64,000 nt of DNA from positions 211,560 through 275,559 of the forward strand of contig JAKVBF010000001.1 of the NCBI GenBank assembly GCA_022447555.1. The letters run 5' to 3'. Below the pieces are notes generated by a model. It worked only from the letters and a program-made list of their open reading frames with translations. It did not search any database and was not told the DNA's origin. Below, in pieces: positions 1-64,000 of this stretch (the stretch's first letter is position 1; each line of letters opens with the position of its first letter). The stretch comes from Mariniblastus sp. Lineage in GTDB: Bacteria; Planctomycetota; Planctomycetia; Pirellulales; Pirellulaceae. The position numbers and the translations under genes were made by a program.

Positions 1-1
1 G

Positions 2-361
2 CTCGCTCATGTCGCGGTTGAAAGCGGGCACCCCGATGCCTGTGTGATGCCGGATGTCTACCACATTTATAAAGGCGGCTCGGATTTCAATGGCTTAAAT
101 CTTTTTAACGGGAAACAGATTCACGTATTTCACATGAACGACTATCCCTCCCAACCTCCGCGCAATCAGATCAATGACGCAGCCCGAGTTTACCCGGGAG
201 ACGGTGTTGCGCCGTTGGCCGATATTTTCCGCACGCTTCGGGCAATCGGATTTGACGGCGTACTATCTCTAGAGCTCTTCAACCCTAATTACTGGAAACA
301 AGATGCCCTCACGGTCGCGCAAACTGGGCTCGCGAAAATGCGGCAAGCAGCCGGAGAGTAA
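2..361 (+). CDS. Sugar phosphate isomerase/epimerase, C-terminal part (cut by window start)
   Basis: The frame is open from base 2, so the gene begins before the window; the ATG at 44 is internal. The visible 119 residues show the end of a TIM-barrel isomerase of the xylose isomerase/IolE/hydroxypyruvate isomerase type: HVFHMNDYP, then a glycine-rich stretch with PGDGV, and the last strand [16 protein letters not shown], where the Glu would be a metal ligand. Such enzymes are often encoded near sugar catabolic genes in planctomycetes, but the substrate cannot be told from this fragment. It stops at 361, 273 bases before the next start. Confidence 0.75.
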
Positions 362-471
362 TCCGTTCGGTTAAGACTCCCAAAATTGGATAGAAAATCC
401 CATCCCTGGTCCCCGCCCAACCTGGGAAACGGTCCTATTTTCCCTGTCAAAAAGCCTACCTGAAAGCGATT

Positions 472-480
472 TGTTATAAT
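472..480 (+). promoter_or_regulatory. Possible extended -10 promoter element
   Basis: The stretch reads TGTTATAAT, a perfect match to the extended -10 consensus TGnTATAAT. It lies about 155 bases upstream of the ATG at 635. No good -35 box is seen at the usual distance, as expected for extended -10 promoters. Activity in a planctomycete is inferred only. Confidence 0.3.
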
Positions 481-634
481 TTGATGTATGTTTAAAAATT
501 TGCCCCAACCAGGCAGCACCGTCGGCGATAAAAAGGGTTATACATGGTAGATGCAAAGGTGCTGGACCCTTCCTAAAAATCACCTTCTCCGCAACTTGTT
601 CGAACGCTTCATCACTTTACGTGGAACAATCATC

Positions 635-3600
635 ATGAAATCCGTTTCCTTCTCGCTCTGCGTTGGTTTTGTGATGCTGGGTATCGTGTTGGGTTCAAGA
701 CCCCTTAGCACAACGCCACGACTCGAACCGACCGAGTTGGTCGAATCGGTAGGCCGTCTTCAAACGAATCGCAGGCCAACTGCGACTGGTCACCGATCAT
801 TCCTTAGTCCTCACGCCTCTCCGATTGCCAGTCGTGGCGATTTTGTTTTCGTGGTCAATACCCCGGCAGACACTCTCGATGTGATTGACGCCAAGACCCA
901 CAGCGTCGCCCACCGAATTCGGGTCGGAGTGGAACCCGTAAGTGTGGCCATTCGCCCTGATGGCAAGGAAGTCTGGGTTGCGAATCACATCTCAGATTCC
1001 GTTAGCGTCATCGATCATGATCCAAAAAGTAAAACCTACTTACAGGTCATTGCGACGATCCAGGATTTTGGACGACGTAAGCGTTCTACCCAATTTGACG
1101 AACCCGTGGGCATTGCATTTGCAAGCAACCAAAAAGCGTATGTAGCACTCTCGTCTGAAAATGAAATTGCCGTTGTCGATGTGGCTTCGCGAGATGTTGT
1201 GAAGCGACTAAAGATTCGTTCTCAAGATCCACGTGCGATCAAAGTCCGTGGAAATCGTTTGTATGTCATTCCCTTTGAGTCGAATAATAAAACGCAGCTT
1301 TCAGGTGGTAATAAAAACGACATTGACGGTGATTTAGTTACGTTTGACGCTTGGAACCATTCCATTGAAAATAATAATGTTCTCTCGCTCGGCCATGTCG
1401 TCGACATCGTCAAGCACCCCAACGTTCCCGATCGCGACCTGTTTGTTTTCGATACCGAGACCGACAAGCTGATCGAAACCGTCGACACGCTGGGGACGTT
1501 GTTGTATGGAATTACAATCGACTCTCATGGGCGAGTGTATATCGCGCAAACCGACGCACGTAACGACACGAATGGTCGGTCGGGAACCAAGCAACACGGT
1601 TTGAAAGAATTAGACAACCGCGCCTTCTTGAACCAAATCACCACGGTTGAATTTGATGGGGACTCCGCTGGAAATCCAGAATTCATCAACCTCGAGCCCT
1701 TGCCTCCTCAACAACCCAAGGCTGGTGATGCCTTGGCCACTCCCTTTGCGATTGAGATCAGCGACAACGATCAGACCCTGGTCGTTTCTGCTGCTGGTTC
1801 GGACAAGATTTTTACGGTCGATGCCAAGACGGGACAAATCTTAGGGCGCGTTCAGGTGGATTCTGTTCCCCGAGGAATCGCCCTCGAATCGGATGAAAAT
1901 GGCAAACCGAATCGCGCTTGGGTTCACAATGCGGTAAGCAACAGCGTCTCATTGGTCGACCTAAGGGAACCCGTTAATCTCGAAGTGGTCCACACAGTTA
2001 ACCTCGAAGATCCTACCCCAGAAGTCATTAAGCGTGGCCGAAAAGTCTTCAATACAGCCGCCGCCTCATCGACGGGCACTTTTTCCTGTGCCAGTTGTCA
2101 CCCCGATGGGCATACGGATCAATTGCTGTGGGTCTTGGAAACGCCGATCGTATCCGGCGGTGATCAAATCATGCCTCGTAGCACCATGCCATTAAGAGGT
2201 CTCCGCGATACGGCTCCTTTTCATTGGGATGGTATTCCGGGAGATCCTTACGGCGGGAATAACAGCGCCAACATTCGCCGCAGAGTTGAACCAAACAGCG
2301 ACCCCAATATTCCAGAAACAACCACGCGAGACGTAGTGGATGGCTCTTTAAAAACGACGATGATGATGGTTGGTTCCAAGACCGTCAACGATCAAGGGCA
2401 GGTGGGTTTGCTTTCATCGGCGGAACGCGATGACTTAGCAAAATTTCTGTTAGATATTCCTTTCCCGCCAGCTCAGCAACGCGCCTACACCAACGTTCTG
2501 TCGGACGAGGCTCGGAAGGGGTTCGAGTTATTCCATATCAGCGGTGATGACGATCCCTCGAGAACAAGCTTTAACGTCTGTGGTGACTGTCACCGAATGC
2601 CTTTTCTGGTTAGCACCAACACACCGGGAACCGGGATGGACGCGCCTACATGGCGCGGCGCCTACGACCGCTGGCTCATTTTACCTCAAGGCCGTTTAAA
2701 TATCGTAGAGTTCGATTTCTTTCGACGGATCGCCGAGGGAGGGCTCGATGAACAAAGGATTTGGCAGCTATCATGGGGTGGCCGACGGAGATTCAACCCT
2801 GTTTGGAGTATGGTTTTAGAAGGCAGCACCGGCGTCTCAGGCGCTTTTGGCCGACAAGTCACCTTGAATCCAGATACCGCCCAAAGTGGCCGAACAAAAG
2901 ATTTACTGGACGCTTTAGAACAAGCTGGCCGAGAGGGCGCGATTGTGCTGGAACTCGACGGGGTGCTGATTGGAACCGATAGTGCCAAGCCGATGACGTT
3001 TCAGTTTGACCCAGAACTTGAAGGTGGAAAGTATGTGAGAGTCCAATCGCATGTCCCCGTGCATCAAAACCCGATTACCATACCGTTCAATAGCCAATCT
3101 ACGAGAACATTCGATCAAGACATCCACTACACGCGCCAGCAACTGGCTGAAAAAGCCATCAAAGGCTCTTTCTTAGGGACCTTTACGGCAAGACTTGCCA
3201 ATAACAACCGCCAACAGAACCCTCAACCTGCTCTTTGGACCGAGGGTGATATTCATTCGCAGCGGGGGCATCAACGATTCCCTTTTCTTTATGAAGGTCG
3301 CCACCGCATGAAACTCAGCGGGCATCACATCGACGAAAACGCTCGGGTAATCGTCAACGGCCGAGCGGTCGAGGGAATAGTAGAAACGAGTGACGGGAAT
3401 CGCGTGGAAATCGAACTCGCAAAATTGCCCGAAGAAGGGATTCATATGCTTCAGGTCCAAAATCCAAACGGCCTATTCAGCAATGACTTTATCTTCCGTG
3501 TCACCAAGGATCGAGCGGAATCCATAGCCGTCCGATTAGCCACTCGGCGCGCACGTGTTTCGTCACGTGTTGCAATATGGGAAGCCGTTAATGATGGCGA

Positions 3601-4027
3601 TTTCAAGGAGGTTAAACGATTGGTTGCGCGTGGCAGTGAAATCAATTCTCGCCATCCGGAATCGGGCAACACACCACTGGGACAAGCGGTCACATATGGT
3701 CACCTCGATATTGCCAAGTACCTGATTGAGAAGGGAGCTCGTGTTTCAGGTAGCAATCGCGATGGCAACACGCCCCTGCACATCGCCGCATTCTTCTGCG
3801 ATTTTGACATAGCCAGACTGCTTTTGGAGCAAGGAGCCAATCGAGGCAAGAAAAACAGAAGGGGCGAAAACGCCTTGGATGTCGTTTCCGGTTGGAGTGA
3901 ACAAACTGCCAACTTTTATCGTGCGGTCGGCCCCAGCGTCAATCGCGAATTGGTCATTGAACAACTCCCCAACGATCGAAAGCGAATGGCGAAACTGATT
4001 GAAGAATTCAAGTCCACAGATCTTTAA
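635..4027 (+). CDS. Secreted beta-propeller, di-heme cytochrome c and ankyrin-repeat fusion protein
   Basis: The ATG at 635 is preferred to an upstream in-frame start at 551 because it opens directly with a signal peptide (MKSVSFSLCVGFVMLGIVLG). The 1,130-residue product has YVTN-type propeller repeats in about residues 65-460 (VFVVNTPADTLDVIDAKT, VWVANHISDSVSVID). Two heme c sites follow, C485-A-S-C-H and C649-G-D-C-H. The heme part recalls the MauG/cytochrome c peroxidase group, including a 'FHWDG' stretch. After a beta-rich region come three or four ankyrin repeats (about residues 980-1100; GNTPLGQAVTYGHLDIAKYL). The protein should act in the periplasm, probably in electron transfer. A PQQ-like propeller gene follows after 13 bases. 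The ankyrin tail on a cytochrome is unusual; the substrate is unknown. Confidence 0.8.
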   Translation: MKSVSFSLCVGFVMLGIVLGSRPLSTTPRLEPTELVESVGRLQTNRRPTATGHRSFLSPHASPIASRGDFVFVVNTPADTLDVIDAKTHSVAHRIRVGVEPVSVAIRPDGKEVWVANHISDSVSVIDHDPKSKTYLQVIATIQDFGRRKRSTQFDEPVGIAFASNQKAYVALSSENEIAVVDVASRDVVKRLKIRSQDPRAIKVRGNRLYVIPFESNNKTQLSGGNKNDIDGDLVTFDAWNHSIENNNVLSLGHVVDIVKHPNVPDRDLFVFDTETDKLIETVDTLGTLLYGITIDSHGRVYIAQTDARNDTNGRSGTKQHGLKELDNRAFLNQITTVEFDGDSAGNPEFINLEPLPPQQPKAGDALATPFAIEISDNDQTLVVSAAGSDKIFTVDAKTGQILGRVQVDSVPRGIALESDENGKPNRAWVHNAVSNSVSLVDLREPVNLEVVHTVNLEDPTPEVIKRGRKVFNTAAASSTGTFSCASCHPDGHTDQLLWVLETPIVSGGDQIMPRSTMPLRGLRDTAPFHWDGIPGDPYGGNNSANIRRRVEPNSDPNIPETTTRDVVDGSLKTTMMMVGSKTVNDQGQVGLLSSAERDDLAKFLLDIPFPPAQQRAYTNVLSDEARKGFELFHISGDDDPSRTSFNVCGDCHRMPFLVSTNTPGTGMDAPTWRGAYDRWLILPQGRLNIVEFDFFRRIAEGGLDEQRIWQLSWGGRRRFNPVWSMVLEGSTGVSGAFGRQVTLNPDTAQSGRTKDLLDALEQAGREGAIVLELDGVLIGTDSAKPMTFQFDPELEGGKYVRVQSHVPVHQNPITIPFNSQSTRTFDQDIHYTRQQLAEKAIKGSFLGTFTARLANNNRQQNPQPALWTEGDIHSQRGHQRFPFLYEGRHRMKLSGHHIDENARVIVNGRAVEGIVETSDGNRVEIELAKLPEEGIHMLQVQNPNGLFSNDFIFRVTKDRAESIAVRLATRRARVSSRVAIWEAVNDGDFKEVKRLVARGSEINSRHPESGNTPLGQAVTYGHLDIAKYLIEKGARVSGSNRDGNTPLHIAAFFCDFDIARLLLEQGANRGKKNRRGENALDVVSGWSEQTANFYRAVGPSVNRELVIEQLPNDRKRMAKLIEEFKSTDL

Positions 4028-4040
4028 CGAAAAGCATTTC

Positions 4041-5429
4041 ATGACCACATACAGCCGCCGTTCAAACCGATTCATTGTCTCGCTCATTCTATTCAGTGGC
4101 CTGCTGATAGCGGACTGCGCAGCTCAGTCAGAATCTTCCCTTTCTTGGACGCGTTTTCGAGGCGATCAAGCCGATGGCCTGGGAAGGGATAATCCCGGGC
4201 TTCCTCTGGCTTGGTCCACCGAGCAGAACATTCAATGGGAAACTGACATTCCCGGCTGGGGCTGGTCTTGCCCAATTGTGATCCACGGTCGAGTCTATCT
4301 GACCTCAGTCGTCAGTGATGAAGAGAACACGGCACCTACCAAAGGACTTTATTTGGGTGAGGGAGTACGCGATCCGGCCAAAGGGATTCATCATTGGATG
4401 GTCTATTGTTTTGACTTGGAGACCGGCAAACGGCTTTGGACCCAAGAGGCTCACACGGGTCGCCCTATCATTCCTCGACATCCCAAAAGTTCTTACGCTG
4501 CCGAAACGGCAACCACCGATGGCAAACGTTTGTACGTTCTATTTGGCGACGTCGGTTTGTACTGCTACGATCTCGATGGAAAGCCACTTTGGTCTAAGAC
4601 GATTGAAGCGAAAAAAACTCTCTCGGACTGGGGTGCCGCATCATCTCCTGTCGTTCATCAGGGCCGAGTCTTTGTCGTTTACGACAATCTGGATAGCTCT
4701 TGGATTGCCGCCTTTGACGCGAAAACCGGCAAGGAACTTTGGAAAACGGCTAGAAAAGAATATGGAAGTTGGTCGACTCCGTTTGTTTGGGAGAATCAAC
4801 TGAGAACTGAGATTGTGGTGCCTGGTAAAAACCGCAACCGCAGTTACTCGCTGACGGGAAAACTCTTATGGGAATTCGATGGACAGATGTCAAATCTTGT
4901 CATCCCTTCACCGTTTGCGGCCCATGGCCTTTGCTACATTGCCTCTGGCTACGTGGGAGATGCCAAACGACCCACCATTGCAATCCGGCCCGGCGCCAAA
5001 GGCGATTTGACACCCAAAGAGGGTGAGGAATTATCGAACAACGAATACATCGAATGGGTTCAACCGAGATCCGCACCCTACAACACAACACAACTTGTCT
5101 ACGGAGACTACCTGTACACTTTGTTCGATCAGGGATTTTTCAGCTGCCACGATGCCCGAACGGGCAAAGAAATTTACGGCAAACAACGACTGAAACCTCG
5201 AGGATCATTCACGGCATCTCCTTGGGCCTACAACGGAAAAATCTTTTGCTTGAGCGAAGACGGCCTAACTTACGTGATCAAGCCGGGACCAGATTTCGAA
5301 ATCCTTGCGACCAACGATCTTCAAGAACTTTGTCTTGCAACGCCCTCCATCGTAGGCAACAAATTGTTGATTCGGACAGTCTCCAAGTTGTATTGCCTAT
5401 CCCATCAGGAAACGCCATCAGGAAAATGA
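4041..5429 (+). CDS. Secreted PQQ-binding-like beta-propeller protein
   Basis: Starts at the ATG at 4041, which opens on a basic stretch and a hydrophobic signal sequence ending near DCAAQSE. A start at 3999 would overlap the previous gene. The 462-residue product carries repeats of the PQQ/WD40-like propeller (FDLETGKRLWTQ, YDLDGKPLWSK, FDAKTGKELWKT, HDARTGKEIYGK). Planctomycetes have many such proteins of unknown role. True PQQ dehydrogenase residues were not recognised, so I call only the fold. It lies 13 bases after the propeller/cytochrome gene and is probably co-transcribed with it. Confidence 0.8.
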   Translation: MTTYSRRSNRFIVSLILFSGLLIADCAAQSESSLSWTRFRGDQADGLGRDNPGLPLAWSTEQNIQWETDIPGWGWSCPIVIHGRVYLTSVVSDEENTAPTKGLYLGEGVRDPAKGIHHWMVYCFDLETGKRLWTQEAHTGRPIIPRHPKSSYAAETATTDGKRLYVLFGDVGLYCYDLDGKPLWSKTIEAKKTLSDWGAASSPVVHQGRVFVVYDNLDSSWIAAFDAKTGKELWKTARKEYGSWSTPFVWENQLRTEIVVPGKNRNRSYSLTGKLLWEFDGQMSNLVIPSPFAAHGLCYIASGYVGDAKRPTIAIRPGAKGDLTPKEGEELSNNEYIEWVQPRSAPYNTTQLVYGDYLYTLFDQGFFSCHDARTGKEIYGKQRLKPRGSFTASPWAYNGKIFCLSEDGLTYVIKPGPDFEILATNDLQELCLATPSIVGNKLLIRTVSKLYCLSHQETPSGK

Positions 5430-5608
5430 GGGGGGCAGCGGCACCCTGTTCTACCGACCGCAATATCCCGTCCCCAGTGTGAAAAGGGGATGCGTTTTCC
5501 ACGATCGATCCTTTTTCAACACAAAGATAATCTGCTAAAACCTAAGTCCCTGGCAGCGCGACTTCAAAACGCATCATAAAACCTCCACTCTTAAAACAGG
5601 CACCCTCT

Positions 5609-7042
5609 ATGCTGTATGCAACTTTGATCACCCTTTCGATCGAATTTGCCTTGATACTGCGGGTCATGCTTCGTCACCACCGCCAACCAACAGCGAGGAT
5701 TGCGTGGGTTGCGGTGATTGCACTGGTCCCCGCGGTTGGCTGCCTCACGTACCTCTTGTTTGGCGAGGTCAACATTGGCCGACGAAACATTCGACGACGA
5801 AAAAAAGTTCTCAAACGAATTCCCTCCCTGATGGAACATGTGAGTGAGGATGGAGGTTATTTGAAGGCAAAGATTCCCGCTCAATACCAACATTTGTTTC
5901 AAACCGGAACCTCCATCAGTGGCTTCGAAGCGCTCGGTGGAAACTCGGCTAAACTAATGGATGACTCCAACACAACAATCGATGCCATGATCGCCGACAT
6001 CGACGCTGCTCAGGACCGGGTTCATCTACTCTTTTATATTTGGTTGCCAGATCGCAACGGCCTTAAAATGGTCGAGGCCCTGAAGCGAGCAGCTCTGCGG
6101 GGGATTCAGTGTCGCGTTATGGTAGACGGCTTGGGCTCTCGTGACATCGTCCGCTCCAAACACTGGCAAGAGCTAAAACGATCCGGCGTCCACACCGCCA
6201 TCGCCCTGAAGATTGGCAACCCATTTTTAAGGGCAATCAAAGGACGAATCGATCTAAGAAACCACCGTAAAATCTTGGTGATCGATCGCATCATTACGTA
6301 TTGCGGAAGCCAGAACTGCGCTGATCCCGAATTTCGAGTGAAGGCAAAGTACGCTCCCTGGGTCGATGCCGTAATACGTTTCAAAGGACCCGTTGCGCGG
6401 CAGAACGACCACTTGTTTGCTCGAGACTGGATGACGTTTACCAACGAAAACATTGAAAGTGAATTGAATAGTCCGGTGGTCGCAAACCACCCTGGTTTTC
6501 CAGCCCAAGTTGTTGGCACCGGACCGACTGTCCGCTACTCAGCCATGCCCGAGCTGTTTGAGTCATTGATGCACGCAGCCAGAAAAACACTCACAATCAC
6601 CACTCCCTATTACGTGCCGGATGAATCTTTGCAGTTGGCTTTGTGCGCAACGGCCTATCGCGGTGTTGACACGCACATCATCTTCCCCGCCCGGAACGAT
6701 TCGCGAATCGTTGGTGCAGCCAGTCGCAGCTATTACCTCGACCTACTAGAAGCAGGCGTCACCATACACGAATATATCCCTGGTCTCCTGCATGCAAAAA
6801 CACTGACGCTCGACGGAGAAATCACCTTGATCGGATCGGCCAATATCGATCGGCGTAGTTTCGAATTAAATTATGAAAACAACATCCTTTTTTACGATCC
6901 CGACCTGACTCAAATCGTCTACCGTCGACAGCAGCAGTACATGGAACGATCAAAACAGGTCACACAAGAAATGGTGACAAAATGGTCGATGATCGAACGA
7001 CTTCGGAACAACACCATGGCGGTAATGGGTCCGCTTTTATAA
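5609..7042 (+). CDS. cls: Cardiolipin synthase (phospholipase D family)
   Basis: The 477-residue product has the classical bacterial cardiolipin synthase layout. Two N-terminal membrane helices come first (the second is ARIAWVAVIALVPAVGCL, then TYLLFGE). Two HxKxxxxD phospholipase D motifs follow: H219-R-K...D226 and H395-A-K...D402. Each is followed by the usual G-S-x-N (GSQN, GSANID). The enzyme joins two phosphatidylglycerol molecules into cardiolipin at the inner membrane. It converges, 12 bases apart, with a second phospholipase D-type gene on the other strand. Confidence 0.9.
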   Translation: MLYATLITLSIEFALILRVMLRHHRQPTARIAWVAVIALVPAVGCLTYLLFGEVNIGRRNIRRRKKVLKRIPSLMEHVSEDGGYLKAKIPAQYQHLFQTGTSISGFEALGGNSAKLMDDSNTTIDAMIADIDAAQDRVHLLFYIWLPDRNGLKMVEALKRAALRGIQCRVMVDGLGSRDIVRSKHWQELKRSGVHTAIALKIGNPFLRAIKGRIDLRNHRKILVIDRIITYCGSQNCADPEFRVKAKYAPWVDAVIRFKGPVARQNDHLFARDWMTFTNENIESELNSPVVANHPGFPAQVVGTGPTVRYSAMPELFESLMHAARKTLTITTPYYVPDESLQLALCATAYRGVDTHIIFPARNDSRIVGAASRSYYLDLLEAGVTIHEYIPGLLHAKTLTLDGEITLIGSANIDRRSFELNYENNILFYDPDLTQIVYRRQQQYMERSKQVTQEMVTKWSMIERLRNNTMAVMGPLL

Positions 7043-7054
7043 AACAGTCTCGGG

Positions 7055-8725
7055 CTAAAGCTGGGAATCCATCGGAACCAATAAGAGCAAGTCCGCGGCA
7101 GCCCGACGTTTTTTGGAAACCATTGGCTCCGCATCCGTCTCAAAGATGAGCTTGCCATTTTGGGTCGTGACCCAAGCGACACGCCCGTCTGGCCGCATCA
7201 CAACTTGCCAACTGTTACCGGGTGAAAGATCCTGTTCAATGCTGCCCCTTACCGCTTTAGCCAAATCCACGCTTTCTACCAAAAACCCCATTTCCGTGTT
7301 CAAGTTCACAGACCGAGGGTCGAGGTTGAACGAACCAACATAAACTGTTTTTCGGTCGAAGACCGCGGTTTTGCAGTGCAATCCAAAAACTGTCTTGTGC
7401 TTGGCTAACTCTTCCGGCGTAAACAGCTTACGCTCCGACGCCGCATCCGGGCGCATTTCAAACAATTGAGCGCCCGTGGCCAAAATCTCTTTGCGCTGTT
7501 TCCAATACCCTACAAAAGCAGGAACATGATTGTTGGAGGCCAAAGAATTAGTTGCCAAGGTGATATTCACCCCTCGGTCGTTGGCCTGCCTCAATAATGC
7601 CAAGCCCTCCTCTAATAACACTAGATAGGCTGTTTCGATTTGCATCTCCCGCGACGTGTGTGCCATCAACTTACCCAGCTCCACACTGGTTTGATGCAAT
7701 TCGCGATGTGATTGGGGGGCTCCGTCTAAGTTTGGGACCGCATCAACCAACAAACGACCTTGCCCCCAGAACAAGTCGCCCTCGAGGCGCTCCCTTTGTA
7801 TCGCCAGTTCCCGCGGGATATCAAAAAAACCGGGCGGGTAGTTGGCTGAATCTTTCGCGAATCTCGTCAACCGACTCCACTGCGATTGATCCTCTCGATC
7901 CGTCGGCTCAGAAGCCACCACTTCCTCGATGGGAACGGTCCAATCGCTGTTCCAATAGAGGTCGAAGGCCGCATTGGTGCTTGAAACAACGGGTCCCAAC
8001 GCCATGAGATCACGACAACGAAATACGAACGGTCCAGGATATTCAAAATATTCGTTGGCAATGTTTCGTCCGCCCACGATCGCAAAACTGCCATCTACAA
8101 TGAACGACTTGTTGTGCATCCTTTGGTTTAGTACTTTGAGATCTTTGACATAATCAAGCCACCGTAACGCCACTGATTCGTGTTTGGGACCGAACGGCTT
8201 GTAAAGTCGCAATTCTACGTTCGGGTGAGCGCCAAACTCAGCCAAATACTCAGGATTGGGGTCCGTCATCGAGTCGTCTACTAAGACTCGAACCCGCACT
8301 CCGCGATCTGCGGCAGCCAACAGCCGCTGCATCAACACTTTTCCAACTGGATCGTTCTTCCATAAAAAATACTGCGCGTCGATCGTCTTTTCAGCGGCAT
8401 CCGCTAGGATCAGCCGCCAAGCAAGCGCCTCGTTGCCGCGATCCAGTAGCAAGAATCCGGACTGCCCCCGTTGCGACCGAGCAAGTGCAGTAGCCATTTT
8501 TCCTAATTGGGTTCGCTCTGGAAATTCAATGGCCGAGCTGTTTGTTTTATTTTGACTGTGAGACTCGATCGTTGGACCGCAACCGATCAAAATCAAAAAC
8601 AGGCAAATGAGCAGCCAAGCTTGTTGGTTCGGCCAGCCATGCTTCTTAATCACCCAAGCCTCCGGCAAATAACGTTCTAGTGCCCGCTTCCCAATCCAAA
8701 TGACTTCAGACCCTTTGTTAGCCAA
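7055..8725 (-). CDS. Phospholipase D-like protein, probable lipoprotein
   Basis: The 556-residue product has two HKD motifs (HNKSFIVDGSFAIVGGRN and HCKTAVFDRKTVYVGSFNLD), so a complete phospholipase D active site. The N terminus has a hydrophobic segment (WLLICLFLILIGCG) that fits a lipoprotein signal, although a basic stretch of about 30 residues precedes it. The start given is TTG; no better ATG lies before the signal. Length and layout resemble ClsC/YmdC-type cardiolipin synthases and other secreted PLD enzymes. Pairing with the convergent cls gene suggests lipid remodelling, but a nuclease or phospholipase role cannot be excluded. Confidence 0.75.
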   Translation of the reverse strand: MANKGSEVIWIGKRALERYLPEAWVIKKHGWPNQQAWLLICLFLILIGCGPTIESHSQNKTNSSAIEFPERTQLGKMATALARSQRGQSGFLLLDRGNEALAWRLILADAAEKTIDAQYFLWKNDPVGKVLMQRLLAAADRGVRVRVLVDDSMTDPNPEYLAEFGAHPNVELRLYKPFGPKHESVALRWLDYVKDLKVLNQRMHNKSFIVDGSFAIVGGRNIANEYFEYPGPFVFRCRDLMALGPVVSSTNAAFDLYWNSDWTVPIEEVVASEPTDREDQSQWSRLTRFAKDSANYPPGFFDIPRELAIQRERLEGDLFWGQGRLLVDAVPNLDGAPQSHRELHQTSVELGKLMAHTSREMQIETAYLVLLEEGLALLRQANDRGVNITLATNSLASNNHVPAFVGYWKQRKEILATGAQLFEMRPDAASERKLFTPEELAKHKTVFGLHCKTAVFDRKTVYVGSFNLDPRSVNLNTEMGFLVESVDLAKAVRGSIEQDLSPGNSWQVVMRPDGRVAWVTTQNGKLIFETDAEPMVSKKRRAAADLLLLVPMDSQL

Positions 8726-8814
8726 CTCGAAACTCTTTTGAGACTTTCAGCAACATGATTAAAAACCTTCTTCCCAAGTTGCTTTCATCCCGTTTAAGCC
8801 TACCATGATTAGCT

Positions 8815-9582
8815 ATGGAAATGGACCGGAGACTAGAACCGACTCGACGACCTGGGCGTTCCGCCGTTGGTTACCAGCAATGGCGGGATCTATTGTTTAT
8901 CCACTGGCGCATTCCAACTCGTCTGATCCGACATCTGGTCCCAAAGGATTTGGAAATTGACACCTATCAAGGCGACGCTTGGTTGGGTTTGGTCCCGTTT
9001 TACATGTCGAAGGTGCGACCTTGGTGGTCCCCCTCGGTCCCTTGGATTTCAAATTTCTGCGAAACCAACTTGCGGACCTATGTTCATGCCAAAGGGGAGA
9101 AACCTGGTGTCTGGTTTTTCTCCCTTGATGCAGCCCGCCTGCTGCCGGTTCTCATCGCACGTGGTTTATGGAATTTAAATTACTACTGGGCACGCATGGA
9201 AAGACACCGCCAAGCAAACCAAGTTCAATATGCCAGCCAACGATTTTCAACCAAAGTTCCAGCAAAAATCAATCTATCTGCCAGCATCGGTAAAACTCTA
9301 CCGACCAAACAGTCCAAGATGTACCCAACATCTCTCGAATTCTTTCTGGTTGAGCGTTACCTGCTGTACACAGATTCACCTCAAGGCTTAGTGCGTGGTC
9401 AGGTTCACCATTCACCCTACCCTCTAAGACAAGGTAACGTATTATCCCTCGAGCAGAACCTCAGTGATGCGATCGGCTGTGCACTGCCCCGCGCCCCGGA
9501 CCACGTCTTATTTTCTGAAGGCGTCGACGTTGAGATTTACCCCCTTGAAGCCGTCGATCTTAACTCGCCCATCCAGCCTTGA
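8815..9582 (+). CDS. DUF2071 (YqjF-like) family protein
   Basis: The 255-residue product matches the DUF2071 pattern: an early W-R-D-L-L-F-I-H-W block, a P-x-x-L-E-I-D-T-Y-x-G-x-A-W-L-G-L-V-P-F core, a later N-L-R-T-Y-V segment and G-V-W-F-F-S-L-D-A. The fold is acetoacetate decarboxylase-like in known family members, but function is unknown. Start is ATG at 8815 or 8821. It is divergent from the PLD-like gene with about 90 bases between, which must hold both promoters. Confidence 0.75.
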   Translation: MEMDRRLEPTRRPGRSAVGYQQWRDLLFIHWRIPTRLIRHLVPKDLEIDTYQGDAWLGLVPFYMSKVRPWWSPSVPWISNFCETNLRTYVHAKGEKPGVWFFSLDAARLLPVLIARGLWNLNYYWARMERHRQANQVQYASQRFSTKVPAKINLSASIGKTLPTKQSKMYPTSLEFFLVERYLLYTDSPQGLVRGQVHHSPYPLRQGNVLSLEQNLSDAIGCALPRAPDHVLFSEGVDVEIYPLEAVDLNSPIQP

Positions 9583-9885
9583 TCAGCTGGCATGACAAAA
9601 GAGTGCTCAATCTCGGTGAGAAACCGCAATCGCGAACATGTAAATATTGGATCGCTATTAATGGGTGTTCACGTCCTCCAATAGAATTTATTCGCCAGAA
9701 ACGTTGGCCGATCCGCTTGTTTGAAAATAATGCAAGGGTTTGAAAAAAATTCAAACCCGGCCTCCTTTGAGAATCTAAGAGGTTAAAACCATTCTGAATT
9801 ATCCCAAGCGATCTAGACGTCGATAACTAAATTAGTCATTGAATCATTCATAAACATCGCTGCCTAAATATTCTAAGGAACTGCC
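9583..9885. other. Intergenic stretch with one strong hairpin
   Basis: About 300 AT-rich bases separate the DUF2071 gene from the small membrane protein. Short reading frames here have no convincing start or composition. The only structure I see is the hairpin at 9736-9758, listed separately. Confidence 0.5.
9736..9758. repeat. Perfect 9-bp inverted repeat with A5 loop
   Basis: GGGTTTGAA (9736-9744) and TTCAAACCC (9750-9758) pair perfectly around AAAAA. No T tract follows on the plus strand, so it is not a standard terminator. It could end or stabilise the DUF2071 transcript. Confidence 0.6.
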
Positions 9886-10158
9886 GTGAACACTCTTTTT
9901 ACTCGCATCGCCGCATTGTTTCTGATCCTCGTTGGAATCGTGCTTTTCATTTTGCCAATCCCGCTCGGTGCGATTACCATCACCATCGGTGCCGCCATTC
10001 TTTATGGTCAGAATCCAAAGTTAATCAATTTCATTCGCCAGCGTAGAGTCAATCATTTTTGGATTGATCAGATGATGAAAAGCGTGCAGCGCATTTGCCC
10101 CCAGTTCATTGGGCAAGTTCTGATCGACTCAACACCGGACCCCTTCGAATCTCGGTGA
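9886..10158 (+). CDS. Small two-helix membrane protein
   Basis: GTG start with AAGGA placed six bases upstream. The 90-residue product has two hydrophobic helices joined by a short proline turn (IVLFILPIPLGAITITIG), followed by a basic and polar tail. The layout resembles small PGPGW-type transmembrane proteins, whose LPGPGW turn would here read LPIPLG; this match is weak. It converges with pckA, 52 bases apart. No function is claimed. Confidence 0.6.
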   Translation: MNTLFTRIAALFLILVGIVLFILPIPLGAITITIGAAILYGQNPKLINFIRQRRVNHFWIDQMMKSVQRICPQFIGQVLIDSTPDPFESR

Positions 10159-10210
10159 GATCGGCAGACACCATTTCATTCGAGCCCTGACCGACATCAG
10201 ATCACTCACT

Positions 10211-11788
10211 TCAAACAGTTGGGCCGGCCGCGACTACCGCTTCATCGACGCCTCGGGCATATTTTCGAAAATTCTCGACAAACCGCTGAGCCAACGACTT
10301 GGCCGCCTTTTCAAATTCCGTAGGATCGGCCCATGTGTTACGCGGGACCAGTAATCCCGCAGGAACCCCGGGACATTCTGTGATCACACTCAATCCAAAG
10401 ATAGCATCGGTCATCGTGGGCGCGTCATTGAGATCGCCTGAGTGGACTGCGTCAATCATGGCGCGGGTGTAAGATAATTTCATTCGGTCCCCAATCCCGT
10501 AACCACCTCCGCTCCAACCCGTATTGACCAACCAGACTTTGGCATCGTGCTCGCGAATCCGAGCGGCCAATAGCTCGGCGTATTTGCCTGGGTGCCACAC
10601 CAGAAAGGGTCCTCCAAAACAGGGTGAAAACGTCGCCTCTGGCTCGTCGACGCCGACCTCAGTGCCGGCGATTTTTGCGGTGTAGCCACTAATAAAATGG
10701 TACATCGCCTGCTCTGGAGACAAACGACTGATTGGAGGCAATACCCCGAATGCATCACAAGTTAAAAAGATTACATCCGCAGGGTGATCCGCGACGCAAG
10801 GGATCTTAGCATTGTGAATGAACTCGATCGGGTAGGCACCACGAGTGTTCTGAGTCAACGAGTCATTACTAAAATCGACGCTGTGATCCTGCTCGTCATA
10901 AACCACATTTTCTAGTACGGCGCCAAATCTCAACGCTTGAAAAATGTCTGGCTCGGCTTCTGGGGTCAAGTCAATCGCTTTGGCATAGCACCCACCCTCA
11001 ATATTAAATATGCCATTATCAGACCAGCAATGCTCGTCGTCTCCGATCAGATGCCTTTTCGGATCGGCCGACAAAGTCGTTTTCCCCGTCCCGGACAAAC
11101 CAAACAAGACCGAAGACCGCCCATTCTCTTTGTCGGACGTCGCCGAACAATGCATCGATAGAACGTCCTGCTTGGGCATGAAATAATTCATTAGCGTGAA
11201 AACGCCTTTTTTCATTTCACCTGCATACTCCGTTCCAAGAATAACCATCTCACGAGCCTCCAAATGGACGTCAACACTCGTTTTAGAAGTCATTCCCGCT
11301 GTGTGACGGTTGGCCGGGAATTGCCCCGCGTTGAAGATCACCGCATCCGGCTCACCAAACGCTGCCAATTCCTCGCGAGAGGGACGGATCAGCATCGTGT
11401 GCATGAATAAGGCATGATAGGGACGCGTGCAGACCACTCGAACCTTGGCACGATAGTCAGAGTCCCAACCAGCAAATGCGTCTACGACATACAATCGATC
11501 TCGAGTATTCAAATAGTCGATTGCGCGTTCACGATTTACACGAAAAGTCGGCTCATCAATTTCAATATTCACCAAACCCCACCAGACGTCGTCTTCCGAT
11601 TCGGAATGACGTACCACTCTTTTATCTTTGGGCGATCGACCTGTTTTGTTACCGGAGTAGGCAATCAATGCCCCCGAGTCAGCGATCGCGGTCCCCTTCT
11701 CGTTTTTAATCGCTTCTTGGTAGAGCGTGGCGGGGGATAAATTTCGGCGAATATCTTCCACCGTGATTCCGTAACAAGCAAGATTCAT
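10211..11788 (-). CDS. pckA: Phosphoenolpyruvate carboxykinase (ATP)
   Basis: The 525-residue product has the hallmarks of ATP-type PEP carboxykinase: the P-loop GLSGTGKTTLS, the metal site LIGDDEHCW, the NTGWSGG-type segment, and usual family length. It converts oxaloacetate and ATP to phosphoenolpyruvate, CO2 and ADP, the first step of gluconeogenesis. I choose ATG at 11788 because AAGGA lies 11 bases upstream; a GTG at 11797 would be only two bases from it. The gene is alone on its strand and divergent from the FG-GAP lipoprotein gene. Confidence 0.95.
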   Translation of the reverse strand: MNLACYGITVEDIRRNLSPATLYQEAIKNEKGTAIADSGALIAYSGNKTGRSPKDKRVVRHSESEDDVWWGLVNIEIDEPTFRVNRERAIDYLNTRDRLYVVDAFAGWDSDYRAKVRVVCTRPYHALFMHTMLIRPSREELAAFGEPDAVIFNAGQFPANRHTAGMTSKTSVDVHLEAREMVILGTEYAGEMKKGVFTLMNYFMPKQDVLSMHCSATSDKENGRSSVLFGLSGTGKTTLSADPKRHLIGDDEHCWSDNGIFNIEGGCYAKAIDLTPEAEPDIFQALRFGAVLENVVYDEQDHSVDFSNDSLTQNTRGAYPIEFIHNAKIPCVADHPADVIFLTCDAFGVLPPISRLSPEQAMYHFISGYTAKIAGTEVGVDEPEATFSPCFGGPFLVWHPGKYAELLAARIREHDAKVWLVNTGWSGGGYGIGDRMKLSYTRAMIDAVHSGDLNDAPTMTDAIFGLSVITECPGVPAGLLVPRNTWADPTEFEKAAKSLAQRFVENFRKYARGVDEAVVAAGPTV

Positions 11789-12212
11789 ATTAACCACGTT
11801 CCTTGGTTGAAAGCCCTAACAAACCAAACACCGCTAGTAGAAGCCAAACGTTTCGTTTGAATACCAAGCAGTCCATAGTTTCCAAGATCCTATAAACTGT
11901 CAATGACATTCGAGAGTTCCGCTACCCTCCCACCTCAAAGTAAAGTAATTCCACACCCTCCCGTTTTAATCCAGAAAATAGGCCCGGCTGCCAAAGCTAG
12001 CCCTACGAAAGACCCTCTTAACCCTAGGTTTTCTATAAATTAAAGCTCAATCTACCAAGCTCAAGTCTCGGGTTGGCGTATAATTCGAACGCCGTTACGT
12101 AGCAGGTCGAAAAAACCGGTCCACTCTGGATTGAACCCTGAGTGAGAATTTGCGTAAAACAACATACTCAATAGCCGCCCAACATTCCGCAACCCATCCA
12201 TAAGTCAACTCC
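11789..12212. other. Divergent promoter region between pckA and the FG-GAP gene
   Basis: About 420 bases without a convincing gene. It must hold the start signals of two outward-facing genes. I see no clear consensus promoter, riboswitch or long repeat in it. Confidence 0.5.
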
Positions 12213-15200
12213 GTGCAGCCCGTGTCAATTCAACGAGAACTCCAGCTTCCTCCCCATCGGGACACGACGCGATACCGTCAAAGTATTCTCCTGAGATTCT
12301 CTCTGCCTGGCTTGCTCCTGTCCTACCTGATCCTGGCTGGCTGTTCCGGAAGCAAGCCAGCCAACCTTTCTGAAACCAATATCGGCGACCCGACGGATGA
12401 CAAATCATCCCCCTCGGTCCTACTACCATCCGACACAAATTTTGATCAGTTGGCCAACGTTGAAGACTTCGAACAAGCCGCCTCCAAGCAGCTGAAAAAA
12501 ATTGCCGAATGGATCGAACAAGGGGACAATGATCCGGCGTCCATTAACGCACTCTCGTCACCTTCTTATCATTCGCCAAAATGGGACATGACTCAATTGG
12601 AGACCGTTCGAGACTCGGGATTCAAGATTCAGAGGATAGGCTCATCGATGGACTTGTTTAACGCGACAGCTGAAAACGATCCTTCTGCATCTCTCGGCGC
12701 TGCTTGGCAACAACTGCTAAGCCCACTGGGTAAACCGGCCGAGAAAAATGCGTTAGGGCGGAGGGTCAAATTCAAAATCTCACGAGTCCTTTCTGAAACC
12801 GACAAGGTTGAGACCGAAGTGATTGTCTCGGTCTTTGCACGGCACGAAAATGGAACAAGCCGTGAAATCAACAGCACACTGAATATCCAATGGGTCCGCA
12901 ATGGCCAGAAAACACTACCGCAGATCGAATCCATCATCATCAAGGATTACGAAACCGCTCAGTTTAACGGGACCTCCGGCGTCACATTCATCGATCGCAC
13001 CGGTGATTTTATTCAGCGTGATAAAGATTTGCTGAATCAATTTTCCCATGGCACTGAATATTGGACATCTCGTTTGATGCAAGGCGACTACTCCGGACAC
13101 TTTGGATTAGCGGTGGGTGATATTAACGGGGACCAACTAGACGATATTTACGTTTGCCAGCCAGCTGGTTTGCCCAATCGATTATTGGTGCAACAACCTA
13201 ATGGCCAGGTAAAAGATCTGTCGAAGAAATCCGGACTGGATATCCTCGATCAAACGCGCAGCGCCTTATTTGCAGATCTCGATAATGACGGTGATCAAGA
13301 TTTATTGGTAGCCGCCGCGTCCTTTTTGTTGGTTTACGAAAACCAAGGCGGAACAGAACTCAAACTACGAGACAAGTTGTTCGAAGCCCGTAGCGCCTAT
13401 TCTCTGTCGGCTGCCGACTTTGATCAGGATGGAGACCTTGATATCTACGCCTGCGGCTACAACCCGTTATTTGGGGCGGGCCAGTTTCCATTTGCCTACC
13501 CATTTCATGATGCTAACAACGGTGGACGAAACGTACTTTATCAAAATGACGGCCAAGGGAATTTTCAAGACGTTACTGACTCAGTCGGCCTTAACGAGAA
13601 CAACACTCGGTTTTCCATGGCTGCCGCATGGGAAGACTTTGATGTCGATGGTGATTTAGATTTATACGTCGCAAATGACTTCGGCCGTAACACGCTTTAC
13701 GAAAACCAGGGCGGACAATTCCAGAACGTCGCCGGCCCGCGAAAGGTCGAAGACCAATCTTTCGGAATGTCGGTCGACTGGGCAGATGTGAATCATGACG
13801 GCCTTCCCGATTTGTATGTATCCAATATGTTTTCCTCCGCCGGCAACCGCGTGAGCTTTCAAAGCGGCTTTATGAGTCGCCAACCCAAACTCCAGTCTCG
13901 AGTTCAATACATGGCACGAGGCAATTCACTCTTCCTCGGTGCCACCGACTCATTTATCGACGCCAGTATGGACTCTAATGCCTGGATGGGGCGTTGGGCC
14001 TGGAGCTCCAAGCTGGTTGATCTCGACAACGATTCTTGGGATGACGTCGTCGTCGCCAATGGATATTTAACCCGTAAATTACCTGATGACTTATGAACGG
14101 TTTTTTGGCGGCAAGTTTTGCCGCGAACCACCGATGATCAAGAAGATGAATCAGCTGTCGAGGCCATGCGAAAATCTCATAGCCAATTCACAACTCAAAT
14201 GCGGCAAGGTAATTCGTTCAGCGGGAAAGAACGAAATTGCGCTTTTCTCAATTTGGGCAATTCCCAATTCGCCAATGTCTCGAGCGTCTCCGGTCTTGAT
14301 TTCATCGATGACGCTCGTGGACTAGCGACCACTGACTGGGATCGCGATGGAGATGTGGATCTTCTGTTCGCAAACCGCACAGCCCCTCGCCTTCGGTACA
14401 TGCAAAACGAGTATTCGGGCAACCACCAATTTGTTTCCTTTGGGCTAGAAGGCCGTGAATCCAACCGGGATGGAATCGGTGCCCGAGTCACCGTCACACA
14501 AGGAGATGGAAATCCGATCTCGAAAACGTTACGAGCGGGTTCTGGTTTCCTTAGTCAGTCCAGCAAACGGCTGACCTTTGGCTTAGGCGCCGCGAGTGAC
14601 AACCAGCTCTCCCTGCAGATCAACTGGCCGTCAGGTCAATCACAGACATTCAATGGTATCAAACCCAATCAACACTATCAGGTGATCGAAGGTAATTCAG
14701 ACATTAAGGTTTTAGAACCTCGCGAGACAAAGCCCCGTCTAGCCAGAGGCTCTATTCCGAATGCAGGAAACCCCGGCACGGTAGCGGCCCTCTGCTATCC
14801 GCGAATGAAACTACCCATCACCACCGTCCGTTTCAATGACCAAGCCCCTCAGCAACTTAAATTCACATCCTCGCTCACGCTCATTAATCTTTGGGCGAGC
14901 TGGTGCGGACCCTGCCTGAGTGAACTGAAGGAATTTTCCGTTCAATATGACGAGCTTAAAAATAACGGCCTGGAAATCATCGCGCTCAGCACTGACGGTG
15001 CTGACGGCAAACAAACCACCGCGGCTGACGCAGCCAGCGCTGCAGCCAAACTGAAACTTCCTTTTCGTTGGGGTAGTATCGATCGAAGTTGGCTCGAGAA
15101 AATGACCTTGCTCCGAGGAGAACTCTTTGGGCTACAACAGCCATTTCCCATGCCCACCAGCATCCTCGTTGACCAAAAGGGTGAGATGCGGGCGTTTTAC

Positions 15201-16379
15201 CTCGGCGTGGTCAGCCTCGATCAGTTGCGTCGGGATATTCAACGCCTCGATCAGAGCGATATCGAGATCCGGAAGCAGCTAACACCTTTACCGGGTCAGT
15301 GGATCGCAGTCCCTCGAACGATCGACAATCTTAAATTTGCTGGGGTTTTTTCTGACAATGGTTATCCGGACGACGCGAACCAATACGACCAATTAGCAGG
15401 AGGCCAGAAAGCACGGCAGTTTTACAACGCAGCACTCACGTCGATGGCCAACAATCGTTTCCAGGATGCTCAGTCCCAATTAATCGAAGCAATCAAGCTT
15501 GACGAATCCTTTGCTCCGGCCCACCTAGTCCTGGCAAACCTAATGGTCAAATTAGCAAGCACCTCGCAGGCTGCCAGCTCAACCCGCGCACTCGAATTCG
15601 CCAAACGTGAATACCAAAAAACGCTTGAACTGGACGATGACAACTTTGACGCATTGGTTGGCTTGGGAAATGTGGCTGCACGGCAAGGGAAAGTCGCAAA
15701 CGCCATGGAGTCGTTTGAAGCCTCGTTGCAAATCAATCCAGACTCTTGGCAAGTCCGGGTTCTCTTAGGCCGGCTCTACATCAGTCAAAAAAAGATCTCC
15801 GAAGCCATGGAACAACTCACCCTTGCCTTACAATCTCAACCCACTAATGGAGACTTGGCCGCTGAATACGGTGCGCTGATGATGCAGATGGGCCAGTATG
15901 AAAAAGCGATTACCGCATTGCGGATCGCTGACGATACTAAACCAAACGACCCAAAAATCTCTCGCCTGTTTGCGGACAGCTTGCTCGCCACGGGGGAGAC
16001 GAAAACAGCTCGCATCAAATACGCGTCCGCGCTTGCCAACAACCCTCGGGACTTGGATTCCCGCATCCGACTGGCCTGGATTATGGCAACCGCAGAAGAT
16101 GAAAATTTGCGCGATTCCAAACAGGCTGTTCAATTGGTTCAGCAGGCGATTTCAGCCGGTTCCAGTGACGCTGCGGCACGACAAACGTTCGCTGCTGCGT
16201 TAGCTTCAGAGGGACAATTTCAACAGGCAATTCAGCAACAATCAGCTGCCATGCAAATGCTGCCTCGTCGTTCAACACAATTCAATAGTGCAACCCGACG
16301 ACTGGAGCTTTATCAAGCTGGAAAACCATACCGACAAAAAGATGCGGATGCCATCCCATTCCTTCCGGTTCCTGAATAA
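12213..16379 (+). CDS. FG-GAP/ASPIC-UnbV, thioredoxin-like and TPR lipoprotein with in-frame TGA (candidate selenoprotein)
   Basis: Read with standard stops this is two frames, 12213-14096 and 14118-16379. They are in the same phase, and the 21 bases between them are open (T-V-F-W-R-Q-V), so one TGA at codon 628 is the only interruption of a 1,388-residue protein. Order of parts: GTG start, lipoprotein signal with LILAGCSG; FG-GAP/VCBS repeats to about residue 710 (DFDQDGDLDIY, DVDGDLDLYVANDFG, DWDRDGDVDLLFAN), running on both sides of the TGA; ASPIC/UnbV domain about 760-830 (GIGARVTV, INWPSGQSQ); TlpA-like thioredoxin fold with W-C898-G-P-C901; TPR repeats about 1070-1370. The TGA falls inside a repeat domain, so the halves cannot be separate proteins. 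A hairpin behind it suggests selenocysteine insertion. Alternatives are a nonsense mutation or a sequencing error. The role of the family in planctomycetes is unknown; it should be outside the cytoplasm. Confidence 0.8.
14094..14129 (+). promoter_or_regulatory. In-frame TGA plus candidate bacterial SECIS hairpin
   Basis: TGA at 14094-14096 is followed by GCGGCAA (14108-14114), loop GTT (14115-14117) and TTGCCGC (14118-14124), a perfect 7-bp stem. A lower stem GGTT (14099-14102)/AACC (14126-14129) closes it across an internal loop. The apical loop begins with G and lies 18 nt after the TGA. As I recall the bacterial SECIS model, it asks for a G in the first two loop bases, a 3-14 nt loop, a 4-16 bp stem and 16-37 nt spacing, so all four are met. 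No T tract follows, so it is not an intrinsic terminator. Genome-level selenium genes are not in the window. Confidence 0.6.
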
Positions 16380-16423
16380 GCCCATGCTACCAACCCTTCT
16401 CTAAGTGAACAGCACGACTCGAT

Positions 16424-16921
16424 TCACTGCCACATCCCACGCCCCGCATCACGCGCCTGAGTTTCGGCTTTTAAAAACGCCTCACACCCGCGAAACTCCG
16501 TGCCGTCATAACGCGCAAAACCATTCAACACCATCTCCAGATTCAAATCGGTGTTACCAACATACCCTCGAAACATAGCGCGCATTTGGGAATCATGTCT
16601 CACCACGACACCACTGACCTGTCGGCCTTCCACGAGGCTTTTTAAATACGTGCCCGACTCTAAAAACCAAGGTTCATCTATCCGAGGGGCACAAATGCCT
16701 TGAAGCCGACAGCAGGTAGCGGTATCTCCATTGACCAGCAGTAGTTCATCCCCGCTCTTAATCGCGTAGGGCTTCCCAGCCAGCTCATAGGGACACTTAT
16801 CGGGAGGGGGTGCTGGCATTAGCTTGCGGTTACCATACTCATCTTCGTAAAAACCACAGCCCAGCACACCAGCCAAGCAAAATAGAAATAAATAGCCGCG
16901 GAACAAGATCGATTGGGTCAT
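16424..16921 (-). CDS. Staphylococcal-nuclease-fold (thermonuclease family) lipoprotein
   Basis: Start placed at ATG 16921, which gives a lipoprotein signal (LFLFCLAGVLGCG) directly after MTQSILFRGY; an upstream in-frame start at 16960 is less likely. The 165-residue product follows the SNase pattern: L-V-N-G-D-T, C-R-L-Q-G-I-C-A-P-R, a V-x-G-R-x-V strand, R-A-M-F-R-G-Y-V, then N-G-F-A-R-Y and A-R-D-A-G-R-G-M-W at the end. The usual D-A-P-E segment reads C-A-P-R-I-D-E-P here, so catalytic residues may be altered and nuclease activity is uncertain. It faces away from the unknown secreted protein at 17034. Confidence 0.65.
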   Translation of the reverse strand: MTQSILFRGYLFLFCLAGVLGCGFYEDEYGNRKLMPAPPPDKCPYELAGKPYAIKSGDELLLVNGDTATCCRLQGICAPRIDEPWFLESGTYLKSLVEGRQVSGVVVRHDSQMRAMFRGYVGNTDLNLEMVLNGFARYDGTEFRGCEAFLKAETQARDAGRGMWQ

Positions 16922-17033
16922 GACAATGATGTTTTGAAGGATCGCTAAAGCCATTTTCAAATTGAGGTCGTTGCCGGGGTGGCGAACTGCCGATAATGAA
17001 AAAGAACGTTACCAAATTTTTTTGAACCAGGAA

Positions 17034-17873
17034 ATGCAATTGTTTCGCACATTGATTCATTTTTTGTTTTGGGCGCTGCTATCTAGCACAAACGTCGCCT
17101 CGGCTCAATCAGAAACCTACCTCATCGATTCGAATCGATTCGAGGAAGTCCCAGTGGATGCAGTTCTGACGCAGCTGATCTTAAATCACATGCCGATCGA
17201 CTACCTAGATGAGAAAAAGTGGGGACAACAAGAAAAACGCTGGGACGGTATTCAATTCCGTCGCGAAGGCCTCAAGTTAGAGACCAAACGGCGGTGGAAA
17301 CCGGTTAACCACGGAACGTGGAGGAAATATCACGCTGCATTGATTGACCCGGAAAAGCAGTTTTCCGCGGTCCTTACCAATTTACACAACTTGGCCGATG
17401 GCAAAACCGCCTTTGACTTGAACATTCATGCGAATTTAAAACTCCACGCCCGCCAAGCCAAGTGGGTGAAAGGCGTCCAACTTTATAGCATCAGTGCCGA
17501 TGGTAAATGTCACATCCAGATCAAGCTAAGCTGCCAAACCCAGATTCTATTGGGACTCGGTCACTTTCCGCCCGACCTAATTTTTCGCCCACGGGTCGTT
17601 GCCGTAACGTTGGCGGTCGATGAATTCCGCCTCGATCGAATCAGCAAAGTCGGTGGAGAAGTCGCCCAACAAATCACCAAGTGGGTCCAAGACGCTCTCA
17701 ATCAAAAGATTGAAGAGCAGCCGCACCAATTGATCGTCAAGTTAAATGCGAAGATTGAACAGAACCACGACGAACTTCGCTTGTCTCTGGTCGAGGCGAT
17801 GCAATCCAAATGGATGCGACAGTCTACTGCCTTCCTTCCTGAATCCGTTCAAACTGCATTGCAAGATCGATAG
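17034..17873 (+). CDS. Secreted protein of unknown function
   Basis: ATG 17034 follows AGGA closely and opens with a signal peptide (LFRTLIHFLFWALLSS, cleavage near ASAQSE). The 279-residue product is mixed alpha/beta with no motif I recognise. It has a long basic middle part and a regular late segment (KWVQDALNQKIEEQPHQLIV). An in-frame start at 16962 would add residues before the signal and is not chosen. No function is proposed. Confidence 0.6.
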   Translation: MQLFRTLIHFLFWALLSSTNVASAQSETYLIDSNRFEEVPVDAVLTQLILNHMPIDYLDEKKWGQQEKRWDGIQFRREGLKLETKRRWKPVNHGTWRKYHAALIDPEKQFSAVLTNLHNLADGKTAFDLNIHANLKLHARQAKWVKGVQLYSISADGKCHIQIKLSCQTQILLGLGHFPPDLIFRPRVVAVTLAVDEFRLDRISKVGGEVAQQITKWVQDALNQKIEEQPHQLIVKLNAKIEQNHDELRLSLVEAMQSKWMRQSTAFLPESVQTALQDR

Positions 17874-17993
17874 AAGCCATTCGAATTCTGGGACTCGATC
17901 AAACGTTTCCCAGCGGAACGTCCCACGTGCTGTCGAACGAGAGGTGCGCTCGAGATGATCGATCTCACCGTAGCCAGCGGGCTTTTATTACAT

Positions 17994-20900
17994 TTATAAA
18001 TCCCATTCTTGAAGTTGGGATGCAATCTGTTTCATTTGGTTTCGGCGTTTTTCGAAAAGGCCAAACATAATCAAAATCGCCGTACCCATGCAGATACCAA
18101 ACACCCACCACGGCCAAGTGTGATCCAAAGCCCGTTGGGCCTGGTATACCATCGCCACCATCGATAGCACTAAGAACAGCGTCCCCAAGTAGAGGAAGGC
18201 TCGGATTCGAAAACCAATCCCGGCCAAGATCCCGATTATGGAAAGCAAGGCCAAGATAATGGGCGGCCACACCTGTTCACCAATCCCGTTGATGAAAATG
18301 CCGCTGGTTGAACTGATATAAATGGTCGCCAAACATACATATCGCAAGGTGGCTAAGTGGCCGCGAGACAATTGGTCGCGTAACAGTTGGCCCGCCACTA
18401 AAATGGAAATTGCGGGTGGAATGAGCCATAATTGAGGATGCTCGAAAAAAGAATAATTCGGGAATTTATCGTAGAACACCCAAAGGGCAAGATTCCCCAA
18501 GACGATCGCAATCGCCCCACTAAGCACTGATTTTTGGCGATAGCTCAGCATCAAATAAAGCAATCCAGCCGCAAGAAGAACCAACGAGGTATTCGTTTGG
18601 GTATCACTGGCCAAAAAGACGCCAATCGAAACAAGAACCGGCAAGGTGGCAGCCGTGTTAAACATCGGCTGGGCAAGGACCTCCAGTTGACGTAGCTGCA
18701 GCAAATGGGAAGCACCCACACCACCAAAAGCGATGGCAATCATCAGGTAAGGCCAGAATTGTGCGAGACCAAACTGAAACAGCCAAGGCATAGTGAAATA
18801 CAAGTGTAAACAAAGCAGCGCACTCACCCCCTGGGCCACATAAACATAAATCGTGCGCCCTCGGACCGACATCGAAAACGGATCCATTTTGGGCCTCATC
18901 GCAATCGTGACCAGCCCCACAATCATGCCAAGGACGGCAACCGCGACACCGACCGAGTCAACCATCGGGACGCTGGAACCGGCGATCTGGTTGTTGAAAT
19001 CCTCAAACTCCCAAGTCACTAGGAACACCAAGCAAGGCAGCGCGAGAGCGCACGTCACCGAGGCCATGTCTCGAAGTGATTGAAGCCAAGAGTCCTCGGC
19101 TTGAGACCAGCGAGAAACCAAAGCGCCATAGATAAACATGGTCGCCGCCAGCACCAGCATCACCCGTACCAACCATTGCACCCCCTTCGCGTTCACCGGC
19201 AAGTCAGCCAGCCCTACCAGAACCAAACTGACCGTGAGCATCAACAAGGCCAGTAGTTGCATCCAACGACGCTTGCGGGCGTCTGACAGAGCACCAACGC
19301 CAATGGCCACTAAGAATGGTGTCATTGCCGCCAAGTACCGCAGCGCACGATGAGACTCGTTCCCAATCGCCAGTAAACTGATCAAGAAGACTAAAGATCC
19401 TGACATTAGTGCATAAATAGGGAGTTGATAGCGAAGTTCTTGTTGTCTTGCTACCAGTTTGGGAATTCCCCACCGCTCTGCGGGAGCGAACCACCGGGTA
19501 CGAGTCGCCCAGACAACGCCCCAGCCTAAATTCAGAACGGCCACTGCGAACGAGATCCACAAGAACCGCATCCCATTTGAAGCACCACCAATTCGGACAA
19601 AACACGAGACGAGGGTAACCGTCACACCCAAAAACCAGACGTATCGCGAGACCAGAAACAGTCGCAGGCCTCGGTTCCATGTCGTCAGCACTAGGTAAGC
19701 GAGTGACACGACCAAAAAGCCGATCCCAGCCGGTTGGAAGAGCCACGGGTTCGAACCCACCCGCGCCGTATCCTCAACGAGCTGCCAAATCGAAAGAAGT
19801 ACCGTCCAAATGCACGCGGCGATCAGCAAACCATTATTCAATAGAAATTCTATCCAGGGTCGCTGCCGACGTTCGGGTTTTAAGATGAAGGCTATGGACC
19901 AGGCACAGCCAATGCACAACACGGTGATCATACCGACATTGATCGTTGTTAGAACCGAGTCGAGCACATTCAAGGGAACCAAAATGGCAACCGGTACAAG
20001 GCCGTAGAGGGTGGCCAAATATTGCAGCCGAAAACGATCGCTGTAAACCCCTAGAGCTGTCACGAGGATTACCATCAGACTCGCAGCCGCTACATAAGCC
20101 CATACGTTTAAGGGGTCGAACTGGCCGGCCCGCCAGGCAAGCGAGATGACCAAGCTTGTTGCTAGGACGAGCGCCCAAACTTCAATCAAACGAGACGCGT
20201 TAGGTGATCGACGATACTGGAGTATCTCGTAAACAGTCAGAACCGTTGAGGTTATCAGACTGCCGACAATCAATGTGCGGATCCCGATAAAAACCGATGC
20301 TGTATGGGTGTCAAGCAGTGCAGCCAACATGGCCGAAAAAACCAAACCTCCCCAAGCAATCAACCGTCCGTTTAAACGATCTGAGCACCGAGCAGACTGC
20401 CGATTACGAACTACTAGATACGTCAGTCCGACCACCAAAAACAAAGCCAGTAAGCCCATCGGGCTACCCGCTACGTTGACCCAACCCCCTAACTGATCCG
20501 GCCAGAAGGATACCTGACCAATAATTAAAATGGCAAAACTGGTCACGAGTAATCCGTTGATCAAGGTATGCAGCTTTAATTGATCACTCCACCAACCAAC
20601 TCGACCACCTCGGTCCGCTGGATCGATCTTGTTCCGAAAAATCAGCCAGGCAAAACCATAAAGTGACATGCCAACCGAGACAGACTGCAAAATATTGAGG
20701 AACCAACCGGTCGCCAACGTCGGGTGAGGTGACAAACACAACAGGATTAGCATGAAACCAACTGCATATTGGTACGTGGCTGAACCGAGTATGGCCAACC
20801 TTTGTCGCCCTAAAGCTATTGAGAAAATCAGCAACGAAGAGATCAACAAAACCGCCGGCACACCGTAGGAAACCTCTGGTGGCATGCTGGCAAACCAACT

Positions 20901-23900
20901 GCCCGGCTGGGGGCCCCCCAGACTGTCCGCTCCATTGAGCATCACCCCTGCCACGGTCAGTGATGAAATCAGTAGTACCGAACCACCGGCAATCAAAAGA
21001 AATTGATTAACCAGTTGATTCAACAAATCTCGTCGAGCGACCGAGTCTTCTCTGTGTTGGGCTCTTTCGATCACAGGGGTCAACCGACGGCTGACCCAAG
21101 ATGAATCGGTGAGGCTTTGGGTCCGCCGAACGAGAATCAATACGCCTCCAGCAGTGATGAGACAACTTATAGACAACAGCCATCGCAGTGCAGAACCGAC
21201 CGAAACAGATTCGATAAAACCGTATGAAAAAAGACTCCAACCGAATACCCAGCCCAGGACTAGGTAGCTGGCTGTATGGAACGAAGGCTTAATCCAGAAA
21301 CTCATTAGGCCAGCCGCAAAGACTGACGCGTAAGCTGCTATCAGAAACCCCAACTCCCCTTGGCCATCGTAAAAACCTAGATTTAAGCTCGTTAACTGGT
21401 AACCCGTCAATTCAATCAACGGGGCCAGTAACAGGCACGAACAGACGGCTACCACAACGGAAAGAAGCATCTGCTCTCCCCGATACGGGTGATCACCCAG
21501 CAACCACCCGGCGCGGCTACTTCCTTGTTTCACCCAGCGCGAAGCGGCCATCCAGCTCACGGCCCAGACGCCCAGCACCGAGCATTGCACCAGCCAATGA
21601 GCTGATTCGTTCCATCTAGGAACACCGATTGAATCGTAAAATCCAACCAAGATTGCGATCATTAGTAAACCGGTTGAAATCACAAAAGGTGGTTCGCTGA
21701 ATTGACTTTTAGGTCCCCGCAACGACCAAGCCACACCCAGCCATCCAAGACACCCGGCCAATGCCGATCCAACCCCCAGTTCGGGCCAACGAAACGACAA
21801 ACAAACTCCCAGGCACGAAGCGACGCCCGCAGCCAGACCCGAATAGCGGGCTAAATTGCAGGTTACGGCTTCGGCTGACTCCTGCATGGAGGCAGCCGCC
21901 GCGGTGATCGCAAACATGAAACTAAAGACGCCGACGATCACCATTACATTGTACAGATACCCTGAATCGTGCGAGCTCATCCACAAGGTGATCGTTGGGT
22001 TCCAGAGAGCCGAAAAGGCCAAGCTACCCAAACTGACGACGGCAGCTAGGTGCACCCACCATGGTTGGCGTCGCTGAATCACCGTCATAACGAGCGTCAC
22101 CACGGCAGCGATCGCCAATAGCAAACTGGCATTCATCGTATCGAAAATACTGCTGCGGTGCACCAATCCCGATATCAAAGATAACGCGCAACCAGCCACT
22201 CCAATTCCCGCAGCGCAGAGAACCTCACTTCGATTGCCGTGACCAAAACGTTTTCCTTGTCGACTACCGGAGAACAGGAAAAAGCAGCCCACCAGCGCCG
22301 CGCTAAGCCCAGTCAACGTTAACCCGCTTTGACTACTAAACAAGGCGTTACCGAGTGAGCTCAATGATTCCCCACCATTCCAACCAATCTTTCCCAGACC
22401 GGAATTGATGGCGACCACGCAAGCAACAGCCAGTCCCATGGCCGCAATGGGACGCATCCAATCGACCTGGTACTCTCGCGACAAGGACCACCCGATCAGT
22501 GCCACCAAAAGGCCATTCAATAAAAATACGGAGGGTAATGTAACGGAGGTCAGCCAAGCGATCCCGGCCATCATCAATCCCAAGATCACGAGTGCTCGTT
22601 GGGCCACCTGCTGGTTGGTGGTCGTTGAAGCAATGCGATTCTTAGAAATCAGGAGACCGAACCAACTTGAAATGAGTGACAAGAATAGGATCACAGGCGT
22701 CAATGCCATCCAAGCCATTGCGCGATCTTCTGACCGGACCACAATCATTGAAATGGCAGCTAATGCGGCAAATAAAGGTATGCTCGTAGTCAGGTACATC
22801 CGGTTTAAGCTACGTTCCGTCCAGAATTGATGGGTACGAATAACAGGCGTTAACAAGCCGGTACCCCACAGAAATAGCAAACCGACCGGGGCTGTCAGTC
22901 CGACCACAAGCCAGATGGAATGCCCAAGTTCAAAACGGCTAACCACTAGAATCAGGGTCGACAACCCCAAGAGACTAGTCACAAACGGTCCGTAACCGCG
23001 CCGAAATAGCAACTTGCTCGACCACCAAGTCATTGCCGCAAAGGTGGTCACACCCAGCAGCATCGCGGTCCAATAAACCGGATCCGACAAGGGCCGTTCT
23101 TCACTGAGTAGGCAGGCTGACAGAAAATTCAGCGGTATCATGAACAAACCAATCACCAAGACCCCACGACTTGTATCTCTTAATTTCCATTTTCGTAATG
23201 TGTAACTACCAGCAGCGTGAATCGCTGCGGTAATCAACAAAAATAGTAAGGCTGGAAAATATGGGATCGTCTCAGTTAATTGCTGCCGCAAACTGATGAC
23301 CAAGCCAATCGCACTGCCAACGATCAAAATCCCACTTGCCAATTCACCCCAACGAATGTTCTTGTCCTGCATAAAATTAGCTAGAACATCTGACAAAGGG
23401 CGGCGCGACTTCGGTTCAGGCGGATCCGGCGCATCCCAAGGAGCGGGCGCTACCGGAGGTGGGGCCACAGCAGACTGAACCGTCTCAACTTCCACCAAAT
23501 CCGTTGGCTCTAACGAAGAAGTCGCTAAAGGCTGCTCGGACGGCGCGGATTTCGTTCTCGCAATCGGCGCCAACTCAAACTCGTCAACTCGATCCTCACG
23601 GATCTCTTTCGTCGGCTCTGTTGTTGCGACTGCCGGCCTCGCCGTTGGATTGCCGGAGGTTGAGTGGTAGGGCTTGGGAAGTTCAATCCGCTCTGCGTTC
23701 CGTTTTTCAAGCGTTGCTCTCAGCAATTCAAACTGCGTGTCATCGATCTCGTCTTTGCCTCGGAATTCATTGAGAAGGTGGGCCATTGCCACCATGTCAT
23801 CCAGAAGATTACGTTTCGCCGGGCTGTTCGGGCGATCACTTGAGAACGCCTTAATGACTGCTTTGATCGTCACGACAAAACCAACGCACGCAAATATTAG

Positions 23901-23939
23901 GATCGTTACCGGGATCAGTACGATGAGTAATTCGAACAT
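17994..23939 (-). CDS. Giant polytopic membrane protein
   Basis: ATG 23939 is preferred to a GTG at 23951 because it directly precedes the first hydrophobic helix. The 1,981-residue product begins with one membrane helix (LLIVLIPVTILIFACVGFVV). A soluble, proline- and acid-rich part of about 170 residues follows. After it, membrane helices run almost without pause to the end, by eye around 45-50, ending in a short basic tail. The first helix pair of the membrane part follows a soluble K-N-I-R-W-G-E motif, reminiscent of DUF2157/DUF2339-type membrane proteins; this is only a resemblance. The frame is uninterrupted over 5.9 kb, so the gene is under selection. Role unknown. Confidence 0.75.
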   Translation of the reverse strand: MFELLIVLIPVTILIFACVGFVVTIKAVIKAFSSDRPNSPAKRNLLDDMVAMAHLLNEFRGKDEIDDTQFELLRATLEKRNAERIELPKPYHSTSGNPTARPAVATTEPTKEIREDRVDEFELAPIARTKSAPSEQPLATSSLEPTDLVEVETVQSAVAPPPVAPAPWDAPDPPEPKSRRPLSDVLANFMQDKNIRWGELASGILIVGSAIGLVISLRQQLTETIPYFPALLFLLITAAIHAAGSYTLRKWKLRDTSRGVLVIGLFMIPLNFLSACLLSEERPLSDPVYWTAMLLGVTTFAAMTWWSSKLLFRRGYGPFVTSLLGLSTLILVVSRFELGHSIWLVVGLTAPVGLLFLWGTGLLTPVIRTHQFWTERSLNRMYLTTSIPLFAALAAISMIVVRSEDRAMAWMALTPVILFLSLISSWFGLLISKNRIASTTTNQQVAQRALVILGLMMAGIAWLTSVTLPSVFLLNGLLVALIGWSLSREYQVDWMRPIAAMGLAVACVVAINSGLGKIGWNGGESLSSLGNALFSSQSGLTLTGLSAALVGCFFLFSGSRQGKRFGHGNRSEVLCAAGIGVAGCALSLISGLVHRSSIFDTMNASLLLAIAAVVTLVMTVIQRRQPWWVHLAAVVSLGSLAFSALWNPTITLWMSSHDSGYLYNVMVIVGVFSFMFAITAAAASMQESAEAVTCNLARYSGLAAGVASCLGVCLSFRWPELGVGSALAGCLGWLGVAWSLRGPKSQFSEPPFVISTGLLMIAILVGFYDSIGVPRWNESAHWLVQCSVLGVWAVSWMAASRWVKQGSSRAGWLLGDHPYRGEQMLLSVVVAVCSCLLLAPLIELTGYQLTSLNLGFYDGQGELGFLIAAYASVFAAGLMSFWIKPSFHTASYLVLGWVFGWSLFSYGFIESVSVGSALRWLLSISCLITAGGVLILVRRTQSLTDSSWVSRRLTPVIERAQHREDSVARRDLLNQLVNQFLLIAGGSVLLISSLTVAGVMLNGADSLGGPQPGSWFASMPPEVSYGVPAVLLISSLLIFSIALGRQRLAILGSATYQYAVGFMLILLCLSPHPTLATGWFLNILQSVSVGMSLYGFAWLIFRNKIDPADRGGRVGWWSDQLKLHTLINGLLVTSFAILIIGQVSFWPDQLGGWVNVAGSPMGLLALFLVVGLTYLVVRNRQSARCSDRLNGRLIAWGGLVFSAMLAALLDTHTASVFIGIRTLIVGSLITSTVLTVYEILQYRRSPNASRLIEVWALVLATSLVISLAWRAGQFDPLNVWAYVAAASLMVILVTALGVYSDRFRLQYLATLYGLVPVAILVPLNVLDSVLTTINVGMITVLCIGCAWSIAFILKPERRQRPWIEFLLNNGLLIAACIWTVLLSIWQLVEDTARVGSNPWLFQPAGIGFLVVSLAYLVLTTWNRGLRLFLVSRYVWFLGVTVTLVSCFVRIGGASNGMRFLWISFAVAVLNLGWGVVWATRTRWFAPAERWGIPKLVARQQELRYQLPIYALMSGSLVFLISLLAIGNESHRALRYLAAMTPFLVAIGVGALSDARKRRWMQLLALLMLTVSLVLVGLADLPVNAKGVQWLVRVMLVLAATMFIYGALVSRWSQAEDSWLQSLRDMASVTCALALPCLVFLVTWEFEDFNNQIAGSSVPMVDSVGVAVAVLGMIVGLVTIAMRPKMDPFSMSVRGRTIYVYVAQGVSALLCLHLYFTMPWLFQFGLAQFWPYLMIAIAFGGVGASHLLQLRQLEVLAQPMFNTAATLPVLVSIGVFLASDTQTNTSLVLLAAGLLYLMLSYRQKSVLSGAIAIVLGNLALWVFYDKFPNYSFFEHPQLWLIPPAISILVAGQLLRDQLSRGHLATLRYVCLATIYISSTSGIFINGIGEQVWPPIILALLSIIGILAGIGFRIRAFLYLGTLFLVLSMVAMVYQAQRALDHTWPWWVFGICMGTAILIMFGLFEKRRNQMKQIASQLQEWDL

Positions 23940-24249
23940 CTTAAAGACCACTTATTTGTGTGCGGTGAAATCTATTTTGAGCTCGATGATATTGCGATAT
24001 CTTGTCTTAAATCATGACACCCCAATATTCAAATTAACCTGATTTGATATCTGAGCCAAAACCAAAGCCATTGCCTCGGCTGTTTACGGTAAAATTCCCC
24101 TTGATACCGCCCCAACTACCCTTAAAACGGGAAATAAACGATCTCATCGTTTATACTTCTCCTGCTCACTATGAGCGAATCCTACCCTTTCTACCGGCTC
24201 CGCTAAACGCTGGATTGGAGCCTTATCTCTGAATTGGAGGCGATGAAAT

Positions 24250-25008
24250 ATGAGACGACTCACCCCTAAACTACTGGTTGTAGCAATCCTCATTGCCAAC
24301 CTCGGTTCGGTCCCCTACGGATTGGATGAATATAAAAGTGGAACGGTTTGGCCCGAACCGGTCGCGATTCAACCGGGTAACGGCTTGGAGGCTCCAAGTG
24401 ACGCGATCGTACTATTTGATGGTACAAACCTAGATGCTTGGAAAAACGGAGATGCTTGGGTAATCCAAAATGGCTATGCCGAAGTCCGAGGCGAAACGAT
24501 CCATACCAATCAGGCTTTTGGTGATTGTCAGCTACATCTTGAATTTGCAACACCCGAGGTCGTCAAAGGGAAAGGACAAGGACGCGGCAATAGTGGAGTC
24601 TACCTAATGGGGAAGTATGAGGTCCAGATCCTAGATTCCTTTGAAAATCCGACTTACTTTGACGGGCAATGTGGTGCCGTTTATAAACAGCAACCCCCGT
24701 CGGTCAATGCTTCAAGGAAGCCGGGTGAATGGCAATCTTTTGACATTGTCTTCACGGCTCCGCGTTTTAACCAAAATGGTGATCTTGAATCGCCAGCATT
24801 TATCACAGTGTTCCACAACGGCGTTCTTATTCACAATCACTTTGAATTACCCGGGGGTACTTTCTGGGATCAGGCGCCCCACTACAAAGCACATCCTTCA
24901 AAGCTACCAATCACCCTTCAGAACCATGGAAATCCAACGAGGTTTCGAAATATCTGGATCCGCGAGAACACTGCCGCACTGGTTGGTAAGCCTCCGGTCA
25001 CTGAATAA
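24250..25008 (+). CDS. Secreted DUF1080 (3-keto-disaccharide hydrolase-like) protein
   Basis: GGAGG lies nine bases before the ATG. A signal peptide (KLLVVAILIANLGSVPYG) is followed by a DUF1080 domain: VLFDGTNLDAWKNGD, G-Q-G-R-G-N-S-G-V-Y-L-M-G-K-Y-E-V-Q-I-L-D-S core, and a late W-D-Q-A-P-H-Y segment. The fold is a concanavalin-like sandwich, and some family members cleave 3-keto-glycosides. At 252 residues it has the usual size. It precedes the lysine cluster by 20 bases but has no obvious link to it. Confidence 0.8.
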   Translation: MRRLTPKLLVVAILIANLGSVPYGLDEYKSGTVWPEPVAIQPGNGLEAPSDAIVLFDGTNLDAWKNGDAWVIQNGYAEVRGETIHTNQAFGDCQLHLEFATPEVVKGKGQGRGNSGVYLMGKYEVQILDSFENPTYFDGQCGAVYKQQPPSVNASRKPGEWQSFDIVFTAPRFNQNGDLESPAFITVFHNGVLIHNHFELPGGTFWDQAPHYKAHPSKLPITLQNHGNPTRFRNIWIRENTAALVGKPPVTE

Positions 25009-25028
25009 TCGACCTCATCATATAATGA

Positions 25029-26564
25029 ATGGTTGCAAAACGAGCTGTCGCAAAATTAGGTAAAACCGAGATGCTTGCCAAACGCCTGATCAACCCGACC
25101 GATCAACTCCAAGCATTAAACTGCGGTGACATCGATACGCGCCAGTCATTTGGCCCCTTTCTTGCTGTCCGAGGCCGGGGTTATCTGTTGGATTGCAGCA
25201 CTCAATTCGGACGCCCTACTTTGGGGTTCAACGCCAGTCCTTTATTTGGAACCACTCATCATGAAGGAGCTTGGCGAGACCTCTTTGAGGACGCGAGCCC
25301 TTCAGATCACACGCCTCTAAAGACCGCTCTGCTAAATTTAGGCAACCGGACCCAAGCTGAGTTAGCAGGCCAGCTCAACCCAACCGCTTTGGGCCGACTT
25401 TCCAAAACCTTCCAAAAATCGCGTCCCACTCTGCAAGAGATTTCCCAAACCTACATCACCCTTTCGGTCCTGGAGCAATATTTACCGCATATCCATTTTA
25501 TCAGCCAATTCCTCCGACAAAAGCTCGCGGCTATGGCAGGGAAATTCCCGAGTACCGTCGCCGGTTTTAAAATCGATGGGTTGCAGGTCGTGTTGGAGTT
25601 CTATAACGCTGAAGAACTACAACGTATCTATGCCGACCGTTTTGATTACGGACTGAACTTTGAAATCATTGGGGCACGCAAGGCTCGTTTTGAGCTAGTT
25701 ATGGCCTTTCGTGAATCCGACTTATCAATGCTTTGCTTACAACTAGAACGCTTGTTGCGAGGCCAACAAAAACCAATACTCACGCTCCCTGATACCAAAA
25801 TTAGTAAACCGGATTCGGTGGAACAAAATTATCAGTTTGCCGAATACATGTTGCGGTCGCGGTTATCGCCCTCGGCACATCCAAGCGATGAAACAGCCCG
25901 CCACAAGACACTCGAATTCGTCGCGTCCAGTCTCCGCACACGTCACGACCCAATCCCTTTGGAGCCCGTCATTTTGGACAAACGCTCATACCCTCAACAC
26001 CGCGAGCAAATCTTGGAAATGCAAACGGAGGTATATGAACCCGTCCGTCAAACTTCAGTCTCAGAATTTGACGCTATCTTTGAGTCTGCCGAACCCCTAG
26101 CTCTGTTGGTGATGGCGGGTGATCAAATCGCCGGAATGGGTTTAGCCGGTCCTCTTAGTTTGTTTCCTGATACCCGTGGGAATGCAACGGATCCCTTCCG
26201 ACTCGATCCAAAAACACTTTATATGGTAGACGTTACCGTGCGAGAAACATTTCGAGGTGGTCTCGGAAAATTAATCAAGCAGGCAGTCATCCTGCTGGCT
26301 CAGCAACGAGGCTTTAACGCAGTTCACGGACGAAACCGAGATCGGCTGGCGCGAGGCATGTGGTCGATCAATTTATCGATGGGAAGTTATGAGCTGCAGC
26401 ATTTGATCGACGACTACCCCGACCAGAAAGAATTCCGGGACTGTATTTATTATCGCTGCCCGCTTGCTTGGTCGAATTTAAATTCAACAACAGCCGAGAA
26501 TATCGGTCTATTCACTGAGATGCACAAACGACTGCCTTTTCTAGTGAATGGCCAGCCCGACTAA
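25029..26564 (+). CDS. Pseudo-aminotransferase/GNAT fusion, likely beta-lysine N6-acetyltransferase
   Basis: The C-terminal part (about residues 320-480) is a GNAT acetyltransferase: strand LALLVMAGDQIAGMG, then the acetyl-CoA motif V-D-V-T-V-R-E-T-F-R-G-G-L-G-K-L. The first 285 residues look like the two ends of a class III aminotransferase: F-L-A-V-R-G-R-G-Y-L-L-D with P-T-L-G-F-N near residue 45, and a C-terminal-like small domain at about 158-255 ending in L-Q-L-E-R-L-L. The large PLP domain with its lysine is missing. The gene lies in the cluster with kamA; Bacillus yodP, next to kamA, is the matching GNAT. The likely reaction is N6-acetylation of beta-lysine. The N-terminal call is by eye and less certain. 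Confidence 0.65.
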   Translation: MVAKRAVAKLGKTEMLAKRLINPTDQLQALNCGDIDTRQSFGPFLAVRGRGYLLDCSTQFGRPTLGFNASPLFGTTHHEGAWRDLFEDASPSDHTPLKTALLNLGNRTQAELAGQLNPTALGRLSKTFQKSRPTLQEISQTYITLSVLEQYLPHIHFISQFLRQKLAAMAGKFPSTVAGFKIDGLQVVLEFYNAEELQRIYADRFDYGLNFEIIGARKARFELVMAFRESDLSMLCLQLERLLRGQQKPILTLPDTKISKPDSVEQNYQFAEYMLRSRLSPSAHPSDETARHKTLEFVASSLRTRHDPIPLEPVILDKRSYPQHREQILEMQTEVYEPVRQTSVSEFDAIFESAEPLALLVMAGDQIAGMGLAGPLSLFPDTRGNATDPFRLDPKTLYMVDVTVRETFRGGLGKLIKQAVILLAQQRGFNAVHGRNRDRLARGMWSINLSMGSYELQHLIDDYPDQKEFRDCIYYRCPLAWSNLNSTTAENIGLFTEMHKRLPFLVNGQPD

Positions 26565-26703
26565 TCGCAAGCCGTTCGGAAGCCCAGACGTCCCACTAGC
26601 GAGCAACACAATAAGCCGGTTGATTCTGTTCGCTGTGAGTTTTTCCTCTACAATGAATCGCACGTCTTACCAGTGCCTACTCATTCTAATCCGCAGACCA
26701 TTC

Positions 26704-27780
26704 ATGATCGATTGTGATTTCCCCGTTCTCAAATATCAAAGGAAGGCCTCTCCCCGACAATGGGGAGAAATGCATGGCGAGACGTATCGCGACGCGATAC
26801 GGGAACTGGTGGAAATCCGCACCGAGCTGATGCGAGAGAAAAACCCGGAACTCAATCGTCAACGGGTCGAACGGCTCGCTGATGAACAGTGGAAGTTAAC
26901 AGAACAATTTGACGACACCGTGACCGAGGAGTTAAGGGGCATCGCCGAGGGCGCGAATATCAGCCGAACGGATCTCGTGATTCTGAATAATTACACTGAC
27001 TTTCGCGATATTCAAGTCGACGATCAAGGCTGTAGTTTGGTTTATGCCAATACCGAGGAGGGACCACTGGTCGGCCAAACCTGGGACATGCACGGTTCTG
27101 CCAAACGCTACGTATGTTGTTTACGAATCCCTGATCTCGATTCGGACCACGACTCGATCGTATTCAGCCTAGTGGGCTGCGTTGGCATGATGGGGTTCAC
27201 CAGCAGACAGACGGTTCTCGGTGTCAACAACATAAATGTCTCCGGGGCCTCCTCGGGAATCATCTGGCCTGCCCTCGTGCGCAAGGTGCTCAATCAGTCT
27301 GACCTACCACGCATGTCATGCTGCTTAACGACCGCTCCCGTGACATCAGGGCACAACTACCTCTTGGCCAAACGGGACTCTGCTGAAATGTGGGAAGTAG
27401 CGCCAGGACTTTCTGAGTGCATCCACCGAATGGGAACTGCCGAGCAAGGTTTGATGTTTCATACCAATCATTGCCTGGGCCCGGGTATGCGAAAAAGAGA
27501 AACCGCGATCTCGCAGAACAGCACCACTCACGTGCGCTATGATCTCTTGGCCAAAAAAGCCCCGGCGGTCAGCACATTGGAGCAGATGTATGAACTGATG
27601 ACCGATCATGAAAACTACCCCAAATCGATCTGTTCTAATTTTCAGGCCAATACTCAAGATCCCTCGATCACTTGCGGTGGTGCGGTGGGCAACCTGAACA
27701 CTGGGGAAATTCGAATGTGGCGTGGCGATCCCGTCCACGATGACCATTTCATGTTGCATTCACTCCAACTCGACTATTGA
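26704..27780 (+). CDS. C45-type Ntn hydrolase (acyl-CoA:6-APA acyltransferase-like)
   Basis: ATG 26704 gives a cytosolic 358-residue protein; the longer frame from 26548 overlaps the previous gene and has no good site. The pattern is that of penicillin acyltransferase-like C45 enzymes: a helical N-terminal part, then Q-G109-C110-S-L-V-Y-A, where cleavage before Cys would make the active nucleophile, then G-Q-T-W-D-M and G-V-N-N-I-N-V-S-G. Such enzymes cleave or transfer acyl groups on amines. In this cluster it could remove the acetyl group from the 4-acetamidobutyrate end product, a job done in Bacillus by the unrelated YodQ. That role is inference. Confidence 0.7.
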   Translation: MIDCDFPVLKYQRKASPRQWGEMHGETYRDAIRELVEIRTELMREKNPELNRQRVERLADEQWKLTEQFDDTVTEELRGIAEGANISRTDLVILNNYTDFRDIQVDDQGCSLVYANTEEGPLVGQTWDMHGSAKRYVCCLRIPDLDSDHDSIVFSLVGCVGMMGFTSRQTVLGVNNINVSGASSGIIWPALVRKVLNQSDLPRMSCCLTTAPVTSGHNYLLAKRDSAEMWEVAPGLSECIHRMGTAEQGLMFHTNHCLGPGMRKRETAISQNSTTHVRYDLLAKKAPAVSTLEQMYELMTDHENYPKSICSNFQANTQDPSITCGGAVGNLNTGEIRMWRGDPVHDDHFMLHSLQLDY

Positions 27781-27929
27781 TCCATTGGATTCAGTCGCAT
27801 CCGAACGGCAATCAACTGCCCGTCTGTCTCGTCAGCTCGAGCAGACTTGATTCCACAGTGTCATTCGTGAAAATAAGATGCGGCTCGGCTGAAACAGAAC
27901 CGGCCGACTGATCTTCAATAAAGGTTAAA

Positions 27930-29120
27930 TTGTCCGTGACTCATTTCTATTACTCATGGTGTGCTCAACAGACAACCGTTGATTTCCCGGTTGAACGAAC
28001 CGAGCGAGACGAGTTCATCTTGACCGATGGAAAACGAGTTTACGACTTCATCTCTACCAGTTTTCAAGCAAATTTCGGGCACGGTTTTGAACCGATTTGC
28101 AGTCGGATGGTTCAGCAACTGAAAGCCATGCCAATTGCATCACCTAAATCTAGCTTTGATCTGAAAGAAGATGTTTCACGGCGTCTTACTGATTTAATTG
28201 ATCTCGATGGTGGCAAGATTTTCTACACCGTGAGCGGTGCTGAGGCGGTGGAAAACGCGTTAAAAATTGCCCGGCAAATCACCGGTCGACCGATCATCGC
28301 GGCGCGTCAAAAAAGTTATCACGGCGCGTCGCTCGGCGCCTTGAGCGTGACCGGCGACTGGAGGAACGGACCGCATCTGACATTCGACGAAGGTACGCTC
28401 CGAATTCCGGAATACGAGGACGATCCGGAGCTGGTCCGGACAGAAAAGTTATTTCAACGAACGGGTCCTGAACAAATAGCAGCCGTTATTTTAGAAACCA
28501 TTTCCGGCACCAACGGCATGGCCATTCCAACGAGTCAGTGGATCGAGGGAATTCAAAATCTATGCCGAAAATACGGCTGCCTGTTGATTCTGGATGAAGT
28601 CTTGGTCGGGTTTGGCCGATGCGGGACAGACTTTGCATTCCACCAGTATGCCGTGGAACCAGATTTAATATGTATGTCGAAAGCCATTTCGGGCGGGTTC
28701 ATACCACTAGGCGCCGTTTGGACGTCCCAAAAAATCGCCGAATACTACGAATCGCAAACACTCTCTTGCGGTTTAACCAATTACGCTCACCCCGTCGGGT
28801 TAGCTGCGTTGGATGGCGTTCTTGCCAGTTTGTCGCAGCCTGATTTTCGTCAAAGCATGGAAGATTTAGAAACTTGTCTGGGGGAAAATCTTGCGCGACT
28901 AAGGCAATTGGATGCGGTCACCGAGGTTCGCCAACGCGGTCTGATGTCAGCAATCAGCCTTAACCATTCCGCTCCGACTTGGGAGGCGGCGTTTCAAGAA
29001 GGCCTTCATCTCTTCAGTAAAGAAAACTTAATCCTGCTTGCGCCGCCATATATATCGTCTCCCCGACGTCTCGAGTCAGCGATCAACCAATTGAAAGAGT
29101 TGATTTCGTGTCGAGGCTAA
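27930..29120 (+). CDS. Class III aminotransferase, likely N6-acetyl-beta-lysine transaminase
   Basis: A 396-residue PLP enzyme of class III. It has S-G-A-E-A-V-E-N-A-L-K-I-A-R near the N terminus, a Y-H-G-A-S-L-G-A segment, I-L-D-E-V-L-V-G-F-G-R-C-G and the PLP lysine K251 in M-S-K-A-I-S-G-G-F. AAGG lies five bases before the TTG start and eleven before an in-frame GTG at 27936; either may be used. Bacillus yodT, in the kamA operon, is the parallel gene. The expected reaction is N6-acetyl-beta-lysine plus 2-oxoglutarate to 6-acetamido-3-oxohexanoate plus glutamate. CoA-transferase subunit A follows after 60 bases. Confidence 0.8.
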   Translation: MSVTHFYYSWCAQQTTVDFPVERTERDEFILTDGKRVYDFISTSFQANFGHGFEPICSRMVQQLKAMPIASPKSSFDLKEDVSRRLTDLIDLDGGKIFYTVSGAEAVENALKIARQITGRPIIAARQKSYHGASLGALSVTGDWRNGPHLTFDEGTLRIPEYEDDPELVRTEKLFQRTGPEQIAAVILETISGTNGMAIPTSQWIEGIQNLCRKYGCLLILDEVLVGFGRCGTDFAFHQYAVEPDLICMSKAISGGFIPLGAVWTSQKIAEYYESQTLSCGLTNYAHPVGLAALDGVLASLSQPDFRQSMEDLETCLGENLARLRQLDAVTEVRQRGLMSAISLNHSAPTWEAAFQEGLHLFSKENLILLAPPYISSPRRLESAINQLKELISCRG

Positions 29121-29180
29121 ACGAGACAATCCAGATCCACGTAACCGCTATCTCGCATTTAAGTTGAAACCAGGGAAACC

Positions 29181-29879
29181 ATGACCGTCCAAACTAAAGT
29201 TTACCCCGATGCCGCTGCTGCCTTATTTGATCTCAAGGATGGGATTTCGTTAATGAGCGGGGGCTTTGGCCTTTGTGGTATTCCCGAAAATAGCATTCGC
29301 GAAATTGTCAAACAGGGGATTCTTAATATCCATGCCATCTCCAACAACATTGGCAACTCGGGCCGCGGTTTGGCCTTGCTGTTAAAGCAACAGCAGATCT
29401 CCCGAGCCACCTGCAGCTACGTCGGAGGCAATCCGGATCTTGAGAAACAAATGTTGACTGGCGAAGTGAATGCTACGCTGGTTCCACAGGGAACCTTTGC
29501 CGAACGCATCCGGGCTGCCGGAATGGGGATTCGCGCATTCTACACTCCCGCCGGAGCCGGAACGCTGGTCGCTGAAGGAAAGGAAGTCCGTGAATTTGAT
29601 CGCCCTTGCGTACTAGAGTTTCCGCTTTCGGCAGACTACGCAATCATTAAAGCTCAGAAGGGAGACCCATACGGCAATTTGTGGTTTCAAGAAACGGCTC
29701 GCAATTTCTCACCGTTAATGGCGATGGCAGCTCAAATCACCGTTGTCGAAGTGGAACAAATGGTAGCACTTGGAGAGATCCCCCCCGAAGATGTCCATTT
29801 GCCGGGTGTTTTTGTCCAAAGAATCTACCAAGGAAAAGACTATGAAAATGTGACTGAATTCCCGGTTCACCGGGACTAA
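29181..29879 (+). CDS. 3-oxoacid CoA-transferase, subunit A
   Basis: The 232-residue product begins with the subunit A signature D-G-I-S-L-M-S-G-G-F-G-L-C-G-I-P-E-N and is of normal length. AGGGA precedes the ATG. With subunit B (31531) it should move CoA from succinyl-CoA or another donor to a 3-oxoacid, here probably 6-acetamido-3-oxohexanoate. The two subunit genes are usually adjacent, but here kamA lies between them. Confidence 0.9.
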   Translation: MTVQTKVYPDAAAALFDLKDGISLMSGGFGLCGIPENSIREIVKQGILNIHAISNNIGNSGRGLALLLKQQQISRATCSYVGGNPDLEKQMLTGEVNATLVPQGTFAERIRAAGMGIRAFYTPAGAGTLVAEGKEVREFDRPCVLEFPLSADYAIIKAQKGDPYGNLWFQETARNFSPLMAMAAQITVVEVEQMVALGEIPPEDVHLPGVFVQRIYQGKDYENVTEFPVHRD

Positions 29880-29955
29880 AAATCCTTACATTTCGAAGAA
29901 TCTTCAGGACCCTCGCAACAATCCCTAATTTGCTCCCTAAACGCGACTGAAACGA

Positions 29956-29972
29956 CAGGCTTTTAAAGCCTG
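29956..29972. repeat. 7-bp hairpin between CoA-transferase A and kamA
   Basis: CAGGCTT (29956-29962) and AAGCCTG (29966-29972) pair around TTA. No T tract follows. It sits in the 230-base gap before kamA and may mark an operon boundary or an mRNA end. Confidence 0.45.
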
Positions 29973-30109
29973 AATGGGCCCTCCCCTACCTAGTTTGTAT
30001 TGTCCCAAAACGTTGGACTGAACTACACTTGAGAGGATCGGGAGACAGAATCCGTTCGTTGCCCGGCTTTTCCTAAACTCTTCTATGTAAATACGTTTTG
30101 GGCATTCTC

Positions 30110-31516
30110 ATGATTCAATCAAACCCCTGCAACGCGGCACTTTCGCTCGATCATCGAAATTTTCGCAACGATCGTTTCTGGCAATTCATACCCGCCTGGA
30201 AGGATGTTGATCATGAGCAATTTGGCAGTCATCTATGGCAGGCAAAAAATTCCGTCAAGAGATTATCAGAACTGCGAAAAGTTCTGGAAGATAGGATCAG
30301 TGACGAACTGATCGATGACATCGACGCGGGACTGAAAATCGCGCCAATGAATATCCGGATCACGCCTTATGTTTTTGCTTTGATTGATTGGGAAAATCCG
30401 ATCGACGATCCGCTTCGCAAGCAGTTTCTGCCGCTGGCATCCCAAATGCTGCCCGACCACCCTTATTACTTAGCTGATTCACTATACGAAGATGTTGATT
30501 CACCCGTTCCGATGTTGACCCATCGCTACCCTGATAAAGTTCTGTTTTTACCTCTGACCACCTGTCCCGTTTATTGTTCCTATTGCACCCGAAGTCGAAT
30601 CATTGGCGGTTCGACTGAGAGTGTCGAAAAAGAGACCTACGGGGCCAACATGGATCGGCTTGAAGAGGCGTTCCAGTACATTTCCAGCAATCCCTGCATT
30701 GAAGATGTCGTGATCTCTGGAGGCGACGCCTTCAACATGACAGCAAAACACATCGAATTCATTGGGAATCGATTACTGGAGATCGATCACGTGAGACGGT
30801 TGCGGTATGCCACCAAAGGGATTGCTATTTTACCTCAAAAAATATTGACCGATGATCGTTGGGTCGAGTCCTTCCTGAACGTGCATCGCAAAGGGAAAGA
30901 CTTGGGCAAACAGGTCGTGATTCACACGCACTTTTCCTCACCCACCGAAATCACTGAATGGAGCCGCTTAGCGATGCAGCGACTATTTGCCGAGGGAGTG
31001 ATCGTACGGAATCAAGCGGTATTGCAAGAAGGTGTTAACAGCGACACGGATATCATGATCGGTTTGACCAAAAAGCTCTCTTACATGAATATTCAACCGT
31101 ACTACGCTTATGTTCATGACATGGTTCCCGGGTGCGAACATTTGCGAACGTCCCTTGCTGACGCCGTCGAGCTAGAAAAACAGGTGCGCGGCTGTACGGC
31201 GGGTTTTAACACACCCACATTCGTCTGTGATGCTCCGGGCGGCGGCGGTAAACGCCACGTGTCATCCTATGAACACTACGACCAAGAAAATGGAATTTCG
31301 GTTTGGCGAGCTCCAAATGTAAAGGGAGATGAGCTATTTTTGTACTTTGATCCGCTATACAAATTATCAACCGCGGCCCAAGAACGTTGGAATGATTCGA
31401 TCCAGCGAGAAAATATGGTCAACCATGCCATCCACAGCGTGGATTTAAAACTGACTAATGAGCAACGCCATAAGATTAGCAAGCGGCTCGAATCAGCCTA
31501 CCATCAACCCAAATAG
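30110..31516 (+). CDS. kamA: Lysine 2,3-aminomutase
   Basis: The 468-residue product is a radical SAM enzyme with C152-x3-C156-x2-C159 (TTCPVYCSYCTRS) binding the 4Fe-4S cluster. It shows the KamA-type surroundings: H-R-Y-P-D-K-V-L-F-L before, V-I-S-G-G-D-A-F after, and the late P-Y-Y-A-Y-V-H-D-M-V-P-G-C-E-H segment. It moves the alpha-amino group of L-lysine to the beta carbon using PLP and SAM. ATG 30110 is chosen over a TTG 12 bases upstream. CoA-transferase B follows after 14 bases. The family also holds EF-P-lysine mutase EpmB and glutamate mutases, but length and context favour lysine. Confidence 0.85.
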   Translation: MIQSNPCNAALSLDHRNFRNDRFWQFIPAWKDVDHEQFGSHLWQAKNSVKRLSELRKVLEDRISDELIDDIDAGLKIAPMNIRITPYVFALIDWENPIDDPLRKQFLPLASQMLPDHPYYLADSLYEDVDSPVPMLTHRYPDKVLFLPLTTCPVYCSYCTRSRIIGGSTESVEKETYGANMDRLEEAFQYISSNPCIEDVVISGGDAFNMTAKHIEFIGNRLLEIDHVRRLRYATKGIAILPQKILTDDRWVESFLNVHRKGKDLGKQVVIHTHFSSPTEITEWSRLAMQRLFAEGVIVRNQAVLQEGVNSDTDIMIGLTKKLSYMNIQPYYAYVHDMVPGCEHLRTSLADAVELEKQVRGCTAGFNTPTFVCDAPGGGGKRHVSSYEHYDQENGISVWRAPNVKGDELFLYFDPLYKLSTAAQERWNDSIQRENMVNHAIHSVDLKLTNEQRHKISKRLESAYHQPK

Positions 31517-31530
31517 GCCCTGAAATTCCA

Positions 31531-32175
31531 GTGAGCGAATCCTCTAATCAGCATGGTTGGTCCAAAGCGGAGATGGCCGATACGGTGATCGATCTGATCA
31601 AGCCAGGCTCAAGCCTTAATCTAGGCATTGGTATGCCCACCATGATCATTGAGCGGATGCCTCGTGAAAAACATGTCATGATTCATTCTGAGAATGGTGT
31701 CTTAGGCGTAGACGGCCGTCCTTCTCAGGGCTCTGCCTCACCAACCCTAATCAATGCTGGCAAAGAAACCATTGCCATTGGCCCTGGAGCCAGTTTTTTT
31801 GATAGCGCGACCAGCTTTGGGATGATTCGCGGTGGTCATATTGACTTTTGTGTCTTAGGTGGAATGGAAGTAGATCGGCACGGCAATCTCGCCAACTGGA
31901 TGATTCCTGGAAAAAAAGTAACTGGCATGGGGGGCGCGATGGATCTGGTGCATGGCGCCAAACAGGTCATCGTTATGCTGAGTCATTGTTCCAAAGCCGG
32001 GAAGTGTAAGCTGGTCGATCAGTGTGCATTACCGTTAACGGGGGAACGCGTCGTTCATCAGGTCGTTACCGATTTGGGACTGTTCTCAATCTATCGCGGC
32101 CAATTCAAGGTGGAGCAACTGGCGCCGGGCGTCACAATAGAAAAACTAGGTATGGCGCCTGAGCTGCTTGCCTGA
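31531..32175 (+). CDS. 3-oxoacid CoA-transferase, subunit B
   Basis: The 214-residue product has the subunit B active site S-E54-N-G-V-L-G-V, where the Glu carries CoA, and the usual L-N-L-G-I-G-M-P-T start. GTG start, 14 bases after kamA. It should form the enzyme with the subunit A gene at 29181. The paired sulfatases on the other strand lie beyond it. Confidence 0.9.
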   Translation: MSESSNQHGWSKAEMADTVIDLIKPGSSLNLGIGMPTMIIERMPREKHVMIHSENGVLGVDGRPSQGSASPTLINAGKETIAIGPGASFFDSATSFGMIRGGHIDFCVLGGMEVDRHGNLANWMIPGKKVTGMGGAMDLVHGAKQVIVMLSHCSKAGKCKLVDQCALPLTGERVVHQVVTDLGLFSIYRGQFKVEQLAPGVTIEKLGMAPELLA

Positions 32176-32252
32176 TCGAAGCAACACACAACGACTGGCT
32201 TCTGCCAACCCTTGCATCCGCAGCCCCGCTACCCAAGAGATACACCAGTGGT

Positions 32253-33647
32253 TTAGCGAAGCGTCATCTGATTTTCAATCGGCTCTACCGTCGCCTCATG
32301 GTCTGCCTTCAACCCCTCTAATCGCTTAACCACCTCCGGATAAATCTTCGCGACATCATGTTGCTCCCCGGGGTCATGACCTAAATGAAAAAGCAGTGGC
32401 GGATCGTGCACCTCTGCCTCGCGTTGGCCCTGATAAGAGGTTTTTGTTTTGAAGTGCGCTTTGTACATTCCCTGACGGACCGCAAACACCTCGTCACCAT
32501 GGTAATAAATCATCTGGCTACGTGGACTGGGTTTGTTTTCCAGAAGGGTCGGCGATAAATCCAACCCGTCCAATACTCGATCATCCGGAACCTTCGCGTT
32601 GGCCAAACTGCCTAAGGTCGGCAGCAGGTCCAAGGTAGACCCCATTTCCATAACCACCCCTGACGGAATGGTTCCTGGCCACCAAAAGACCGTCGGTTCA
32701 CGCATGCCCCCCTCCCAAGTAGAGCCCTTGCCATCTCGCAACAAACCCGCCGAACCGCCTTGCTGCTTGAAGCTCTTCCAAGGTCCATTATCCGAAGTGA
32801 ACACCACCAACGTACTTTTATCGAGCCCCGTTTCTCTCAACGTACCCAGGACTTGGCCCACAGACCAATCAATCTCTTCGATCACATCACCATACAAACC
32901 CCGCCGGCTGACATTCTCGAATTCCGACGAACGGAATAGCGGAACATGCGGGAGGTTGTGTGCAAGGTAGATAAAAAAGGGTTGATCCTCTTTGTGTTGT
33001 CGAATCAGTGCACACGCTCGTCCGGTGAACCTCTTGGTAATCGTCGTCTGATCAGCGGGACGTTCAATGATCTTATTGCCCTGCATCAGCGGGACGTTGA
33101 AGTTTTTGGATTCTGGATCTTCAAATCGGCGCTTAGATGACCCTTTAACAAAGTCCATGTCATTGGAATAAGGAATACCAAAATACGAGTCATAGCCGTG
33201 CTGAGTAGGTAAAAACTTTGGCAAATGCCCCAAGTGCCACTTGCCTATCGCATGTGTCGCATACCCTCGATTTTTCAACATCCGGCCCAATGTGACTTCT
33301 GAAGGAGGAAGCCCGCCGGTTGAGTCAGGGAACAAAACACGTCGCTTCATCGAACACATGCCGTTGCGAATCGGGTACCGACCCGTTTGCAATGCTGCCC
33401 GACTGGGTGAGCAGACGGAAGCCGCGACGTAGAACTCAGTCCATTTCTGCCCCTCGGCTGCCATTTGGTCTAAGTGCGGCGTGCGAATGGTGGGGTGCCC
33501 AAAACAGCCCAAGTCTCCATATCCCAAGTCATCACAAAAAATCACCACAACATTAGGGCTGGCCCCCTCATCTGCCGACATGGGTGCAGGGCCGATGAGT
33601 GCATTGGATGCCAATAGAAGCATTAAGACACATTGAAACGATCTCAT
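32253..33647 (-). CDS. Secreted Cys-type sulfatase
   Basis: A signal peptide precedes the alkaline phosphatase-fold sulfatase domain (464 residues). The N-terminal metal site is FCDDLGYGDLGCFG, and the formylglycine motif is C79-S-P-S-R with a following T-G-R-Y. Later come a H-W-H-L-G-H segment and the S-D-N-G-P metal ligand pair. It should cleave sulfate esters of sulfated polysaccharides. Its ATG overlaps the stop of the upstream sulfatase by four bases, so the two are translated together. The maturase is not in the window. Confidence 0.9.
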   Translation of the reverse strand: MRSFQCVLMLLLASNALIGPAPMSADEGASPNVVVIFCDDLGYGDLGCFGHPTIRTPHLDQMAAEGQKWTEFYVAASVCSPSRAALQTGRYPIRNGMCSMKRRVLFPDSTGGLPPSEVTLGRMLKNRGYATHAIGKWHLGHLPKFLPTQHGYDSYFGIPYSNDMDFVKGSSKRRFEDPESKNFNVPLMQGNKIIERPADQTTITKRFTGRACALIRQHKEDQPFFIYLAHNLPHVPLFRSSEFENVSRRGLYGDVIEEIDWSVGQVLGTLRETGLDKSTLVVFTSDNGPWKSFKQQGGSAGLLRDGKGSTWEGGMREPTVFWWPGTIPSGVVMEMGSTLDLLPTLGSLANAKVPDDRVLDGLDLSPTLLENKPSPRSQMIYYHGDEVFAVRQGMYKAHFKTKTSYQGQREAEVHDPPLLFHLGHDPGEQHDVAKIYPEVVKRLEGLKADHEATVEPIENQMTLR

Positions 33648-35059
33648 TTCCCGGATTCCTTTTTACTTTGGGGCGCGTTCTTTTTTTGCTGTTGCTTGGC
33701 TTTTTGTTTTTCTCCAACGGCCGCCACCGCCGGAGGGCGGATCTGTTCGTGATTTTTCAAAACGACTCTTAATTTTTCGAAAGCCGCTTGAGCGTCTTGG
33801 TTTGGAAGCGGACTGTCATCATCTAGACCCTGCCGTCGCCGAATAGATTGTTTTTCAGAGACGTCTTTTTCGAGATCAAACATTTTTCCGTCACCATACA
33901 ACTTGAAACGTTGGTCACGGGCCCACTCCCGGCCCGTCGCTCCGCCGCTTCGTGAATACCAAACATAAATCCAATCCCTTTCGGTCCCCGGCTGCCCCTT
34001 CAATTCTCCAAGCAGACTATGTCCATCTAAATGCCATTCAGGCGAAACGGGGACGTCAGCCGCTTGGCAAAGGGTTGGAAAAAAATCACTAAAATCAACT
34101 AAGCGTTCAGAAACGGTCCCGGATTGAATGTGATCGGGCCAATTAGCGATCAGCGGAACACGCGTTCCTGTATCGTCCATTTTACCTTTTCCGCCCACGA
34201 CCACACGATCTCCCATCTTGGAAACGACTGGCTTGTCGGTCCCATTGTCCCCTGTAAACAGGATCAAGGTATTGTTGCGAACTCCCGAAGCTACAAGCTG
34301 TTGCTCAAGCTTGCCGACAATCTGATCCATATGGGCGACCATGTCACCAAAATACCGGGCGTCACCTTTGTAGGTTGGAGATCCCTTATCGCGAAGATCG
34401 TAGTCGGCCGTTCCGGGAGTGGGGCAAAACGGACAGTGGGTTAATATCATGGGATAGTAAACCAAGAATGGCTGCGATTTATTTGCCTCAATAAACCGAC
34501 AGGCAAAATCACTCACGACATCGGGCCCATACTCGCCCTGAGTAAAATCAATTCGCTTCCCGTTCACTTCAAGACCGGGGTTGGGATATCGCTCCGGGCG
34601 ACGATCCACCTGCCACAGGCAATACTCATCAAATCCAAAATGATGGGGAGCCTTCAGGCCCCCACCCAGCTGCCACTTGCCAACGATGCAGGTCTTATAC
34701 CCTGCCTTCCTTAAGACCTGAGAAAACGTCCTCTCCCCAGTGGGCAACACGCCGAACTGTTCGTAGTTACGTTTGTTGTAACGCCCCGTCATTAGCTTGA
34801 CGCGCGACGGCGTACAGAGAGGCTGTGAATGGCAATTCTGAAATCGCATCCCCGCCGCCGCCAATCTGTCCAGATTCGGCGTCTGATAGGACGTTCCCCC
34901 ATTAGCGCCCAAACACTCATACCCTAGATCATCAGCCATGATCAAAACAATATTTGGAGGCCTGGCGGTTTCCATAAGCGGGCCATCGGCGAAGATCGAT
35001 TGACCCGTAAAATAAACCAAACAGCAAGACGCGATTACCATCCAATAATGGGACATCAT
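33644..35059 (-). CDS. Secreted Cys-type sulfatase with basic tail
   Basis: 471 residues with a signal peptide, then MADDLGYECLGANGG and the formylglycine motif C82-T-P-S-R. The metal pair is T-G-D-N-G-T. The last 25 residues are a Lys/Gln-rich tail (EKQKAKQQQKKNAPQSKK) not expected in the enzyme core and perhaps a wall or polyanion contact. First gene of the overlapping sulfatase pair; divergent from the thiolase gene at 35256. Confidence 0.9.
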   Translation of the reverse strand: MMSHYWMVIASCCLVYFTGQSIFADGPLMETARPPNIVLIMADDLGYECLGANGGTSYQTPNLDRLAAAGMRFQNCHSQPLCTPSRVKLMTGRYNKRNYEQFGVLPTGERTFSQVLRKAGYKTCIVGKWQLGGGLKAPHHFGFDEYCLWQVDRRPERYPNPGLEVNGKRIDFTQGEYGPDVVSDFACRFIEANKSQPFLVYYPMILTHCPFCPTPGTADYDLRDKGSPTYKGDARYFGDMVAHMDQIVGKLEQQLVASGVRNNTLILFTGDNGTDKPVVSKMGDRVVVGGKGKMDDTGTRVPLIANWPDHIQSGTVSERLVDFSDFFPTLCQAADVPVSPEWHLDGHSLLGELKGQPGTERDWIYVWYSRSGGATGREWARDQRFKLYGDGKMFDLEKDVSEKQSIRRRQGLDDDSPLPNQDAQAAFEKLRVVLKNHEQIRPPAVAAVGEKQKAKQQQKKNAPQSKKESGK

Positions 35060-35255
35060 TCCAGTTCCTTAATTAACCTCTTCTGACTCTCCCAATTGTA
35101 ACCGAATTTGATCACCTAACGGGAAACAACGCCGCTTAATTTTATCGCCAAGGAAGGTTAAAATTGATGACTGAGTCGAGCTATGACTTTTGTCTATCGA
35201 TCGGCTTCTGTTGCTATGGTTGGCTCTCGAGTTCCACCCCCCTACTGGCTTTGAA

Positions 35256-36401
35256 ATGAATCATCAAACGGTAACCCCCGTTTTTGTTGGCGGGCTGCGC
35301 ACACCATTTGGCCGTGCTGGCAAAGGAGCTTACAAGGATGTGCGCCCCGATGACCTGCTGGTTGAATTGTTTTCCGGCCAGAAAACCAAGCATGCGGATC
35401 TCTGGAAATACGGCCCCCGAGACGTGTTGGTTGGATGCGCCTATCCGGAAGGTGAACAGGGTTACAACATTGGTCGCATCGTAGCTTTAGGCTGCGGTAT
35501 CGATGTGCCTGGAATGACTGTTAATCGCCTATGCGCCAGCAGCCTTGAGGCCACCGCAATTGCAGCGGCGAGAATCCGCTGCGGTTGGGGAGATTCTTAC
35601 CTTGTCGCTGGCGTCGAATCGATGAGTCGCATCCCTCGTAGGGGAGCTAATTTCTCCACGTCGGAACAAATTCAAGTCGTATCCAAAACAGCCTACACGC
35701 CCAATGGTATCACCGCGGAGAACGTCGCTATTCAGTTCCCTGAATGGGATCGCGTGCAGCAAGAGGATTTGGCGGCGCGTTCCCACACTCTTGCCTTTCG
35801 GGCATTTGAACGTGGATATTATTCGGATCAAATTCACCCCTTCCTGATCGAACGGGATGAGTTTGTCAGATACCCAGTCGATCGTGAGAAGATGGCAACT
35901 CTGAAACCCGCCTTCTCCGAGAAAGGTTCCGTGACGGCAGCTACCAGTTCGCCTCTCACTGACGGAGCGACCAGCGGTTGGGTTACTAGTCGGTCAGTCG
36001 CACGCTCGGCCGGATTTTCCACCGCGCTCGAAATCGTCGATGTTGCCGTTTCACATGTTGCTCCCGAATTAATGGGTTTGGGCCCCGTCCCTGCAACGCG
36101 ATCCATTCTAGAACGCAATGACTTGACCGCTACCGATATCGCCGCCTATGAAATTAACGAGGCGTTTGCCATTCAAGTCTTGGCGTCAGCCAGTTCATTG
36201 GGATTGCCGATGGATCGTGTCAACAATTGGGGTGGCGCCATGGCGGTTGGCCACCCTCTCGGGGCAAGTGGATTACGATTGGTTATGACGCTTCACGACC
36301 GCCTGATTCACGATCATTCATCTGGTGACCTAGGTGTCGCCACCTTATGCGTCGGCGGCGGCCAAGGCATGTCTCTACTGTTCCGCCGCATCGATTTATA
36401 A
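35256..36401 (+). CDS. Thiolase (acetyl-CoA acyltransferase)
   Basis: ATG 35256 fits the normal thiolase N terminus (TPVFVGGLRTPFGRAGKG); the longer frame from 35190 adds unrelated residues. The 381-residue product has the nucleophile N-R-L-C93-A-S-S, the second site G-H-P-L-G-A-S-G with its His, and C-V-G-G-G-Q-G at the end. In this place it could split 6-acetamido-3-oxohexanoyl-CoA into acetyl-CoA and 4-acetamidobutanoyl-CoA, the thiolytic step of the cluster. A general beta-oxidation role remains possible. Two minus-strand sulfatases separate it from the other cluster genes. Confidence 0.88.
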   Translation: MNHQTVTPVFVGGLRTPFGRAGKGAYKDVRPDDLLVELFSGQKTKHADLWKYGPRDVLVGCAYPEGEQGYNIGRIVALGCGIDVPGMTVNRLCASSLEATAIAAARIRCGWGDSYLVAGVESMSRIPRRGANFSTSEQIQVVSKTAYTPNGITAENVAIQFPEWDRVQQEDLAARSHTLAFRAFERGYYSDQIHPFLIERDEFVRYPVDREKMATLKPAFSEKGSVTAATSSPLTDGATSGWVTSRSVARSAGFSTALEIVDVAVSHVAPELMGLGPVPATRSILERNDLTATDIAAYEINEAFAIQVLASASSLGLPMDRVNNWGGAMAVGHPLGASGLRLVMTLHDRLIHDHSSGDLGVATLCVGGGQGMSLLFRRIDL

Positions 36402-37002
36402 AAGGGCCAAACCGGCGGCCCGTTGATCAGCGCGCATAGAAAAAGCCAGGACCCTGAAGAGCGACTAAACCTGAGGTGGTCGGGTTCTGGCTTCTGACTA
36501 CCGTGCAATCACGCGGGAGTCAAACATAAGGCAACTTGAGGTAAAGCGAGCGAACGGCAATGATCGCTTCGGGAGATCGAAGGAACGATAACTGCCCACT
36601 CGCCTCAATATTCAATTGACGCAATCCCCGTGCCAAAAGTAAAAAACAGGAAAACCCTTTGATTTCAACGATATAATAACAACCCGCATGCGATTTTTGT
36701 CTCGATCTGCGACGACTCTCTCGAAATGAGAAAATCACTCACTGGCACCCACCTTTGGTCATGATCGATGAATGCTTGCCGATTTCAGGAATCCCCTGCC
36801 CTGGGAGCAAAAAGTTCTAATCAATCGCAACCACAAGGCCGCCTCTAACCCGATCATCAGGTCGTTTACATCCCGGCACCCTAAGTGTTTCACCAACCAC
36901 TCGATTCGGTCAAGCGGGTCTAGGTTTTTGGTGGTTGATGTGGATAATCGCAGATTCGCTTCGTCCGTATCTGTTTTAACTCATCGTCTCGGCAAACCTT
37001 TC
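36402..37002. other. Long intergenic stretch before the helicase, with an RNA-like hairpin
   Basis: About 600 bases without a gene if the helicase starts at 37003. The in-frame upstream part (36772-37002) does not look like helicase sequence. The region holds the large inverted repeat at 36443-36493, listed separately. Confidence 0.5.
36443..36493. repeat. 12-bp inverted repeat with nested stem
   Basis: AAGCCAGGACCC (36443-36454) pairs with GGGTTCTGGCTT (36482-36493), all twelve positions with one G-T pair. Inside the 27-base loop, GAC (36463-36465) can pair with GTC (36479-36481) around a small CC-TGA-GG turn. No T run follows on either strand. It may be a structured RNA or a processing site after the thiolase gene. 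Confidence 0.55.
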
Positions 37003-39000
37003 ATGATCGTGGTCAATGATATTTTAGGACCCAAAGGACGTATTGCCGTACGGTTACCCCACTACGAATATCGTGGCGAGCAAATTGAGATGGCCAACTC
37101 AGTGACCTCAGCCATCCAAGACAAGCAACACCTGATCGTGGAAGCCGGCACCGGAGTTGGCAAAAGCTTTGGCTACCTCGTTCCGGCCATTTTAAGCCTC
37201 GCGGAGTCTCAGGAATCCACAACCGGCGGTCGACGACGGATCGTGGTCTCCACTCACACTATAAGCCTTCAAGAGCAGTTGATCACGAAAGACCTGCCTC
37301 TGCTTAACAGTGTCATACCACTTGAATTTTCAGCTGTTTTGGCAAAAGGGCGCGGGAACTACGTCAGCCTGAGGCGGTTAGAGCAAGCGGTTCGCAAGGC
37401 GGAAGGGTTATTTGTTTTGGATGAGGAACACGACCAACTGCGTTCCCTGATGAACTGGAGTAAGACCACCACAGGCGGCTCAAAAAGCGAGCTCGATTTC
37501 CGCTTGCTTCCGCAAGTTTGGGACGAAGTACATAGTGACAGCAGTAATTGTTTGGGAAGAAATTGTCCAACTTACGATGAGTGTCATTACTTTCGCGCTC
37601 GTAAGCGACTGCAAAATGCAGACATCCTGATCGTCAACCACGCACTGTTTTTTAGCGACCTTGCTCTGCGAAAAATGAATGTCAACATATTACCTGACTA
37701 CGATACGGTCATTCTAGATGAAGCTCACACCATTCAGGATGTGGCAAGTGCTCACCTCGGGCTAGGTGTATCCCTAAGAGGCGTCGAATATTCACTAAAC
37801 CGACTGTTTAACAACAAGCGTAATAAAGGTGTTCTAGTTGCACACTACTTTCCAGAAGGCCAAAAGGCTGTCAATTTATGTCGCGAAAAAACAGATGAAT
37901 TTTTTGGCGATCTGCTGTCTTGGTCGGCCCGTATGAAATCGTCCAGTCAGACGGGCAACCAAACCTTGCGTGTGACTCAATCAGGCATCGTCGCCAACCC
38001 TCTCTCGCCCGCATTGTCCCATGCCAGTCAGCTTGTCCGCCGCCATGCAGACGGACTAGAAACTCAGTCAGATCGGCAAGATCTGATCTCCGCGTGCGAT
38101 CGTGTGGACGCGCTCGCCAGCGAGCTAGAAAACTGGCGGTTACAGCAATTGGACAATGGTGTGTATTGGATGGAGACCAGTGTTTCCCGACACGGGAAAC
38201 AAAACGTTCGACTCATGGCTGCACCCATCGACGTGGGGCCGGAGTTACGTGAGAACCTATTCAGTAAAGTAGACACCTGTATTTTGACAAGTGCGACGGT
38301 CTCGACAGGCAATGATTCGTTTGAATTTTTCCAACAGCAAATAGGACTTACTCAAACACAAACCAAGCAATTGGGCAGTCCATTTGATTATCAGCGTCAG
38401 GCAAAGTTGATCGTGGTCGAGAACATGGCCGATCCCTCCCAAGACCGCGACACCCACGAACGGCAGTCTATCGAGGCGATCAAGACTTACGTCCAACGAA
38501 CCGATGGGCGAGCTTTCGTACTCTGCACAAGCTACAGCTTCCTCAACCGTGCCGTTCGCGATTTGACGCCATGGTTAATTGAAAACGATCTTGCGGTTTA
38601 TAGCCAAGGTGCCGGAATCGACCGGAACCAATTGCTACAACGCTTCAAAGAAAATCCTCGTGGCGTGCTTTTTGGCACCGACAGCTTTTGGCAAGGCGTC
38701 GATGTTCAAGGAGAGGCTTTACAGAATGTCATCATTACCCGACTGCCGTTTAGCGTTCCCGACCAACCACTGCTCCAAGCGCGACTGGACGCGATCCGCG
38801 AGGCCGGAGGCAACCCATTCAATGATTATCAACTGCCCCAAGCGGTGATCAAATTCAAGCAAGGGTTTGGACGACTGATACGCAGCCAGACCGACACGGG
38901 TATCGTGGTCATTTTAGACCCACGAATTAAAACCAAATACTACGGCCGAATCTTCGTGGGAGCGCTGCCGGAATGCGAAGTTGAACTAGAACAAATGTAA
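37003..39000 (+). CDS. dinG: DinG/XPD-type ATP-dependent helicase
   Basis: The 665-residue product from ATG 37003 has the Walker A motif E-A-G-T-G-V-G-K-S near residue 48, helicase motifs [15 protein letters not shown] near 240, and a second half with F-V-L-C-T-S-Y and F-W-Q-G-V-D-V-Q-G. The last conserved stretch is G-R-L-I-R-S-Q-T-D. It should unwind DNA or R-loops 5' to 3'. The iron-sulfur cysteines C183, C188 and C194 have the E. coli DinG spacing, but the first ligand position is Ser122 (GNYVSLRRL). Confidence 0.88.
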
Positions 39001-39028
39001 GCAGCCACCGTTGACATGTTTGTGACAA

Positions 39029-40159
39029 CTACTTTTCAAGCCCCGCAACAGGGGCCCGGCTCGGATCTGGAGCCAACGTTTCCGTGGATGTTTTAACGGT
39101 TGCACTCTCCATGGATTCATCGCCGTTGGGGGCCGCATCCATGCCGGACTGCTTGACCTTGCCGGCCTCTTCCTTTTCATCGAAATCTAGAATCGGCAAA
39201 TATTTCTTGAGCATGCCGTTCAGATCACGATAGTGCTTGCCATCCCGATCCCAAGTCAACTCTCCTCCCTCGTGACCCACGTAGCCAATCCCCAGAGCGA
39301 TAAGCATCACTCCCAACTTCCAAAGCACCCCTTCGTCCGGGTTCTTATTTCGGGACCCCGCTGCGAACAACGCAACCAGGACAGCGGCTGCCGTCACCAG
39401 CAGCCCCGAGGTGCGGTGCCAGAATAAACGAGAGTCTGTATTCACGAAGTCCTCGAAAGACTGCACTTTGGAATAGTTTTCCATCGGACCAAACCACCAC
39501 CCGGTCACACAGGCCAAAATGGCTCCCAGCGTCCCCAACCATAAACAGTAATAGGCACAATCACTCATTACAAAACTCCCGCCCAAACTGAGGAGAGCGA
39601 ACAATCCCGCCGCAAATAACAATCCTAATGGCAGATGAATCGCGACCGGATGGAGAGAGCCGATCGCATTCCAAATGTTTGGTTCCTTTGGATCGGCGGC
39701 GTTTCCAGCCGATTTTGTTGACGGCTCATTGGCACCGGCATCCGCCCCGGATTGTTCCTCCGAATCAGTGGATGCGTCCCACACAAGTCCTTCTGGCCAG
39801 TCTGCACCCTGTTCAATCCAACGTCTGACTAGCTGGATATCCGAGTCACCCAACGGCCCGCCTTCATCCGGAGGAGGCATCATCTCCTCTTCATCATCAC
39901 TCACCAAATAGGTATAGATTTCACTCTCTTCCGGCTCACCGGGAGAGATGTAATCCATGGACGCGTCGCGGTCATCGATGCGAAAGGCTTCTTCCGTCTC
40001 AGGTCCGTGGCAGCTCAAGCATTGATTTTCGAAGATCGGCTTGATGTCATTCTCAAAACTGACGTCGCTGGGCTTTTGAGGCAAGCCGTAAACACTGGAC
40101 GCCAACAGTAGAAAGACAGCGGGCAAAGCGACGAAGCAACTAAAAATTCGGAGGATCAT
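39029..40159 (-). CDS. Cytochrome c (PSCyt1-type) and DUF2231-like membrane protein
   Basis: A signal peptide precedes one heme c site, C47-L-S-C50-H51, with F-E-N-D-I-K-P-I-F-E-N before it, the planctomycete PSCyt1 pattern. M-M-P-P-P-D-E-G and W-I-E-Q-G-A-D-W-P-E follow. After an acidic, low-complexity linker there are about four membrane helices with H-P-V-A-I-H-L-P-L-G, the DUF2231 start. A charged tail ends the 376-residue protein. It probably passes electrons at the cytoplasmic membrane. It lies 64 bases after the PII-like gene on the same strand. Confidence 0.8.
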   Translation of the reverse strand: MILRIFSCFVALPAVFLLLASSVYGLPQKPSDVSFENDIKPIFENQCLSCHGPETEEAFRIDDRDASMDYISPGEPEESEIYTYLVSDDEEEMMPPPDEGGPLGDSDIQLVRRWIEQGADWPEGLVWDASTDSEEQSGADAGANEPSTKSAGNAADPKEPNIWNAIGSLHPVAIHLPLGLLFAAGLFALLSLGGSFVMSDCAYYCLWLGTLGAILACVTGWWFGPMENYSKVQSFEDFVNTDSRLFWHRTSGLLVTAAAVLVALFAAGSRNKNPDEGVLWKLGVMLIALGIGYVGHEGGELTWDRDGKHYRDLNGMLKKYLPILDFDEKEEAGKVKQSGMDAAPNGDESMESATVKTSTETLAPDPSRAPVAGLEK

Positions 40160-40223
40160 TATTTCAACCCGGGTTCACGTTAAAAGCACTGCAATATAAT
40201 AGCACTTTTTTTGATCGAGAAAA

Positions 40224-40529
40224 TTAAAACCGGTGTTCCACGGTTGGCAGTATGAGGATTTTCCCATCTCCAGGACGACCCGTCCGCGAAATCTCCGTAA
40301 TAACCTCAATAATGTCATCGGTGCTCGAGCCATCAACCCAAACGGAAATTTCCACTTTCGGGACATAGACGAGTGAATATTCGTTTTCACCGTAACGATC
40401 CAGGTAGTTTTTCTGACGGCCGAAACCCTTGACCTCGCGAACGCAAATTTCAACGATCTTAAACTGACCGATAGCCGTCATGACTTTCTCAGCCAGGAAC
40501 GGCTTCATGATTACAACGATTTGTTTCAT
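40224..40529 (-). CDS. PII-family nitrogen regulatory protein
   Basis: ATG 40529 gives 101 residues that line up with GlnB/GlnK: M-K-Q-I-V-V-I-M-K-P-F, the E-V-K-G-F-G-R-Q-K segment, a T loop with Tyr51 in place (GENEY), and T-G-R-P-G-D-G-K-I. PII proteins sense ATP/ADP and 2-oxoglutarate and act on transporters and enzymes. The C terminus stops about ten residues early, without the usual R-I-R-T-G-E end. It is the third gene of an operon with a permease and a methyltransferase, so the permease is the likely target. Confidence 0.85.
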   Translation of the reverse strand: MKQIVVIMKPFLAEKVMTAIGQFKIVEICVREVKGFGRQKNYLDRYGENEYSLVYVPKVEISVWVDGSSTDDIIEVITEISRTGRPGDGKILILPTVEHRF

Positions 40530-40542
40530 TACGAAGCCAGTT

Positions 40543-41217
40543 TTAAGATTTAACAACTGCCCAAGTCCAGTGCCGATCGGTCGTCGCCTGCACGGTCTCC
40601 GCTGGGAAGCCATTTTGAACAACCAGCTCGCGAATTTCATCTATCGATAACGCCGCGCGCAACGAGTCGTCAAACATCTGCTGCGAGTGCGCGTTCTCTT
40701 GGCCGGCATAGGTTTCAACCAACTTGGCAACCTCTTCTTCCGAGTCCGGGCGAAGTAAATCCCGGATGAACAATAGACCTCCGCGGCAGGTCACGCGAAC
40801 CATTTCGCTGACACAGTCGGCCGGGTCCGGGATGTGATGGATAATACTGTTGGACATCACGGTCGAGAACATTGCGTCGGAAAAAGACATCTGCTTGGCA
40901 TCGACCTGAGCCAGCTGCACCCGTTCAATTAGCCCCGCCGCCTCAATGTTGTAGCGGGCAAGATCCAGCATATGAATGGCCATGTCGATCGCCATGACAC
41001 GGCAATTCGCGTCTCGCTGACAAAGCTCAACAGGAATCAGAGCCGTTCCAGTGCCTAGATCTAAAACATCTTCCAACGATTTCCCATGAGCTTTGGCAAA
41101 TGCAAGCATGTCTTGAACAAACACTTGATTCACTTTTGAGTGATCCATCGCATTGTAGTCTTCTGCTTCCTCTGATGAGTCCATCACCTCGGGTTCAAGC
41201 TCTCGTTTCAGACTCAT
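40543..41217 (-). CDS. Class I SAM-dependent methyltransferase
   Basis: 224 residues with motif I V-L-D-L-G-T-G-T-A-L, an acidic end of strand 2 (V-M-A-I-D-M-A), motif II-like V-D-A-K-Q-M-S-F and S-N-S-I-I-H-H-I-P-D. This is the UbiE/Methyltransf_11 type, acting on a small molecule. Its ATG follows the stop codon of the permease gene with no bases between, and PII starts 13 bases after its end, so all three are translationally coupled. Substrate unknown. Confidence 0.85.
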   Translation of the reverse strand: MSLKRELEPEVMDSSEEAEDYNAMDHSKVNQVFVQDMLAFAKAHGKSLEDVLDLGTGTALIPVELCQRDANCRVMAIDMAIHMLDLARYNIEAAGLIERVQLAQVDAKQMSFSDAMFSTVMSNSIIHHIPDPADCVSEMVRVTCRGGLLFIRDLLRPDSEEEVAKLVETYAGQENAHSQQMFDDSLRAALSIDEIRELVVQNGFPAETVQATTDRHWTWAVVKS

Positions 41218-43005
41218 TCATTGCTCCAAGTTTTCAAATTCTTCGTCGGTCACAATGGGTTGATTTGTCTTGGCTAAGGTCACGCCGAGCGCAAACAACA
41301 ATAGCGCCATCACCAAATAAGCAACTGCGAATTGCAACACGACACGTTGGGCCGCCTCACTAAAGGGACCACCCTCAACCCACAAGTTCCAAGGCAGGAA
41401 CATTTTATCGCCGTCCAAAGGTGAATGCATCACGCCAAACAGAACCAGAAAGCCTCCGATCGCCATATAGATCGAAGCATGGATGAAACGGCGATCAATA
41501 ATTTTGGCCATCGTCGAAGCCCAAATTAGGCTGGTCAATATAAATCCACCAGCCAAAACATTCATGTGTAAGATCAATCCCTGTAGTGCGTCGCGCGGGC
41601 CCACCGGAACGACATCCCAGTCGATCCAAGCAACAAACTGACCCACATAAATCATCACCAATTTAGCCAGCGCCGGCATGCAGGCAATCGCGATGGCCGC
41701 ATAATGTCTGCGAGGCGTTGCGTGAAAGCTCTGAGCAGTGATCTCTATACCAATGAATATCAGAATGGGCAAAACAGCCGCTTCCGGGATAAACTTGAAC
41801 AACAGTCCAAAATAACCAATCACACCCGCGCCGCCAACAAACAATGCGGTTGCCAAAGTATAGGCTGCGCGTCCTCCCATCGCTTTATATGCCGGGTGTC
41901 CAATGTAAGGGGTCGTTTGAATCACACCACCACAAAGGCTTGCAATGAGGGTTGCGAAGGCTTCAATGCTAATGACATTACTGGTTTCAAAATCATCACC
42001 AACAGACGCTGCGCTCTCAGCACAGTCAATACCGCCAATGACGGTCGCAATCGCAAATGGAATGACATAAGGAAGGTACTGAACCGTCTCCTCCATGGAA
42101 CTGAACCACGAGAAATTGAACACGGTCAGCCATTCTGTTGGAAACCAAACTGGCTGAGAATCCTCGTTCGCCAAATCCGGCGCCAGATGGGTCCCCGCAA
42201 AATGGTCCGTACCCACCATCAAGTACCACAGAATGCAACCCATCGCGACTGCTCCCAAAGCACCGGGTATCCGAAACGGCAATTTACCTCGCGCAATCAA
42301 AGTCACCAGCACAACGATCAGCGATGCAAAACCGACAATCGGGTTCACCGCTATTTTCGGTAGTTGAGTGAACGCGATCAAAACCAACGCGATCGCCGCT
42401 AGAGAACCCAACAAGCCCGCTCTGGGAAATACGGCTCGAACCCAGTTAGAGCCAAACGACATCAGTAGTTTGATCAAACCGGTAATGAAAATGGCGCAAA
42501 TCCCGATGTGCCAAGCATCCATTGCTGCCGCTTGGACGGCTCCTGCTTCGGCCATCCCCCCTTCGATTAATTTAGCCTTAGCCGTTACGAAGGCCGGTCC
42601 AATCACAAACAGCACCATGCCGATCGTACTGGGAGTATCCAGCCCAAGGGGCATCGCAGTCACGTTCGTCTTGCCCGTCTGCTTGGCATATCGAAATGCT
42701 AACCAGAAAAAGAGCAAGTCTCCGGCCAACACCCCAATGGCTGTCCCGGGCACCATGTAACGCAGGGAAAAATCTACAGGGAACTGAAAGATGCTAGCTA
42801 ACATGCCAACAGTTAAAACCAGCCCGGCAATATTGTCTAACATTAGGCCAAAAAAGGCATTTACGTCCCCTGGAGCCGCCCAGATGTATTGATTTTTTTT
42901 CACACTTTGACTCTTCGGCATAAGGTTTGCAACTGTGTTCGTTAGCGAGTTTAAAACGTTCGCGAACCAAAAAAAAGGCCTGTCAAAGTGGACCGGATGA
43001 GTCAT
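41218..43005 (-). CDS. NCS2-like (xanthine/uracil) permease
   Basis: ATG 43005 is set by a strong GGAGGG four bases upstream (43010-43015); a longer frame from 43056 is not needed. The 595-residue product has about 12-14 membrane helices with the NCS2/AzgA-type order: a first D-N-I-A-G-L helix, V-T-A-M-P-L-G-L-D-T-P-S, then G-G-I-D-C-A-E-S-A-A and G-G-V-I-Q-T-T-P-Y-I-G-H-P-A-Y. Substrate may be a nucleobase or another anion. It leads the methyltransferase/PII operon and is divergent from the sigma factor gene. Confidence 0.85.
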   Translation of the reverse strand: MTHPVHFDRPFFWFANVLNSLTNTVANLMPKSQSVKKNQYIWAAPGDVNAFFGLMLDNIAGLVLTVGMLASIFQFPVDFSLRYMVPGTAIGVLAGDLLFFWLAFRYAKQTGKTNVTAMPLGLDTPSTIGMVLFVIGPAFVTAKAKLIEGGMAEAGAVQAAAMDAWHIGICAIFITGLIKLLMSFGSNWVRAVFPRAGLLGSLAAIALVLIAFTQLPKIAVNPIVGFASLIVVLVTLIARGKLPFRIPGALGAVAMGCILWYLMVGTDHFAGTHLAPDLANEDSQPVWFPTEWLTVFNFSWFSSMEETVQYLPYVIPFAIATVIGGIDCAESAASVGDDFETSNVISIEAFATLIASLCGGVIQTTPYIGHPAYKAMGGRAAYTLATALFVGGAGVIGYFGLLFKFIPEAAVLPILIFIGIEITAQSFHATPRRHYAAIAIACMPALAKLVMIYVGQFVAWIDWDVVPVGPRDALQGLILHMNVLAGGFILTSLIWASTMAKIIDRRFIHASIYMAIGGFLVLFGVMHSPLDGDKMFLPWNLWVEGGPFSEAAQRVVLQFAVAYLVMALLLFALGVTLAKTNQPIVTDEEFENLEQ

Positions 43006-43231
43006 GGAACCCTCCGATAGGTCTGACAGGGACGGGGTAAGCAGTGCTTGTGGCACTGAAAGTTACACGAATGTGGCATTTCGCCCCAAAAATAGGGAAA
43101 TTGCTACGACACAACAGTGGAAACCGCTCAACGTTTTCCGATTTTAAGGAGTCGTATCGAAGAGAAATGTTTGGTTGAAAAGGCATTTTGCCAAATCCGC
43201 GAACTTCCTCCGCTAAGATACGTATAGAACC

Positions 43232-43879
43232 ATGCAAACCACAATTCACGATTTGCACTTTAACCATTCACGCCAACTCACTGCCAAGCAGGATCCGGTG
43301 ACAGACGAGCAACTGCTACTTGAATACCGCGAAACAGGCGACCGAGAACTGTATGCGCAACTGGTATACCGTTACGAGCGTGAGTTATTTAGTTATCTGA
43401 AAAGGTATTTGGGTAATGCTGAGATGGCCGAAGACGTGTTTCAAGCAACGTTTTTGCAGGTTCATCTCAAATGTGATTTGTTTCAGGCAGGTCGTCGTTT
43501 TCGACCGTGGCTTTACACCATTGCAACCAATGCGGCCATTGATGCCCGTCGGCGCAACAAGCGACACAGGATGGTCAGCTTAGACACGCCACGCGAGCAG
43601 GACAATGAAGATGTCGGCCGTTTGGTTAACCTGTTAGAAAGTGGCGATTTGGGGCCCGTTGGGTCAGCAGAACGCGGTGAGGCAAATCGCCTCGTTCGTG
43701 ACACGCTGAACCAACTACCGGAATCGATGCACGCGGTGATTCACTTGGTTTATTACCAAGGCCTTAAATACCGCGAAGCGGCAGAAATACTAGAAGTTCC
43801 CGTGGGGACGGTTAAGAGTCGATTGCATTCAGCAATCACTCGATTGACCGATGTTTGGAATTCAAGTCAAGTTGACTGA
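43232..43879 (+). CDS. ECF-type RNA polymerase sigma factor
   Basis: 215 residues. Region 2 is clear (F-S-Y-L-K-R-Y-L-G-N-A-E-M-A-E-D-V-F-Q-A-T-F and W-L-Y-T-I-A-T-N), as is region 4 (L-P-E-S-M-H-A-V-I-H-L-V-Y-Y-Q-G and E-V-P-V-G-T-V-K-S-R-L). There is no region 1.1 or 3. It should direct polymerase to a small set of promoters. The next gene starts 38 bases on and has an anti-sigma-like N terminus, the usual partner arrangement. Confidence 0.9.
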   Translation: MQTTIHDLHFNHSRQLTAKQDPVTDEQLLLEYRETGDRELYAQLVYRYERELFSYLKRYLGNAEMAEDVFQATFLQVHLKCDLFQAGRRFRPWLYTIATNAAIDARRRNKRHRMVSLDTPREQDNEDVGRLVNLLESGDLGPVGSAERGEANRLVRDTLNQLPESMHAVIHLVYYQGLKYREAAEILEVPVGTVKSRLHSAITRLTDVWNSSQVD

Positions 43880-43917
43880 GCAACCGCTTCGGTTGCCAGC
43901 TGACTCGGCCTACCCAG

Positions 43918-45000
43918 TTGAGTGAAAACAAAACCGTGAAAAATCCTTCGAAAGAAGATTTGCTAGGCTATGCGTTGGGAGCATTGGACGCCAACCAACA
44001 GCTACTAGTTCAGCAATCAATCGACCAAGATGCCAATATTGAAGAACAGCTGATTGAGATCAAAGCCTCTCTAGCTCCTTTGGAGCTACTTGAGGGGGGA
44101 TCGGGAGCGAGGCCAGGTTTGGCGCGTCGCACCTGCGAAATGCTGGCGACTGTTCAAAAAGAAGCAAGACGTGAAGCCACTGCTTCCCCGTTATCGGAAC
44201 CCCGCGCATTGCCCGTCGAAGCATTGCCCGTCGAAGCAATGCCTGGGTCATCTGTCATGTCTCCCTCGACGCGCTCGGAGTTCTCTCAAGGCATTTTCAG
44301 ATCCAGCTGGTCCTTAAATGACTTGCTTGTTGCTGGAGCGTGTGCGGCCGTGCTGGCTGGCCTACTTTTTCCTGCTCTTTCCTACACTCGATTCTACAGC
44401 AACCGGTCGGGATGCCAGCAAAACATGGTCAATCTAGGTTCCGCCTTTCAGTCATATAGTGACATTCACGATGGGCAATTCGTAGCGATCCCTACTTCTG
44501 GAAACTGTTCGGTCACAGGGATCTTTGCACCTACGTTGAAGGACGCCGGTTTGCTGGCTGATGCCAGCTTGGCCTGTCCTGGTTCGAATCGTCAATCTCC
44601 GGTTTTTGTTCCCAGCCTCAAGACCATACAAAACAGTCAGGGGGAGCGACTCTCCCATTACCATCAGATCATGGGCGGTGACTATGGCTACACAATGGGT
44701 TACTACGCAGACAATCAGTACGTCTCTCCCACGAACGTGGGACGTAGTCATTTCATTCTTTGTGCTGACAAACCGTCCCCTATGAACGAAGGCTTCCGCT
44801 CCAGCAACCATGGTGGTAATGGGCAAAACTGCCTGTTCGAAGATGGTCGTTACGAATTCGTGACAGGACATGCCTACGGCAACGATCCGATTTACAAGAA
44901 CGATTACGACATGGTCGCCGCGGGAGCCCACGCGAACGATTCGGTGATCGGGGCCAGTCACAACACTCCGACTCACTTCAAAACATCTCTGTTCAAATAA
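43918..45000 (+). CDS. Probable membrane anti-sigma factor with pseudopilin-like outer domain
   Basis: TTG start. The first 85 residues look like an anti-sigma domain (K-E-D-L-L-G-Y-A-L-G-A-L-D, acidic, helical), without a zinc motif. A linker holds a tandem repeat, then one membrane helix (LNDLLVAGACAAVLAGLLFPAL) near residue 145. The outer half resembles DUF1559/pseudopilin-type proteins: S-G-C-Q-Q-N-M-V-N-L-G-S-A-F-Q-S-Y, then N-H-G-G-N-G-Q-N-C-L-F-E-D-G-R. Four or more cysteines lie outside. I infer it binds the preceding sigma factor until an outer signal is sensed. A terminator follows. Confidence 0.7.
   Translation: MSENKTVKNPSKEDLLGYALGALDANQQLLVQQSIDQDANIEEQLIEIKASLAPLELLEGGSGARPGLARRTCEMLATVQKEARREATASPLSEPRALPVEALPVEAMPGSSVMSPSTRSEFSQGIFRSSWSLNDLLVAGACAAVLAGLLFPALSYTRFYSNRSGCQQNMVNLGSAFQSYSDIHDGQFVAIPTSGNCSVTGIFAPTLKDAGLLADASLACPGSNRQSPVFVPSLKTIQNSQGERLSHYHQIMGGDYGYTMGYYADNQYVSPTNVGRSHFILCADKPSPMNEGFRSSNHGGNGQNCLFEDGRYEFVTGHAYGNDPIYKNDYDMVAAGAHANDSVIGASHNTPTHFKTSLFK
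44206..44235 (+). repeat. Perfect tandem 15-bp repeat
   Basis: GCATTGCCCGTCGAA occurs twice without a break, coding ALPVE-ALPVE in the linker of the anti-sigma factor, and a third diverged copy (GCAATGCC) follows. A slippage site that could change linker length. Confidence 0.85.
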
Positions 45001-45035
45001 CGTTGAGACCTCTCTTCAGAAAGTCGGAACCGTCG

Positions 45036-45076
45036 AAACGGGCCCGCCAGACAGCTCTGCTCGGCCTGTTTTTTTT
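45036..45076 (+). terminator. Rho-independent terminator after the anti-sigma gene
   Basis: AAACGGGCC (45036-45044) pairs with GGCCTGTTT (45063-45071), nine pairs including one G-T, and an eight-base T run (45069-45076) overlaps the end of the stem. The 18-base loop can fold further. It lies 36 bases after the stop codon. Confidence 0.7.
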
Positions 45077-45222
45077 CGTCTCTTGAATCGTTGAGTTAAC
45101 CGAACGATGGTGATCTCAACTGCGTAGGACTTTAAATCCAAAGTGGGAGGCAAATCTATTCCGTCTATCGCACCAGCTCGCCTGATTAACTCAACCCCAA
45201 TTCCTAACCAAACTCATTCGCC

Positions 45223-45375
45223 ATGAAAAATCTTACCGCGATAATTGTCTGTCCCTACCTGTTGATTGCCTCGGCTTTGCTCAGTACTTTAGGCTGCGCG
45301 ACTCATCAGTATTGGGGAAATTACTCTCCGTCACCTGAGGCCGTGCAAACCACTTTCGGCTGCCCGTCCACTTGA
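45223..45375 (+). CDS. Small lipoprotein (50 residues)
   Basis: ATG 45223 opens a 50-codon frame with a good lipoprotein signal: K near the start, a hydrophobic core (YLLIASALLSTLGC) and a short mature part rich in Tyr, Ser and Pro (THQYWGNYSPSPEAV). It ends in TGA at 45373. No close ribosome site is seen. It lies behind the terminator and before the U32 gene. The short polar mature end resembles small planctomycete envelope lipoproteins, but function is unknown. Confidence 0.5.
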   Translation: MKNLTAIIVCPYLLIASALLSTLGCATHQYWGNYSPSPEAVQTTFGCPST

Positions 45376-45536
45376 GGTTTTTAAGATGGCATCGTGAATG
45401 CCTTTTGCAAAATAACGCTGTAACCCGGATTTACCGCCGTTCCCTGCGACTCGCAGATCAATTGGGTTAAGATAGTCAGTCGGACAGGAGTCATCATCCA
45501 CTGCGTCCGGCAACCACCCCAACCCATCACTCAAGA

Positions 45537-48068
45537 ATGATCCCTGGTCCAGAACCCTCAAATCGCATTGAACTCATGAGCCCCGCAGGCCACTGGCCTC
45601 AGTTGCGGGCCGCTGTCGAAGCCGGTGCCGATGCGGTCTATTTCGGCCTCAAACATTTCTCTGCGCGAGCCAAAGTCGGCTTTTCTGTCGCTGAGCTACC
45701 GGATGTGATGGGCGAGCTAGCCGTTCGCGGCGTTCGCGGTTTCGTGACTTTTAATACACTCGTCTTTGATCATGAAATGGAATTGGCCCAGCAAGCCATC
45801 ATCGCGATTGCCGAGGCTGGTTGCGACGCGATCATCGTTCAAGACACCGGAATCGCCGAATTGGCCAGTCGCATTGCACCGGGGCTCGCCATTCATGGCA
45901 GTACTCAAATGTCGATCACCAGCGCGCAGGGAGCCAACCTAGCGCAGGCGCTTGGCTGTTCGCGAGTGGTGCTTGGGCGCGAACTCGATTTAAAAGACAT
46001 CCGCCGAATTGCCGCAGCAACAAGTGTGGAATTAGAAACATTTGTCCACGGCGCTTTATGCGTCTCGTATTCCGGACAGTGTTTCAGCAGCGAAGCCTGG
46101 GGCGGCCGAAGTGCCAACCGTGGTCAATGCGCCCAAGCCTGCCGCCTGTCCTACCAACTCGTCGTTGACGGCCAGCTGAAGGAGTTAGGTGCCAATCGCT
46201 ACCTTCTTTCGCCCGGGGACCTCTACGCATTGGAACAAATTCCAGAACTAATCGATTGCGGGATTTCCTGTGTGAAAATCGAAGGTCGTTACAAAGATGC
46301 AGATTATGTGGCCGCGACCACCTCAGCTTATCGACAAGCTATCGACAAACACTATGGAGCAATCCCAACTTCGGTAGATACCACTTCCTGGTCACAACAA
46401 GATCTTGAACAAATCTATTCCCGAGGACTTGATGCTCATTTCATGTCTGGCACCAACCACCAAAATGTCGTCGCCGCTCGCGCGCCACGTCACCGAGGGC
46501 GAAAAATGGGGGAGGTTTCTAAAGTTGGCAACTCATTTGTAGTGGTTCAGGGAGACTCCCTGCAGCGGGGCGATGGACTCGTATTTGACGCCGCTCATTG
46601 GCGAAGCCCGGATGAACCGGAGGAAGGTGGAAATGTCTACGAGGTACAAACATTACCGGATGGATCACAGCGATTAGCATTCGGTTTCGATCAAATCGAC
46701 TTCTCCAGAATTCGCGTCGGAGATTGGGTCTGGCGAACAAAAGACCCTCGTTTGAATCGCAAGCTCAAGCCACTGACTCAAGCCAGTCATCCCGTCCAAA
46801 CACGGCCACTTCATTTTCGGGTTATGGCCCACATTGGCCGCCCCATTCAAGTTGTGGCTGAACTGGATTCGGGCGAGCATTGGGACTTTACCGCAACCCA
46901 ACCCCTCGAAGCGGCACGAAATCGAGGCCTGACCAAAACCACCTTAACCGAGCAGCTGGGCCGCCTCGGTGGTTCACCCTTTCACATCGGACGCATAGAA
47001 CTTGATTCGAATCAGCCCGTATTCATTCCTGCCAGTCAGTTAAATAAGATTCGACGGCATTTGGTTGAAACAGCGGTGGCCGAACTGGGCGTCCATGCCC
47101 CCATCTCTACGACGAAGATTGATTTAACCGATTGGCGGTCATCTCGATGGCCAGCCGATTCAACGCTATCACAAGATTCATCCCAATCGGTCGGTGTGCA
47201 CGTTCTCGTTCGCAATGCCGCGCAACTTCAAACCGCCCTCAAGTGTCAACCGACGAGCATCACACTTGACTATCTCGAGTTATACGGCTTGAGAGATTCT
47301 GTAAACCAAGTCAGGGATGCGGGCATTCGATGCCGAGTGGCAAGTCCGCGAATCCTCAAACCGAGTGAACAGAACGTGATTCGTTTTCTATTGTCACTGG
47401 ATTGTGATCTTCTGATCCGGTCAGGAGGTCTACTCTACGATCTGGTTACCAATCATTCGGCAGATACGTTACCATCGCTCGATGGAGACTTCAGCCTCAA
47501 CGTCGCTAACGTAATCGCCTTTCGGAAATTTGCAGAGATGGGAGTCCGTCGAATGGCGCCCACTCACGACCTCAATGCTCAACAAATAATGGAACTGGCC
47601 CACCTCGGTAACCCAGCCCAGTTGGAGGTCATTGCCTTTCACCACCTACCCGTCTTTCACATGGAACACTGCGTTTTTTGCCGCTTTCTCTCGAAAGGGA
47701 CCGATCATACCAATTGCGGGCACCCCTGCGAGAAACACCGGGTTGCCGTCCAAGATTCCGCCGGGCGACAACACGCAGTGCTGGCTGATGTCGGCTGTCG
47801 CAATACCGTTTTTGGCGCTGAGGCTCAATCGGCAGCAGCGTTCATGTCCCCCTTTCTAAACGCTCAAATCACTCAGTTTCGGTTGGAATTTGTGCATCAA
47901 GAGCCAACTGCCGTACGCGAGATTATTACAGCTTTTCAGTCATTCCTTGCAGGCGACCTCGGTTTAAATCAACTCCAGCGGAACCTTAACCAAAACGCTT
48001 CTCAAGGGACAACGGCGGGCAGTCTGTACGTACCGGATGATTTCAAGAAACTCGTCCAACTTCAGTGA
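45537..48068 (+). CDS. U32-family protein, RlhA-like with extra C-terminal domain
   Basis: 843 residues. The N-terminal U32 part starts with I-E-L-M-S-P-A-G-H-W and G-A-D-A-V-Y-F-G-L. It carries the cysteine set C-V-S-Y-S-G-Q-C and G-Q-C-A-Q-A-C-R-L-S-Y that binds iron-sulfur in RlhA and related enzymes. A DUF3656-like middle and a second, diverged U32-like part with M-E-H-C-V-F-C-R and H-T-N-C-G-H-P-C follow. RlhA hydroxylates a 23S rRNA cytidine; the family also holds tRNA and ubiquinone hydroxylases. E. coli RlhA is about 650 residues, so the last 200 are extra. RNA modification is more likely than protease activity. Confidence 0.8.
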   Translation: MIPGPEPSNRIELMSPAGHWPQLRAAVEAGADAVYFGLKHFSARAKVGFSVAELPDVMGELAVRGVRGFVTFNTLVFDHEMELAQQAIIAIAEAGCDAIIVQDTGIAELASRIAPGLAIHGSTQMSITSAQGANLAQALGCSRVVLGRELDLKDIRRIAAATSVELETFVHGALCVSYSGQCFSSEAWGGRSANRGQCAQACRLSYQLVVDGQLKELGANRYLLSPGDLYALEQIPELIDCGISCVKIEGRYKDADYVAATTSAYRQAIDKHYGAIPTSVDTTSWSQQDLEQIYSRGLDAHFMSGTNHQNVVAARAPRHRGRKMGEVSKVGNSFVVVQGDSLQRGDGLVFDAAHWRSPDEPEEGGNVYEVQTLPDGSQRLAFGFDQIDFSRIRVGDWVWRTKDPRLNRKLKPLTQASHPVQTRPLHFRVMAHIGRPIQVVAELDSGEHWDFTATQPLEAARNRGLTKTTLTEQLGRLGGSPFHIGRIELDSNQPVFIPASQLNKIRRHLVETAVAELGVHAPISTTKIDLTDWRSSRWPADSTLSQDSSQSVGVHVLVRNAAQLQTALKCQPTSITLDYLELYGLRDSVNQVRDAGIRCRVASPRILKPSEQNVIRFLLSLDCDLLIRSGGLLYDLVTNHSADTLPSLDGDFSLNVANVIAFRKFAEMGVRRMAPTHDLNAQQIMELAHLGNPAQLEVIAFHHLPVFHMEHCVFCRFLSKGTDHTNCGHPCEKHRVAVQDSAGRQHAVLADVGCRNTVFGAEAQSAAAFMSPFLNAQITQFRLEFVHQEPTAVREIITAFQSFLAGDLGLNQLQRNLNQNASQGTTAGSLYVPDDFKKLVQLQ

Positions 48069-48380
48069 TGTCGGCCGCGCCGGGTCCCCACCACTCTTTG
48101 TCTTCCCTGACTCAACTCACTGAATCACCTCCCTGAATTGCGTCCCACGCCGACCCGCCGGTCTCATAAAGTTTGCGGATTGTAACGTTGGTTCCGAACG
48201 CGGTCTATCTTTCACCTTTAAAAGAATTCGAGTGCGCAACACCTGTTCGCGTGGTCCTGATTGTAACGTCAACGATGGAAAACTCTGGCCACGGCAGGCA
48301 AAGACACATGAAGATGTTATTTGTGAGCCGACGATATCGAATATCAGGACGTGCTATTTTCACTGCAATAGAGGATTCCC
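48069..48380. other. Intergenic stretch before the epimerase gene
   Basis: About 310 bases. A frame of 84 codons (48173-48427) overlaps the epimerase start and has no family pattern, so I do not call it. I see no terminator or RNA gene here. Confidence 0.5.
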
Positions 48381-49460
48381 ATGGCCGTAGCGATTGTAAC
48401 CGGCTCTGCCGGTTTAATTGGTTCTGAAGCCAGTCGGTATTTTGCCGATCAAGGATTAGACGTTGTAGGAGTCGACAACGATCTCCGCAGTCATTTTTTC
48501 GGGCGGGATGCATCGACTCGCTGGCAAAGGGAGCGGCTCCAACAGGCGCTCGGTAGGCGTTACCGGCACGAATCGATTGATATCCGAGATGAGGATGGAA
48601 TTGATCAACTGTTTCGACGTTTTGGAAATGGTATTCGATTGATCATTCATACAGCCGCCCAGCCTTCACACGATTGGGCGGCCAGAAATCCCAAGATGGA
48701 TTTTTCAGTCAACGCCACGGGAACACTCAATCTACTCGAGGCCTCAAGAAAGCATTGCCCTTCGGCCGCATTTGTTTTCACATCGACGAACAAGGTTTAT
48801 GGCGACCGGCCAAACCGCCTGCCGTTGATCGAACAAGATGAGCGATATGAAATCCAAGCTGGTCACGAATACGAAGAGGGCATTCCTGAAGACATGTCCT
48901 TAGACCAGTCCATGCATAGTCTGTTTGGGGCCTCCAAAGTGGCAGCAGACATCCTCGTTCAAGAATATGGCCGCTACTTTGGATTGAATACAGCCTGTTT
49001 TCGAGGCGGTTGTTTGACCGGACCGTCCCACTCAGGGGCCCAGCTACACGGTTTCCTCAGCTATCTCATGAAGTGTACCGCCAATCGAATGCCTTACACT
49101 GTCTTCGGCTATTCAGGAAAACAGGTTCGCGACAACATTCATTCGGCGGATCTCATTCGAGCCTTTGATCAGTTTTTCAAAAGCCCCCGTTCCGGAGAGG
49201 TTTACAACATTGGCGGAGGCCGGTTCAGCAACTGCTCCATGCTTGAAGCCATTCGCATTTGTGAAACAACGGCTCAGCGTACATTAAACTGGTCTTACAG
49301 CGAAGAAAATCGGGCAGGTGACCACATTTGGTGGATCTCTGATTTTAGCAAATTTCAAAGACACTATCCCGAATGGCAGTTGGAGTATGACGTCGCGAGA
49401 ATCTGCCAAGAAATTTTTGAGGAAAACCACCACCGATGGAGCGTAGCGTCCGCCGCCTAG
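48381..49460 (+). CDS. NAD-dependent epimerase, CDP-paratose 2-epimerase-like
   Basis: AGAGGA lies five bases before the ATG. The 359-residue SDR enzyme starts with the NAD site [10 protein letters not shown] and the subgroup stretch [12 protein letters not shown]135 lies in F-T-S-T-N-K-V-Y-G. The YxxxK position reads F182-G-A-S-K186, so the catalytic Tyr appears to be Phe. [12 protein letters not shown] and H-G-F-L-S-Y-L fit the CDP-tyvelose/paratose epimerase group. It heads the glycan genes and probably prepares a nucleotide sugar. Confidence 0.8.
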
Positions 49461-49555
49461 ATCCGAGGTCAGCCGATCGACCCGTGGGTCCAACTCTTGT
49501 GCCACACGTGCCGCCAGCGAGACACACACATCAGACATTAATAGGATTCGTGAAA

Positions 49556-52108
49556 ATGGCACAACTGCCCAAGCTCACAATGGCCGAGTACAAAATTGAA
49601 ACCAGTAAGTCCATTGACAATCGGTTTGTCAATTTCTTCGAAGTTGAAACACAGGACGAACAGACCTTTCGCTGGTCCAAACCAGTCGCCATGCTGCGAT
49701 TGGAAATACCGGTCGACCATTACGAGCTCCATATCGAAACAGCCAACCTGCGAGGCGACCCCAATTCATTTCACTTCGATCTATACTGGAACGGCCACAA
49801 ACTCCGTAAACGCGATCTGCAGATTCAGGGCGGAAAGATAAGCTTTGCCGTTAATCGAAATCAATGTGTTTCTGATCGCGAGCAACGGTTGACCATTGCT
49901 TGCAAGCCTCTTAAGGCAGAACAGGGCAGGCGACATTTAGGCCTTCCTGTATGTTGGGTTCATCTCACACGACGCCCCGATCTTTTCAACAACTCCTGGA
50001 GCGAGGGAGGTCGAACCCTAGATCTTTCCTGGAACGACACCTCGATTTCCCGTGGATTAAAAAGGCTCTTGGGAAAGAAAACGCCGGAACCCCATGTTCC
50101 CATCTGGCAGATCGATCTACCACCACTGATGGCAATCCCACCACTGCCAGCCAACAACATTCCAGAGGAGAAACCTCCATCGATCGAAACCGTCATCGTG
50201 TCACCTGTAGAAATCAACGCCCGCCATGGCACGGGACTCTTGATGAGCTACACGATCGAAGATTTCTCGACTGTAGCAACCGTCATTTCTCGGCGGGCCT
50301 ATAATGGCGACCGGGTTCGTTCTGCTGCCCATTTCGAACTACCTAAGGACAAACTCTCTCGGCACGAGATTTACCGGTACGTCCTCCAATGGTTCGCCAA
50401 AAGCCCTCCCGCGCGAGCCTATGTGGTCCCCTATTTCGAAAGCGATATGCTGATCGCCAACGCCCTAAAAGATTTGTTCGGCACCCAGATCTGCCTGCAC
50501 ATCATGGATGACAATTGCCTGTTCAGCGATCAAATCCCGAGCAAGACCGTTGAAGAGGCCATCCGAAAATCTGATATCTGTTTTGCGATTTCACCCGAAA
50601 TGCGGACGGCTTATCAGCAGCGCTTTGGGATGAAGCTATGGGTTCTTCCCCCCGTCGTTCCTGAGGAGTTGATTTCAAAAGATCTCCTTCGTCCAAATGG
50701 GTTCGTCCACTCAACAAGAAACCTTTCGACCGCAGGACGCACGACTCGATCGTTGAAAACCGATCAAAAGCCGTCTCATCAACCATCGGAACAACGGGGG
50801 ATTTTAATCGGTAATATCTGGGATCGGGAGTGGCTAGAATTGTTGAAATCAACGGTTCGCGAGAGCGGTTGTGAGATTGACTGGTACTCTAATAATCTCG
50901 AGGCCGTCCACCTCAAGGAATCCGCTAAGTCGCTCGACGAACATGGTATTTTTCTCCAGCCAGCTCTGTGGGGTCCCAACCTAGTTCAGGAACTGAGAAA
51001 TCGCCCCTTCGCGTTAATGCCTTCGGGTTCCCTATCGGGAGAGGGAGAATTGCAAGAGAGCATTGCGCGACTGAGCCTACCGAGTCGAATCCCATTTCTA
51101 ACCGCTACAGCTCAGCTTCCGATTATTGTGATGGGCAATCGGGAAACAGCAGCTGCTAAATTCGTCAACCGGTTCAGCCTCGGTGACATCATTGACTATG
51201 ACGGCAAGCAGTTCGCTAAAGCGGTCACCAACATCATGCAGCCAGAACGCCAGGTTGCGATTCGGCAGCGAGCCCAACAATTGGCTCAAACTTTCTCTGC
51301 AAAAGAGATTGGGCAATGGATGTGGGAATCACTGAAAAAGCAAATGCCCGTAGACAATCGTTTCGAAGCCTTGTTCGCCATACAAGATAGCGAATTTGCT
51401 TACTTTATGGACGCGGAACCGCCGCAAACAATACATTGGTCCTCTAAAAATGTTTGGATCATGCTACAGCGGCTGGCACACCTCGGCGTGAAACCCGAAA
51501 GAGTGATTGACATCGGGGCCTCAACGGGCGTTTGGTCATGGACAGCCTCTCATGTCTTTCCCGACGCAAAATACGTCCTGATCGATCCATTAATGTCCCG
51601 CTACGAAGCGAAGCACCGTCAATACTATTTGCAAGGTATCGCGCATCACGAACTGATCGAAGCCGCGTTAAGCAATCAAACAGGCCAAACCGAAATCCTT
51701 GTTTCTGATGATCTGTACGGCAGTTCATTAATTAACGTCGATACCCAAATCCGTTCAACCCATACTTCTCAAGTGGAAGTTCTGCGGCTGGATGACCTGG
51801 CCCGAGAAAAGTCTTGGACGGAAAAGACGGTCGTCAAACTAGATGTTCAGTACGCTGAACATCTAGTCATCGATGGCGGTCTTGATTTCATCGATAAACA
51901 TGTCGACGCTTTGATTTTGGAATTATCTTTGGAACGTGAACACCCACATGCAAAAACCTACGTTGAAATGGTTCAGATGATGCGCGACCTCGGTTATGAG
52001 CTGGTCGATGAAATGGAGGGTTGGCGCAACCCCAGCACTGGACGACTGGAACAAAAAGACTCCGTCTTTGTGCGATCCAGCTTGATGCAAGGTCGAAAGG
52101 CCGCTTGA
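49556..52108 (+). CDS. Glycosyltransferase/FkbM methyltransferase fusion
   Basis: ATG 49556 has AGGA nine bases upstream; 850 residues. About residues 20-150 look like a beta-sandwich (W-S-K-P-V-A-M-L-R-L-E-I-P). The middle (about 230-640) is a GT-B-like glycosyltransferase with no closely recognised motif (H-I-M-D-D-N-C, A-I-S-P-E-M-R-T-A-Y). The C-terminal 220 residues are an FkbM-type methyltransferase: V-I-D-I-G-A-S-T-G-V-W-S, then V-V-K-L-D-V-Q-Y-A-E and L-E-L-S-L-E. It probably adds and then O-methylates a sugar. It lies 95 bases after the epimerase and 31 before the sulfotransferase. Confidence 0.75.
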   Translation: MAQLPKLTMAEYKIETSKSIDNRFVNFFEVETQDEQTFRWSKPVAMLRLEIPVDHYELHIETANLRGDPNSFHFDLYWNGHKLRKRDLQIQGGKISFAVNRNQCVSDREQRLTIACKPLKAEQGRRHLGLPVCWVHLTRRPDLFNNSWSEGGRTLDLSWNDTSISRGLKRLLGKKTPEPHVPIWQIDLPPLMAIPPLPANNIPEEKPPSIETVIVSPVEINARHGTGLLMSYTIEDFSTVATVISRRAYNGDRVRSAAHFELPKDKLSRHEIYRYVLQWFAKSPPARAYVVPYFESDMLIANALKDLFGTQICLHIMDDNCLFSDQIPSKTVEEAIRKSDICFAISPEMRTAYQQRFGMKLWVLPPVVPEELISKDLLRPNGFVHSTRNLSTAGRTTRSLKTDQKPSHQPSEQRGILIGNIWDREWLELLKSTVRESGCEIDWYSNNLEAVHLKESAKSLDEHGIFLQPALWGPNLVQELRNRPFALMPSGSLSGEGELQESIARLSLPSRIPFLTATAQLPIIVMGNRETAAAKFVNRFSLGDIIDYDGKQFAKAVTNIMQPERQVAIRQRAQQLAQTFSAKEIGQWMWESLKKQMPVDNRFEALFAIQDSEFAYFMDAEPPQTIHWSSKNVWIMLQRLAHLGVKPERVIDIGASTGVWSWTASHVFPDAKYVLIDPLMSRYEAKHRQYYLQGIAHHELIEAALSNQTGQTEILVSDDLYGSSLINVDTQIRSTHTSQVEVLRLDDLAREKSWTEKTVVKLDVQYAEHLVIDGGLDFIDKHVDALILELSLEREHPHAKTYVEMVQMMRDLGYELVDEMEGWRNPSTGRLEQKDSVFVRSSLMQGRKAA

Positions 52109-52139
52109 ACGCCCAACCCCTTTTGGGAATCCACGATCT

Positions 52140-53543
52140 ATGTCTGAATTCAAGCCGGAATATACGACTCCACTTGAGCGCCTCTATTTCCTGCACATAC
52201 CCAAAACGGCTGGAACCAGCCTCCGGCAGTGGCTAAGCGACCTCTATGGCGCGGAGCAGTTTCTGCCCTGCGACCACTTGGATGATCTCAAGGCAATGTC
52301 ACCAGAGACCATCCAGCAGTACCGCTTTTTTTCCGGCCATTTCTCTACGCATTTAGCTGAATTTTTGAACCCTCAACCGGCAACTATCACTTGGTTACGA
52401 GAACCGATTGCCAGGCAAATATCTGACTATCATTTCACCCGGGACCAGTTTGAACATCTGGCTCAAATTGCCCTGAGTCACGGCCGCCACGATTGGATTG
52501 AGTTCTGGAAACAGACCCAACACTTAAGTCTCGCGGAACTTTGTCAGTGCGAAGCTCACTTGGGTTACAGTGACAACCTACAGGTTCGCTATCTGACTGG
52601 TAATATCGAGCTCCCCGATCGAGTTGAAATCAACGAGACAATCTTAGCTCAAGCCAAACAAAACCTGACTGAGATTTTTCACGTTGGCCTCTGCGAACAA
52701 ATGGACCCATCGATCGACATGCTTACGCATAAACTGCGGCACCCCTACAAACCACTGCGCGTCACGATGAATCAAGGCAAGAAACCGAATCGACAGCACA
52801 ATCTATCTGCGAAAGAGCTCGGCGTCATTCGCGAGGCAAATCACTACGATATTAAACTGTATGCATTTGCCCGCCAACTCTTTGCTGAGCGATTAGAAGC
52901 CTTTTGGAAATCTGCGACGCAAATGTCATTGGATGCTCAGCAAATCACCAAAATGTACCGAACCCCAGAAACGACGAATATCATCGAACCGTATATCACC
53001 AATCACTTTTTACAAAGCCACCCCTTACCCAACCCTGAGCCCAAGCCGTTCGTCGTAGACTTCTCGGACGCTGTTTTTCTATCGGGCTGGTACCCTCGAG
53101 TCAAAATGGACAATGGACAGTACCTAAGGCGTGCTGGACCGGGACGCATCTCACGTTTCTTCGCACCCCTTTCTCATCAATCGAACTACCTGTTGCGATT
53201 CAAAATCGTTCTGTGCCCTGATCAACAAATCCCACGAACACTCAAGTTGTTTGTCGACAATTCGCCGATACGCCTTGAGCACGACGAGGTCAAAACCCGG
53301 GATGGACAAACTGAGTTTTTCATGCGTGGTTTCATCCCCGGCAGTTCCATCGCTCGAGGTCAGTCGCATAGCGAGTTGAGATTGGAGTCAACTCATACGA
53401 TCGAACAGAAAGTGGATTTTGATTCGTTGCGGCACATCAGCTTGTCGACCCACTCTTTTACCTTCTCTCCAGTCTCAGCGGATATCGTGAAAAAACACCA
53501 GCTCGATTGGCCGCTCGAGTGCGCGCCGATTTTTCAATTTTGA
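52140..53543 (+). CDS. Sulfotransferase-family protein with C-terminal beta domain
   Basis: 467 residues. The PAPS-binding loop is F-L-H-I-P-K-T-A-G-T-S at the start, and the second site is T-W-L-R-E-P-I-A-R-Q-I-S-D-Y, the pattern of carbohydrate sulfotransferases. After about residue 290 a beta-rich part (F-S-D-A-V-F-L-S-G-W-Y-P-R) follows, resembling the N-terminal domain of the preceding glycosyltransferase. The pair may recognise the same glycan. Two sulfatases lie about 18 kb away in the same window. Confidence 0.8.
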   Translation: MSEFKPEYTTPLERLYFLHIPKTAGTSLRQWLSDLYGAEQFLPCDHLDDLKAMSPETIQQYRFFSGHFSTHLAEFLNPQPATITWLREPIARQISDYHFTRDQFEHLAQIALSHGRHDWIEFWKQTQHLSLAELCQCEAHLGYSDNLQVRYLTGNIELPDRVEINETILAQAKQNLTEIFHVGLCEQMDPSIDMLTHKLRHPYKPLRVTMNQGKKPNRQHNLSAKELGVIREANHYDIKLYAFARQLFAERLEAFWKSATQMSLDAQQITKMYRTPETTNIIEPYITNHFLQSHPLPNPEPKPFVVDFSDAVFLSGWYPRVKMDNGQYLRRAGPGRISRFFAPLSHQSNYLLRFKIVLCPDQQIPRTLKLFVDNSPIRLEHDEVKTRDGQTEFFMRGFIPGSSIARGQSHSELRLESTHTIEQKVDFDSLRHISLSTHSFTFSPVSADIVKKHQLDWPLECAPIFQF

Positions 53544-53819
53544 TACCACCGACTCATGGTCACCCCCCACTCGGGTCCCCCGCACTCATCGGGTCATTCG
53601 TAGCGAGACTACAAAACGGCCACGCTGTGAATCGAGTGTGATGCGCGCTGTCAGCGAACGCGCCTCTACTCATCGCCAAGCGATACGATCAGCCTGTCGC
53701 TCTCTGTGACAAGCTTGCTCGGCACACAATGGGCCTGATTGAAAACACTTTTATGTACTACAATTTTGATGATGTAACATTAGTCAAACGCAGCGAAACT
53801 ATTTTTATTGCAGGACATC

Positions 53820-55622
53820 ATGAACGATATCAAACGGTTACCGGATCGATCTGAAGTTGCCGAGGCCGACACGTGGGACCTGAGCAAGTTGTTTGCTGAT
53901 GATGAAGCTTGGGAAACGAGCTTCATCATCTGGGAATCTCAAATCGAATCCTACACTCCGTTTCGTGGCCGGTTGGCCGAATCCCCAGCGACCTTAGCCG
54001 AGTGCTTGGCTTTCGATAGCCAACATGATCGGCAAGGCGAACGGCTTGGCAATTACGCCTATCTTAGGACAACCGAAGACCAAACCAATGGCGAATATCA
54101 ACGGATGATGGGACGATTTCAGAATGTCGCCACCCGAGCCGGTGAAGCTGCCAGTTATATCCGCCCCGAAATTCTGTCGATTACAGAGGAAATCTGGAGC
54201 ACATTGATTTCTGCTCCCGAAATAGCGCCCTACCGGTTAATGCTAGAACGGATGATTCGCTACAAACCTCACACGTTGACCGAACGTGAAGAAGAGCTGC
54301 TAGCGATGCAAGGGGAAATGGCCGGGGCAACCTCCAAAATTTTTCGGCAGCTCCACGATGCAGATTTAAAGTTCGGTTTCGTGGAAAATGAATTAGGAGA
54401 AAAAATTGAACTGTCACCTAGCACGTTCTCGCAACTGTTAATTTCCCCCGATCGAAACGTTCGCAAAAATGCCTTCCAACAGTTTTACGAACAGTTCACC
54501 GCTCACGAAAACAGCCTGGCAGCCACCCTCTGCGGATCCATCCAGAAAGATGTTTACTACGCCCGAGCCCGGAGTTACCCCAGCGCGCGCGAAAAGGCAT
54601 TGTTTGCAGATAATGTTCCGGTAAGTGTTTACGACAATCTAATCGGAGCTGTTCGAAATAACCTACCCGCACTCTACAAGTATTACGACCTGCGGCGCCG
54701 CAAGATGAATCTAGATTCGATACATCAATATGACACCTACGTGCCAATCTTGACCGACTTGGAGGTCGAACACTCATGGGATCAAGCGGTCAAAATGGTC
54801 TGCGACTCGCTCGAGCCGCTAGGCAGTGAATACTGTGAAGTCCTACGACAAGGGTTGAGCGGTCGATGGTGCGATCGCTATCCGAATCAAGGCAAGCAGA
54901 GTGGCGCATTCAGTTATGGTACCTACGACGGTGATCCTTACATCATGATGAACTACAAACCACGCGTTCTCAACGATGTGTTCACACTGGCCCACGAGGC
55001 CGGGCACTCCATGCACTCATATTATTCAAGTCAACACCAACCTTTCGAGTACTATAACTACACCATTTTCGTCGCCGAGGTGGCCAGCACCTTTAACGAG
55101 CAATTACTCACACAACACATGCTATCCAAAGCGACCGATGATCGACAGAAGGCCTTCTTGCTGAATAACGAAATCGACGACATCCGCGGCACAATCATTC
55201 GCCAAACCATGTTTGCTGAATTTGAAAAACTCACTCATGAAATGTGCGAGGCTGGTGAACCACTTACGGTGGATGCTTTTAAATCCGTTTACCGCGGGTT
55301 GCTCCAAGATTACTTCGGTCCCGACTTCGTGATTGATACCGAGCTTTCGTTAGAGTGCCTCAGGATCCCGCATTTCTATCGGGCATTCTATGTTTACAAA
55401 TACGCCACCGGGCTCTCGGCGGCCATTGCGTTGAGTCAAAGAGTGCTTAAAGGAGGCCAGGCTGAACTGAAAGATTATTTAAATTTTCTCAAAGGTGGTT
55501 GCAGCCAGTACCCGTTAGATTTGCTACGGGATGCAGGTGTCGACCTGGAACAACCCACTGCGGTGGACACGGCACTCGGTCATTTTGCAGGCTTGGTCGA
55601 TGAACTTGAATCGCTGCTATGA
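53820..55622 (+). CDS. pepF: Oligoendopeptidase F (M3B metallopeptidase)
   Basis: AGGA lies four bases before ATG 53820, which fixes the start; an upstream TTG at 53808 precedes that site. 600 residues of usual length, with the zinc motif H392-E-A-G-H396 and the following N-Y-T-I-F-V-A-E-V-A-S-T-F-N-E third ligand. It cuts peptides of about 7-17 residues in the cytoplasm. Neighbours give no special context. Confidence 0.92.
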   Translation: MNDIKRLPDRSEVAEADTWDLSKLFADDEAWETSFIIWESQIESYTPFRGRLAESPATLAECLAFDSQHDRQGERLGNYAYLRTTEDQTNGEYQRMMGRFQNVATRAGEAASYIRPEILSITEEIWSTLISAPEIAPYRLMLERMIRYKPHTLTEREEELLAMQGEMAGATSKIFRQLHDADLKFGFVENELGEKIELSPSTFSQLLISPDRNVRKNAFQQFYEQFTAHENSLAATLCGSIQKDVYYARARSYPSAREKALFADNVPVSVYDNLIGAVRNNLPALYKYYDLRRRKMNLDSIHQYDTYVPILTDLEVEHSWDQAVKMVCDSLEPLGSEYCEVLRQGLSGRWCDRYPNQGKQSGAFSYGTYDGDPYIMMNYKPRVLNDVFTLAHEAGHSMHSYYSSQHQPFEYYNYTIFVAEVASTFNEQLLTQHMLSKATDDRQKAFLLNNEIDDIRGTIIRQTMFAEFEKLTHEMCEAGEPLTVDAFKSVYRGLLQDYFGPDFVIDTELSLECLRIPHFYRAFYVYKYATGLSAAIALSQRVLKGGQAELKDYLNFLKGGCSQYPLDLLRDAGVDLEQPTAVDTALGHFAGLVDELESLL

Positions 55623-55667
55623 CGGCAAGGGAAATCTTGTATAGAATGAAGTTCTGACCGAAAGTCT

Positions 55668-57503
55668 TTGCAAACGCCGAGCATCGTGAAACCACCTTTT
55701 CCATTCTTCGTATCCTCGTTATTGGCAGCCGGCATGTTCCTGCTGCTAAGCACCCGTCTACAGGGGCAGTCTCCCGGTGAAGATCAGTGGAGACAGCATG
55801 CTGCATTACAACAGCAACTCGTACAGACAATCAACGAACAAGGATTGACCTCTAAGGCCTCCGATTGGATCATCCCCCGCGATCCGCAACGACTCTATGT
55901 CTTCACGCCTCAGGAACAGGTCCACCGTCCCGATGACCCTCAGCTAGCCTCCCTACTAGAAGATCACGCGGAAAAGCTATTTGCCCTAGCGAAAAAAAGA
56001 ATTGCGGAGAACCAAGCTGCCGCCTGCTTCCAACTCTTGCATGAAGTTCTGTTTTACAATCCGAATCATGAGCCAGTCCGCAAAATCTTGGGGCATCGAA
56101 GAGAAGAAGACGGTTGGCATGTCTCTTCTGATCGATTGCGGTTTACGGTTGGCACGCGAACGCAATCGCTAATGAACTGGCCAGCAAAATCCTATTCGAT
56201 TTGCAAAACCCCTCATTTTGAGATCGTATCCCAGGCCGATGAGGCACAAACGCGTTTGCTGGCTGGAAAGTTGGAGTTGTGGCATCAAATTTGGAGACAG
56301 GTTTTCTTTGAGTATTGGTCTCGCTCCTCAACCTTGCAACGCTGGCTGGATGGCAAAGGTCAAGCGCGTGTGCCGACTAAAAAATTCAAGGTTGTTTTCT
56401 TCAAAGACCGGGACGCTTATGTCAACCAATTATCTCAATGGATTCCGGGAATCGAAGGATCCACCGGCTACTACGAGGCTGCACAGAAAACCTCATTTTT
56501 TTATGCTGCCAATAAAACTCAGGAAGCGGTCGCGGCGGAGCAAGCCACCTGGCGGCACGAACTAACGCACCAGCTGTTTCACGAATCGAGACGGTCCGTC
56601 GAGTCACCGTTCCAAGATCGTTATTTGTGGCTGGGCGAGGGAATTGCGATGTATTTTGAATCTCTGACGGAATTCCCCCGTCACGTCACTCTCGGAGGTT
56701 TTGACTCCCGTCGAATGCAATATGCTCGGCTAAGATGCCTGAAAGAACAATTCTACATCCCTGTGGCAACACTTACGTCGCTGGATAAAAAAAGCCTCCA
56801 GACCCATCCAGAGATCAAAAAAATATACAGTCAGTCTGCCGGGCTCACTCATTTCCTGATGGGCTCAGATTTTGGCACTCTGCGACCTAAGCTAAGTGAG
56901 TTCTTGCAACTCAGTTATCAGGGAAAATTGAAAGACAATTCCTTCAATGAAATTCTTGAGATGACGACGTCGGATATCGATACGGCCTATCCCGACTTCC
57001 TGCGAGTCACCAGCCCCCAAGTCGAATCTGGGATCGTCTCACCCGAAACACGTACGGAATTTGCTCTTCCCCGGACGGCGGTTTCAGCGACCGCCTTGCT
57101 TGAGATCGGCAAATGTCCCAACCTGAGTTGGCTGGACTTATCCGCTTCGGATGTGCGTGGTAAAAAGTTGTCGGGCCTGCGCGGCTGTCGAACATTGCGC
57201 CAGCTGTTTCTAACCGGCTGTTTAGTAGACGGCCAGAGTCTTCAACACCTCAGAGACGTCGGCCAGCTGACGGACCTCGATCTGAGTGCTTCCAGCGTAA
57301 ACGATATCGACGTTGCCTCGCTAAAATCACTGCCATCACTGGCAAATCTAAACCTCTCTGGGACAAACATTTCCGATGCGGCAATTCCAGCGTTGCTGAA
57401 GCTGCCAAGTCTAAGCGGCATCAATTTATCGGGGACACAATTAACCCAATCCGGCGTCTACCGTTTGCAAATGGCGAATCCGAGTCTGAGCATTACCTTT
57501 TGA
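55668..57503 (+). CDS. Secreted metalloprotease-like protein with leucine-rich repeats
   Basis: A signal peptide (FPFFVSSLLAAGMFLLLS, cleavage near LQGQS) follows a TTG at 55668 or a GTG at 55686. The middle resembles the DUF1570-type gluzincin fold, with a full zinc motif W-R-H-E-L-T-H-Q and a third ligand in L-G-E-G-I-A-M-Y-F-E. The last 130 residues hold four or five leucine-rich repeats (LTDLDLSASSVNDIDVASL). Zinc site and LRR in one secreted protein suggests a target-binding protease, but no substrate is known. It ends nine bases before the creatininase gene. Confidence 0.7.
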   Translation: MQTPSIVKPPFPFFVSSLLAAGMFLLLSTRLQGQSPGEDQWRQHAALQQQLVQTINEQGLTSKASDWIIPRDPQRLYVFTPQEQVHRPDDPQLASLLEDHAEKLFALAKKRIAENQAAACFQLLHEVLFYNPNHEPVRKILGHRREEDGWHVSSDRLRFTVGTRTQSLMNWPAKSYSICKTPHFEIVSQADEAQTRLLAGKLELWHQIWRQVFFEYWSRSSTLQRWLDGKGQARVPTKKFKVVFFKDRDAYVNQLSQWIPGIEGSTGYYEAAQKTSFFYAANKTQEAVAAEQATWRHELTHQLFHESRRSVESPFQDRYLWLGEGIAMYFESLTEFPRHVTLGGFDSRRMQYARLRCLKEQFYIPVATLTSLDKKSLQTHPEIKKIYSQSAGLTHFLMGSDFGTLRPKLSEFLQLSYQGKLKDNSFNEILEMTTSDIDTAYPDFLRVTSPQVESGIVSPETRTEFALPRTAVSATALLEIGKCPNLSWLDLSASDVRGKKLSGLRGCRTLRQLFLTGCLVDGQSLQHLRDVGQLTDLDLSASSVNDIDVASLKSLPSLANLNLSGTNISDAAIPALLKLPSLSGINLSGTQLTQSGVYRLQMANPSLSITF

Positions 57504-57512
57504 AAGTCTGGC

Positions 57513-58301
57513 ATGAGCAAAATTCGACCCTGGGTTTTGGCAGAAACTAATTATGGCCACGTCAAACAACAAAACTATCAAGTTGCTGTCATTCCGCTCG
57601 GAGCCACCGAACCCCACAACCTACACCTACCATATGGCACGGACATTTTCGAAGCCGACACCGTCAGCCAACGTATCTGCGAGTATGCGTTCACCCGCGG
57701 AGGCGCCGTCGTGACGCTGCCCGCCATTCCATTTGGAACCGAAACAAATCTTAGCGAATTCCCACTCGCCATTAACCTGAACCCGTCAACATTAAATGCT
57801 GTTCTCGAAGACATTGTGAATTCGCTGACCGCAAGCGGTATCCAAAAAATTGTTCTTCTTAATAGTCATGGCGGTAATGGGCTAAAGCCTTTCCTCCGCG
57901 AAATGGCTGGCAAGACCTCCGCGCATCTGTTTTTGTGCAATTGGTATCAGGCCATTCAGGATATTTATTTTGACATCTTTGAACACGCCGAGGATCATGC
58001 AGGTGAAATGGAAACGTCGTTTGCACTGGCATACTTTCCAAATCTTGTTGCCAAAAATCCGGACGGCAGTTTAGCGGGGGATCTGGGTCAGACACGACCC
58101 ATGCGATTCGAGGCACTGAACGAAGGATGGGTTTCCATCACCCGCCCTTGGCACTTGCTAACCACGAACTCGGGTGCCGCCAATCCCCACGAAGCGACAG
58201 CTGACAAAGGTCACCAAATGATGAAAATCCTAGAGCAGCGCTTGGGAAATTTTCTTCTGCAACTCTCCGACTCAAAAATCGACAAATCCTTTCCTTTCTA
58301 A
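57513..58301 (+). CDS. Creatininase-family amidohydrolase
   Basis: 262 residues with the metal-binding pattern of the creatininase family: I-P-L-G-A-T-E-P-H-N-L-H-L-P-Y-G-T-D, N-S-H-G-G-N and D-H-A-G-E-M-E-T-S. Members hydrolyse creatinine, or a formamide in cofactor synthesis (MftE), so the substrate here is open. The TGA of the preceding gene and this start lie in the same phase, nine bases apart. Confidence 0.85.
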   Translation: MSKIRPWVLAETNYGHVKQQNYQVAVIPLGATEPHNLHLPYGTDIFEADTVSQRICEYAFTRGGAVVTLPAIPFGTETNLSEFPLAINLNPSTLNAVLEDIVNSLTASGIQKIVLLNSHGGNGLKPFLREMAGKTSAHLFLCNWYQAIQDIYFDIFEHAEDHAGEMETSFALAYFPNLVAKNPDGSLAGDLGQTRPMRFEALNEGWVSITRPWHLLTTNSGAANPHEATADKGHQMMKILEQRLGNFLLQLSDSKIDKSFPF

Positions 58302-58584
58302 ATCCTGTTCCCAATCTTTCTGGGAGGCTCGGAAAAACCAGTGAATCGTCTCTCAATGCTGAAAACCGTCTAAAACATCTACTTTTTGGCAAGTTTGCTC
58401 CACGAACAGCGAATGTACCCTCAGACGGACCGCAGGTTTCAGTATTTCCTGAAACGAATCAACGAGTCTCTTTTGCTTTGAGTCATTCTACAGCGCGGGA
58501 GGGAAACCCCTTACAATTAAGGTAGGATACACTCTGCGGTAAAGAAGTAAGTCACTATCAAATCAAAACACATGGGAGATCGGA

Positions 58585-59190
58585 ATGGTTGTCGTCTGGT
58601 TCATCTTAGGATTCATCGTGGTTGGGGGCATTGGATTGCTCCTGTATGTCATGGGAATATACAACTCCTTGATCAATTTACGTGCCCGTTACAAAAACGC
58701 ATTTGCACAAATTGAAGTCCAGTTGAAACGCCGTTACGACCTGATCCCGAACCTTGTCGAAACTGCCAAAGGTTACATGAAGCATGAATCAGAAACCTTG
58801 GAGAATGTCATCAAGGCGCGAAACTCTGCTTACGGAGCAATGGAGGCGGCGGCAGCTAATCCTGGCGACCCGAGTGCGATGCAAGGCTTGGTGGGTGCTG
58901 AAACGGCATTAACCGGAGCAATGGGCCGACTAAACGTTGTGATGGAGGCGTACCCGGACCTTAAAGCGAGCCAAAACATGATGCAGGTCTCTGAAGAACT
59001 GACCTCTACGGAGAACAAAGTCGCCTTTGCTCGTCAGGGATACAACGATGCTGTCACCAGCTACAACGTAGCGCGGCAAAGTTTTCCAGCCGTCGTATTT
59101 GCCGGCATGTTTGGACATGCCACCAATGCCGAACTATTAGAGTTCCAAGACAGTGCCGCCATCCAAGAAGCGCCTAAAGTATCATTTTAA
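58585..59190 (+). CDS. lemA: LemA-family membrane protein
   Basis: GGGAGA precedes the ATG. 201 residues: one N-terminal membrane helix, then the LemA helical core with Y-N-S-L-I-N-L-R-A-R-Y-K-N-A-F-A-Q-I and R-R-Y-D-L-I-P-N-L-V-E-T-A-K-G-Y. LemA genes often stand beside M48 proteases, as here. Function is still unclear; it may support the protease at the membrane. Confidence 0.92.
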   Translation: MVVVWFILGFIVVGGIGLLLYVMGIYNSLINLRARYKNAFAQIEVQLKRRYDLIPNLVETAKGYMKHESETLENVIKARNSAYGAMEAAAANPGDPSAMQGLVGAETALTGAMGRLNVVMEAYPDLKASQNMMQVSEELTSTENKVAFARQGYNDAVTSYNVARQSFPAVVFAGMFGHATNAELLEFQDSAAIQEAPKVSF

Positions 59191-59246
59191 GCCTCCCAAA
59201 AACGTAAAGGGCATCTTAATCTGCATCCCATAAGGCGCACCGGTTG

Positions 59247-61172
59247 ATGGATTTTTTCAAACAACAGGATTTGGCTCGACGTCATACCAGAAGACTTGTC
59301 GTATTGTTCGGCATGGCGCTGCTGGGTGTCATTCTATCGGTATATGCATTATTAGCAGTCTCCCTGTATGGCCTCAGCAGTCAGACGGAATCGTCTCGAA
59401 ACCAAATTGACCCACTCCCCATTTTGACAGACTGGCGAATCTTGGCGTTGGTCGGAGGGGGCACACTGCTAGTGATTGGGGGATCAAGTATTTACCGCAT
59501 TTCCTCACTCAACGGGGGTGGGCGGGTCGTTGCGACCAGCCTAGGTGGGCGACTCTTGAGCCACCAAACCAATGATCCAGATGAACGCCGGGTTCTCAAT
59601 GTTGTCGAAGAGATGGCGATCGCCTCCGGAATTCCCGTGCCACCCGTTTATCTTCTTGAAGAAAACGGAATCAACGCATTTGCTGCCGGGCATTCCTCAA
59701 AGGATTCGGTAATTGGTGTGACGCGCGGATGCATCAATCACCTGAATCGGGATGAACTACAGGGAGTCATGGCCCATGAATTCAGTCATATCCTAAATGG
59801 AGATATGAAATTAAACATCAGGTTGATCGGGTTTGTTTTTGGAATCATGGCGATTGGATTTCTCGGCTGGCAGGTATTTCGCATCGCGATTTATAGCGGG
59901 AGTAGCAGACAAAGTAAGAACAACGGCCAGTTACCCCTCATTGCAATTGGGGCAGGCCTGATGGCCATCGGTGCGGTCGGAACGTTCTTCGGCAATTGGA
60001 TCAAAGCTTCGATCAGTCGCCAGCGAGAGTTCCTTGCAGATGCTTCCGCCGTCCAATTCACTCGTAACCCGGACGGTATCGGTGGGGCATTGAAACGAAT
60101 CGGCAGCATCCCTGCCCATGGCCAAATCGAAAACAGTGCAGCTTCCGAGTTCAGTCACATGTACTTTGCCGACGGTGTGAAAGGGCTCTTTAGCTCGATG
60201 TTCGCGACGCATCCACCTTTGGAACAGCGCATCAAAAAAGTCCAACCAAATTGGGATGGAAAGTGGTTAGAGGATAAACCTCGTTCGGGTCGGAAGGAGA
60301 CCGGGTCCACTAAGCCAACCGAGAAAGAGGACCGACGTGACCGATTGAAACAGATGGTCACGGTAATGACAGGACTGGAAGCGATCGGCCAAACCACGCC
60401 ACAACATGTCGCTCTGGCGCACCAGCTGATTTCTGAAATCCCTGAGAACGTTCGTCATGCGGCTCATGATTTATACGGAGCGCGTGCCGTTCTTTACTCC
60501 CTACTTTTGAATCAACAGCCTAAGATTCAAAAACAGCAATTCACCGCCTTGCGCGAACACGCTGAACCTGGACTGGCCGAACTCACTGAAAAAATTGCGT
60601 CAGCAGTCATCCCACTGGACCCACAGCACCGCCTACCGCTGATCGATATCACTTTAGGTTCTCTGAAGGAATTGTCCCCAAGCCAGTACCAAGACTTCCG
60701 CCACAACCTAGACCGACTCGTGAAAGCGGACGAGAAAACTGATTTATTTGAGTGGATCCTGCTGCGAATTGTCGACCACCATTTGGAAAAGCCCAAACCT
60801 GTCCGAACCAAGTACTACGGTGTTCAGCAATTGCAGCAAGAATGCCAGACACTCCTATCCTGTCTTGCATGGATCGGCCAAAAAGATCCGGCCAAAGCGA
60901 GTCAGGCGTTCAACGCAGGGATTAAGACGTTGGGATTCACTTCGTCGCAATTTATCGCTCGCGAGCGAATTTCACTGACTGAGGTCGGGAAGGCGATGGA
61001 TACGCTCAATACCTTGGCAACACACAAAAAGAAGAAATTACTAGAGTCATGTGCCACCACAATCGTGGATGACCAGGAGGTAACCTACAAGGAAGCCGAA
61101 ATGATTCGAGCAATCTCTGAGTCACTGGGCTGCCCCATGCCTCCGCTGTTGCCCGGGCAGAAACTGTTCTAA
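59247..61172 (+). CDS. M48-family membrane metallopeptidase (HtpX-like)
   Basis: ATG 59247, three bases after an in-frame TTG. 641 residues with two N-terminal helices, the zinc motif H177-E-F-S-H181 and a third ligand in R-E-F-L-A-D-A-S-A. Two more helices lie between. About 300 extra residues, with a TerB-like helical end, follow the usual HtpX length. It probably degrades damaged membrane proteins, and its place after lemA is typical. Confidence 0.88.
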   Translation: MDFFKQQDLARRHTRRLVVLFGMALLGVILSVYALLAVSLYGLSSQTESSRNQIDPLPILTDWRILALVGGGTLLVIGGSSIYRISSLNGGGRVVATSLGGRLLSHQTNDPDERRVLNVVEEMAIASGIPVPPVYLLEENGINAFAAGHSSKDSVIGVTRGCINHLNRDELQGVMAHEFSHILNGDMKLNIRLIGFVFGIMAIGFLGWQVFRIAIYSGSSRQSKNNGQLPLIAIGAGLMAIGAVGTFFGNWIKASISRQREFLADASAVQFTRNPDGIGGALKRIGSIPAHGQIENSAASEFSHMYFADGVKGLFSSMFATHPPLEQRIKKVQPNWDGKWLEDKPRSGRKETGSTKPTEKEDRRDRLKQMVTVMTGLEAIGQTTPQHVALAHQLISEIPENVRHAAHDLYGARAVLYSLLLNQQPKIQKQQFTALREHAEPGLAELTEKIASAVIPLDPQHRLPLIDITLGSLKELSPSQYQDFRHNLDRLVKADEKTDLFEWILLRIVDHHLEKPKPVRTKYYGVQQLQQECQTLLSCLAWIGQKDPAKASQAFNAGIKTLGFTSSQFIARERISLTEVGKAMDTLNTLATHKKKKLLESCATTIVDDQEVTYKEAEMIRAISESLGCPMPPLLPGQKLF

Positions 61173-61250
61173 CCAGACTCAACCGATTTTCTCGATTCGC
61201 AGATCGGCGATGGACCATGGATGATTTCGTCTGACCCAATAGCAAACCGG

Positions 61251-61275
61251 ACCAATTTTTTAAAATCGAATTGGT
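61251..61275. repeat. 7-bp inverted repeat upstream of tRNA-His
   Basis: ACCAATT (61251-61257) and AATTGGT (61269-61275) pair around a T- and A-rich loop. It lies 156 bases before the tRNA and might end the M48 transcript or act as a protein site. Confidence 0.4.
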
Positions 61276-61430
61276 AGCGAAAAATTGGAGGGCTTGGTTG
61301 TGAAAGATTTGCAGAAGTTTCTTTCTTGGGCTGTGTTGGGTGTTTTTTGAGTATTTTTTTCGGTCCTTATGCCGATACAGATCTAGACGATAATCAGAAA
61401 TACCCTATTTTTATGGGGTCTTAAAGATGT

Positions 61431-61505
61431 GGTGGCTGTGGCGCAATTGGTTAGCGCACTGGATTGTGGTTCCAGGGGTTGGGGGTTCGAGTCCCCTCAG
61501 CCACC
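61431..61505 (+). tRNA. tRNA-His (GTG anticodon)
   Basis: Acceptor GTGGCTG (61432-61438) pairs with CAGCCAC (61498-61504), the D stem is GCGC/GCGC, and the anticodon loop TTGTGGT carries GTG for His. The T stem and T-T-C-G-A loop are normal. G at 61431 faces C at 61505, the extra G-1:C73 pair that marks tRNA-His. The 3' CCA is not encoded. Confidence 0.97.
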
Positions 61506-61550
61506 CTCTTTTTGGACCTCGAAAATGGACCGGGTTGGAGCCCGATTCTG

Positions 61551-62546
61551 TCAGTCCAAGTTCGTATCGGCTTCTCCGAAACTTCGAGTTCCCAAAGCGC
61601 TCCAGACGGATCGATCAACGGTTTCCGCTAGGAATCGGACATGTCCATCGGCGAACCCCATGTTAACACCCTGTATGTGGCGACTGCCGAAGCTCAACTC
61701 TTTGTCGTTTCCTGGAGCATCGGGAATCTTAATGGAATTGATCGGGCAGGCGGTCGAGCCTAAGCACTCAGAGCACTCGGCCGATGCGAATTCGGGAAAA
61801 TCGTCGTAACTCGGCAGTTCCCCCGAGCCGATATACCAGTGATCCACTTTCTGCGAATTTCCAGAATAGTCATCGGACCACACCTCCTGATCGGGAAGCG
61901 ATTCACCCACCAGAATCGTATGCGATAAGCCGTCCAAGATCTCAGACAGTCGCGTTTCACTATTTTGATAAAAAATACCGTCTGATTTGGGCAAGCCTTC
62001 ATAGGCGCCCATCCCGCACCACGGCCGTTCACCTGACTCACGATTATTTAATCCGCTGGCGCATGCCAAGTAACAACAGGGGACCCGGTCGGTATCAGGC
62101 AGTGGATCATATTGGCTGCGGTCAACATTGGCCGACGGGCATTGGAAAATTCCTATGTACGTTCCTAAGGCAGCCGGGTTGTTCGGATTCACCGCGGTCC
62201 AACGGCTCCACGGCCCTTCCTTGTCGAGCCCTTCGTACAAGTTATTTTGCTCGATGAAGGGAAGAATGTAGGCCGACCACATGGTCATGCCGGGTGTACT
62301 AAATCCCGACGGCAAAGAGCCATTCGCGCTCTCAAAATCAAGTATTGCTAAAGACTGTTGTTTGATGTGATTCGTACACTGCACCCGCCGCGCGGCCTCG
62401 CGCACCATCTGAACCGCCGGCAAAAGCATCCCGATTAGAATACCGATGATAGCGATCACAACCAACAATTCCACCAACGTGAATGCGTTGCGTCGAGCCT
62501 TAACACATGATTGAAACACAGCCCCTCCAAATCTATTAACCGACAC
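61551..62546 (-). CDS. DUF1559 pseudopilin-like protein
   Basis: 331 residues. The prepilin-type start A-F-T-L-V-E-L-L-V-V-I-A-I-I-G-I-L lies near residue 22, after a short basic leader. DUF1559 features follow: R-E-A-A-R-R-V-Q-C-T-N, and at the end N-M-G-F-A-D-G-H-V-R-F-L, the H-x9-D-G element. Such proteins are present in dozens of copies in planctomycetes and are thought to be exported and processed by the type IV pilin peptidase. It faces the tRNA on the other strand. Confidence 0.92.
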   Translation of the reverse strand: MSVNRFGGAVFQSCVKARRNAFTLVELLVVIAIIGILIGMLLPAVQMVREAARRVQCTNHIKQQSLAILDFESANGSLPSGFSTPGMTMWSAYILPFIEQNNLYEGLDKEGPWSRWTAVNPNNPAALGTYIGIFQCPSANVDRSQYDPLPDTDRVPCCYLACASGLNNRESGERPWCGMGAYEGLPKSDGIFYQNSETRLSEILDGLSHTILVGESLPDQEVWSDDYSGNSQKVDHWYIGSGELPSYDDFPEFASAECSECLGSTACPINSIKIPDAPGNDKELSFGSRHIQGVNMGFADGHVRFLAETVDRSVWSALGTRSFGEADTNLD

Positions 62547-62704
62547 TTACTCAATTGTGCCTAACCGAGTGACAATCTGTCAACGAAAACGCTCTACGGT
62601 GAAGTAATTTACTGCTACACCCCTTTCTAGAGAGTCCTACCGCAGTCAACTCGGTAGCTCGCCGTCAAACCATCTAAAGAGCAAGATAGATATTGATCTA
62701 ACTT

Positions 62705-64000
62705 TTATTCCCCGCTGCTTGCTTCCAGCACGCTGGTTGACTTCATGTAAGCCAATAAGTCAAGAATTTCTTGGCGAGTGAAATTGTCGAGCAGGCCGGT
62801 TGGCATCATCGAGACCTTTGAAACTTTAGAATCTTCAATCTTGGAAACGTTGATTCGGGTCAGCTTGCCCGGATTGATCATATCCTCTTGAACCATATAG
62901 GTCTGGCCGTTGAGATTCACCACCCGGCCGCTGACCGTTCGCCCATCCTCCATCTGAAAGATCATTGCCTGATATTGATCTGAAACCTCCTTGCTCGGAT
63001 CAATCAGTGTTTCCAAAAGATCGCGCGTATTGAATCGGCGCCCCGCGTTGGTGAGATCCGGACCGACGATCCCCCCCTGCCCTTGGACGCGGTGGCACTT
63101 GTAGCATTGGGCTGCGGAAAAAATTTCTTTTCCTTTTTCCGTGTCGCAATTCGAAAAATCGAGCTCGTTCCCGACCAGCAAATCATCCAACCCCCATTTT
63201 TGAACAAACGGCCGAGCTTTGAGATCCGCATAAGGGTCGATCGGTGTTGGCTTCTTAGCCAGTAGCTCGGCCAACTCGGTTTGCTGATCGGCATCCATCG
63301 TTTTGATCGCCGCTTCGCGAATATTGTTTAAGTAGGGTGCAAACGAATTACCACCCTGCAAACCAGCCGCTTTGAGAAACCACTCGAAATACCGTTCTCG
63401 CAAACCCCGATCCCATCCCTCCGTCACGTTATGCAGGACGATCGCGTAATGGATCTGCTCCTCTTGGGTGGGGGCGGTCTCCAACAAACCTATCGTCCCA
63501 CCCACCACCGCGGGAACTCCAGCAGCAGCCAAAACGCGAGATAATTCTCGATCCAACTCTGGATCATTAGACGGGAAGTGTCTAGCCAGATTTTGGATCG
63601 CCTCAAGCGTTGCCGGATGCGGAGTTCCCAAGCGAATCAAAATCAACGCGTAGTCGCGCAGCATATGCAAGCGCTGTTCCTTGTTAAGCTGGTCCCAATC
63701 CAGCTTTGACAAGCCTTGGACGGCCAGATCTTGCTGACTAGCATTCCCCAATCGAGCCAATGCCATCACTGCTTCCAACCGGGTTTGCGGGTCTTTTTCC
63801 AGTTCTAATTTATTGACCCAGTCATTCGGCTTGTTATTTTCCAAGGCAGTCCGAGCCGCGTAACGAACGAAGCGATCTGAATGATTGAGTTGATCCCAAA
63901 TCTCATTGATTGAACCTTGGTTACCGTTTCCATGATTTTTTTCCAATAACCTTCGCGTTTTAGCCGCTTCGGTCATCGCGGGGTACTGAGCCGGCGCCGT
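62705..64000 (-). CDS. HEAT-repeat and cytochrome c (Pirellula/Verrucomicrobium heme type), cut by window end
   Basis: The frame is open to base 64000, so the gene begins beyond the window; the ATG at 63976 is internal. HEAT-like repeats come first (FVRYAARTALENN, TRLEAVMALARLG). The C-terminal part is a heme c domain with A-A-Q-C-Y-K-C-H-R-V, G-P-D-L-T-N-A-G-R-R-F and a late F-T-R-Q-E-I-L-D-L-L-A-Y segment, the Pirellula/Verrucomicrobium heme-binding pattern. These proteins usually have an N-terminal sugar dehydrogenase-like propeller, which would lie outside. Confidence 0.85.
   Translation of the reverse strand, partial: TAPAQYPAMTEAAKTRRLLEKNHGNGNQGSINEIWDQLNHSDRFVRYAARTALENNKPNDWVNKLELEKDPQTRLEAVMALARLGNASQQDLAVQGLSKLDWDQLNKEQRLHMLRDYALILIRLGTPHPATLEAIQNLARHFPSNDPELDRELSRVLAAAGVPAVVGGTIGLLETAPTQEEQIHYAIVLHNVTEGWDRGLRERYFEWFLKAAGLQGGNSFAPYLNNIREAAIKTMDADQQTELAELLAKKPTPIDPYADLKARPFVQKWGLDDLLVGNELDFSNCDTEKGKEIFSAAQCYKCHRVQGQGGIVGPDLTNAGRRFNTRDLLETLIDPSKEVSDQYQAMIFQMEDGRTVSGRVVNLNGQTYMVQEDMINPGKLTRINVSKIEDSKVSKVSMMPTGLLDNFTRQEILDLLAYMKSTSVLEASSGE

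Follow-up and report, generated by a model that had tools for sequence, protein, structure and literature searches.

CRTAC1 (cartilage acidic protein 1) and the FG-GAP–UnbV_ASPIC proteins have the same kind of beta-propeller as the protein described here, and CRTAC1 is its best profile match. We know of no redox chemistry for the CRTAC1-like propeller. Most catalogued selenoproteins have either thioredoxin-like folds (PMC13188914) or metal cofactors, and the thioredoxin-fold families include UGC-containing TlpA, Prx-like and DsbG-like proteins (PMC13188914, Table 1). TlpA and ResA are exported thioredoxins, and the C-terminal domain of our protein matches both (1jfu and 1st9, respectively) by profile and by Foldseek. 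The gene lies in a 64,000-nucleotide stretch of Mariniblastus sp. DNA, the whole of which we call the window (Table 1). Its in-frame TGA, codon 628, is very probably decoded as selenocysteine (Sec) by the genome's SelA, SelB, SelD and tRNA-Sec, with insertion directed by a bSECIS hairpin just 3' of the TGA.

Table 1. Features of the codon-628 gene, in window coordinates.
Feature	Position	Strand	Basis
Complete coding sequence read through TGA	12213..16379	+	Single open frame save TGA; Pfam domains; 1,388 residues
N-terminal signal region, lipobox-like LILAGC, Cys44 at end	12213..12344	+	Sequence
Beta-propeller of FG-GAP repeats, limits approximate (model)	13107..14408	+	Pfam FG-GAP_3 E 4e-34; AlphaFold2; CRTAC1 fold match
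TGA codon 628, proposed selenocysteine	14094..14096	+	TGA at column in 175/204 distinct homologues, Cys in 10
bSECIS stem-loop GCGGCAA / GTT / TTGCCGC (putative)	14108..14124	+	Stem test, covariation, folding energy
Cys676 (ERNC motif), candidate Sec628 partner	14238..14240	+	Cys here in 138/161 subfamily members
UnbV_ASPIC domain, residues 754-822	14472..14678	+	Pfam PF07593
TlpA/ResA-like thioredoxin domain	14865..15194	+	Pfam AhpC-TSA residues 885-994; profile matches to TlpA and ResA structures
WCGPC thioredoxin active site, residues 897-901	14901..14915	+	Sequence
TPR repeats, limits approximate	15573..16235	+	Pfam, NCBIfam

From a putative start at GTG 12213, the first in frame, 627 amino acids are encoded up to the TGA at 14094–14096, and a further 760 codons follow in unchanged phase up to TAA 16377–16379, in agreement with the preliminary description, which had reported one TGA interrupting a 1,388-residue frame. 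TGA also serves as an ordinary stop here, as had been pointed out for the ORFs at 5429 and 53543, both of which end in it; so do 15 of the 37 non-overlapping window ORFs of at least 200 amino acids, the codon-628 gene being one of the 15. Across six frames, nested ORFs included, 38 window ORFs of at least 100 amino acids end in TGA, and three of them precede at least 200 open codons: the codon-628 gene, with 760, and two others, with 224 and 265, which look like ordinary neighbouring genes because an ATG lies just past the stop and Pfam assigns the second half to a methyltransferase or creatininase domain.

Five TGA-bearing genes, the codon-628 gene among them, were found in the source genome, and 175 distinct TGA-bearing sequences were collected. 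We aligned 204 distinct homologues, having removed repeats of the same stretch and dropped rows below 60 bits; the set is not a random sample, since non-TGA rows, though not all of them, were fetched on purpose. At the column of codon 628, 175 rows have TGA, 10 have Cys and 19 have another residue or a gap, four of these 19 being distant and poorly aligned at the column. The Cys rows all carry TGC and form a sister clade with a DYC or DHC motif. Every row of a 39-row alignment, for which the rows were chosen, has Cys or Sec, and among the best 80 of 178 relatives the column is TGA at 78 of 79 loci, Asn at one and Cys at none. Homologues with Trp, Arg or Gly codons and no hairpin had been named beforehand as evidence that would count against Sec; neither Trp nor Arg occurs in any of the 204, and Gly is confined to two rows of a distant group in which the alignment is shifted. 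One distant row has Phe. Close paralogues in the same clade that lack Sec have Glu, Asp, Gln, Asn or Ala at the column and an incomplete hairpin, which we read as loss of Sec. That these residues, and not Cys, replace it counts against Sec, being unusual if Sec were merely a better thiol. All 204 rows were used in the stem, Cys676 and WCxxC counts given below.

The 7-bp hairpin with a G-first loop that had been noted downstream of the TGA was confirmed; the 18 nt quoted for it is the distance from TGA to loop, and the stem begins after 11 nt. The published bSECIS model has a loop of 3–9 nt, a stem of 4–16 bp, a spacing of 16–37 nt, a G within the first two positions of the loop and a minimum free energy of at most −7.5 (PMC13188914, section 5), and the codon-628 hairpin agrees with it (loop GTT, 7-bp stem, spacing 18, −16.9 kcal/mol for 14094–14135, z −3.14 against dinucleotide shuffles). 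All six stem pairs were formed in 142 of 161 sequences of the window subfamily, where synonymous codon sampling would give 5.95, and two further Sec subfamilies form the stem in a shifted register (5/5 and 5/6). None of 29 non-TGA homologues has the complete stem (0/19 other, 0/10 Cys), with five of the six pairs still formed in four of them. When covariation was counted over 149 of the 156 distinct stem sequences, 97.9% of cells were paired and 35 cells were changed on both sides, compared with 5.3 in shuffles; 0 of 500 shuffles reached 35. The invariance of loop G19-U20 is not independent evidence, as these bases are supplied by a conserved Val codon. RNAalifold on 149 sequences retained the inner four of the six pairs at −3.99 kcal/mol. 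The fixed-register stem test followed a whole-region folding-energy test, and the result is strong only in the fixed register: for the 48 nt after the TGA, compared with synonymous shuffles, the gene's own z was −1.93 (p 0.055), and over 73 sequences the mean z was −0.35, with 15 of 73 below −1 and most not separated.

The same genome encodes a tRNA-Sec (68.6 bits, anticodon TCA) together with SelB (357.9 bits), SelA (569 bits) and SelD (273.2 bits), all above curated cut-offs. Within the order, SelB was found in 21 of 23 TGA-form genomes compared with 24 of 123 others (Fisher P 5e-11); within the phylum, among the matches listed, it was found at E <= 1e-60 in 64 of 71 TGA-form genomes compared with 236 of 392 overall (235 of the 236 above cut-off). 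The lists of TGA genomes (23 for the order, at least 71 for the phylum) were compiled by eye, and unlisted genomes of the phylum may have the TGA form too. No SelB reached the threshold in 2 of the order's 23 TGA genomes and in 7 of the phylum's 71; all of these genomes are 55–90% complete. The preliminary description had read the TGA as Sec and had proposed looking for selA, selB, selD and a Sec tRNA, inspecting the column and hairpin covariation in homologues and searching for a bSECIS; every one of these checks that could be carried out supported that reading.

A sequencing error or a decaying pseudogene is scarcely credible: a single draft genome in 62 contigs can hold errors, but 175 distinct homologues, drawn from several phyla, share a TGA at this column, the hairpin covaries and domains are kept in both halves. 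It is very improbable that the locus comprises two in-frame genes, one for a 627-residue propeller protein and the other for a separate protein starting near TTG 14118. Neighbouring in-frame genes do exist in this window, but the motif DL-U-SxxWRQVV is conserved as a unit on both sides of the TGA across the alignment, the frame runs on through the column in homologues that have Cys, Glu, Gln or Ala there, and the structural model puts the junction within a helix of one propeller. Read-through without selenium, in which a standard amino acid such as Trp, Arg or Gln is inserted or the stop regulates the amount of the long form, seems to us improbable. Non-Sec paralogues carry Glu, Gln, Asn, Asp or Ala instead of Cys, which would suit such read-through, whereas the co-occurrence of the TGA form with SelB, the match of the hairpin to the bSECIS model, its incompleteness in 29 of 29 non-TGA homologues examined and the Cys at this column in the sister clade all argue for Sec.

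With Sec at position 628, the product would be an exported lipoprotein, export being suggested by its N-terminus, where LILAGC is presumably lipobox-like. Pfam places FG-GAP upstream of the TGA and UnbV_ASPIC, AhpC-TSA/thioredoxin and TPR, in this order, downstream; FG-GAP_3 (117.4 bits, cut-off 26.9) and UnbV_ASPIC (68.8, cut-off 23.4) both exceed the Pfam gathering score, and AhpC-TSA (40.7) exceeds the Pfam cut-off of 26. FG-GAP repeats had been said to run across the TGA; this holds before it, while after it the FG-GAP_3 match is weak (22.4 bits against 26.9). The WCGPC thioredoxin site attributed to the protein is present. In the AlphaFold2 model (pLDDT 88.6, pTM 0.91) the Sec corresponds to model residue 381, close to where helix 380–391 begins, so that the CRTAC1-like propeller would carry Sec at a helix start between propeller strands, in the motif D-L-U-S-x-x-W-R-Q-V-V.

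We lean towards Sec628 being a redox centre. It would probably react with a substrate and then be reduced by the fused TlpA/ResA-like thioredoxin domain through WCGPC, perhaps via a selenenylsulfide Sec628–Cys676, and the TPR tail may bind partners. Cys676 as the partner of Sec628 is a tentative assignment, consistent with Cys at the ERNC motif in 138 of 161 subfamily members compared with 2 of the 19 homologues in which the codon-628 column holds neither Sec nor Cys. Among members and homologues with at least 300 residues downstream, WCxxC is present in 119 of 154 of the subfamily, absent in the other 35, and present in 0 of 16 non-Sec, non-Cys homologues; in a third subfamily it is absent from all six rows, only two of which have 300 residues downstream. 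The link between Sec and the thioredoxin domain has few independent events behind it, the sign test for joint loss drawing on three pairs (p 0.5). It is also possible, though not what we favour, that Sec is present without being a redox centre served by thioredoxin, and acts as a metal or substrate ligand or in a selenium-dependent switch between short and long forms. Replacement of Sec by Glu, Asp, Asn or Gln suits a ligand, and the 35 of 154 subfamily members and six third-subfamily rows without WCxxC are consistent with such roles; against them stand the contrasts in thioredoxin motif (119/154 versus 0/16) and in Cys676 (138/161 versus 2/19).

Planctomycetota and Verrucomicrobiota account for most occurrences of the family, and a genome often holds several copies. 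A first tree lacked the window's own row and included 48 subfamily rows drawn at random, and a further alignment used 42 rows chosen for having WCxxC; in a second, faster tree the window gene falls within the Sec clade, beside Mariniblastus sequences. At TGA loci among the best 80 of 178 relatives, the commonest flanking ORFs encode further FG-GAP-like proteins (19 loci), followed by LamG-type proteins (11), a large unclassified protein (8) and proteins that are sulfatase-like (7) or DUF1501-like (6), the names being guesses from sequences; no constant neighbour partner was found among the clustered flanking ORFs of these loci.

A table published in 2026 that lists 119 families of prokaryotic selenoproteins by name and motif has none with FG-GAP or ASPIC (PMC13188914, Table 1). 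Among the best 25 of 28 NCBIfam matches none is above cut-off, and the Sec-named one, WAxxUGC_long, matches the thioredoxin domain with 24.9 bits where 300 are required. The view in the preliminary description that this is not a standard selenoprotein family agrees with both results. We found no report of an FG-GAP/ASPIC selenoprotein, or of Sec in CRTAC1-like proteins, in the open-access papers searched; an earlier listing is possible in the supplements of PMC4807772, where candidate selenoproteins of two planctomycetes are tabulated, of deep-Sep (PMC12013277) or of a groundwater MAG study. The family is apparently a large and widespread one that had not been catalogued, and its CRTAC1-like propeller fold had, as far as could be found, not been linked to selenium. 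A bolder reading, which we rate at somewhat under an even chance, puts this family among the largest selenoprotein families of bacteria. Its members would be exported propeller selenoenzymes that each carry a thioredoxin reductant of their own on the same chain; they would number up to 10 per genome in Planctomycetota and also be widespread among Verrucomicrobiota. The main clade would never swap Sec for Cys but take Glu, Asp, Asn, Gln or Ala when the activity is abandoned, and the family would have been overlooked because gene finders split every member in half. If Sec decoding is true, the selenoprotein count of Planctomycetota and Verrucomicrobiota would rise, which could help explain why many such genomes retain the Sec machinery, and many FG-GAP proteins annotated with about 630 residues may be truncated forms. 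The family also points to a concrete site for chemistry in bacterial CRTAC1-like proteins.

The best structural match of the model is the CRTAC1-type 9etn (Z 41.7, rmsd 2.3 over 453 residues), and the codon-628 protein differs from CRTAC1-like proteins in having TPRs, a thioredoxin domain and a helical stretch that bears the Sec. Aldos-2-ulose dehydratase is an enzyme among the structural neighbours of the propeller–ASPIC part (Z about 23.5), with 12–13% identity in the alignment. The codon-628 protein has a thioredoxin-like domain and WCxxC, yet it is classed as neither ResA nor TlpA, the NCBIfam scores (41.9 bits against 170 for ResA, 39.6 against 230 for TlpA) falling below cut-off. Unlike TlpA and ResA, the thioredoxin here forms a single domain within a 1,388-residue lipoprotein, with the Sec about 270 residues away and outside the CxxC. 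The catalogued thioredoxin-fold families have their listed Sec motif (UGC, UxxC) in a thioredoxin-type site, whereas the Sec proposed here sits in the propeller.

The gene at 12213-16379 runs from a GTG start to a TAA stop (16377-16379) with a single interruption, the TGA of codon 628, and reading this codon as selenocysteine (Sec), as proposed in the preliminary description, gives a product of 1,388 residues (Table). Across the window, 38 ORFs of 100 aa or longer end in TGA, and 3 of them are followed by at least 200 open codons. The TGA studied here has 760 behind it; the other two cases, the in-frame gene pairs of the Table, resemble simple tandem arrangements in which each gene has a start and domains of its own, and they are usable as negative controls. 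The assembly to which the window belongs (4.19 Mb, 97.5% complete) contains one match above the curated cut-off for each of tRNA-Sec (anticodon TCA), SelB, SelA, and SelD; the remaining rows of these searches were weaker, all below the cut-offs, and are presumably other tRNAs, translation factors, and enzymes. The SelD match sits inside a 733-aa open frame, and because this is more than twice the length of the SelD model (311 positions), SelD may be fused to a further domain.

Searching the order (146 genomes) with the piece around the TGA, we obtained matches in 42 genomes, and every match listed at E < 1e-40 contains exactly one TGA. Among the matches listed, genomes carry up to 11 (10 of them with TGA in genome G022), and all five matches in the window's genome have it; two of the four additional genes there belong to a second subfamily with its stem in another register. 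Scanning 84,980 species genomes, we found at least 79 loci; among the matches listed, the column of codon 628 holds TGA in 78 of 79 and Asn in one (L177), and Cys in none, though one of the two search patterns required a Cys codon. Going by record title, these 79 listed loci comprise 45 from Verrucomicrobiota, 29 from Planctomycetota, 2 from Acidobacteriota, 1 from Pseudomonadota, and 2 unassigned, the rarer phyla calling for caution because most of the 79 come from metagenome-assembled genomes. In Planctomycetota, the wider family, with or without TGA, has matches in 193 of 392 genomes.

A bacterial SECIS (bSECIS) hairpin follows the TGA. With bases numbered from the end of the TGA, the stem consists of pairs 12-28, 13-27, 14-26, 15-25, 16-24, and 17-23 around a loop that carries G19 and U20, and the window's own copy adds 18-22. 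The complete set of six is present in 142 of 161 sequences of the window's subfamily, against 5.95 expected for the same peptide with codons drawn at each sequence's own usage; non-TGA homologues, even at near-identical peptide, never form all six (0/19, and 0/10 in a Cys clade), and 4 of 29 form five. Across 149 distinct sequences, 97.9% of cells are paired, and in 35 cells both partners have changed, versus 5.3 in shuffles. Pair 15-25 occurs as A-U, G-U, G-C, C-G, and U-G, and 17-23 shifts from A-U to G-C, usually with amino-acid changes (e.g., Gln...Val to Arg...Ala). Slid registers pair at 69% or less; six pairs form in other registers in the second (5/5) and third (5/6) subfamilies. Total folding energy against synonymous shuffles, a cruder test than the fixed-register stem, gave a weak signal, and RNAalifold retained just four of the pairs.

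SelB is present in most genomes with the TGA form. Within the order, it exceeds the cut-off in 21 of 23 TGA-form genomes versus 24 of 123 others (Fisher P = 5e-11), and the two that fall short are 65% and 70% complete. Across the phylum, SelB occurs in 64 of 71 genomes with the TGA form among the matches listed versus 236 of 392 overall (hypergeometric P = 1e-9, kinship ignored); the seven without it are 55-90% complete.

Among 204 distinct homologues (>60 bits, all loci collected), the column is TGA in 175, TGC in 10, and another residue or a gap in 19 (5 Glu, 4 Asn, 3 Ala, 2 Gln, 2 Gly, 1 Asp, 1 Phe, 1 gap), counts that are not frequencies because rows without TGA were deliberately sought. 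Three Sec groups have this column in common. In an 88-row tree, the Cys group and the second and third Sec groups each form one strongly supported clade. Since 12 of the 19 other-residue rows are nested in the window's Sec clade of this tree (3 Asn and 4 distant rows lie outside), Sec was probably lost more than once within it. SelB is present in 9 of the 10 genomes from which Glu, Asp, Ala, or Gln rows were taken (none seen in G410), so it seems that individual genes lost Sec while the machinery stayed. A second tree groups the window's own gene with a paralogue and with sequences of Mariniblastus (Pirellulaceae).

Features of the gene, its homologues, and comparison loci
Feature	Location	Strand	Details	Basis
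N-terminus with LILAGC, Cys44	gene 12213-16379	+		sequence
Domain order	gene 12213-16379	+	N-terminus, FG-GAP repeats, TGA, UnbV_ASPIC, thioredoxin domain, TPR repeats	Pfam, sequence
TGA	14094-14096	+	codon 628
bSECIS stem-loop	14108-14124	+
WCGPC	residues 897-901		in thioredoxin domain	sequence
In-frame gene pairs split by TGA	40543-43056; 55668-58301	-; +	methyltransferase, creatininase
SelD match, window's genome (G000)	G000:C3:79091-79999 (L020)
Four further G000 genes	C7:57482, C34:138498, C34:237994, C12:28644		same in-frame TGA and motif
Five TGA-bearing family copies	G080:C105:33425-86867	-	within ~54 kb of a single contig
Sec group 1 (window's)			DLU-SxxWRQVV; 161 rows, 3 close variants
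Sec group 2			DLU-SxxWRxVVR; 5 rows
Sec group 3			PDGU-xCxW, Cys two residues past Sec; 6 rows
Cys clade, separate	L098, L099, L100, L102, L051, L216, L224, L226, L227, L230		DYC or DHC, then T/S-x-x-W; 10 propeller-protein rows, 5 with second Cys five residues on
Sec-clade paralogues	L212-L215, L217-L223		Glu, Asp, Ala, or Gln, not Cys, at column

Sec or Cys residues at the beginning of a helix are frequently reactive. An AlphaFold2 model of residues 248-1018 with 41 relatives (pLDDT 88.6, pTM 0.91) places the Sec position as residue 2 of a helix (model 380-391) between propeller strands. The Cys676 (ERNC motif) counterpart is present in 138 of 161 subfamily members versus 2 of the 19 homologues that lack both Sec and Cys at the column, and WCxxC in 119 of 154 versus 0 of 16 non-Sec rows (at least 300 residues downstream in both sets), although the tree indicates that joint loss of Sec and thioredoxin is not phylogenetically independent. 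These patterns suggest a hypothetical relay in which Sec628, Cys676, and the thioredoxin domain would cooperate outside the cytoplasm. Weighing against the relay, Cys676 occurs in 0 of 5 rows of the second subfamily and 1 of 6 of the third, and the Glu and Asn found in place of Sec also suit a role for Sec as a ligand.

The solved structure closest to the model is CRTAC1 (Z 41.7), and the C-terminal part of the product resembles TlpA/ResA. A 2026 review tabulates 119 prokaryotic selenoprotein families or subfamilies (PMC13188914), and its full table has no FG-GAP, ASPIC, or propeller entry. The family is not named in the portions compared of the deep-Sep paper (PMC12013277), a tRNA-Sec survey (PMC5330540), a 2005 survey (PMC1242214), or the Porphyra planctomycete paper (PMC4807772), which reports two planctomycetes with candidate selenoproteins in a table of their own. 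Among the matches listed for four proteins that together represent the three Sec groups, no NCBIfam release 20 model exceeded its cut-off. In its decoding mechanism the family follows the bacterial standard; what is surprising is the fold, together with how large the family is.
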